Below, one piece after another: positions 1 to 32,527 of a stretch of DNA of 32,527 nt. The DNA lies in the IMG/VR virus record IMGVR_UViG_3300006865_000023, positions 1-32,527 of that record; one strand, given 5' to 3'. The stretch comes from a virus. Positions within the stretch are counted from its first letter, which is position 1; each line of letters opens with the position of its first letter. The notes beneath the pieces are model-generated. The model ran no database searches. It was given only the letters and a program-made list of their open reading frames with translations, and was not told where the DNA came from. Position numbers and translations under genes: made by a program.

Positions 1-2
1 AG

Positions 3-107
3 CGCTCCGTCGCCAGCCTGTGGAGCCGCATCGCTGAACTGCTCGACGCCTTCACGCCGACAGAATGTGCCAACTACTTCCGCAACGCCGGATACGCTCC
101 ACATTGA
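3..107 (+). CDS. IS630-family transposase, C-terminal end (partial, runs off window)
   Basis: This is the last 34 codons of a gene that begins before the window. The peptide ends in CANYFRNAGYAPH followed by a stop, the typical C-terminus of IS630-family DDE transposases, which cut and paste short elements at TA dinucleotides. The catalytic DDE residues would lie upstream and are not visible, so activity cannot be judged. The element end probably lies just after the stop: a TA target dinucleotide sits at 121-122, but no terminal repeat can be confirmed without the other end. The assignment rests on a short but distinctive tail. Confidence 0.75.
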   Translation, partial: RSVASLWSRIAELLDAFTPTECANYFRNAGYAPH

Positions 108-413
108 GTGGAAATTGCTCTAGTCACCGGCCCGTCGACGGCGCCAACTCAGCCTCTCCACCTTTCGCCAGACGGACGGCGGCTCGTCATCAACGGAACC
201 GTCACGCTTGATTTCAGGAGCGAGCGCCACATCAAGCTGATCCGTCGCTTGGTTGATGGTCACAGGGACGGCAAGCGTTGGCGGGCACAGGAACTGCTCA
301 ATCACGCAGGATCGGGCGTAAGCACGTTGGCACGTGCGTTTGGTGGCAAGAAGTGGAAGCAGCTCAAACCATACATGACGTCCCAGAACGGCCTCTGGGG
401 GTTTGACCTCTAA
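108..413 (+). CDS. hypothetical protein, possibly 5'-truncated by the adjacent IS
   Basis: A 101-residue basic protein that I do not recognise. The GTG start overlaps the transposase stop (TGAGTG). The C-terminal half (about residues 35-101) is rich in Lys, Arg, Trp and Leu and has the rhythm of a small winged-helix DNA-binding fold, ending KQLKPYMTSQNGLWGFDL. The first roughly ten codons may come from the IS630 terminal sequence rather than from the original gene, so the native start may be lost. There is no clear ribosome binding site. It is either a real small regulator truncated by the IS or a chimera. Confidence 0.45.
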   Translation: MEIALVTGPSTAPTQPLHLSPDGRRLVINGTVTLDFRSERHIKLIRRLVDGHRDGKRWRAQELLNHAGSGVSTLARAFGGKKWKQLKPYMTSQNGLWGFDL

Positions 414-419
414 AGCGAT

Positions 420-461
420 TTCTCCCGTTTCTTCTCCCTGTTCGGGCGGCGATCTTCTCCC
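420..461. repeat. three copies of TTCTCCC upstream of the early operon
   Basis: TTCTCCC occurs at 420-426, 432-438 and 455-461, all in the same orientation (GGGAGAA on the other strand), in the roughly 100-base gap before the AlpA-like gene. Spacing is 12 and 23 bases. Short repeats just upstream of a regulator gene may be operator sites, but no promoter hexamers could be identified with confidence. Confidence 0.3.
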
Positions 462-480
462 GAAACCCTTGCGATACAGC

Positions 481-509
481 CCTCGGTGTTGCTCGCGAAC
501 CCGAGGTGA
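481..509 (+). promoter_or_regulatory. ribosome binding site of the AlpA-like gene inside a possible hairpin
   Basis: CCTCGG (481-486) can pair with CCGAGG (501-506) over a 14-base loop. The right arm overlaps the Shine-Dalgarno sequence GAGGTGA (503-509) that precedes the ATG at 516. Pairing would hide the ribosome binding site. The stem is only 6 bp, so this may be chance. Confidence 0.3.
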
Positions 510-515
510 CTCGCA

Positions 516-758
516 ATGACCATCAAGCATTTGAACCAGATCGAACTGTCGCGCCGCTGGAACATCAGTCCGCGCTCGCTTGAGCGTTGGCGCTGGCTCG
601 GCGTCGGACCGCGTTACCTGAAAATCGTCGGCCGTGTCGTCTATCGCCTCGAGGACATCGAAGCGTTCGAGGCGGAACGTGCTCGCGAAGGCAAGGCAAT
701 GGCTGCGGGCACGAGCTTGAACAAGCACGCGCAGCTTCGCGCTCACACGCAGCAATAA
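516..758 (+). CDS. AlpA/excisionase-like helix-turn-helix protein
   Basis: An 80-residue protein with the MerR-type helix-turn-helix seen in phage excisionases and AlpA regulators (HTH_17 family). Residues 8-50 carry the fold: ELSRRWNISPRSLERWR is the recognition helix region, and YRLEDIEAFEA is the typical wing and closing helix. Such proteins bind att or promoter DNA and either activate excision or regulate early genes. It is the first gene of the early run and has a good Shine-Dalgarno (GAGGTGA). No integrase is in the window, so its role in excision cannot be tested here. The fold is fairly sure, the precise role is not. Confidence 0.7.
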   Translation: MTIKHLNQIELSRRWNISPRSLERWRWLGVGPRYLKIVGRVVYRLEDIEAFEAERAREGKAMAAGTSLNKHAQLRAHTQQ

Positions 759-894
759 TTTCTTTTTCGCACCAATGCGCGCGGCTTCGCTGAGAGAAGC
801 GCCGCGAAAACGTTCGAATTTGAGCCCGACGCCGATCGAGTTATCCGGAATGCGACAGCAGCAGGCGGTTCGACTCAAGAGAGCAGCTCACCGG

Positions 895-1254
895 ATGAGC
901 GACCGACAGACCGACATGATCACCGTTGTCCAATTCCCTCCGCACAAGTTCCGCCTCACCGAGACGGAGTTGTGCGGCTGGATCGGCCAAGCCGCGCCCG
1001 GTGAGGCGCTGGAGTACTACCGCGGCTTCCTCGCCATGGACACGTTTTCGCAAGCCAAGCGCCTGACCGAGCGTGAGCGCGCCGAACTCGTGCGTCTGGC
1101 GCGCCGCGCACGGTGGGCGAGCGAGCAGAAGCTAATCCACCTCGTTCAGCGCCGCCACGGCGCCGACGATTACAGCTATCTCGCAATTGCGCGCTCGAAG
1201 CCGAAGCAGGCCTCGGCGTCGCTGTCGTCGCTGCTCTTGGCGGAGGTCGCGTGA
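895..1254 (+). CDS. conserved hypothetical phage protein
   Basis: An unrecognised protein of about 119 residues. It begins MSDRQTDMITVVQF and contains a charged helical middle (TERERAELVRLARRARWASEQK) and a closing YLAIARSKP segment. In-frame ATGs also exist at 775, 850 and 916, and none has a strong Shine-Dalgarno. I chose 895 because conserved-looking sequence starts near there; the stop is not in doubt. It lies between the AlpA-like gene and a chain of overlapping small genes, so it is part of the early operon. No membrane segment or catalytic motif is visible. Confidence 0.6.
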   Translation: MSDRQTDMITVVQFPPHKFRLTETELCGWIGQAAPGEALEYYRGFLAMDTFSQAKRLTERERAELVRLARRARWASEQKLIHLVQRRHGADDYSYLAIARSKPKQASASLSSLLLAEVA

Positions 1255-1316
1255 TGGGCCGCAACCACCCCAAGCCGAGATTTCACGTCAGCACCAACGA
1301 AGAGGCCTCCCGATGA
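1254..1316 (+). CDS. possible 20-residue ORF linking two genes by stop/start overlaps
   Basis: The ATG at 1254 overlaps the preceding stop (TGATG) and the ORF ends at 1314-1316, overlapping the next ATG (ATGA at 1313). The peptide is short and basic (MGRNHPKPRFHV and onward). The double overlap would keep ribosomes moving from one gene to the next, so it may serve translational coupling rather than make a functional product. It could equally be chance. Confidence 0.35.
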   Translation: MGRNHPKPRFHVSTNEEASR

Positions 1317-1606
1317 CCACGTCAATTGCAGTGACCGCGCTGCGCAAGCGCCATATCTGGCTCGAAGCGCTGCCCGACACCGTTTCCATTCCGGCGCTCG
1401 AAGCTCGACAGCGTCCGGCCGCCGTCAAGTCGATCGAGGACGCCACGCTCGACGACATCGCGTTCGCGATGCTCGGCGCGGAGACGGAATTCAACGCCGT
1501 CGGCGACCGGCTGCATGCGCTGCGCAAGCTCTACAACCTCGCCCGCCAAGCCGGCGCGCTCGGTTCCGACCGCGCGGTCGATGCGATCTCCGAGGGAGGT
1601 CGCTGA
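1313..1606 (+). CDS. conserved hypothetical early protein
   Basis: A 97-residue, mostly helical protein that I do not recognise. The start at 1313 is supported by the Shine-Dalgarno-like GAAGAGG about 8 bases upstream and by the ATGA overlap. The middle (SIEDATLDDIAFAMLGAE) and the end (DRLHALRKLYNLARQAGALG) look like two amphipathic helices. It overlaps the ATPase gene by one base at 1606 and is therefore co-translated with it. No known motif is visible. Confidence 0.6.
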   Translation: MTTSIAVTALRKRHIWLEALPDTVSIPALEARQRPAAVKSIEDATLDDIAFAMLGAETEFNAVGDRLHALRKLYNLARQAGALGSDRAVDAISEGGR

Positions 1607-2439
1607 TGGCGCTGCGCATCATCACCGCCGATCAGCGGCTCGCCGAGGCGCATGCGAAGACCACGATGGCGATCTTCGGGCCCTCGGGTGTCGGCAAGAC
1701 CTCGCTGCTCAAGACCCTGCCGCCGGCGGAGACGCTCTGCATCGATCTCGAGGCCGGCATGAAATCGGTCCAGGACTGGCCGGGCGACAGCATCCCGGTG
1801 CGTAGCTTCGGTGACGCGCTCGACGTCGGCTGCCTGGTCGGCGGCGTCAATCCGGCGGCCGACGAGAAGACCTTCTTCTGCGAGAGCCACTACCGGCACC
1901 TCGTCGACGCATATCCCGACCTTGTCCGCATGATCGCCGGCAAGCGCATCATCTTCGTCGACTCGATAACCGACCTGACGCGGCTCGCCATGGTGTGGGC
2001 GAAGACCCGGCCCGAGGCGCAGTCGGAGCGGACTGGCAAACCCGATACCCGCGGCGCCTACGGTCTCCTGGCACGGGAAGCCATCGGGCTCCTGAAGCAC
2101 CTGCAGCACGCACCGGGTCGCACCGTCATCTTCGTCGGCATCCTGGAGCGCATCACCGACGAGTTCAATCGAGTCACCTGGCAGCCGCAAATGGAAGGCG
2201 GCAAGGCCGCCCGCGAGCTCCCCGGCATCGTCGACCAAGTGATCTCCATGAGCCGGTTCGCGGCGGAGGGCGACGCGTGGCGCCACGAGCCCGATCGCGG
2301 CGACGTGCGCCGCTTCGTCTGCCAGGCGGCCAACCCCTTCGGCCTGCCCGGCAAGGATCGCTCTGGCCGCCTCGACCTCACCGAGCCGCCCGACCTCAGC
2401 GCGCTCATTCGCAAGATCAACCAGCCCAGCAAAGGATGA
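1606..2439 (+). CDS. Sak4-like RecA-fold ATPase (phage AAA_24 nucleotide-binding protein)
   Basis: A 277-residue ATPase. Walker A GPSGVGKTS is at residues 25-33, Walker B IIFVDS at about 115-120, and a sensor-like VIFVGILERI lies further on. This is the architecture of the AAA_24 phage ATPases, which include Sak4-type single-strand annealing proteins: short RecA/Rad51 relatives that pair homologous DNA and often depend on a phage SSB. The next gene has the properties of such an SSB-like partner, and a nuclease and a helicase follow, which supports a recombination role. The start overlaps the previous stop by one base. The ATPase fold is certain; the Sak4 function is inferred from fold and context. 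Confidence 0.8.
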   Translation: MALRIITADQRLAEAHAKTTMAIFGPSGVGKTSLLKTLPPAETLCIDLEAGMKSVQDWPGDSIPVRSFGDALDVGCLVGGVNPAADEKTFFCESHYRHLVDAYPDLVRMIAGKRIIFVDSITDLTRLAMVWAKTRPEAQSERTGKPDTRGAYGLLAREAIGLLKHLQHAPGRTVIFVGILERITDEFNRVTWQPQMEGGKAARELPGIVDQVISMSRFAAEGDAWRHEPDRGDVRRFVCQAANPFGLPGKDRSGRLDLTEPPDLSALIRKINQPSKG

Positions 2440-2444
2440 CCACC

Positions 2445-3179
2445 ATGTTCGACATGAACGAAGCCGAGCCGCAGAAGACCGGCGAACTCATTCCCGATGG
2501 CACCTTCGCCAAGGTCACGATGAGCATCCGCCCCGGCGGTATCGATGGCCAGAGCGAGATCGATCAGGCGCTGCTCAAGGCGCCGAAGGACCCGTCCAGC
2601 GACGTGCGGATGCTCGACTGCGAATTCACCGTGGCGGAGGGACCGCACGCCAAGCGCAAGTTCTGGCAGATGTTCACCGTGCAGGGCGGCAAGGTCGACG
2701 AGAACGGCGTCTCGATCGCCTGGAAGATCTCCAAGAGCACCTTCCGCGCCATGATCGACAGCGCGCTCGGCCTCGATGCGCAGGACATGAGCGAGGCGGC
2801 CAAGCAGAAGCGCATCCTGCGCGGTCTCGCCGACCTCAACGGCATCACCTTCGTCGCCAAGATCAAGATCGAGGCGAGCGAGGACGCCCGCTACAGCGAT
2901 CAAAACCGCCTCGACCGCGTGGTGTTGCCGACCGAGAAGGAATGGAAGCTCGTCATGGACGGCAGGGACGTGCCGGTGAGCCCGAGCCGCTCGCGCGGCG
3001 CCGGCAGCAAGGCCGCGGCCGCGCAGCCCGCCTGGACGCAGGGGGCAGCCCAAGGCGGCCAGTCGTCCACCGCGTCGCGGTCACCGCAGGCGCCCAGCGC
3101 GCCCGCCTGGTCGCAACCGTCATCCGGCGCCGGCGCGCCGGCGGCAAAGCAGCCGGGTCCGGCGTGGCTCAACGGCTGA
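2445..3179 (+). CDS. DUF669-like / SSB-like DNA-binding protein
   Basis: A 244-residue protein. The N-terminal half has the beta-rich pattern of DUF669-type phage proteins (LIPDGTFAKVTMSIRPGG near residue 14, then FTVAEGPHAKRKFWQMFTV). From about residue 175 it becomes a low-complexity tail of Ala, Gln, Ser and Pro ending PGPAWLNG. A folded DNA-binding core plus a disordered tail is the plan of single-stranded DNA binding proteins. It follows the Sak4-like gene directly. AAAGGA at 2431-2436 places the start at ATG 2445; an in-frame ATG at 2436 overlaps the previous stop and is the alternative. SSB function is inferred from layout and neighbours. Confidence 0.65.
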   Translation: MFDMNEAEPQKTGELIPDGTFAKVTMSIRPGGIDGQSEIDQALLKAPKDPSSDVRMLDCEFTVAEGPHAKRKFWQMFTVQGGKVDENGVSIAWKISKSTFRAMIDSALGLDAQDMSEAAKQKRILRGLADLNGITFVAKIKIEASEDARYSDQNRLDRVVLPTEKEWKLVMDGRDVPVSPSRSRGAGSKAAAAQPAWTQGAAQGGQSSTASRSPQAPSAPAWSQPSSGAGAPAAKQPGPAWLNG

Positions 3180-3182
3180 ACC

Positions 3183-3416
3183 ATGACGGACGACGAATGG
3201 CAGGCGCACGTCGCGCATGAAGCGGCCAAGGCGATCGGCGAATGGCTCGAAGGAAGAGGACGGCTTCACCAGCCAATCCGCTCTTTGACCATGCCCGAGC
3301 TCGAGGCCATGGCGCAGAACGCCATCAGCCGCTTCATCGTGCTGGCGTCGCAGCGGATCGCGGAGGCACCCGACGAACCCGAGTCGCAGAAGCTCTCGAC
3401 GCTGCTCATGGGCTGA
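3183..3416 (+). CDS. conserved hypothetical small protein
   Basis: A 77-residue acidic, helical protein that I do not recognise (MTDDEWQAHVAHEAAKAI, then a helix MPELEAMAQNAISRFIVLA). It begins three bases after the SSB-like gene and ends overlapping the putative start of the DUF6511 gene. The position within the replication operon suggests an accessory role. No motif supports a function. Confidence 0.6.
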   Translation: MTDDEWQAHVAHEAAKAIGEWLEGRGRLHQPIRSLTMPELEAMAQNAISRFIVLASQRIAEAPDEPESQKLSTLLMG

Positions 3417-3757
3417 GAGCCTGTGCGCTCTGCGGTCGAGAGGCGCGCGGATTCTACTACACGCACCAACTGCGCCCGGAGCGATACCCGACCTTCGCCT
3501 TCTGCTCGCTCCGCTGCCTCAACGCCGGCGCCGCCATCGCCAAGAGGAACCACGGCATGATCGACAAGACCGAGCTGGAGATACAGGCAATCAAGGCGGC
3601 ACGGCGCAATCTTGCAGAGGTGCTGACCGAGCTCGGATTGATGGCGCCGTTCCATGACCGATCGGCCGAAGAGATCGATCGCATTATCGAGGCTTGTGTC
3701 GACGGCTTCCAGGCCGCGATGCACCGCGAAACGCTCAACGACGACATCCCATTTTGA
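3413..3757 (+). CDS. DUF6511 zinc-ribbon-like protein, apparent CTG start
   Basis: A 114-residue protein of the DUF6511 family, which has no known function and is common in alphaproteobacterial phage operons. A CxxC pair (CALCGRE, near residue 4) and a second pair (FCSLRC, about residues 29-33) form a likely zinc site before a helical C-terminal half ending HRETLNDDIPF. No ATG, GTG or TTG lies just upstream in frame. CTG at 3413 overlaps the preceding stop as CTGA, mimicking the usual ATGA coupling. The alternatives are ATG 3242, deep inside the previous gene, or ATG 3557, which would drop the cysteines. The family call is good; the start is uncertain. Confidence 0.65.
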   Translation: MRACALCGREARGFYYTHQLRPERYPTFAFCSLRCLNAGAAIAKRNHGMIDKTELEIQAIKAARRNLAEVLTELGLMAPFHDRSAEEIDRIIEACVDGFQAAMHRETLNDDIPF

Positions 3758-3765
3758 GGCCGGCC

Positions 3766-4533
3766 ATGGATGTCGTCGATCTCAACCACGGCTCCGGATT
3801 TGTGTACGGCATCGGCGCGCGCGAGGTGTCCGTTGCGCAGCGCGTCAACACACTGATCGATGCCGCTCTGTTGACGGCACGGCGCGAGCAGCCGGAACGC
3901 GATTACCTCGGTGCGTCGAGGCTGGGAGAGCCTTGCTGCCGCCGGCTCGCCTACGAAATCATCCACACGCCGCCAGATGATGGTCACGACCTCGACGGCG
4001 CCATGCCGCGGGTGTTCGAAGCCGGCCATCGGTTCGAGGCGTTGTCGATCGAATGGCTGCGCGCTGCTGGGTTTGATCTGAGAACGCAGCGCCGCGATGG
4101 CAGCCAGTTCGGCTTTGAGGCGGCCGGCGGGCGGCTGCGCGGCCACATTGATGGCGTGATCGTCGCCGGCCCTAATGTCGGCATCGCCTGGCCGGCGCTG
4201 TGGGAGCACAAGGCGCTCAACGCCAAGTCCTGGAATGACGTCGTCAAGCGCGGCCTTCGCGCCGCAAAGCCGCTCTATTTCGCGCAGGTCCAGATCTACA
4301 TGGCCTACATGGAGATCGGCGTCACGCTATTCAGCACGCTGAACAAGGACAGCCAGGCGCTCCACCACGAGGTGGTCGCCCTCGATCCCGCTGAAGCGCA
4401 GGCGCTCTCCGACAAAGCCGTCGAGATTCTGCGCGCCGTCGAAGCCGGCGAACTGCCGCCCCGCATCGCTGCGGCCTCGGACTATTACCTCTGCCGCTCC
4501 TGTCCCTACGCGCGGCGCTGCTGGGAGGAGTGA
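3766..4533 (+). CDS. PD-(D/E)XK nuclease, RecB/Cas4-like, with cysteine cluster
   Basis: A 255-residue nuclease of the RecB/Cas4 superfamily. GHIDG (D129) and WEHKA (E147, K149) are the acidic and lysine residues of the PD-(D/E)XK site, and FAQVQIYMAYM (from about 172) is the QxxxY helix. Cysteines at 57-58 and at 243, 246 and 252 (CRSCPYARRC) match the four-cysteine arrangement that holds an iron-sulfur cluster in Cas4 and AddB. Such enzymes resect DNA ends to make single strands. It sits between the annealing proteins and the helicase, so it probably supplies resected ends for recombination. No Cas genes or CRISPR repeats are present. Confidence 0.8.
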   Translation: MDVVDLNHGSGFVYGIGAREVSVAQRVNTLIDAALLTARREQPERDYLGASRLGEPCCRRLAYEIIHTPPDDGHDLDGAMPRVFEAGHRFEALSIEWLRAAGFDLRTQRRDGSQFGFEAAGGRLRGHIDGVIVAGPNVGIAWPALWEHKALNAKSWNDVVKRGLRAAKPLYFAQVQIYMAYMEIGVTLFSTLNKDSQALHHEVVALDPAEAQALSDKAVEILRAVEAGELPPRIAAASDYYLCRSCPYARRCWEE

Positions 4534-4536
4534 ACC

Positions 4537-5823
4537 ATGAGCTTTTCGCCATCGCCGCTCCAGGCCAAAGCAATTGCGGCCATCAAGGACTGGTTTACGA
4601 ACCGCACCACGGTACAGCAGGTGTTCCGGGTGTTCGGCTATGCCGGCACCGGCAAGACCACCATCACCCGGCACGCCATTGCCGAGCTTGGTCTCGAAAC
4701 CGGCGCAAGCGACGGCGTGCTCTACGCGGCCTTCACCGGCAAGGCGGCACTGGTGATGACCCGCAAGGGCACGCCGGCCTCGACCATCCACTCCCTGATC
4801 TACCGGGTCTCCGAGGCGACGCCCGCCGAGATCGAGAAGGTCAAGGAGGAGATTGCCGATCTCAAGGCGAAGATCGCATCCATGGGTGCGGCCGAACGCC
4901 TGTTCGCGGAGTCGCAGCTTCGCTCGCTCGAACTGCGGCTGTCCGACATCCACAAGCCGCGCTTTGTCCTGAACGAGCAATCCATGTTGCGCGAAGCCAA
5001 GCTGCTCGTGCTCGACGAGGTGTCGATGGTGGGCGACGACATGGCGCGCGATCTCCTTGCCTTCGGCAAGCCGATCCTGGTGCTGGGCGATCCCGGCCAG
5101 CTGCCGCCGGTCAGGGGCGAAGGCGCGTTCACGCAATGTCAGCCCGACGTGATGCTCACTGAGATTCACCGCCAGGCCGGCGAGAGCGCCATCATTCGTT
5201 TGGCCACGCTGGCGCGCGAAAGCAAATCCATCCCCTACGGCGCGCACGACGAATTCGTCTGGAAGATGCGCCGGCTTGACGTGGCGCCCGAGCAGATGCT
5301 GCGCGGCGGCCAAGTCATCTGTGGCCGCAACGCCACGCGCCTGCAGCTCAACCTCGCCATGAAGCGCGCGTCCGGCTTCAATGGGGTTTATCCCACCGGC
5401 CAGGGCGAGAAAATCATCTGCCTCAAGAACCGCAACGACCTCGGCCTCGTCAACGGCATGTTCCTCGACCTGACCGAGGTCAAGGACGAGGACGAAATCT
5501 CCTTCACCGCGGTCGTCACCACCGAGGACGGACAGAAGATCGGCGGCACGAACGGCGCGCGCGAGCGCTTCCGCGTCTACAAAGGATATTTCGACGATCA
5601 TGTGACGCCCGATCCAGAGCGCGAGCGCCGCGACCACTGGAAGAAAAAGACCATCATCGAAGCGGTCTGGGGCTGGGCCATCACCTGCCACAAGGCGCAG
5701 GGCTCGCAATGGGAGAACATCATCGTCTACGACGACGGCCTCGGCCGCACCGCCGAGGATCGCGCCCGCTGGCTCTACACCGCCATCACCCGCGCCGAGC
5801 GCGGTCTTGTGCTGCTCGATTGA
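4537..5823 (+). CDS. RecD-like ATP-dependent DNA helicase (SF1B)
   Basis: A 428-residue superfamily 1 helicase. Walker A GYAGTGKTT is at residues 34-42. Walker B LLVLDEVSMV, motif III ILVLGDPGQLPPV, the UvrD_C_2-type AITCHKAQGSQWENII and motif VI LYTAITRAERGLVLL follow in the expected order. This matches the short RecD/Dda-like helicases of phages, which move 5' to 3' on single-stranded DNA. All motifs look intact. It starts three bases after the nuclease stop and is followed at 8 bases by the primase gene, so it is probably the replication or recombination helicase of the module. The charged insert at about residues 90-130 may be a coiled coil. Confidence 0.88.
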   Translation: MSFSPSPLQAKAIAAIKDWFTNRTTVQQVFRVFGYAGTGKTTITRHAIAELGLETGASDGVLYAAFTGKAALVMTRKGTPASTIHSLIYRVSEATPAEIEKVKEEIADLKAKIASMGAAERLFAESQLRSLELRLSDIHKPRFVLNEQSMLREAKLLVLDEVSMVGDDMARDLLAFGKPILVLGDPGQLPPVRGEGAFTQCQPDVMLTEIHRQAGESAIIRLATLARESKSIPYGAHDEFVWKMRRLDVAPEQMLRGGQVICGRNATRLQLNLAMKRASGFNGVYPTGQGEKIICLKNRNDLGLVNGMFLDLTEVKDEDEISFTAVVTTEDGQKIGGTNGARERFRVYKGYFDDHVTPDPERERRDHWKKKTIIEAVWGWAITCHKAQGSQWENIIVYDDGLGRTAEDRARWLYTAITRAERGLVLLD

Positions 5824-5830
5824 GGCGCCG

Positions 5831-8773
5831 ATGCTCGACCTCAACGACGCCGAACCTCCACGACCGGCCGAGCGGTTTGATCTCGATGCCATCGTCGCGC
5901 GGCTGCGCGAGACCGCCGAGCATTGGGTGCCACGGCATTTCCCGAACGGCCGGCGGGTCGGCGATGAATGGCGGCTTGCCAATATCCGAGGCGATGCGCC
6001 GCGCAAGAACGGCTCCTGCGTGATTGCGCTCACCGGCGAGCACGCCGGCGACTGGATCGATTTTGATGGCGGCGAGGGCGGCGGACCCATCAACACGCTG
6101 GAGCACGCCATCCATCGCACCGGTCGCGAGCTGATCAGCTACGCGGCCGAACTGACAACGATAGGCCCGCAGCCGAAGCGGGGCGCCACCAAGCCCTCGT
6201 CCAAGCAGGCCGACCAGGCCCGTGAGATCGACCATATCCTCTCGAAGGCGGTGCCGCTCGCAGGCACGTTGGGCGAACGCTATCTCACGTCGCGCCGGCT
6301 GCCAGTTCCGGATTGCACGGACCTATTGTTCCACCCGGACCTGACGCATTGGGAGAGCCGGCGTGGCTTCCCGGGCCTGGTCGCGGTGGTGCGGGACGGC
6401 AGCAGCAATCGCATCGCGCTTCACCGCACCTATCTCGCCGACGACGGCAGTGCCAAGGCGCCGGTCAATAACCCGCGCAAAATGTTGGCCTCGATTGCCG
6501 GCGGCGCCGTGCGTCTTGCCAACCTGACCGAGGACCATGTCATCGGTCTCGCCGAGGGCATCGAGACTGCGCTCTCGGTGATGGCGGCCTGCGCACGCCT
6601 GCCGGTCTGGGCCACGCTCTCGACCTCCAACCTGGAGCAGGTCGTTCTGCCTGCCGATGCGCGGAAGGTCGTGCTTCTGGCTGACCACGATCCTTCCAGC
6701 GCGGGCGCGCGCGCTGCCGCGACCGCCGCCGCCCGACTGCACGCCGAGGGCCGCCGCGTCTTCATCGCCATGCCGCCCAAGGAGGGCGATGACTTCAACG
6801 ACCTGCTGATGCGCGAGGGCGCCGATGCCGTGCGCAGGGTCGTTGAGTCGGCGGTCGAGTGGAACGGCCAGGGCACCACAGAAAGCATGGCTCTCGTCGT
6901 CGACGGCGGCACCCACAGGCCAATTGGCCTCTCGCTGTCCGACGGCGCGCGACCGCAACTGCGCGCGGACAACGGCGATCTCGCCGCTGCGGTCTCGCAG
7001 GCCTGGCAAATCCTGCTCGCCGCCAACAATCCACCCTGGCTATTTCGTGCCGCCGGATGCCCGACCTGGGTGGTGCGCGACGACGACGGTTTGCCAATGG
7101 CGAAGCCGCTCACCGAGGATCGCTTGCGGCCGGTGCTCGCCCAGCTCGTCGATTGGCGGAAGATCAATCGCAACGGCGAGCTTATTCCGGCCCATCCACC
7201 CATGGCGGTAATCAAGTCGATCCTCGCCACGCCCGATCCGGCGCTGCCGGTGCTCGCCGGCATCGTCACCACGCCGGTGTTCGGCCGCGACGGCGAGCTC
7301 ATCACCGAGCCCGGCTACCATCCGGCGGCGCGTCTGCTCTACGACCCGCCAAAGGACTTCGTGCTGCCGCCCGTAGCCGCGCAGCCGACGCCGGCGGATA
7401 TCACTGCAGCGCGGTCATTGCTGCTCGACGATCTCCTGGGAGAGTTTCCGTTCACCGGCGAGGCTGAACGCGCGCACGCGCTGTCGCTGCTGCTTGTCGG
7501 CTTCGTGCGTGCCATGATCGACGGGCCGACCCCGCTGCATCTGGTCGAGAAGCCGACCCAGGGCACCGGCGCGACCTTGATGGTGGACGCAATATCGGTG
7601 ATCGCAACCGGCTGCCGCGCGAGCGTCATGGTCGAGGGCAGCGATGATGAGGAATGGCGCAAGCGCCTGACCGCCAAGCTGCGCCAGATCCCCTCCGTCG
7701 TGCTGATCGACAATCTGCGCCGTCCGCTCGACTCCTCGGCGCTTGCGGCCGCAATCACCGCGCCGTTCTGGGAAGACCGCATCCTCGGCGTCTCGGAAAC
7801 CACACGACTGCCAATTCGCTGCATTTGGATCGCCACCGGCAACAATGCTGAGTTCTCCGGCGAAATGGCGCGCCGCCTGGTGCGCATCCGGCTCGATGCT
7901 CGCGTCGACCAACCCTGGCGCCGCAACGGCTTCCGCCATCCCGATCTCATCGGCTGGGTTCATGCCAACCGGGCAGACCTCGTGGCCGCCTGCCTGTCGC
8001 TCTGCCGCGGCTGGATCGCAGCCGGCATGCCGCGCGGGGCTAAGCACATTGGCAGCTTCGAAGCTTGGGCCGCCGTCATGGGTGGCCTGCTCGAGGCGAT
8101 CGGCGTTCCAGGCTTCCTCGGCAACATCGACGAGATGCTCGAAGCCTCCGACGGCGAGGGCGCGGTCTGGCGCGTGTTCGTCGGGCAATGGTGGGATCGC
8201 TTCGGCACCGCCGAGGTCGGTACCAGCGGGCTCTACGAGCTCGCCGTCAACTGCGAACCGCCGCTTCCGCTCGGCACCGGCGGCGACCGGTCCCAGCGCA
8301 CGCGCCTGGGGAAGGCGCTCGCGCGCATGCGCGATCGGGTGTTCGACATCGCCGGACTGAAGGCGCGCATCCGGGCGATTGGGGTTTCCCATCAGGCGCG
8401 CCGCTGGCAGCTCACGCTCGAAGGGGAACATGGGGAACGTGGGGAACGTTTTCCGGACCCGTGCGAGGCAGAAAAAGGGGAACGTCAGGCCACTTCGGAG
8501 CAACGTTCCCCGCCACGTTCCCCGGCCTATCCCATTGATGTCGAAGGCGTCGGGGAACGTGGGGAACCTGGGGAACGTTTTTCCGACCTCCGCGCGTGCG
8601 CGCGCGTACACAATAATAAAGAAGAGCAAACACGTTCCCTACGTTCGTCACGTTCCCAAAATGGTGGTGGTTCAGATGCTTACGACGGGGAACGTGGCGG
8701 GGAACGTCAAAATGCACGTTCCCCACGTTCCCCGCTGAGTGAATCGCCCGATTGGCTGAAGGGGGTGCCGTGA
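5831..8773 (+). CDS. primase-helicase (DUF7146 + Toprim + AAA+ helicase-like)
   Basis: A 980-residue replication protein. The N-terminus (about 15-110) is a DUF7146-like domain. A Toprim primase domain follows near residues 235-340, with the catalytic Glu in GLAEGIETALS and the acidic pair in VVLLADHDPSSAG. After a linker, residues about 540-720 form an AAA+ helicase-like module with Walker B-like VVLIDNLRRPL, sensor WIATGNN and arginine-rich RRLVRIRL. The expected Walker A reads PTQGTGATLM, with alanine where lysine normally binds ATP. The final roughly 110 residues are low-complexity GER and RSP repeats encoded by a DNA repeat array. GAGG six bases upstream supports ATG 5831. It is likely the replication initiator and primase of the phage. 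Confidence 0.85.
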   Translation: MLDLNDAEPPRPAERFDLDAIVARLRETAEHWVPRHFPNGRRVGDEWRLANIRGDAPRKNGSCVIALTGEHAGDWIDFDGGEGGGPINTLEHAIHRTGRELISYAAELTTIGPQPKRGATKPSSKQADQAREIDHILSKAVPLAGTLGERYLTSRRLPVPDCTDLLFHPDLTHWESRRGFPGLVAVVRDGSSNRIALHRTYLADDGSAKAPVNNPRKMLASIAGGAVRLANLTEDHVIGLAEGIETALSVMAACARLPVWATLSTSNLEQVVLPADARKVVLLADHDPSSAGARAAATAAARLHAEGRRVFIAMPPKEGDDFNDLLMREGADAVRRVVESAVEWNGQGTTESMALVVDGGTHRPIGLSLSDGARPQLRADNGDLAAAVSQAWQILLAANNPPWLFRAAGCPTWVVRDDDGLPMAKPLTEDRLRPVLAQLVDWRKINRNGELIPAHPPMAVIKSILATPDPALPVLAGIVTTPVFGRDGELITEPGYHPAARLLYDPPKDFVLPPVAAQPTPADITAARSLLLDDLLGEFPFTGEAERAHALSLLLVGFVRAMIDGPTPLHLVEKPTQGTGATLMVDAISVIATGCRASVMVEGSDDEEWRKRLTAKLRQIPSVVLIDNLRRPLDSSALAAAITAPFWEDRILGVSETTRLPIRCIWIATGNNAEFSGEMARRLVRIRLDARVDQPWRRNGFRHPDLIGWVHANRADLVAACLSLCRGWIAAGMPRGAKHIGSFEAWAAVMGGLLEAIGVPGFLGNIDEMLEASDGEGAVWRVFVGQWWDRFGTAEVGTSGLYELAVNCEPPLPLGTGGDRSQRTRLGKALARMRDRVFDIAGLKARIRAIGVSHQARRWQLTLEGEHGERGERFPDPCEAEKGERQATSEQRSPPRSPAYPIDVEGVGERGEPGERFSDLRACARVHNNKEEQTRSLRSSRSQNGGGSDAYDGERGGERQNARSPRSPLSESPDWLKGVP
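8423..8733. repeat. bidirectional array of 16 GGGGAACGT-type 9-mers (candidate iterons/origin)
   Basis: Forward copies (GGGGAACGT, at most one mismatch) start at 8423, 8432, 8441, 8477, 8552, 8561, 8570, 8687 and 8699. Reverse copies (ACGTTCCCC and variants) start at 8503, 8515, 8632, 8641, 8650, 8716 and 8725. Two forward triplets are perfectly tandem and both are followed by TTTTCCG; one reverse triplet is tandem. An AT-rich stretch (8610-8631) lies between the forward triplet at 8552 and the reverse triplet at 8632. All forward copies share one codon phase and all reverse copies another, within the primase-helicase gene. Lambda gene O holds its origin iterons in a similar way. Origin function is inferred. 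Confidence 0.7.
8687..8733 (+). other. long hairpin formed by paired 9-mers
   Basis: Two forward 9-mers (8687-8695 and 8699-8707) can pair with two reverse 9-mers (8716-8724 and 8725-8733), giving 18 base pairs with a three-base bulge (GGC, 8696-8698) and an eight-base loop (8708-8715). It lies 40 bases before the primase-helicase stop. There is no T-tract after it, so it is not a standard terminator. It may be a cruciform or single-strand hairpin at an origin, or an RNA-stability element. Confidence 0.5.
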
Positions 8774-8820
8774 TGCCGCGCACCTCCGAGGCCGGATCGC
8801 TCCACGGAGGCGCGCCGTGA
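8773..8820 (+). CDS. possible 15-residue linking ORF
   Basis: The ATG at 8773 overlaps the primase stop (TGATG), and the ORF ends at 8818-8820 overlapping the GTG start of the next gene (GTGA). The peptide (MPRTSEAGSLHGGAP) has no recognisable motif. ACGGAGG (8804-8810), near its end, supplies a strong Shine-Dalgarno for the GTG at 8817. Its purpose, if any, is probably translational coupling. Confidence 0.3.
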   Translation: MPRTSEAGSLHGGAP

Positions 8821-9134
8821 GCCGGCAGCGCCTTCCCGATCGCAGGCCCAGCGTCACGACCACGTTCGTGCACGACTGCCGGTCCTATGCGGTGACGTTC
8901 GGCTTCGACCCGAACACCGGCCGCATCGGCGAGGTGTTCACGCACGGCGCCAAGATCGGCTCCGCCATGGACGGCATCCTCGACGATGCCTGCATCGCGC
9001 TCTCGCTCCTTCTGCAGCACGGCGTCGACCCCCCGGCGCTGGCCGCGAGCATGGGACGGCTCGGCGACGGCAAAACGCCCGCCTCCGTCATTGGTGCGCT
9101 TGCCGACCTCATCGCTCGTGAGGTGCAGCCATGA
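8817..9134 (+). CDS. stand-alone TSCPD-domain protein (ribonucleotide reductase C-terminal-like)
   Basis: A 105-residue protein resembling the TSCPD domain found at the C-terminus of vitamin B12-dependent ribonucleotide reductases. GRIGEVFTHGAKIGSAMDG corresponds to the conserved strand and turn, and ACIALSLLLQHGVDPPALAA to the long closing helix. In the reductase this domain is nucleic-acid- or metal-associated and not catalytic. Here it is a separate gene in a replication operon with no reductase gene in the window, so it may modulate the host enzyme or have another job. GTG start with strong upstream ACGGAGG. The family match is by eye. Confidence 0.65.
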   Translation: MSRQRLPDRRPSVTTTFVHDCRSYAVTFGFDPNTGRIGEVFTHGAKIGSAMDGILDDACIALSLLLQHGVDPPALAASMGRLGDGKTPASVIGALADLIAREVQP

Positions 9135-9330
9135 GGTGGATGCCCAAGGGCTACGGCGCCACCGGCGTCCGCCCGAAGAAGTCAAGCGCGAGGGCTGGCA
9201 CGAGCACGGTATCCTGGTGGTCAGCGAGGACGACCAGCGTCTCACCTGGCCTGAGCGTGAATTGATCCGGCAGCTCGGGAGAAAGCTTTACGGGACGCGC
9301 TCGGCAACCGAGGAGGCGTGCCATGGCTGA
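9131..9330 (+). pseudogene. small conserved early protein, disrupted by a single-base frameshift
   Basis: Translation from ATG 9131 (overlapping the previous stop as ATGA) gives MRWMPKGYGATGVRP and then nonsense to a stop at 9263. The -1 frame from about 9175 gives EEVKREGWHEHGILVVSEDD followed by a further well-formed stretch to the stop at 9328-9330, which overlaps the next ATG. Adding one C to the CCC at 9172-9174 restores a single reading frame of about 66 residues. The protein is unrecognised but resembles small early genes of rhizobial prophages. No slippery heptamer is present. The break is either a mutation or a sequencing error. Confidence 0.6.
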
Positions 9331-9760
9331 TTGGACGCCGGCCTGTGTCGAAGCGCGCCTGCACGAAGCGGCCGACGTGATGAAGCGTCTGCCGGAAGTG
9401 CGCGTGCAAGGCTACTACTCGCTGTGGCCGAAGATGCTCGCCGAGTTCAGCGATTTGGTTGGACAGGAACCGCGGCCCCTCAAGCGGCCTCCTCCATCTC
9501 CCGATGCGATCAGCCGCATGGAAGAGACACTCGGCTGGCTGCGCTGGCTGGAAGCCGAAGACGCCAAGCTCGCCTGGGCGCGTGCTGAGCGCACGCCATG
9601 GAAGATGATCTGCTGGAGATTCGGCATCAGCCGCGCCACGGCGCATCGGCGCTGGCAGTATGTGGTGAGTCTAATCGCGTGGCGCTTGAATGGACGCGCT
9701 GTCCCAACGAGACGCTCTCGGCGATTCGTCGTTGAACGTGTGCGATCGCTGTCAAGTTAA
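9323..9760 (+). CDS. DUF6362 family helix-turn-helix protein
   Basis: A 145-residue basic protein of the DUF6362 family, common near the replication genes of alphaproteobacterial phages. A linker and helix (ISRMEETLGWLRWLEAEDAKLAW) precedes a helix-turn-helix (RTPWKMICWRFGISRATAHRRWQ, about residues 90-112). The C-terminus is strongly basic (RRSRRFVVERVRSLSS). It resembles sigma-like or terminase-small-subunit-like DNA binders. It is the last gene of the early operon before the terminator at 9852. A role as late-gene regulator is plausible but unproven. Confidence 0.72.
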   Translation: MADWTPACVEARLHEAADVMKRLPEVRVQGYYSLWPKMLAEFSDLVGQEPRPLKRPPPSPDAISRMEETLGWLRWLEAEDAKLAWARAERTPWKMICWRFGISRATAHRRWQYVVSLIAWRLNGRAVPTRRSRRFVVERVRSLSS

Positions 9761-9769
9761 TCGTGCAGC

Positions 9770-9795
9770 GTGAGACATTTTTTGGTGAGACATTT
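9770..9795. repeat. direct repeat GTGAGACATTT x2
   Basis: GTGAGACATTT occurs at 9770-9780 and 9785-9795, just after the DUF6362 gene. Repeats of this look occur at the ends of some transposable elements, so this may be a remnant end, but no transposase lies nearby and no matching opposite end was found. Confidence 0.35.
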
Positions 9796-9851
9796 CCAGG
9801 CGAGACGGATGCACCCTGAAAATGGCAGAAGTTCATCAAGATTGGATTTGT

Positions 9852-9890
9852 GCGCCCGCGCAGACGACCTGCGCGGGCGCGATTGTTTTT
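9852..9890 (+). terminator. intrinsic terminator closing the early operon
   Basis: A perfect 12-bp GC-rich stem (GCGCCCGCGCAG at 9852-9863 with its complement at 9869-9880) has a five-base loop and is followed by GATTGTTTTT (9881-9890). This is a textbook Rho-independent terminator on the plus strand. It lies after the last early gene and before the GIY-YIG-like gene, whose ribosome binding site follows at once. Confidence 0.9.
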
Positions 9891-9900
9891 GGGAGAAATC

Positions 9901-10332
9901 GTGTTGAGGTGTCCACACAGCTTCAAACGCTTCATCAGGAAAAATGGCTTTCACAGCATTTACCTGATCACCACCGAGACCGGTAATCCGGTCAAGGTCG
10001 GCATCGCTGAGGATCCCTTGCAACGGCTCGCAGCCCTTCAGGTAGCACACTTTGCACAGTTGCAACTGTATCGGTTCTGGTGGATGCCGGGTAAGCCGGT
10101 AACGGAGAGGATCGAGAGCGCCTTCAAGGATCAATTCGCGTTCGAAAACATCAGGTGCGAATGGTTTGACCTGTCCTTACCGGTCGCGGAAGCATTCATC
10201 GAATCAACCATTCGCAAGCTCGGCGCCTGGGGCGTGCGGCAGTCCGACATCGTGGGGCTTATGGACCATTGGGAACGCCGGAAATACGGCATTCCGCCCG
10301 AAGCGCCGACGCCGCTGCGAGGGATCAGATAA
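9901..10332 (+). CDS. GIY-YIG-like (T5orf172/Mug113-type) nuclease-family protein
   Basis: A 143-residue protein. IYLITTETGNPVKVGIAEDP (residues 20-39) matches the two-strand start of the GIY-YIG/T5orf172 fold, with VKVG in place of YIG, R42 in the next helix, and a conserved glutamate-containing helix (TERIESAFKDQFA). Members are DNA nicking or binding proteins in phages and mobile elements. GGGAGA at 9891-9896 selects GTG 9901; an upstream in-frame GTG at 9850 would begin within the terminator and is rejected. It lies outside the early operon, has a lower GC feel and looks like cargo. The family is likely; catalytic competence is uncertain. Confidence 0.7.
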   Translation: MLRCPHSFKRFIRKNGFHSIYLITTETGNPVKVGIAEDPLQRLAALQVAHFAQLQLYRFWWMPGKPVTERIESAFKDQFAFENIRCEWFDLSLPVAEAFIESTIRKLGAWGVRQSDIVGLMDHWERRKYGIPPEAPTPLRGIR

Positions 10333-10391
10333 TTCCCGGAGCAACGCGGAAACTACAGTCAGATGCCATCGACTGCTGGCAGGGAGCGACG

Positions 10392-10437
10392 GTTATAAAA
10401 CGGCTGCAGTTAGCCGGGAGTACAGCCGTTTTATAAC
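10392..10437. terminator. perfect 15-bp inverted repeat between convergent genes
   Basis: GTTATAAAACGGCTG (10392-10406) and its exact complement (10423-10437) flank a 16-base spacer. The repeat lies between the plus-strand GIY-YIG-like gene and the minus-strand higA gene, which converge. A bidirectional terminator is the simplest reading, as AT-rich stem bases give a U-rich end on both strands, though the loop is long. A protein binding site is the alternative. Confidence 0.55.
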
Positions 10438-10457
10438 AACGATGCAATTCTTGGCCG

Positions 10458-10829
10458 TCAGGCGGCCTGTTCTTCGGGCATCTTGATCAGCGACTCGGCC
10501 GGAATACCGAGCCCCTTGTGCAGTCGCCACACCATGCGAAGGGTCAGTGGCCGCTTGCGATTGAGCACTTCATAGACGCGGTTGCGGCTGCCGATATAGC
10601 GCACGAGATCACGCGGCTCGAGGCCCTTCTGCTCCATGTGATACTTGATCGCCTCAACCGGGTCGGGCAGGTCGATCGGATAATGCTTGGCCTCCCAGGC
10701 TTCGACCAGGGCGACCAGCACGTCGAGCCGGTCGCCCTCGGGCGTCCCCCGCTTCGCATGCATCAGACCCTCGATCTCCTTGAGCGCACGGTGATAGTCG
10801 CGCTTGGTCTTGATCGGTGTGACGTCCAT
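10458..10829 (-). CDS. higA: HigA-family antitoxin (COG5499-type)
   Basis: A 123-residue antitoxin. A helical N-terminal half (KTKRDYHRALKEIEGLMHAK, EGDRLDVLVALVEAWEAKHY) precedes an XRE-like helix-turn-helix at about 65-115 (MEQKGLEPRDLVRYIGSRNRVYEVLNRKRPLT read in segments). This is the layout of HigA antitoxins of the COG5499 type, which bind the toxin and repress their own promoter. A strong Shine-Dalgarno (GAGGAG, complement of 10838-10843) overlaps the toxin gene end, 8 bases before the ATG. Toxin-first order is typical of higBA. It probably binds the two palindromes at 11162-11203. Confidence 0.85.
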   Translation of the reverse strand: MDVTPIKTKRDYHRALKEIEGLMHAKRGTPEGDRLDVLVALVEAWEAKHYPIDLPDPVEAIKYHMEQKGLEPRDLVRYIGSRNRVYEVLNRKRPLTLRMVWRLHKGLGIPAESLIKMPEEQAA

Positions 10830-10841
10830 CGTACTTGCTCC

Positions 10842-11144
10842 TCAAATCGTCTGCGCGTCGATCTTGTCGTACTGGCGATGCGTCCCGACGAAGCGGATGT
10901 AGACGACGCGATACGGGTAGTTGATCCACACGACCACCCGATATTTGTTGCCGGCAATGTTGAACACGGCTCGCCCGTCTTTGAGGATGCTCGCCGTGCC
11001 AATGTCCCGTTTCACGTCGTCCGGCGTTGCCCAATCGGCTGCGCGCACCTGCCGATACCAAGCCATCATCGGTTCACGCGCGTCGGCATAACTGCGACTG
11101 CTCTCCAGGAACACCTTCAGCGTGCTGAGCGCGATGACTCGCAT
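10842..11144 (-). CDS. higB: HigB-family toxin (RelE-superfamily mRNA interferase)
   Basis: A 100-residue basic toxin of the HigB type. DIGTASILKDGRAVFNIAGN and KYRVVVWINYPYRVVYIRFV are the central beta strands, and the ending FVGTHRQYDKIDAQTI carries the conserved GTHxxYDKI motif of HigB toxins. These enzymes cut mRNA in the ribosome and slow growth when the labile antitoxin is lost. It is the first gene of a minus-strand pair, with 12 bases to higA. It probably serves to stabilise the prophage or to exclude other phages. The sequence looks intact. Confidence 0.87.
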   Translation of the reverse strand: MRVIALSTLKVFLESSRSYADAREPMMAWYRQVRAADWATPDDVKRDIGTASILKDGRAVFNIAGNKYRVVVWINYPYRVVYIRFVGTHRQYDKIDAQTI

Positions 11145-11161
11145 CGCAAATCTCTAGCATA

Positions 11162-11203
11162 GTCCCATCTTGGGACCAAGACCCATGTGGTCCCAGCCTG
11201 GGA
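11162..11203 (-). promoter_or_regulatory. paired palindromic operators of higBA
   Basis: TCCCA-TCT-TGGGA (11163-11175, extended by one more base pair on each side) and TCCCA-GCC-TGGGA (11191-11203) share the form TCCCA-N3-TGGGA, with centres 28 bases apart, in the region just upstream of higB. A -10-like TATGCT lies between the first palindrome and higB on the minus strand. Two equal palindromes at a toxin-antitoxin promoter are the usual arrangement for autorepression by the antitoxin. Confidence 0.75.
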
Positions 11204-11204
11204 T

Positions 11205-11604
11205 CAGAAGGCCCGCCATCGGCCATTAAACCGTTGATCTCTCGGTTCCTTCCTGGCGCCGAACGTATGCGGGGGGCAATGGCCCGGAATTTTGGCACTG
11301 ACAGGCAAAAATTTTGGCAAGCCACCGTGAGGGAAGCCACCGGGAACGTGGCCTAACGCTTTGAGAGCTTGCAGCTTTTTCGCCTGACATTGGTGGCTTC
11401 CAAGTGGCTTCCGGAGTCCAGCCCGGAATCCAGCGCATGGTGGCCGGGGCGCCATAACTATCGGACTTCACGAGACTTTCTTCACGCGGGGACTGGCCGA
11501 TCGCTTGGCTTCCAGAAGCCAGTCAAGAATCCACCTGGTCTCCACGCGCCACCACCACGCTGGTCCCGCCCGCGCGGTCGGTCACGAGCACGCCAACGAC
11601 AACG
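11205..11604. other. 400-base gene-free stretch with short repeats
   Basis: No convincing gene was found here; open frames on both strands have poor composition and overlap each other. GTGGCTTCC occurs at 11393-11401 and 11404-11412, and its complement GGAAGCCAC at 11332-11340, allowing a large stem-loop. AATTTTGGCA occurs at 11288-11297 and 11310-11319. The region divides the minus-strand higBA pair from the plus-strand methyltransferase genes, so it should hold a promoter for the late region or a small RNA, but no hexamers stand out. Confidence 0.4.
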
Positions 11605-13004
11605 ATGACAGTGCGCTTTGCGCCGGAACGAATCGAGCAGTGGCCACTCGACCGGCTCGTCGCCTATCCACGCAACCCGCGCACGCACTCCGATGGGCAG
11701 GTGGCGCAGATCGCTGCGAGCATGGTCGAGTTCGGATGGACCAACCCGGTCCTGGTCTCGCGCGAGGGCGAGGTGATCGCGGGTCACGGCCGGCTCGAAG
11801 CGGCAAGGAAGCTCGGGCTTGAGACCGTTCCGGTTGTCGTCCTCGATCATCTGACTGAGGCGCAGCGGCGCGCCTACGTCATCGCCGACAACAAGCTCGC
11901 GCTGAATGCCGGCTGGGACGAGGAACTGCTGGCATCCGAACTGCATGCACTGAACGGTGAGGGCTTCGACCTCGCGCTCACTGGCTTCTCGGAAACAGAG
12001 CTCGACGCCTTGATGGCGCCGCTCGGTGACGAAACCGAGACCGCCGATGGTGACGGCGCGGACGCCGCCGACGACATGCCCGTACCGTCGCGCGAGCCGG
12101 TCAGTCGCGTCGGCGATCTCTGGCTGATCGGAGACCATCGGCTGCTGTGCGGCGACAGCACCGATTCCTCGGTGGTGGCGCGCGTCATGAATGGCGAGCG
12201 CGCGACGCTCGTCTTCACATCGCCGCCTTACGGCAACCAGCGCGACTACACGACCGGTGGCGTCGGCGACTGGGACGCGCTCATGCAGGGCGTTTTCGCG
12301 GCATTGCCAGTCGCGGACTCAACCCAAGTCCTGGTCAATCTCGGGCTGGTCCACCGCGACAACGAATGGCAGCCGTACTGGCAGGACTGGCTCGGCTGGA
12401 TGCGCGAGCAGGGCTGGCGCCGCTTCGGGCTCTACGTCTGGGACCAGGGGCCCGGATTACCGGGCGACTGGAACGGCCGGCTGGCGCCGGCCTTCGAGTT
12501 CCTATTTCACTTCAATCGCAAGGCGCGCAAGCCCAACAAGATCGTGCCCTGCAAGTGGGCTGGCCATGTCAAGACACGCATGGCGGCATCCGCCACAAGG
12601 ATGGCCACGTCGGCGAATGGACGCACGCCGGCCAGGGCGTCCAGGACACGCGCATCCCCGACAATGTGATCCGCATCACGCGGCACAAAGCACGCGGTAT
12701 CGAAACCGAACATCCAGCGGTCTTCCCGGTGGCGCTGCCCGAGTTCGTGATGCACGCCTATAGCAACGAACGTGACGTCATCTATGAACCCTTTGCGGGA
12801 TCGGGCACCAGCATCATTGCGGCGGAGCGATGTGGCCGCCGGACGCGGGCAATCGAGCTCGCGCCCGAATACGTCGACGTCGCGCTGCGCCGGTGGCGCA
12901 AGCTCTTTCCCGATCAGCCAGTGAAACTCGATGGCGAAGGCCAAAGCCAAAGCTTCGAAGCGGTTGCGCGAGCGCGCGGGGTCGCAATTCCTGCCGATGA
13001 CTGA
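11605..13004 (+). pseudogene. ParB-like nuclease domain + DNA methyltransferase, frameshifted
   Basis: The N-terminal ParB/sulfiredoxin-like domain (residues 8-110; VIAGHGRLEAARKLGL and the ADNKLALNAGWDEE signature) is followed by a beta-class DNA methyltransferase with SPPY (FTSPPYGNQRDY) as motif IV. At 12573 the frame breaks. The -1 frame then gives DTHGGIRHKDGHVGEWTHAG and the SAM-binding motif I EPFAGSGTSIIAAE, to a stop at 13002-13004. Adding one G after AAG (12571-12573) makes one gene of about 466 residues. As it stands the product stops at 12669 without motif I and should be inactive. Such fusions occur near terminase genes in alphaproteobacterial phages and may protect or mark phage DNA. 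Confidence 0.85.
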
Positions 13005-14241
13005 GGCGCTGCAGGTCGAGCTCTGGCCGATCGATCGGCTGCTGCCCTATGCGGCGAACGCCAGGACCCATCCCGACGAGCAGATCGGGCAGATCGCCGG
13101 CTCGATTGCGGAGTTCGGATTCAACGTTCCGTGCCTCGTCGACGACCGCGGCGTGCTGATCGCCGGTCACGGTCGAATTCTCGCAGCCAAGCGGCTCGGC
13201 CTGCAGCAGCTCCCGGTCATTCGGCTCGGCCATCTGACTGACGCGCAGGCGCGCGCGTTCCGGCTTGCCGACAACCGGATCGCACTCAATGCCGGCTGGG
13301 ATGATGCGCTACTGGCGGCCGAGCTCGATCGACTCAGGGAAGATGGGGTCAACCTCGAGCTGCTCGGCTTCGCTGAGGACGAGCTCGATCGCTTGCTCGA
13401 TGGATTTGATGCGGGCGAAGCAGCCGAGGGCGAGGACGACGTTCCGGAGCCGCCCGCCGAGGCGATCACCCGGCCCGGCGACCTCTGGCTGCTCGGGCCG
13501 CATCGCCTCCTCTGTGGCGACGCGACGGCTGCGACCGATGTCGAGCGGCTGCTGGACGGCACCAGTCCGCACCTGATGGTGACGGACCCGCCCTATGGGG
13601 TCGAATACGACCCGAATTGGCGCAACGAGTCCGGCGTCTCTTCGACGGCGCGCACCGGCAAGGTCAACAACGACGACCGCGCCGATTGGCGCGAGGCGTG
13701 GAGTCTGTTCCCCGGCGAGGTCGCTTACGTCTGGCATTCGGGGATCTATGCGCGCACCGTGGCGGAGAGTCTCGACGTCTGCAGTTTCTTGATCAGGGCA
13801 CAGATCGTATGGGCCAAGCCTCGCCTGGTGCTTTCCCGCGGCGATTACCACTGGCAGCACGAGCCGTGTTTCTATGCGGTGCGCAAGGGTGCAACCGGCC
13901 ATTGGCAGGGCGCCCGCGACCAAACGACACTCTGGACCATCGCCACCGGCGAGAACGACGAGGCCACCGAACACGGGACGCAGAAGCCGATCGAGTGCAT
14001 GCGCCGGCCGATCCTCAACAACAGCAAGGCTGGCGATCTGGTCTACGAGCCGTTTGCCGGCAGCGGTACCACTCTGATTGCAGCGGAGAGCACTGGCCGT
14101 GTCTGTCTCGCGTTGGAGATCGACCCACGCTATTGCGACGTGATCGTGGAACGGTGGCAGCATTTTACTGGCGGCAAGGCTGTCCGCGAGGCTGACGGCA
14201 TTTGTTTCGAAGAGCTCAAATCGGGGCGAGCAGCGGCATGA
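12997..14241 (+). CDS. ParB-like nuclease domain + DNA N6-adenine methyltransferase
   Basis: An intact relative of the gene before it. The ParB-like domain (LIAGHGRILAAKRLGL, ADNRIALNAGWDDA) is followed by a methyltransferase with DPPY (VTDPPYGVEYDPNW, motif IV) and EPFAGSGTTLIAAE (motif I), the beta-class order, predicting adenine-N6 modification. ATG 12997 overlaps the upstream stop region by 8 bases; an in-frame ATG at 12931 would add a basic stretch and a 74-base overlap. The two adjacent genes look like an old duplication with different motif IV (SPPY or DPPY), hence perhaps different targets. No cognate restriction gene is seen. Confidence 0.88.
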   Translation: MTEALQVELWPIDRLLPYAANARTHPDEQIGQIAGSIAEFGFNVPCLVDDRGVLIAGHGRILAAKRLGLQQLPVIRLGHLTDAQARAFRLADNRIALNAGWDDALLAAELDRLREDGVNLELLGFAEDELDRLLDGFDAGEAAEGEDDVPEPPAEAITRPGDLWLLGPHRLLCGDATAATDVERLLDGTSPHLMVTDPPYGVEYDPNWRNESGVSSTARTGKVNNDDRADWREAWSLFPGEVAYVWHSGIYARTVAESLDVCSFLIRAQIVWAKPRLVLSRGDYHWQHEPCFYAVRKGATGHWQGARDQTTLWTIATGENDEATEHGTQKPIECMRRPILNNSKAGDLVYEPFAGSGTTLIAAESTGRVCLALEIDPRYCDVIVERWQHFTGGKAVREADGICFEELKSGRAAA

Positions 14242-14513
14242 AGCAAAGCCGCCGCATGTCGCTCGTCGAATCGATCGCCAACATCGCGGGCGGTTACATG
14301 CTGGCACTTGCGACGCAAATGATTGTGTTCCCGCTGTTCGGGATCAGGGCGAGGATTCCGGAGCACCTGGCCATCGGGGCAGCGTTCACCGGCGTGTCCG
14401 TGCTGCGCTCGTACACACTGCGCCGCTTGTTCGAGGCTTGGCGCATCAACCACGAACAATCCGCGCCGTCGCACCATTCCGATCATCAAACAATCGGAAG
14501 GCGCCGATTATAG
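14238..14513 (+). CDS. DUF7220-like small membrane protein
   Basis: A 91-residue protein with two hydrophobic segments, at about residues 12-31 (IANIAGGYMLALATQMIVFP) and 44-56, then the basic RSYTLRRLFEAW. This matches DUF7220, a family of small phage membrane proteins of unknown role found by terminase and methyltransferase genes. ATG 14238 overlaps the previous stop (ATGA). The last 25 residues are polar and histidine-rich and may be a divergent end. Confidence 0.68.
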   Translation: MKQSRRMSLVESIANIAGGYMLALATQMIVFPLFGIRARIPEHLAIGAAFTGVSVLRSYTLRRLFEAWRINHEQSAPSHHSDHQTIGRRRL

Positions 14514-14589
14514 CAATTCCATTGCCGCTTAATCGCTTGGCTCGCTTGCCGAGCAGCGCCTGTATGACGCCATCACGATGGAGATGGCG

Positions 14590-14904
14590 ATGACAAAGAC
14601 AATCCTTCCGACGGCAAACGAGACCTGGGGCTTCTGGGGCACCTGCGGTCACAACGGCTATGACCAGGCTATGGCCTGGGAGGCAGCAAGCGATGCGCTG
14701 GCCACGGCTTTCGATCTGAAGCCCGAGCAAGTGCGCGATCTGTTGGACGCCCGCTTCGGGCGGCATCTCGCCGACGATTTGAGCTTCATCCCCGGCGGGC
14801 CGGTGAGCCGGGAGGCGATCGAAAACCACATCATGACGCGGCTTGCCGATCGGCGCTGGCGCAAGTGGTTCGAGCAGGCGGTTCGCGAAGCGAAGAGTGC
14901 CTGA
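14590..14904 (+). CDS. conserved hypothetical protein
   Basis: A 104-residue protein beginning MTKTILPTANETWGFWGT. It is helical with a conserved-looking Trp-rich start and the end RRWRKWFEQAVREAKSA. I do not recognise a family with known function. GGAG at 14580-14583 favours ATG 14590 over the in-frame ATGs at 14578 and 14584. It lies between the DUF7220 and DUF3489 genes, in a cluster that usually precedes terminase genes in such prophages. Confidence 0.6.
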   Translation: MTKTILPTANETWGFWGTCGHNGYDQAMAWEAASDALATAFDLKPEQVRDLLDARFGRHLADDLSFIPGGPVSREAIENHIMTRLADRRWRKWFEQAVREAKSA

Positions 14905-14970
14905 TCCTCTGCGTTGCTTCCCGTCTCAGCCCCGCGTCGCGCGGCGTGACCGGGGCTCGGGGCAGTAGAA

Positions 14971-14991
14971 GGCCCGCGACGGTCGCGGGCC
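14971..14991 (+). other. GC-rich hairpin between genes
   Basis: GGCCCGCGAC and GTCGCGGGCC are exact complements one base apart; in practice an 8-bp stem with a small loop forms. No T-tract follows, so it is a weak terminator at best. It may separate the unknown gene from the DUF3489 gene or stabilise RNA. Confidence 0.4.
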
Positions 14992-15013
14992 TGTCTACGC
15001 AAGGAGCCTCATC

Positions 15014-15571
15014 ATGGCACTCTCCGATTCTCAACTCGTCGTTCTCACCGCCGCCTGCCAGCGGGCCGACCGCTCAGTCTATCCGCTCACTGCCAAGCTT
15101 CCTGGCGGCGCCGCCGCCAAGGTGCTGGGCGCGCTGCTCAAGCAGGAATTGATCAAGGAGGTCCCGGCCAAGCGCGAGGATACGGTCTGGCGCGAGGACA
15201 AGAAGCGCGGGCGGCTCACGCTGCGCGCAACGCCTGCTGCCTTCAAGGCGCTCGGCATTGATCCGACCGAGATGTCCGCCGACGATGCGGGCAACAGCGA
15301 AGAGGTTCAGGCTGAAGCTGACCGCGCTCACGACGCCCGCGACCAGAGTGAGCCCGAGGCTAACCGCACGCGCGCCGACAGCAAGCAAGCCAAGCTGATC
15401 GAGATGCTCAAGCGCCGCGAGGGCGCAACCATCGAGGAGATCGTGAAAGCCTTCGACTGGCAGGCGCACACGGTGCGCGGAGCGATTGCCGGCGCGCTGA
15501 AGAAGAAGCTCGGCCTCAACGTGATCTCGGAAAGGCAGGATGGTCGCGGACGGGTCTATCGGATAACCTAA
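15014..15571 (+). CDS. DUF3489 domain protein
   Basis: A 185-residue protein. The C-terminal third (SKQAKLIEMLKRREGATIEE, VKAFDWQAHTVRGAIAGALKKKLGL) is the DUF3489 winged-helix-like domain found in many alphaproteobacterial genomes and prophages. The N-terminal 90 residues form a second small helical domain starting LSDSQLVVLTAACQRAD, joined by an acidic linker. A strong Shine-Dalgarno, AAGGAG, lies upstream of ATG 15014. The fold suggests DNA binding. The function is unknown, and the gene often sits next to recombinases or terminases. Confidence 0.8.
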   Translation: MALSDSQLVVLTAACQRADRSVYPLTAKLPGGAAAKVLGALLKQELIKEVPAKREDTVWREDKKRGRLTLRATPAAFKALGIDPTEMSADDAGNSEEVQAEADRAHDARDQSEPEANRTRADSKQAKLIEMLKRREGATIEEIVKAFDWQAHTVRGAIAGALKKKLGLNVISERQDGRGRVYRIT

Positions 15572-15668
15572 CGAGGCACCGCATCCCTTTACCTCTGTTG
15601 AGGCAAGCCGCCGTCCCCCAGGGCCGGCGGCTTTGCGCTTGATCGGGCATGGGTTGCCGGCAATTGCC

Positions 15669-16226
15669 ATGCAGGGAATGAGTGAGCGGCAATATGCGGC
15701 GCATGCCGGGATCTCGCGCGGCGCGGTGCAGAAGGCGCGCGCGGCGGGACGGCTGGTGCTGTTCCCCGACGGTTCGATCGATGCCCGCGCCTCTGACATT
15801 CGACGCGCCGCCACGACCGACCCGAGCAAACAGCGCCAACAAGGTGGCAATCCCGCGCGGCTCAAGCCGGTGCCGGAAGCCGCGCTCGGCTCGGTGCGCG
15901 AGACGCTGAAGGAGCAGGGTCTGCCCGCCGGCGGCAATGTGACCTTCGTGCAGGCACGGACCGCGCACGAGATCGCCAAGGCACATCTTGCGCGCCTGAA
16001 ACTGCAGGAGCGCCGTGGCGAGCTGGTCGACCGCGCACGGGCGAGTGCGCTGGTGTTCCGCCTGGCGCGCGAGGAACGGGATTCCTGGCTCAACTGGCCG
16101 GCACGGGTTGCGGCCTTGATTGCAGCCGACCTCGGCGTAGAGGCGCATCCGATGCAGACAATACTCGAAACGCACGTCCGTGCGCACCTGGCCGAGCTTG
16201 CCGAGGTGCGGCCCGATTTTCGATGA
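15669..16226 (+). CDS. terminase small subunit-like protein (Nu1-type)
   Basis: A protein of about 185 residues. It opens with a helix-turn-helix (MSERQYAAHAGISRGAVQKARAAGRLV read in segments) like the winged helix of lambda gpNu1, followed by a variable linker and a helical region (KAHLARLKLQERRGELVDRA, RLAREERDSWLNWPARVAALIA) typical of these subunits. It recognises the packaging site and recruits the large subunit, whose gene starts 7 bases later. The start is uncertain: in-frame ATGs at 15633, 15669 and 15678 lack clear ribosome binding sites, and 15669 is my choice. Confidence 0.75.
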   Translation: MQGMSERQYAAHAGISRGAVQKARAAGRLVLFPDGSIDARASDIRRAATTDPSKQRQQGGNPARLKPVPEAALGSVRETLKEQGLPAGGNVTFVQARTAHEIAKAHLARLKLQERRGELVDRARASALVFRLAREERDSWLNWPARVAALIAADLGVEAHPMQTILETHVRAHLAELAEVRPDFR

Positions 16227-16232
16227 AGACCC

Positions 16233-18203
16233 TTGGATGATCTCTTCGCCTTCGATGGCGCGGATGAGCTGCGGCAATGCTGGCGCGACGGACTGACCCC
16301 CGACCCGGCGCTGACGGTCTCGGAATGGGCCGACCGCCATCGGGTGTTAAGCCCTCGCGCGTCCGCCGAGCCCGGCCGCTACCGCACCGATCGCACGCCC
16401 TACATGCGCGCGATCATCGATGCGCTGTCGCCGACGCATCCGGCGCGCCGCATCGTGGTGATGAAGTCAGCCCAGGTTGGCTTCACCGAGGGCGGCAACA
16501 ACTGGATCGGCTACGTCATCCATCATGCGCCGGGACCGATGCTCGCAGTGCAGCCAACCGTCGAGCTCGCCAAGCGCTTCTCGCGCCAGCGCATCGATCC
16601 GCTGGTGAACGAGAGTCCGGCGCTGCGCGAGCGCGTCAAGCCGGCTCGCTCACGCGACGCCGGCAACACGGTGCTGTCGAAGGAGTTTCCCGCAGGGCTC
16701 CTCGTCATCACCGGCGCGAACAGCGCGGTGGGCCTGCGCTCAATGCCGGCCCGCTACCTGTTCCTCGACGAAGTCGACGCCTATCCACCCTCGGCCGACG
16801 AGGAAGGAGACCCTGTTGCGCTCGCGGAAGCTCGCACGCGCACATTCTCGTGGCGCTCCAAGGTCTTGCTCGGCTCGACGCCAACCATCCACGGACTGTC
16901 GCGGATCGAGCGCGAGTACGAGGCATCCGATCAGCGGCGCTACTTCGTGCCCTGCCCACACTGCGGGGCCATGCAGTGGCTCAAGTTCGAGCGGCTACAC
17001 TGGGAGAAGGGCAAGCCTGAGACGGCGCATTACGCGTGCGAGTCATGTGATGGTCGGATCGAGGAGCACCAAAAGACGGCGATGCTCGCGGCCGGTGCGT
17101 GGCGGCCGACTGCGGAGCCGCAGGACCCCGGGACGATCGGGTTCCACATCTCGGCGCTCTATTCTCCGGTCGGGTGGCTCTCCTGGGCGAACATCGCCCG
17201 CCTGTGGGAAGCCGCGACCACCGACGAAGCCAAGCGCAGCTTCAAGAACAGCGTGCTCGGCGAGACGTGGATCGAGACCGGCGAGGCGCCGGACTGGCAG
17301 CGCCTCTACGACCGGCGCGAGGACTGGAGAATCGGGACGGTGCCATCGGCCGGGTTGTTTCTGACGGGCGGTGCCGATGTGCAACACGACCGCATAGAAG
17401 TCGATGTTTGGGCCTGGGGACGGCGGCTCGAAAGCTGGTTGGTCGAGCACGTCGTTCTCGACGGTGACACGTCGCGTTCGGAGGTCTGGGATCGCCTCAC
17501 CAGGTTGCTCGATGCGACCTGGCCGCACGAGCGCGGTGCGCGGATGCGTCTCGCACGGCTCGCCGTCGATTCCGGCGACGGCCGCACCACGGCTGCCGTC
17601 TACGGCTGGGTCCGCAAGGCAGGTCCCGGCCAGGCGCTGGCAGTGAAAGGTGTCGACGGGTTCGATCGCACGACACCCATTGACGGTCCGAAGGCGGTCG
17701 ACGTGAACGAAGCCGGCAAGCGGCTGCGCCGGGGCGCCTCTGTCTGGAAGGTATCGGTTGCGGTCTTCAAGTCGGAGACCTATCGCTTTCTTCGGCTTGA
17801 CCGGCCGACTGACGAGGAGATCGTAGCTGGCGGACGGTTTCCGGACGGGTTCATTCATCTGCCGCTCGGCACGACGGCGGAGTGGGTCAAGCAGCTTACT
17901 GCCGAGCAACTTGTCACGGTCCGCAGCCATCGCGGGTTCACGAAACTCGAATGGCGGCAACTGCGCGAGCGTAACGAAGCGCTCGATTGCCGAGTGTACG
18001 CTCGCGCGGCGGCCTGGATCGCCGGGGCCGATCGCTGGAGCGAGGCGAAGTGGCGAGACCTGGAGCAACAAGTCGGTCTCGCTGACGAGACCGACGATTA
18101 TCAGGTCGAAGCCGAGGCAACCGCCGATATCGTTGCAGGCGTCATCCGCCGTCAGCCCGAGCGCCGCGGACGCCGCGTGTTCCGGTCGAGCTATCTGAGC
18201 TGA
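16233..18203 (+). CDS. terminase large subunit (GpA family)
   Basis: A 656-residue packaging motor of the lambda gpA family (PF05876). The Walker A-like VVMKSAQVGFTEGGNN is near residues 75-90, Walker B YLFLDEVDAY at about 175-184, and a CPHC...CESC zinc site lies near residues 245-275. The nuclease half opens with FLTGGADVQHDRIEVDVWAWG near residue 375. It pumps DNA into the prohead and cuts at cos-type ends. A TTG start at 16233 is forced by an in-frame stop at 16224-16226. The gene is intact and full length for the family. Confidence 0.93.
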   Translation: MDDLFAFDGADELRQCWRDGLTPDPALTVSEWADRHRVLSPRASAEPGRYRTDRTPYMRAIIDALSPTHPARRIVVMKSAQVGFTEGGNNWIGYVIHHAPGPMLAVQPTVELAKRFSRQRIDPLVNESPALRERVKPARSRDAGNTVLSKEFPAGLLVITGANSAVGLRSMPARYLFLDEVDAYPPSADEEGDPVALAEARTRTFSWRSKVLLGSTPTIHGLSRIEREYEASDQRRYFVPCPHCGAMQWLKFERLHWEKGKPETAHYACESCDGRIEEHQKTAMLAAGAWRPTAEPQDPGTIGFHISALYSPVGWLSWANIARLWEAATTDEAKRSFKNSVLGETWIETGEAPDWQRLYDRREDWRIGTVPSAGLFLTGGADVQHDRIEVDVWAWGRRLESWLVEHVVLDGDTSRSEVWDRLTRLLDATWPHERGARMRLARLAVDSGDGRTTAAVYGWVRKAGPGQALAVKGVDGFDRTTPIDGPKAVDVNEAGKRLRRGASVWKVSVAVFKSETYRFLRLDRPTDEEIVAGGRFPDGFIHLPLGTTAEWVKQLTAEQLVTVRSHRGFTKLEWRQLRERNEALDCRVYARAAAWIAGADRWSEAKWRDLEQQVGLADETDDYQVEAEATADIVAGVIRRQPERRGRRVFRSSYLS

Positions 18204-18207
18204 ACCC

Positions 18208-18420
18208 ATGACGCTCGACGAAATGATGGCGCAGCGCGATGCGTTGCTCGCCGCGCGGTTCCGCGGTGTGCGCACCGTCGAGATCGACGGCCGGCGCGTG
18301 ACTTACGCCTCTGATGCCGAAATGGCAGCCGCCATCACGGATCTGGAGCGCCGGATCGCCGCGGCCCAGGCGGGCGGCCGAAAGCGCCGAATCCTCACAT
18401 CGGCTTCGAAGGGGCTCTGA
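18208..18420 (+). CDS. gpW-like head-tail joining protein
   Basis: A 70-residue protein. TLDEMMAQRDALLAARFRGVRTVEIDGRRVTY is followed by SDAEMAAAITDLERRIA, the helix-hairpin-helix pattern of lambda gpW, which seals the portal before tail attachment. It sits between terminase and portal, the standard lambda position, and ends one base before the portal GTG start. The length and pattern fit the family well. Confidence 0.85.
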   Translation: MTLDEMMAQRDALLAARFRGVRTVEIDGRRVTYASDAEMAAAITDLERRIAAAQAGGRKRRILTSASKGL

Positions 18421-19859
18421 GTGATTGCCTCGCTGATAGCATTCCGGCGCCGCGTCGGCGCATTCATCGGCGGGTTTGAGGCCGGGCTGGCGAACCGCAG
18501 GCTCAAAGGCTTCCAGCCCAGTCGCGCGCATCTCAATACCCTGATCGCGGCGGCCGGCCCCGACATCACGGCACGCGCCCGCTGGCTTGTCCGCAACAAC
18601 GGCTATGCCGCGAACGCGGTCGAGAGCTGGGCCGGCAACGTGGTCGGCGCGGGCATTAAGCCCTCGTCGCTGATCAAGGACGCTGCCTTGAAAGCAGCGA
18701 TCCAGGAGCTCTGGCTCAGCTGGACCGATGAAGCCGATGCGGAGGGTTTCACAGATTTCTATGGACTGCAGCGTCGTGCCGCGCGAGAGGTGTTCATCGC
18801 GGGCGAGGTGTTCTTTCGGTTCCGGCCACGCCGGCCGCAGGACGGCCTCACGGTCCCGCTGCAGCTGCAGATGCTCCCGTCTGAGATGCTGCCGATCAAC
18901 CGCAACGAGGTTGCGCAGAACGGCAACGTCATTCGGCAGGGCATTGAATTCGACGCGATCGGCCGACGCGTGGCCTACCACTTCCTGCGCCGGCATCCGG
19001 GCGATGTGACCGATCCCGGCCTCGCCGGCGATATCGTGCGCGTGCCCGCGTCCGAGATCGTGCATGTGATTGACCCGGTCGATGCCGGGCAGCTGCGTGG
19101 CGTCTCCCGGTTCGCCGCCGGTATTGTGACGCTGTTCCTGCTCGACCAGTACGACGACGCCGAGCTCGATCGGAAGAAGGTCGCGGCGATGCACGCGCTG
19201 TTCATCACGACGCCGGCGCCGGCAGAGCCGCTCGATGCCGCGGAGGGTCGGGACGAGAACGACGAGCGCACCATCGACCTGCAACCGGGCCAGATCACGA
19301 TGCTGGAGCCCGGCGAGGAGGTGCAGACTTCTGCCCCTGCGGATTCAGGCCAGACCTACGAGCCGTTCCAGTATCGGACACTGCCGCAGGTCTCGGCTGC
19401 GCTCGGTGTGCCTTATGCGTATCTGTCGAACGATATGCTCAAGGCCAACTACTCGAACTCACGGCTTGCGTTGCTTGAGTTCCGCCGCCGCACTGAAGCC
19501 TACCAGCACGCCGTGATCGTCTGGCAGCTCTGCTGGCAGGTATGGGCGCGTTGGATGGATACCGCAGTGCTTGCCGGTGCGATCGATCTGCCGAACTACG
19601 ACCAGCGCCGGCGCGAGGCTGGCTGCCACCGAAGTGGGATTGGACTGATCCGCTCAAGGACGCGCGCGCTGAAATCGAACAGATCGAAGCGGGCCTCAAG
19701 TGCCGGACGCAGGCGCTGGCCGAGCGAGGTTACGACGCCGAGCAGGTGGATGCCGAGATTGCGGCGGACAAGCAGCGCGAACAGGCGCTCGGCTTGACAT
19801 TCAGTTCGGCGGCGGGCTCTCCGGTGGCCGACCAAACAGATCAATCACAAGCATCATGA
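18421..19859 (+). pseudogene. portal protein (lambda gpB family), frameshifted near the C-terminus
   Basis: From GTG 18421 the frame encodes a lambda-type portal: WLVRNNGYAANAVESWAGNVVGAG, then FRFRPRRPQDGL and LPQVSAALGVPYAYLSNDMLKANYS, the family signature. After YDQRRRE (about 19617) the frame becomes nonsense. The -1 frame gives WLPPKWDWTDPLKDARAEIE and on to a stop at 19857-19859. Adding one base within 19617-19620 restores a roughly 479-residue portal. Portals form the dodecamer for DNA entry and exit, and the lost region is the conserved clip/crown end, so the product as written may not assemble. Confidence 0.88.
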
Positions 19860-19882
19860 AATGCTTATCGCGCAGAACGCGG

Positions 19883-20176
19883 CTATGCGGCCCTCGGTTG
19901 AACGCGCGCGTTGATCTTTTTGCCCATTCGATCGCGCGCCCGTTCCAAATCGTAGGTCGCCTGCATGCCCATCCAGAACTCGGCGCTGGTCCCGAAGTAA
20001 CGGGCAAGCCGCAGCGCCGTATCCGGCGTGATCGCGCGCTTGCCGTTGACAATCTCGCTGATGCGGATCTGCGGAACGCCGATCGCCTTGGCGAGCGCGT
20101 ATTGGGAGAGACCAAGCGGCTTCAAGAAGTCCTCCCGCAGGACCTCGCCGGGATGGGCTGGAGGAAAGTCCGCCAT
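19883..20176 (-). CDS. higA: HigA-family antitoxin (COG3093-type)
   Basis: A 97-residue antitoxin. It begins with the family signature HPGEVLREDFLKPLGLSQY. An XRE helix-turn-helix at residues about 22-60 includes QYALAKAIGVPQIRISEIVNG, and TALRLARYFGTSAEFWMGMQ follows. It belongs to the short HigA class that pairs with HigB-1 toxins. It lies downstream of the toxin with a 13-base gap, in opposite orientation to the head genes around it. It probably represses the pair at the overlapping palindromes at 20482-20507. Confidence 0.9.
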   Translation of the reverse strand: MADFPPAHPGEVLREDFLKPLGLSQYALAKAIGVPQIRISEIVNGKRAITPDTALRLARYFGTSAEFWMGMQATYDLERARDRMGKKINARVQPRAA

Positions 20177-20189
20177 TGTTCAAATCTCC

Positions 20190-20471
20190 TCAATGGTAGT
20201 CGACGATTTCGACGTCGTAGGCGTCGCCGTCGCGCCAGCGAAAGCAGATCCGCCACTGGTCGTTGATGCGGATGCTGTGCTGCCCTTTGCGGTCGCCCGC
20301 CAGGCGTTCCAGCCGGTTGCCGGGCGGAGCCCTGAGATCGTCGAGGCTTCGGGCATTGTGAATCTGCATCAGCTTCCGGTTTGCTGTTTTGATGATGTCG
20401 TTCGGAATGCTCTTGACGAAGCGGCGCTCCCAGGCCGCCTCCGCCGCAGCGTTCCGAAGCGATTTGATCAT
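20190..20471 (-). CDS. higB: HigB/RelE-family toxin
   Basis: A 93-residue toxin of the HigB-1 (COG3549) class. IHNARSLDDLRAPPGNRLERL and QHSIRINDQWRICFRWRDGDAYDVEIVDYH are the signature segments (SIRINxQWRICF...VEIVDYH). It is a ribosome-dependent mRNA interferase. This is a different class from the higBA pair at 10.5-11.1 kb, so the two modules should not cross-neutralise. It sits in antisense between the portal and protease genes. It looks intact. Confidence 0.9.
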   Translation of the reverse strand: MIKSLRNAAAEAAWERRFVKSIPNDIIKTANRKLMQIHNARSLDDLRAPPGNRLERLAGDRKGQHSIRINDQWRICFRWRDGDAYDVEIVDYH

Positions 20472-20481
20472 CGAGCACCAT

Positions 20482-20507
20482 GCTAACGCACTGCGTTAGC
20501 TAACGCA
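20482..20507 (-). promoter_or_regulatory. overlapping palindromic operator of the second higBA pair
   Basis: GCTAACGCA (20482-20490), TGCGTTAGC (20492-20500) and GCTAACGCA (20499-20507) give two overlapping perfect palindromes, 19 bp (20482-20500) and 16 bp (20492-20507). They lie 10 bases upstream of the toxin start. This is a strong candidate binding site for the HigA antitoxin. Confidence 0.8.
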
Positions 20508-20553
20508 AGACATAAGTACTGGCTCGCCAGGCCGCAATCCAAGTCTTGGACCA

Positions 20554-21839
20554 ATGAACCTGCCTCACATCGCCTCCCGCGTGTTCGGGACGCCGCTCTT
20601 GATCGCGCGCGCCAAGCTCGAGGTGATCCTCGGCGTGCTGGCTCCACGCTTGCGCAGAAGTGCAGCCGAGCCGATCGAGCCGGAAGCCGATCCACCCCCG
20701 CTCACCTCGGTCACGGTGGAGAAGATCGCGGTGGTCTCAGTGATCGGCACCCTGGTGAGCCGCTCGGGTTACCTTGACGCTGCCAGCGGGCTCCAGGCTT
20801 ACGGAGGCATCGCCGATGCCATTTCGGCGGCAATGGACGACGCGACCGTGCGTGGCGTCATCCTCGATGTTGACTCACCCGGTGGTGAGGTTGGCGGGCT
20901 GTTCGACTTAGTCGAACAGATTGCGGCCATCAGGAGCGCGAGCACAAAACCGCTCTGGGCGGTCGCCAACGAGAGCGCACTATCGGCAGCCTATGCCATC
21001 GCCAGCACCGCCGATCGGCTCTATATGACGCGCACCGGCGAGGTCGGCTCGATCGGTGTTGTCGCGGTGCACATCGACGAGAGCGGCGCGGACGCCAAGG
21101 CAGGATTCGCATGGACGTTCGTATTCGCCGGCGACCGCAAGGTCGACGGCAATGCGCATGAGCCGCTCTCGGAACGCGCGCGCGCAACAATCCAGGCGGA
21201 CGTCGATCGCCTCTATGCCGGGTTCTGTGCGCTTGTCGCCGCCAATCGCGGGTTACCCGTTGAGACGGTGCGTGGCACGAACGCCACCATCTATCGCGGC
21301 GAACTCGCCATTCGCGCCGGCCTTGCCGACCATCTCGGAACGCTCGACCTCGCCATCGCCGAGATGGCGGCCGAACTCGATCGCGCATCCACAGCGCGCA
21401 TACCCATCAACCCGACACCCAAGAGGAGCCCGTCCATGGCAACGACCGTGACCGAACAGATTGACGATCAACGGGAGCACCCGCAGCAGTCGGTGGCTCC
21501 TGCGCTGGCACCGGAAGAGGCTTCCCCGGATCTTGCGCCACCGGCAGCTGTCGCGGAACCTGCGCCCGATGCGAGAGCACGGCCGAGAAGCTGCGGGCGG
21601 AGTTTAGCGAAATCGCCGCTGTCGCCGCGCAGGCGGCGCGGCTCGGCGTCACCGTGGACGCCGCGGACGCGGTCGCCAAGGGAGTGTCCGCCGACGCATT
21701 GCGCCGTTCCGTCCTCGATACGCTCGCGGCGCGGACTGAGGCGACGAGCGTGATCGCGGCGGCTCCAACCAGCCCAACTGCAGGCGACAGCCCGATCGTG
21801 CGGCGCGCGAAGCACCGTGCCGCCGAAGCCCGTGCCTGA
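20554..21839 (+). pseudogene. S49-family capsid protease with nested scaffold region, frameshifted
   Basis: The N-terminal 290 residues are an S49 (lambda gpC-like) protease: VRGVILDVDSPGGEVGGLFD, then NESALSAAYAIASTADRLYM with the likely nucleophile S144, and GEVGSIGVVAVH. The remainder is a charged scaffold-like tail. The frame breaks near 21567-21582. The -1 frame gives STAEKLRAEFSEIAAVAAQA and on to a stop at 21837-21839, giving about 429 residues when one base is added. In frame, a second start with a strong ribosome binding site lies at 21436, like lambda Nu3 inside C. The protease domain itself is intact; the scaffold part is broken. Confidence 0.85.
21421..21438 (+). promoter_or_regulatory. 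internal ribosome binding site for a nested scaffold protein
   Basis: AAGAGGAG (21421-21428) lies seven bases before an in-frame ATG at 21436 (codon 295 of the protease gene). The product would begin MATTVTEQIDDQREH and contain only the acidic, helical C-terminal region. In lambda the scaffold Nu3 is made in this way from within gene C. Confidence 0.65.
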
Positions 21840-21866
21840 TCATCGAGAACCCAAGGAGCATCCGAC

Positions 21867-22256
21867 ATGCCCACGCTGACCATGGCGCCCACACTCGGCG
21901 ACCTGCTCAAGTACGAGCTCAACGGCAACTACAATCGCGAGACCGTCACGCTGAAAGCCGCCACCAACTACGCGCTCGGCGCTGTGCTCGGGAAGATCGC
22001 CGCGTCCGGCAAGTATCGCCTCTCTCCCGCTGCCGAGGTCACCGGCGACGAGGGCGCCGAGGAAGCGGTCGCGGTCCTGATCGAGTCGGTCGATGCCACG
22101 GCCGCCGACAAGCAAGGTCTCGTCGTCGCTCGCGGGCCGGTCATCCTGTCCAAAGCCGCGCTTGTGTTCGACGCTTCGGTCGACGACGCGACCAAGACCA
22201 CGGCCAAGCACGTCGAACTGTCTGCTGTGGGGCTCGTCCCGCGCGAGACCGCCTGA
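21867..22256 (+). CDS. head decoration protein (lambda gpD family)
   Basis: A 129-residue protein. The motif RETVTLKAATNYALGAVLGKIAASGKY, then AVLIESVDATAADKQGLVVARGPVIL, matches the PF02924 decoration proteins that cap and stabilise the expanded capsid as trimers. AAGGAG lies upstream of ATG 21867. It sits between protease/scaffold and major capsid, the lambda order. The gene is intact. Confidence 0.9.
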   Translation: MPTLTMAPTLGDLLKYELNGNYNRETVTLKAATNYALGAVLGKIAASGKYRLSPAAEVTGDEGAEEAVAVLIESVDATAADKQGLVVARGPVILSKAALVFDASVDDATKTTAKHVELSAVGLVPRETA

Positions 22257-22343
22257 CGCTTACGACCCCTCGACGCTCTCATCAGGTGCACGGGCCTGAC
22301 GGAATCCTCCGTCAGGCCCAAACCATTTCCAGGAGACCCTTTC

Positions 22344-23365
22344 ATGGCCCCAATGATCAATCCCTTCGACGCGGGCGGCTACACGCTCGCCGAGATGACC
22401 CAAGCCATCAACATCCTGCCCAACATCTACACCCGGTTGGGCGAGATGGGCCTGTTCCGGTTTGAGGGCATCACCCAGCGCAGCGTGATCATCGAGCAGG
22501 CGGAAGGCGTGCTGAACCTCTTGCCGACCGTGCCGCTCGGCGGGCCGGCGACCGTCGCCAACCGCGACACCCGCTCCATGCGCTCGTTCACGGTGCCGTG
22601 GATTCCCCATGACGACGTGATCACGCCGCAGGACATCCAGGGGGTCCGGGGCTTTGGCGTGGCTGACGCCGCCGACCCGCTTGCGACCGTCATGGAGCGC
22701 AAGCTCACCCGCATGCGCGCCAAGCACGCCCAGACCCGCGAATACATGGAGATCAATGCGCTGCGCGGCATTGTCAAGGACGGCGCCGGCGTCGAACTCT
22801 ACGACTACTTTGACGAGTTCGGGCTCGCTCAGGAATCGGTCGACTTCGTGCTCGGGACCGCAGGAACCCAGGTCCAGGCCAAGTGCCGCGAGGTGCTGCG
22901 CGACATCGAAACCGAGCTCAAGGGCGAGACCATGACCGGGGTGCTCGCGCTGGTCAGCCCCGGCTTCTTCGACAAGCTGATCGGCCATTCCAAGGTCGAG
23001 GAGGCCTACAAGTACTTCTCGGCCACCGGCGCCCAGCCCTTGCGCGAAGACACCCGGCGGCGCTTCCCGTTCGCCGGCATCGTGTTCGAGGAATACAACG
23101 CCACGGTCACGCTTTCGACCGGGGCGACCGAGACCCTGATCCCGGCCAATGAGGGCATCGCGTTCCCGCTTGGCACGAGCGAGACGTTCGTCACCTACGG
23201 CGCGCCGACGCATCTGATCGAGACCGCCAATACGGTGGCTTGCCGATGTATGCCAGGCAGCTTGCTCGGCCGGACGGCAGCGCGATCGACGTCAAGACCG
23301 AGGCTTCCATCCTGCCCGTCAACAAGCGGCCGCGCCTGGCGGTCCGCATACACACCAGCAACTAA
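22344..23365 (+). pseudogene. major capsid protein (lambda gpE family), frameshifted near the C-terminus
   Basis: The frame from ATG 22344 encodes about 298 residues of a PF03864 capsid protein (NPFDAGGYTLAEMTQAINIL; RSVIIEQAEGVLNLLPTVP; FVPHDD-like WIPHDDVITPQDIQGVR). After ETANTV (23237-23238) it becomes nonsense. The -1 frame gives GLPMYARQLARPDGSAIDVKT and on to NKRPRLAVRIHTSN and the stop at 23363-23365. Adding one G to GG at 23237-23238 restores the usual length of about 340 residues. The broken form would lack the last 43 residues, part of the capsid core. Confidence 0.9.
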
Positions 23366-23370
23366 GCGGA

Positions 23371-23741
23371 ATGAGCGCATTTGCCTTCGCGATCGACGCG
23401 ATCTTCCGCGACGGCAATGTCGCAGAAGACGCGCTTTGGCGCGCGGGCGGCGCGGGCAATGGTGTCATTGTCCGCGTTGTCCGTGCGTCGCCGGATCGGG
23501 TGGCAGGCTTCGGCGACAGCCGCGCCGTTCTGCCCACCATGCTCGTCGATATGCGGTCGCCTCGCCTGCGGCGGGTGATACAGTCGAGGTCGGTGGCGCC
23601 GTCTTCGAGATTATCGGTTCGCCGACGCGAGACAGCCCTCGGGCTCGTCTGCACCTGCGGAACGTCTCTTCGTGCCCAGACTGCCGGTTGCTCTGTTACC
23701 CGGAGGCGACAAGTTGCGGCGCAAGGGCGTCGGTTTGCTGA
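23371..23741 (+). pseudogene. head-tail joining protein, frameshifted
   Basis: ATG 23371 gives MSAFAFAIDAIFRDGNVAED and on to VLPTMLVDMR, the start of a small head-tail joining protein (lambda FII-like position). At about 23555 the frame breaks. The -1 frame continues VASPAAGDTVEVGGAVFEII and then GSPTRDS, after which the sequence no longer looks native, up to a stop at 23739-23741. Adding one G at 23555-23556 restores the frame. The true C-terminus may have been replaced when the HNH gene downstream was inserted. It would connect the gpW ring to the tail. Confidence 0.7.
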
Positions 23742-23835
23742 TTCGGTACGATGATCGAGGGCAAAGTTGCCAACGGCAACGTGTTGTTGTAATTGACTAT
23801 GCAGGTGTGGCCTTATCCGCGGGTGGCCGACGTGC

Positions 23836-24525
23836 ATGACAACGCGACGCTCCATCAAACAGCCGATCCCGCAAATCTTTCAAGCCGCTGAACTGCTGGC
23901 TCTCTTTGCCGATGCGCATTTGGCGGGGCAGATGGATGAGGCCGAACGTTTGCTACGAGAGGCGAATAATCCAGACGTTTGGAACTGGACGAACCCGGAG
24001 TGGAACTCAGTACACCTCAACCGCCGCTACAAGCACCCAGCCGGGGATACCACCGAAGTCCCCAAAGACCAGCGGGACCCGCTCGCGAAGCCCTCACCCG
24101 ACCAGTGGCGTCAGTTGATCGAAAGAGATGGCTATCACTGCCGTTACTGTGGGATTCCGGTGATTCACGATGCCATCAGGAAGTGGCTCGCCTTTCCGGC
24201 CAAAAAGGGGGCAGCGAAAGGCAAGAGGCCATATGAAGCCGCTGTGCCGTGGCACCCCTACAAGCTGGAGCTTCAGCATGCGGCGCTCCAATGCATGTGG
24301 ATTCAGGCAGATCATATCGTTCCTCACTGCCACGGAGGGAGGACCGACCTTTCCAATCTCGTCATCAGCTGCGCGCTCTGCAACTTTGGCAAGTGGAACT
24401 GGACTCTCCGGGAATTAGACATTCTTGACCCGCGCGACTTTCCACCGCTCTCCCCCGCAGAACGAAGGCCGGCGGGTTGGGACGGGTTATATCGCCTCGT
24501 GACGGCCCATGCGGTTCAGCTTTAG
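23836..24525 (+). CDS. HNH endonuclease
   Basis: A 229-residue HNH nuclease. The zinc cysteines are C102 and C105 (HCRYCG) and C179 and C182 (CALCNFG). The catalytic HNH core is ADHIVPHCHGGRTDLSNLVIS, with D159, H160 and N174. A long insert (about residues 107-157) separates the first CxxC from the core. It sits where tail-completion genes should be and is flanked by broken genes, so it is probably an inserted homing-type nuclease rather than the packaging HNH protein, which usually neighbours terminase. The gene is intact. Confidence 0.85.
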   Translation: MTTRRSIKQPIPQIFQAAELLALFADAHLAGQMDEAERLLREANNPDVWNWTNPEWNSVHLNRRYKHPAGDTTEVPKDQRDPLAKPSPDQWRQLIERDGYHCRYCGIPVIHDAIRKWLAFPAKKGAAKGKRPYEAAVPWHPYKLELQHAALQCMWIQADHIVPHCHGGRTDLSNLVISCALCNFGKWNWTLRELDILDPRDFPPLSPAERRPAGWDGLYRLVTAHAVQL

Positions 24526-24616
24526 GGCGGACGAACTCCGCGCCGTTCTCAAGCCCGCCTTTGACGACACCGAGAAGGCCGTCGCCGCGGCGATAAACGA
24601 TGTCCAGGCCGGCTAG
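24509..24616 (+). pseudogene. minor tail/tail-completion gene, truncated by IS1380 remnant
   Basis: The ATG at 24509 overlaps the end of the HNH gene and reads MRFSFRADELRAVLKPAFDD, then TEKAVAAAINDVQAG, and a TAG at 24614-24616 supplied by the start of the IS sequence. The segment resembles the N-terminus of a small minor tail protein, which would fit this position in a lambda-type order. Only about 35 residues remain. The rest of the gene was lost with the IS insertion and deletion. Confidence 0.55.
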
Positions 24617-24864
24617 CCCGGATATCTCACGCTTGAATGGCGCATCGGGGCGCCGAATCAGCGAAAGTTGTTGTGTCGCAACGACTTTTCTCTGGCTCAA
24701 GGAGCACCCCGATGCGGACAGAGTGTAGCGCGGAATCGTTTGATTTTGGAATGGTCGAAGGGCGCGCTGTGGAAGCGGCATTTGACGGTGGCTTGGTGAC
24801 ATCGGATGCGGGCGCGCTGCTTGTTGGCGCAACCGATCGGGCGATTGATCTTGTGGGTCGGTTT
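24615..24864 (+). mobile_element. IS1380-family element, 5' remnant
   Basis: A left-end-like CCCGGATATCTCACG begins at about 24617. ATG 24712 then encodes MRTECSAESFDFGMVEGRAV and on to SDAGALLVGATDRAIDLVGRF, the N-terminus of IS1380-type transposases (51 of about 450 residues). At about 24862-24868 the sequence switches to tail tube protein. The rest of the transposase and the right end are gone. The left end sits in a minor tail gene and the break in the tail tube gene, so an adjacent deletion removed everything between. Confidence 0.78.
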
Positions 24865-25654
24865 CTTCGGCCGCGAACCGCTGCCGCCGAGCAAGGACGT
24901 GGCCAACAACGAGGGCGACGTGGTCGTCCCGGTCGATCTGCGCAATTTTGGCTACTGGCTCAAGCTCCTGCTCGGCGCGCCCACCACGACGGGGACGGGG
25001 CCCTACACCCACACCTTCGTCTCGGGCGCGCTCTCGCTCCCCTCGATGGCGATCGAGATCGGGCTGCCCGACGTGCCGAGCTACGGCATGAACTTCGGCG
25101 TGCGGGCGAACTCGCTGACCATCCAGATGCAGCGCTCGGGGCTGCTCAACGCCACCTTGGGCCTGATCGCGCAGGGCGAGACGCGCTCCGCATCGTCCGG
25201 CGCCGGCACGCCGACGGAAGCCGCGATCGAGCGCTTTGCGCAAGGCATCGGCGCGATCAAGCGCAACGGGATTGCGCTCGGCAACGTCGTCTCGGCGGAG
25301 CTCTCCTATTCCAACAATCTCGACAAGGTGGAAGTGATCCGCCCCGACGGCCGCATCGAGGATGCGGAGCCGGCCATGGTCGCGGCGAACGGCAACGTCG
25401 TGGTGCGCTTTGCCGACACTACGTTGCTCGATCAGGCGGTCAACGGCACGGCCTGCGAGCTCTCGTTCGGCTGGCAGATCGACGCCGACCGCTCGCTCCT
25501 CTTCACGCTGCACGAGGTCTATCTGCCGCGCCCGAAGCTCCCCGTGAGCGGCCCGGGCGGCATTCAGGCGACCTTCGCCTTCCAGGCGGCCAAGGACCCG
25601 GCGCTCAACAAGACCATGACCGCCGTGCTCGTCAACGATGTTGCGACCTACTGA
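24865..25654 (+). pseudogene. phage tail tube protein, N-terminally truncated and fused to IS sequence
   Basis: From FGREPLPPSKDVANNEGD onward this is a phage tail tube protein (VPVDLRNFGYWLKLLLGAP; GVRANSLTIQMQRSGLLNA; AELSYSNNLDKVEVIRPDGR). It ends LNKTMTAVLVNDVATY. The usual 40 or so N-terminal residues are missing. The open frame reaches back to ATG 24806 inside the IS remnant in a non-transposase frame, so a chimeric protein could be made. The tube forms the inner channel of the long tail; loss of the N-terminus probably blocks assembly. Confidence 0.82.
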
Positions 25655-25661
25655 GGCTGCG

Positions 25662-26015
25662 ATGCTCAAGCTTTCGATGGACCGTGAGCCGTTCTGGCTC
25701 GACGTTCTGCCCGGAGTGCGCATTCAGTTCCGGCCGGCCACGGTCGCGGCGATCCTCGCCGCGCGCGCCGCCGCCGCCGAGGTGCTGCGCAAGGGCGGCG
25801 AGGACGCCGAGACGCGGGCTGGCTTCGCCTTCACGCGCGCGCTGGCGCGCTCCGGCATCGTCGCGTGGGAAGGCATCGGCGATCAGGACGGCAATCCGCT
25901 TGAACCGGTCCCCGAGGCGATCGACGCGGCGCTGGAATGCTGGCCTGTGTTCGATGTGATCGACCGGCTCTATGTCGCGCCGGTCCTCTTGCAGGCCGAC
26001 GAAAAAAACGCCTGA
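25662..26015 (+). CDS. tail assembly chaperone (gpG-like)
   Basis: A 117-residue protein (MLKLSMDREPFWLDVLPGVR, then AAILAARAAAAEVLRKGGED, ARSGIVAWEGIGDQDGNP, and WPVFDVIDRLYVAPVLLQAD), typical of the phage tail assembly chaperone between tail tube and tape measure. GAGG just upstream supports ATG 25662. It coats the tape measure before tube polymerisation. An in-frame A-AAA-AAC heptamer just before the stop could direct a -1 shift to a longer product, as in lambda gpG-gpT. The in-frame gene itself is intact. Confidence 0.82.
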   Translation: MLKLSMDREPFWLDVLPGVRIQFRPATVAAILAARAAAAEVLRKGGEDAETRAGFAFTRALARSGIVAWEGIGDQDGNPLEPVPEAIDAALECWPVFDVIDRLYVAPVLLQADEKNA

Positions 26016-26059
26016 TCGCCCTCGCCGAATGGCACTTCGGCGGGGGCGACGATAGTTGA
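26003..26059 (+). other. candidate -1 ribosomal frameshift site and extension
   Basis: A-AAA-AAC occupies 26003-26009 in the 0 frame, two codons before the chaperone stop. A -1 shift would add RLIALAEWHFGGGDDS and stop at 26057-26059. Position and sequence match the gpG-gpT frameshift of tailed phages. The extension is very short compared with usual T parts, suggesting that the inserted block beginning near 26060 cut it off. Confidence 0.55.
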
Positions 26060-26181
26060 AGTCCCCTCGTCAGCGGGCTCGACGGAGCGTATGGCCAAAC
26101 CGCCTCCTTCTTCAGGCTGCGGCCTTCACCTCGTGGACATCTTCAGCCAAATCAATGTAAACGCCATTAACCAATCTTAGA

Positions 26182-26210
26182 CCATGACTGACCCCTGATG
26201 TCCGTCATGG
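26182..26210 (+). promoter_or_regulatory. inverted repeat and ribosome binding site before the methyltransferase gene
   Basis: CCATGAC (26182-26188) pairs with GTCATGG (26204-26210) across a 15-base spacer. GGGAGG follows at once (26209-26214), before ATG 26220. This could be an operator or an RNA stem that limits translation. The 26016-26181 stretch upstream holds no recognisable gene. Confidence 0.4.
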
Positions 26211-26219
26211 GAGGGCACC

Positions 26220-26885
26220 ATGCAGAACACCTCGCATGCGGTGATGTCACAGCGGAGTGAGCCCGCTGACAGTCCAGATGATTTTCCGACACCACCATGG
26301 GCGACGCGTGCGCTCTTCGAGCATGTCCTTACGCCATGGACGCGCGAATTCGACCAGTTGACTTGTCTTGAGCCAGCTTGTGGGGCCGGTCACATGGCGA
26401 GAGTGCTCAAAGAGTATTTTCGCGAGGTGCAGTCGTACGATGCCTTTGATTACAACTATGGCAAGATCAGAGACTTCCTGACATATCCGTACGAAACTAA
26501 CGCGGTTGATTGGGTAATCACCAATCCTCCGTTTCGCCTGGCGGAGGATTTTGTCCTGCGAGCCTTGAGTGTCGCCCGCGTCGGCGTCGCCATTCTTGCC
26601 CGGACGGTGTTTCTCGAAAGCGTCGGAAGATACGAGAACATTTTTGCAAAGTCCCCACCCACCATTTTTGCACAATTTGTTGAACGTGTGCCTATGGTGA
26701 AGGGACGCCTCGATCAAAGGGCCACGACTGCCACCGGCTACGCATGGTTTGTTTGGAATAAGAAAGCAGGCGGAGCCCCGCGTCTCGTTTGGATTCCACC
26801 CTGTCGCCGCAGTTTGGAGCGGCGAACTGATTATCCCGGTTCAAATAAACTGAGTAATGGACGTCAAGCTTCGTTGGCGTCGTAG
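26220..26885 (+). CDS. adenine-specific DNA methyltransferase-like protein
   Basis: A 221-residue protein with the phage-type start DDFPTPPWATRALFEHVL, SAM motif I CLEPACGAGHMARVLKEYF and catalytic motif IV TNPPF (VDWVITNPPFRLAEDF). The order I then IV is gamma or D12-like, and differs from the two ParB-methyltransferases. There is no target recognition domain of note. GGGAGG five bases upstream supports ATG 26220. Its base composition is clearly lower in GC than the tail genes on both sides, so it is an insertion between chaperone and tape measure. Its end overlaps the convergent gene by 22 bases. Confidence 0.8.
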   Translation: MQNTSHAVMSQRSEPADSPDDFPTPPWATRALFEHVLTPWTREFDQLTCLEPACGAGHMARVLKEYFREVQSYDAFDYNYGKIRDFLTYPYETNAVDWVITNPPFRLAEDFVLRALSVARVGVAILARTVFLESVGRYENIFAKSPPTIFAQFVERVPMVKGRLDQRATTATGYAWFVWNKKAGGAPRLVWIPPCRRSLERRTDYPGSNKLSNGRQASLAS

Positions 26886-27205
26886 CGTTCTAATCCCTGC
26901 TGTAAGACCTCGACAGCCTTGGCAATACCCTGACTGCCTTCGCTCGATAGTATTTCCAACGCTCGACCGGCGGCGGCACGCAATCGCTTACCCTTTACGC
27001 CCGGTGGCCCTTTCGGGGGCAGTTCGTGAGCCGACGCAGCGCTGATCGATCCAAATTTGCCATCCTTAACCTCGGCGATGCGCCCTTGGTTCACCCCGAA
27101 CCAAGCAGCAATGTCATGGTCGCGATCTCCGCGAGCCACCATGCCTAGGACGATCGAGGCGTCCTTGTTGGTCAAGCTGTATCCACTCGCTTTGCTTCGG
27201 CTCAT
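26864..27205 (-). CDS. small helix-turn-helix-like protein
   Basis: A protein of about 113 residues beginning MSRSKASGYSLTNKDASIVL, then the DNA-binding-like VARGDRDHDIAAWFGVNQGR, IAEVKDGKFG. The second half is basic then helical (ALEILSSEGSQGIAKAVEVL). I do not know a family function. GGGGA upstream on the minus strand supports the start at 27205; a GTG at 27235 is the alternative. It converges on the methyltransferase and probably entered with it. It may regulate the pair. Confidence 0.6.
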   Translation of the reverse strand: MSRSKASGYSLTNKDASIVLGMVARGDRDHDIAAWFGVNQGRIAEVKDGKFGSISAASAHELPPKGPPGVKGKRLRAAAGRALEILSSEGSQGIAKAVEVLQQGLERYDANEA

Positions 27206-27236
27206 GAGTATCCCCAGTGTGACCGTGGCTTTCACA

Positions 27237-27242
27237 ATTATA
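27237..27242 (-). promoter_or_regulatory. -10 box of the minus-strand helix-turn-helix gene
   Basis: A consensus TATAAT reads on the minus strand at 27237-27242, about 30 bases before the chosen start at 27205. No good -35 hexamer is visible. It stands out in a GC-rich setting and fits a separate promoter for the inserted gene. Confidence 0.4.
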
Positions 27243-27330
27243 ATTTCGCTGCTCGGCGCATAAAAGCGCCTTTAGCGCTGTTGCAGCGCCCGCGGATCGT
27301 CGTGCGCGCCCATGCCAGGAAGACTACTGA

Positions 27331-29997
27331 ATGAGCACAACCCAGGTCTCGATCCGCCTCAATGTCGAGGGCAAGGCGGAGATCAAGCGCGCCTTCGACG
27401 AGGTGGCGGTCAGCGGCACCGCGGCCTTCCGCGGCATCGCCTCCGCGATGGACGCGGCGGGCGCCGCGACCGACCGCGAGACGCAGCGCCTGCAGCGCCT
27501 TGCGCAGGCCGCGAAACAGGCGGCCGCCGCCGAGCAGGCGCAGCGCGGCTTCAATCAGCTTCTCGGCGTGCGCACCGAGCCGCCGAAGTCGGCGCGCGAA
27601 TCGGCAGTGGTCTTCGAGAGCGCCGCCAAGGCGGCGGAAAACCTCGAACGCCGGACCGAGGCCTTGCGCGCGCAGATCGACCCGCTGGGCGTGGCGCAGA
27701 AGAAGCTCAACGCCGAGATCGCCGAAGCCAATGCGCTCTGCAAGGCCGGTGCGATCACCGCCAAGGAGCAGGCCGCGGCGCATGCGCTCGCACGCCAGCG
27801 CTTTGAGGCGACGGCAAAAGCGCTCGGCGCGGTGGGCGGCCAGTCGGGCCTGGCGGCGCACCAACTGCAGAACCTGACGTTCCAGCTCAATGATGTCATC
27901 GTCGGCCTTGCATCCGGCCAGCGGCCGATGATGGTGCTGCTGCAGCAGGGATCACAGATCGCGCAGGTGATGGGGCCGGTCGGCGTGACCGGCACGCTGA
28001 AGGGGCTCGGTCAGGCGCTGGCGTCGCTGCTCACGCCGGCGCGGCTCGCCGCCGGCGCGATCGCCGCGATCGCCGTCGGCGCGGTCTCGGCCTGGAACGC
28101 CTGGTTCGAGAGCCAGCGCAACGTCATGACCGCGCTCGCCGGCGCCGGGCGCATCGCCGGTGCGACGGTCGGCGATGTCAACAGGATTGCCGAGGCGGGC
28201 GCCGCCGCCGGCAGGGTGTCGGCCGCGGCCGCGCGCGAGATGGCGGCCGACTTCGCGCGCACCGGCAGGATCGGCAAGGAGATGTTCGGCGATCTGATCG
28301 CGATCGCCAAGAACTATGCCGTAACCGTCAACGCGGACCTCGGCGATGCCGTCAAGCAGCTTGCGCAGGCCTTCGCCGATCCGGCGCGCGGCGCCGAGAC
28401 GCTCAACGGTCAATTGGGCTTCCTCGACGATCGCACCCGGCAATATATCCGCCGGCTCGTCGAACAGAACGACCGCACCGCCGCGCAGCGCGTCCTGCTC
28501 GATGCCATGCGCGGCAGCCTCGTCAACGCCGAGCAGGCGACTTCCGCGCTCGGCCGCGCCTGGGACGCGGTCAAGCGAGCGGCATCGGGCGCCTTCGACG
28601 CCGTCGGCCGTGCGGTCGATCGCGCGGCGGGCGGCGGCACGGCCGAGGAACGGCTTGCCGCGATCGAGCGCCGGATGGCGGCGCTCTCGCGCGGCGGCGG
28701 GGCGCCGTCGCGGGTGCTCGCCGAACTGCAGCGTCAGGCGGACAAGCTCCGCACCGACATCGCCGAGGCACGCCGGCAGGCCGATCTCGGCCGCATCGAG
28801 GCGGAGGCACGCGAGCTTTCGATCAAGGTCGGCGAAGCGGTGCGCGACATCGTGCCCGGCACCGAGACGATCCGGCAGCTCGAGGCCGTCCGCGGCTCTC
28901 TCGGCCGCCTGCTCGAAGACCCGCTTGCGGCAAAACATGTCGGCAATCTGCGCGACGTGGAGGACGCCTATCGCCGCGTGACGCAAGCGCTCGAAAGCTA
29001 CCGCGGCGAGAACGCGCGCTTTCTCGATCCTTTCGCGCGCAAGCTCCGGCTGCAAGAGATCGAGATCGCGCTGATCAATGCCACGACGCCGGCGCGGAAG
29101 GCCGCGCTCGAGGCCGAGCGCGCGCGCATCGAGCTGATCGGCCAGTCGATCACGCCCGAGCAGCAGGCGCTTTCTATCGCCCAGGCGCGCAATCGCGTGC
29201 TCGCGGAAGCGTCCAGATTCGTCCGCGATTATGCGCGTGACCAGCAGTTCTCGATCGAGCAGACGCAGGCCGAGATCGACTTTATCGGCCGGAGCGTCGA
29301 GGAAAAGGACAGGTTCATCGCGCGGCTCCGGGCCGAGCAGGATCTGCGCCGGCAGGGGATTTCGGCGGCGAGCGCCGAGGGCCAACTGATCCTCGCCAAC
29401 GCCGAGCGGCAGGCCGCCTTGAACGCCCAACTGGACCGCGCGCGGGAGATCGCGCAGGGCTGGCAGAGCGTGTTCGAATCCTCGATGAACCGATTCGCCG
29501 ACCTGCTCGCGCAGGGCAAGCTCGACTGGAAGTCCTGGGCGGACGCCGCGCGCGCCGCGATCGTCGACATCAACAAGGAGATCATCAAGCTCGCGCTGAT
29601 CAATCCGCTCAAGAACCTCCTGTTCGGCACCAATGCAGCGACGCTCGAAAACGCAGGCGGTCTCTTCGGCAGTCTCCTTGCCGCGTTCCGGCTGCACGAG
29701 GGCGGCATCGTCGGTCTTGCCGGCGTGCCGGCGCTCGCACCGGCCGCGGCCTTTGCCCACGCGCCGCGCTTCCACGACGGCGCGTTCCTGAAGCCGGACG
29801 AGGTGCCGGCGATCCTGCAGCGCGGCGAGCGGGTGCTCTCGCGCGCCGAGGCGCGACGTTACGAGCGCGGCGGCGCGGGCATGCCGGTCGTCAACGTCAC
29901 GATCCAGACGCCGAGCCCGGCCGCCTTCCAGGCAAGCCGCACACAGCTTGCGGCCGACCTCTCGCGCGCCGTGCAGATGGGTCTGCGGGGTCGCTAG
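27331..29997 (+). CDS. tail tape measure protein
   Basis: An 888-residue protein. The N-terminus (STTQVSIRLNVEGKAEIKRA) and the segment LQNLTFQLNDVIVGLASGQR, PMMVLLQQGSQIAQVMGP, match the TMP_2 (PF06791) family. A hydrophobic stretch follows at about residues 235-252 (LAAGAIAAIAVGAVSAW). Long helical and coiled-coil regions rich in Arg, Ala and Glu follow, then a Gly- and Pro-rich end with VTIQTPSPAAFQASRTQLA. The protein sets tail length and helps DNA entry. At roughly 0.15 nm per residue this predicts a tail of about 130 nm, an estimate only. The gene is intact and starts after the inserted block. Confidence 0.92.
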   Translation: MSTTQVSIRLNVEGKAEIKRAFDEVAVSGTAAFRGIASAMDAAGAATDRETQRLQRLAQAAKQAAAAEQAQRGFNQLLGVRTEPPKSARESAVVFESAAKAAENLERRTEALRAQIDPLGVAQKKLNAEIAEANALCKAGAITAKEQAAAHALARQRFEATAKALGAVGGQSGLAAHQLQNLTFQLNDVIVGLASGQRPMMVLLQQGSQIAQVMGPVGVTGTLKGLGQALASLLTPARLAAGAIAAIAVGAVSAWNAWFESQRNVMTALAGAGRIAGATVGDVNRIAEAGAAAGRVSAAAAREMAADFARTGRIGKEMFGDLIAIAKNYAVTVNADLGDAVKQLAQAFADPARGAETLNGQLGFLDDRTRQYIRRLVEQNDRTAAQRVLLDAMRGSLVNAEQATSALGRAWDAVKRAASGAFDAVGRAVDRAAGGGTAEERLAAIERRMAALSRGGGAPSRVLAELQRQADKLRTDIAEARRQADLGRIEAEARELSIKVGEAVRDIVPGTETIRQLEAVRGSLGRLLEDPLAAKHVGNLRDVEDAYRRVTQALESYRGENARFLDPFARKLRLQEIEIALINATTPARKAALEAERARIELIGQSITPEQQALSIAQARNRVLAEASRFVRDYARDQQFSIEQTQAEIDFIGRSVEEKDRFIARLRAEQDLRRQGISAASAEGQLILANAERQAALNAQLDRAREIAQGWQSVFESSMNRFADLLAQGKLDWKSWADAARAAIVDINKEIIKLALINPLKNLLFGTNAATLENAGGLFGSLLAAFRLHEGGIVGLAGVPALAPAAAFAHAPRFHDGAFLKPDEVPAILQRGERVLSRAEARRYERGGAGMPVVNVTIQTPSPAAFQASRTQLAADLSRAVQMGLRGR

Positions 29998-30000
29998 ACC

Positions 30001-30591
30001 ATGCCGCAGCCGTTTCTCGACATCTCGTTCCCGAACGCGGTGGCGCGCGGCGCGACCGGCGGCCCCGGCTTCTCGACCAACGTGGTCACGCTCGGCTCCG
30101 GCGCGGAGCGCCGCAACATCCAGTGGGCGAACGCGCGCGGCGAATGGAACATCTCGACCGGCATCCGCACCCGCGCCGAGATGCAGGCGGTGATCGCGCA
30201 TTTCTATATCGTCAAGGGACGCGGCTACTCGTTCCGCTTCCGGGATTGGAACGATTATCAGGCCGCCGACGTGCCGATGGTCCAGGTCACGCCGACGGTG
30301 TGGCAGCTGGTCAAGCGCTACAATATCGGCGGCTATGAGCACGTCCGCACGATCACCAAGCCGGTTCCCGGCACGGTCGCATGCAAGGTCGGCGGATCGC
30401 CGGTCGTGCCTTCCGACATCGACCATCTCACGGGCCTGGTGACGTTCGCAAGCCCGCCGGGATCGGCGCCGACCGCGACGTTCGAGTTCGACGTGCCGGT
30501 CCGCTTCGACACCGACAAGCTGCCCGTGCAGGCGAACGCCTGGGACCGGCAGATCGTCCCGCAGATCAACCTCGTGGAAGTCCGCGAATGA
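30001..30591 (+). CDS. DUF2460 (TIGR02217) tail/baseplate protein
   Basis: A 196-residue protein. FLDISFPNAVARGATGGPGF, RRNIQWANARGEWNISTGIR and FYIVKGRGYSFRFRDWNDYQ are signature segments of the DUF2460 family, the distal tail-like proteins of gene-transfer-agent and siphovirus tails. It follows the tape measure by three bases and overlaps the DUF2163 gene at ATGA (30588-30591). The gene is intact. Confidence 0.9.
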   Translation: MPQPFLDISFPNAVARGATGGPGFSTNVVTLGSGAERRNIQWANARGEWNISTGIRTRAEMQAVIAHFYIVKGRGYSFRFRDWNDYQAADVPMVQVTPTVWQLVKRYNIGGYEHVRTITKPVPGTVACKVGGSPVVPSDIDHLTGLVTFASPPGSAPTATFEFDVPVRFDTDKLPVQANAWDRQIVPQINLVEVRE

Positions 30592-31487
30592 AGGAGCTCT
30601 CCTCCGGCCTTGCCGCGCATCTCGCCGGCGGGGTCACGACACTTTGCCATTGCTGGCGGGTTCAGCGGAAGGATGGCGCCGTCCTCGGCTTTACCGATCA
30701 TGACCGCGACCTCGTGATCGACGGCACGATCTACAAGGCCACAACCGGGTTCACCGCGACCGCGATCGAGGACCAGCTCGGCCTTGCGGTCTCGAACCTC
30801 GACGTGGACGGCGCGCTTTCATCGGCGGCGATCACCGAGGACGACCTCAACGCCGGCCTCTATGACGATGCGTCCGTCATCATCATGCGCGTCAACTGGC
30901 AGGACGTGTCGGAGCGCGTCGTTCTCCGTTCGGGCGTCCTCGGCCAGGTCACGCGCGGCGAAGCGGCGTTCTCGGCCGAGCTCCGCGGCCTTGCGGCGAA
31001 TCTCGACCAGAGCGCGGGCCGCGTGTTTCAGCGCACCTGCGCCTGGGAGCTGGGCGACGCCCGCTGCCGGATCGATCTCGGCGCGCCCGCCCACAACGGC
31101 AACGGCACGGTCGCGAGCGTCATCGGCAGCTTCGACTTCACGGCCAGCGGGATCGGCTCGTTTGCCTCCGGCATCTTCAGCCGCGGCAAGATCGTCTGGA
31201 CGACCGGACACAATGCCGGCCTTGCGATCGAGGTGAAGGCGCATTCGCAAGGGACGCCGAACGCCCGGCTGTCGCTGTTCCTGCCCATGCCGCGCCCGAT
31301 CGAGGTCGGCGACACGTTCCAGATCACCGCCGGCTGCGACAAGCGCCTTGAGACCTGCCGCGATCGGTTCGCGAACGTCGTCAATTTCGGCGGCTTCCCG
31401 CATATGCCCGGGAACGATTTCACGCTCGGCTATGCCAAGCGGGGCGACGGCAACAACGGTCAATCGCTCAATGGTGACGAAGGTTAG
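30588..31487 (+). CDS. DUF2163 / phage_BR0599-type tail hub protein
   Basis: A 299-residue protein. LAAHLAGGVTTLCHCWRVQR, GFTDHDRDLVIDGTIYKATT and FQRTCAWELGDARCRIDL belong to the DUF2163 family with its BR0599 C-terminal half. The end CDKRLETCRDRFANVVNFGG, FPHMPGND carries the cysteine residues that bind an iron-sulfur cluster in relatives from gene-transfer agents. ATG 30588 overlaps the previous stop. It forms the tail hub with DUF2460 and the peptidase that follow. The gene is intact. Confidence 0.9.
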   Translation: MKELSSGLAAHLAGGVTTLCHCWRVQRKDGAVLGFTDHDRDLVIDGTIYKATTGFTATAIEDQLGLAVSNLDVDGALSSAAITEDDLNAGLYDDASVIIMRVNWQDVSERVVLRSGVLGQVTRGEAAFSAELRGLAANLDQSAGRVFQRTCAWELGDARCRIDLGAPAHNGNGTVASVIGSFDFTASGIGSFASGIFSRGKIVWTTGHNAGLAIEVKAHSQGTPNARLSLFLPMPRPIEVGDTFQITAGCDKRLETCRDRFANVVNFGGFPHMPGNDFTLGYAKRGDGNNGQSLNGDEG

Positions 31488-31917
31488 CCGCGCCGACATC
31501 GTCGCCGAAGCACGCTCGTGGATCGGCACGCCCTACGCGCATCAGGCGTCCGTGAAGGGTGTCGGCTGCGATTGCCTCGGGCTCGTGCGCGGCGTCTGGC
31601 GCGCGATCTATGGCGCCGAGCCCGAAGAGCCCCCGCCCTACACGCGCGACTGGGCCGAGCTCCATGGCCGCGAGACGCTCGCCGAAGCGGCGGGCCGGCA
31701 TATGGTCCCGGTGGCGATCGAGGCGATCCGCCCCGGCGACGTGCTGCTCTTTGCGATGAAGGACCGTTCGCCCGCCAAGCACTGCGCGATCCTGACCGCG
31801 CCCGGCCGGATGGTCCACTCGATCGAGGCGCATCCCGTGGCCGAAGTCTCGCTCTGGTCGGGACACGGTCGCCGGCGGCTGCGTTTTGCCTTCTCGTTCC
31901 CCGATCTGACCGACTGA
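31471..31917 (+). CDS. NlpC/P60-family tail cell wall peptidase
   Basis: A 148-residue peptidase. The catalytic cysteine is in GCDCLGLVRG (C35) and the histidine in AKHCAIL (H104). The start MVTKVSRADIVAEARSWIGT and PYAHQ are typical of phage-type NlpC/P60 enzymes, which cleave peptidoglycan stem peptides during DNA entry. ATG 31471 overlaps the DUF2163 gene by 17 bases; GTG 31474 is an alternative. It is the expected partner in the DUF2460-DUF2163-NlpC-baseplate block. The gene is intact. Confidence 0.9.
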   Translation: MVTKVSRADIVAEARSWIGTPYAHQASVKGVGCDCLGLVRGVWRAIYGAEPEEPPPYTRDWAELHGRETLAEAAGRHMVPVAIEAIRPGDVLLFAMKDRSPAKHCAILTAPGRMVHSIEAHPVAEVSLWSGHGRRRLRFAFSFPDLTD

Positions 31918-31921
31918 CATC

Positions 31922-32521
31922 ATGGCAACACTCCTGCTCGCGGCCGGCGCCTCGGTGCTGACCGCCGGTTCCGCTGCATGGGTCGCGACGTTCGCGACCG
32001 CCGCCGCAACCGTTGCCGGAAGCTTCATCGATACGCGCCTGTTCGGACCGGGACCGCAAACGCAGAAGCAGGAAGGGCCGCGGCTCGACACCCTGCAAGT
32101 TCAGACCTCCACCGAAGGCTCGGCCATACCCGAGATCGCCGGCCGCGTGAGGCTTACCGGCCAGGTCATCTGGGCGACCAGGTTCAAGGAGGTCGCGACG
32201 ACGACGACGCAGACCGTCCGCGGCGTGCGCAACGGCACCGGCGACCTTGCGATCACATGGATTCGCCGCACCCGCTTCGGCGGCGCCTGGGCCGACGGCG
32301 CCGACGTGCCGCTCAACGAGGAAAGCGAGCGCTACGAGGTCGATATCCTCGACGGCACGGGCGCGGTCAGGCGCACCATTGCCGCCACGGCGCCCGCCGC
32401 GACCTGCACCGCCGCGCAGCAGACCGCCGACTTCGGATCGCCGCAGGCCGCGATCGCGCTCAAGGTCTATCAGCTCTCCGCCGTCGTCGGCCGCGGCCGG
32501 CCCGCGGCGGCGACGCTCTGA
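31922..32521 (+). pseudogene. baseplate multidomain protein with a large in-frame internal deletion
   Basis: The first 95 or so residues (AGSAAWVATFATAAATVAGS, IDTRLFGPG, LQVQTSTEGSAIPEIAGRVR and LTGQVIWATRFKEV) are the N-terminus of the large baseplate/J-like protein that follows NlpC/P60. The rest (TVRGVRNGTGDLAITWIRRT, VPLNEESERYEVDIL and LKVYQLSAVVGRGRPAAATL) is its C-terminal beta domain. The normal protein is around 1,200-1,300 residues; here both ends are joined in frame at about 32201-32215, leaving 199. The central phage_tail_3-like and TIM-barrel parts are missing. The short protein cannot do the job of the whole. Confidence 0.8.
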
Positions 32522-32527
32522 GGTCTC

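Follow-up and report, generated by a model that had tools for sequence, protein, structure and literature searches.

The window analyzed here is a stretch of 32,527 nucleotides (positions 1 to 32,527 of IMG/VR virus record IMGVR_UViG_3300006865_000023), in which the 3′ end of a primase-helicase gene carries an array of 9-bp elements of the GGGGAACGT type in both orientations. The gene, its relevant domains, and the elements of the array are given below in window coordinates, together with the evidence for each.

5831 to 8773, + strand: primase-helicase gene, 980 aa, with DUF7146 and Toprim_3, a D5/SaPI-Rep-like AAA+ helicase, a C-terminal winged helix, the translated iteron tail, and a W-L tip (Pfam, AF2)
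8168 to 8416, + strand: C-terminal winged-helix domain (residues 780 to 862), putative reader of the iterons (AF2, fold matches, covariation)
8288 to 8314, + strand: recognition-helix residues R820 (8288 to 8290), T824 (8300 to 8302), and K828 (8312 to 8314), paired with word positions 6, 7, and 8 (covariation, AF2)
8390 to 8398, + strand: wing-tip residues H854, Q855, and A856, paired with word positions 3 and 5 (covariation, AF2 hairpin turn)
8423 to 8449, + strand: forward iteron triplet 1 (copy scan)
8477 to 8485, + strand: single forward iteron (copy scan)
8503 to 8523, − strand: two reverse iterons with 12-bp spacing (copy scan)
8552 to 8578, + strand: core forward iteron triplet (FFF-RRR core in 89/131 loci)
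8579 to 8631, no strand: core spacer, consisting of a TTTTTCC flank, an alternating pyrimidine-purine tract, and the A+T/purine-rich AATAATAAAGAAGAG (alternating-run statistics, 89 loci)
8632 to 8658, − strand: core reverse iteron triplet, degenerate here with 1, 2, and 1 mismatches (copy scan)
8687 to 8707, + strand: two forward iterons with 12-bp spacing (copy scan)
8716 to 8733, − strand: two tandem reverse iterons (copy scan)
8744 to 8770, + strand: conserved C-terminal tip ending PDWLKGVP, 3′ of the array (115/127 ORFs)

Pfam assigned DUF7146 and Toprim_3 to the primase half of the protein. For the remainder, we modeled residues 377 to 862 with AF2 (mean pLDDT 85), and the top PDB match of this model was SaPI PriRep1 (7pds; Foldseek E 1.1e-7), other matches being NrS-1, poxvirus D5/E5, ASFV PrimPol, and SCCmec Cch. 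The D5/SF3-like AAA+ helicase core was recognizable at the fold level only (TM about 0.4), and PDB sequence searches with the helicase and DNA-binding domain profiles returned no meaningful match. Residues 780 to 862, when modeled alone, formed a winged helix with the order H-H-H-E-E-E (pLDDT 92.8), in which the recognition helix spans residues 819 to 835 and the wing turns at 854-855; in the larger model, the helix covers 819 to 833. More specifically, residues 820, 824, and 828 occupy one face of the recognition helix, and residues 854 to 856 form the tip of the wing. Fold searches with this domain matched generic winged helices only, all with Z under 7.

The array comprises nine forward and seven reverse copies within 311 bases (8423 to 8733), as a sequence-only reading of this DNA had counted; 15 of the 16 are within one mismatch of GGGGAACGT, and 11 are exact. 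Forward copies start at 8423 (GGGGAACAT), 8432, 8441, 8477, 8552, 8561 (GGGGAACCT), 8570, 8687, and 8699, and reverse copies at 8503, 8515, 8632 (1 mismatch), 8641 (2 mismatches), 8650 (1 mismatch), 8716, and 8725. Most of the layout proposed in that reading was recovered as well: the reverse copies at 8632, 8641, and 8650 form a tandem triplet, the segment between the opposed triplets is AT-rich (A+T of 0.54 at 8600 to 8650 versus 0.22 to 0.42 in the other 50-bp blocks of 8200 to 9000), and the codon phase within the gene is 0 for every forward copy and 2 for every reverse copy. Its two tandem forward triplets are also present, within a common 37-nt unit of 89% identity, but the first is followed by TTTTCCG and the second by TTTTTCCG, so that the tail said to be the same in both differs by one base.

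To place these counts, we scanned the whole 32.5-kb window and obtained 19 matches with at most one mismatch; dinucleotide shuffles averaged 7.1 ± 2.7, and none of the 100 reached 19. Fifteen of the 19 fall within 8423 to 8733, the remaining four are isolated, and no second array was present in the window at this threshold. Permuting the synonymous codons of the array (500 shuffles) yielded at most 13 matches and 8 exact copies, versus 15 and 11 observed. Thus, as permuted codons never reach the observed count, the synonymous codons in the array are not free. Mapping of cumulative GC skew, another proposal of the earlier reading, revealed a local turn near 8 kb and no global extremum at the array, which is a weak signal.

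Relatives of the gene were gathered by protein searches from viral contigs and alphaproteobacterial genomes, and an automatic word finder was run on 141 distinct loci, 131 of which were usable. Because the finder required the form xGxGxxxxT, the invariance of G2, G4, and T9 was imposed and is not a result. At the 3′ end of the gene, nearly all of the about 140 loci have 9-mer copies arrayed in both orientations, and most loci have 10 to 17 of them. Thirty different words occur among the 131 usable loci, including GGGGAACGT, GGGGAATGT, GGGGAGTGT, GGTGAATGT, GGTGGACGT, and TGTGAACCT, as well as TGTGAGCCT, TGGGGACCT, TGGGGGTCT, GGGGGGAGT, and CGTGAGGGT. Within each locus, forward and reverse copies are one and the same word, with changes appearing as reverse complements, and the forward peptide GER becomes GEC, CEP, WGP, GED, or WGS in relatives. 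Since all copies in both orientations take the new word whatever peptide results, it is the DNA and not the peptide that is conserved.

The most regular part of the array, found in 89 of the 131 loci, consists of a forward triplet, a spacer of 51 to 69 bp (92 bp in one locus), and a reverse triplet. The longest alternating pyrimidine-purine run in the spacer averages 24 nt across these 89 loci, as against 6 nt in equal windows of the same genes, and is flanked by TTTTCC and GGAAAA in most of them. Alternating pyrimidine-purine tracts can leave the B-form under superhelical stress; by composition, the core spacers of the window (8579 to 8631) and of its relatives are Z-DNA-prone.

To identify the reader of the word, we tested each column of the helicase for association with each position of the word, using locus pairs matched on the divergence of residues 377 to 770; the association set omitted five poorly fitting loci (L097, L099, L118, L127, and L131) and five partial ones, and is biased in that respect. 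The matched association was 0.88 for position 3 with residue 854, 0.95 for position 5 with 856, 0.79 for position 6 with 820, 0.77 for position 7 with 824, and 0.64 for position 8 with 828. Cross-tabulated, these pairs come near to a code. At position 3, G occurs with H854 (93/94) and T with Q/R854 (36/37). Similarly, A at position 5 goes with A856 (105/106) and G with S/T856 (23/24); A at position 6 goes with R/K820 (99/100) and G with Q/H/N820 (30/30); and C at position 7 goes with T824 (94/99) and T with I/V824 (18/18). At position 8, G is paired with K/R828 (75/77) and C mostly with I/M/A828. On a tree of residues 377 to 770, word and residue changed on the same branch in 14/18, 12/12, 10/11, 14/21, and 12/16 cases for positions 3, 5, 6, 7, and 8, respectively. 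Three of the omitted loci, L097, L099, and L127, form a divergent sublineage in which the recognition helix is altered and the words lie close to GTGTGAGGT/GTGTGAGGA; their S856 occurs together with A at position 5, which breaks the simple position-5 rule.

Five controls were assessed for comparison, namely DUF6362, a Sak4-like protein, an exonuclease, an AAA_30 helicase, and the primase half. For positions 3, 5, 6, and 7, their best columns reached 0.15 to 0.54, versus 0.69 to 0.99 for the domain residues at the same loci, and the pairing of position 8 with residue 828 is partly confounded by lineage, with neighboring proteins reaching 0.80. The DUF6362 neighbor was also considered as a reader and rejected, given that its best columns lie well below the helicase residues at positions 3, 5, 6, and 7 (at position 8, the value is 0.80). 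We then applied the code derived from the first 131 loci to a held-out set of 27 loci with new arrays, obtained from two further scans. All five letters were given correctly in 23/27, compared with 16/27 when the word of the nearest core relative was used, and the code was right in 8 of the 11 loci for which the nearest core relative fails. As for the four misses, L342 was read by the finder in the wrong register (the TGGGGACGT of this locus agrees with the code), L231 has a mixed array of seven TGTGAGCCT and three TGTGAACCT, L238 carries L828, which was rare in training and miscalled, and L278 carries S828, which was absent from training. From this residue-base covariation, the likely reader of the word is the C-terminal winged helix of the helicase itself, which favors the earlier suggestion that the array may be bound by the product of the gene in which it lies.

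Several loci indicate how reader and array change. In the window's clade, the loci with I824 (L014, L016, and L065; T824 otherwise) have arrays that mix GGGGAACGT and GGGGAATGT, as if the reader had changed first and conversion of the array were under way. Some pairs of helicases are 98 to 99% identical over residues 377 to 770 and only 60 to 82% identical over 800 to 862, and have different words. Such near-identical helicases with different words thus differ mainly in the winged-helix domain, the pattern expected if reader and array were exchanged as a cassette, so that the two also travel as a single module. Contig L057 bears two such genes on opposite strands (889 to 3801 and 11448 to 13204), each with its own word and the matching residue 828: K828 is found with GGGGAACGT and M828 with GGGGAACCT, words that differ at position 8. 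Locus L052 (355 to 1131) has two arrays with different words within one gene; the second array (CGTGAGGGT) mismatches the reader residues of that gene and may be a leftover of cassette exchange. Separately, some bacterial genomes carry two such elements (locus pairs L096/L134, L132/L135, L138/L142, L063/L064, and L079/L087), three pairs differing in word and two sharing it, numbers too few for judging incompatibility. That incompatibility or origin-directed nucleases might select for word change is offered as a suggestion only.

More distant helicase relatives have short-repeat arrays in both orientations that are noncoding and follow the helicase stop codon. These belong to Streptomyces plasmids (L218, L222, and L225), Azospirillum (L221), and the archaeal virus vir525 (L223), and are candidate origins of these elements. 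Directly after its stop codon, Azospirillum has three copies of AGTGGGTTT, 76 bp, and three inverted copies. No clear array was seen at the end of the gene in four other distant helicase relatives (MD18, RcXuper, Methylobacterium pMt-1, and a Cereibacter plasmid). Judging from this distribution, absorption of a downstream origin into the reading frame would be the most economical history.

We consider it highly probable (roughly 0.86) that the array is an iteron-type replication origin located inside the gene of its own initiator and read by the C-terminal winged helix. The sequence-only reading had likewise placed an origin within the primase-helicase gene, and the conserved place of the array, the concerted words, and the residue covariation all argue for it. 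In the mechanism we propose, the winged helix (residues 780 to 862) would bind the 9-bp word as duplex DNA, with helix residues 820, 824, and 828 reading positions 6, 7, and 8 and wing residues 854 and 856 reading positions 3 and 5. The opposed triplets (8552 to 8578 and 8632 to 8658), aided by the single and paired sites around them, would direct the assembly of two helicase oligomers in opposed orientation on the intervening strand-opening segment, which is alternating pyrimidine-purine plus A+T-rich, after which priming would fall to the Toprim half. In addition, the array is translated as a sequence-tolerant linker to the conserved W-L tip. Reader and sites change together because they are adjacent within one gene, either by point mutation followed by array homogenization or by exchange of domain and array as one cassette.

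Other functions for the array have to be weighed against this one. That the repeat is selected as a GER/RSP peptide, building a charged protein tail, is a reading to which we give almost no credence, even though the tail is translated: nearly all loci keep an open frame across the array, both other frames have stops in 95% of loci, and W-[LM]-x(1-5) (PDWLKEVP type) forms the C terminus, after the array, in 115 of 127 ORFs. As the frame runs through the array to this conserved tip, the putative origin doubles as a linker, and the earlier idea that array and protein tail may be selected together holds in that the tail is also used as protein. The repeat, however, is not a peptide feature. Relatives keeping the peptide with freely varied codons, which the earlier reading had named as refuting an origin, would have spoken for it, and the opposite was found, namely, uniform DNA words in both orientations with widely differing peptides. 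In addition, GGGGAACGT lies in other reading frames where a DnaG-type primase is fused to a homologous helicase (36% identity; L054). Together with the constrained synonymous codons and the noncoding arrays of distant relatives, these observations led us to reject the repeat-peptide explanation. An element acting at the RNA level, with the opposed triplets folding into an mRNA hairpin to control translation or stability, is very improbable. The triplets could indeed pair (30-nt arms, 83% complementary, in the window), and deviations mirrored between the two arms of the core are in slight excess (31 in 71 distinct arrays, versus 22 on average and 28 at most in shuffles), which may reflect templated correction. 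Nevertheless, the covariation maps to a winged helix of double-stranded-DNA type, copies outside the stem carry the identical word, there was no Rfam match, and in other phyla the array is still present beyond the stop codon.

A further alternative shares the binding step with the favored reading: the winged helix may bind the array as a control or titration site (copy number, handcuffing, or autoregulation) or as an element like the P4 crr, with replication starting elsewhere. P4 itself has two separate regions of type I iterons, ori and crr, and the weakness of the GC-skew signal would also suit such a site. We regard it as unlikely, although the least so of the alternatives, given that the window has no second array and only isolated matches elsewhere, that the symmetric triplet-spacer-triplet and its conserved spacer are in keeping with an origin, and that Azospirillum has a minimal FFF-76 bp-RRR unit after the stop codon. 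An origin read by its own initiator thus remains the preferred reading.

We also lean, with less assurance, toward a broader reading, in which phage and plasmid replicons of one widespread class would share a single evolving code for origin recognition. The winged helix would read xGKGRNNNT, and the reader with its translated origin would form a self-matching cassette, swapped as a unit and changing replicon identity, perhaps escaping incompatibility or origin-targeting defenses; the word would be predictable from the protein alone. Initiator-iteron specificity has usually been studied replicon by replicon, and here more than 130 natural reader-word pairs are available. The mixed, transition-like arrays and the two-gene contig (K/M at 828) make the protein-DNA recognition code directly testable, together with the way in which initiator and origin change jointly without loss of function. 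If the reading is true, the origin word can be predicted from protein sequence alone. For many alphaproteobacterial prophages, as well as some Streptomyces plasmids, the analysis also supplies candidate origins of replication, and it reveals an origin-like array inside a conserved reading frame.

No description of this system was found in the literature searched, and the papers listed by a search with the 9-mer were unrelated; several known systems are nonetheless alike in part. In lambda, the initiator gene O contains both iterons and a strand-opening tract (PMC7466680). Here, too, iterons lie in the coding sequence of the putative initiator (8423 to 8733 in the ORF at 5831 to 8773), but this protein is itself a primase-helicase; the 3′ end of its gene is where the array lies, with copies in both orientations, and most of the spacer alternates between pyrimidine and purine. 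In PLEs, the DNA-binding domain of the RepA_N initiator covaries with the origin as an exchangeable module, and the origin-mimicking nuclease Odn of ICP1 supplies selection for change (PMC8263062); the protein family here is a different one, and an Odn-like pressure on the present phages is a suggestion only. The C-terminal domain of SaPI Rep recognizes iterons directly downstream of its gene, as stated in an account that cites Ubeda 2007 (PMC7581432). SaPI Rep/Pri-Rep, like SCCmec Cch2, resembles the putative initiator helicase of the present system in having short iterons at or directly after the 3′ end of its gene, the array being inside the gene in the window family and after the stop codon in the five distant loci. 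Unlike in SaPI, the array of the window family is within the frame and translated, with a conserved C-terminal tip after it, the primase half is of the Toprim type, and a residue-base correspondence emerges from about 30 words; identity to SaPI PriRep1 in the structural alignment is about 12%. The P4 initiator alpha is also a Toprim primase-helicase, and the type I iterons of P4 (GGTGAACA) occur in both orientations. For the helicase and DNA-binding region, no homology to alpha was detected (hhalign probability 0.3%, at an Neff of about 2 that leaves room for a remote relation), and the P4 iterons lie outside alpha. The P4 crr is directly 3′ of the alpha gene, some of its copies are 9 bp apart, and GGTGAACA resembles GGTGAACGT, a word found among the present loci.
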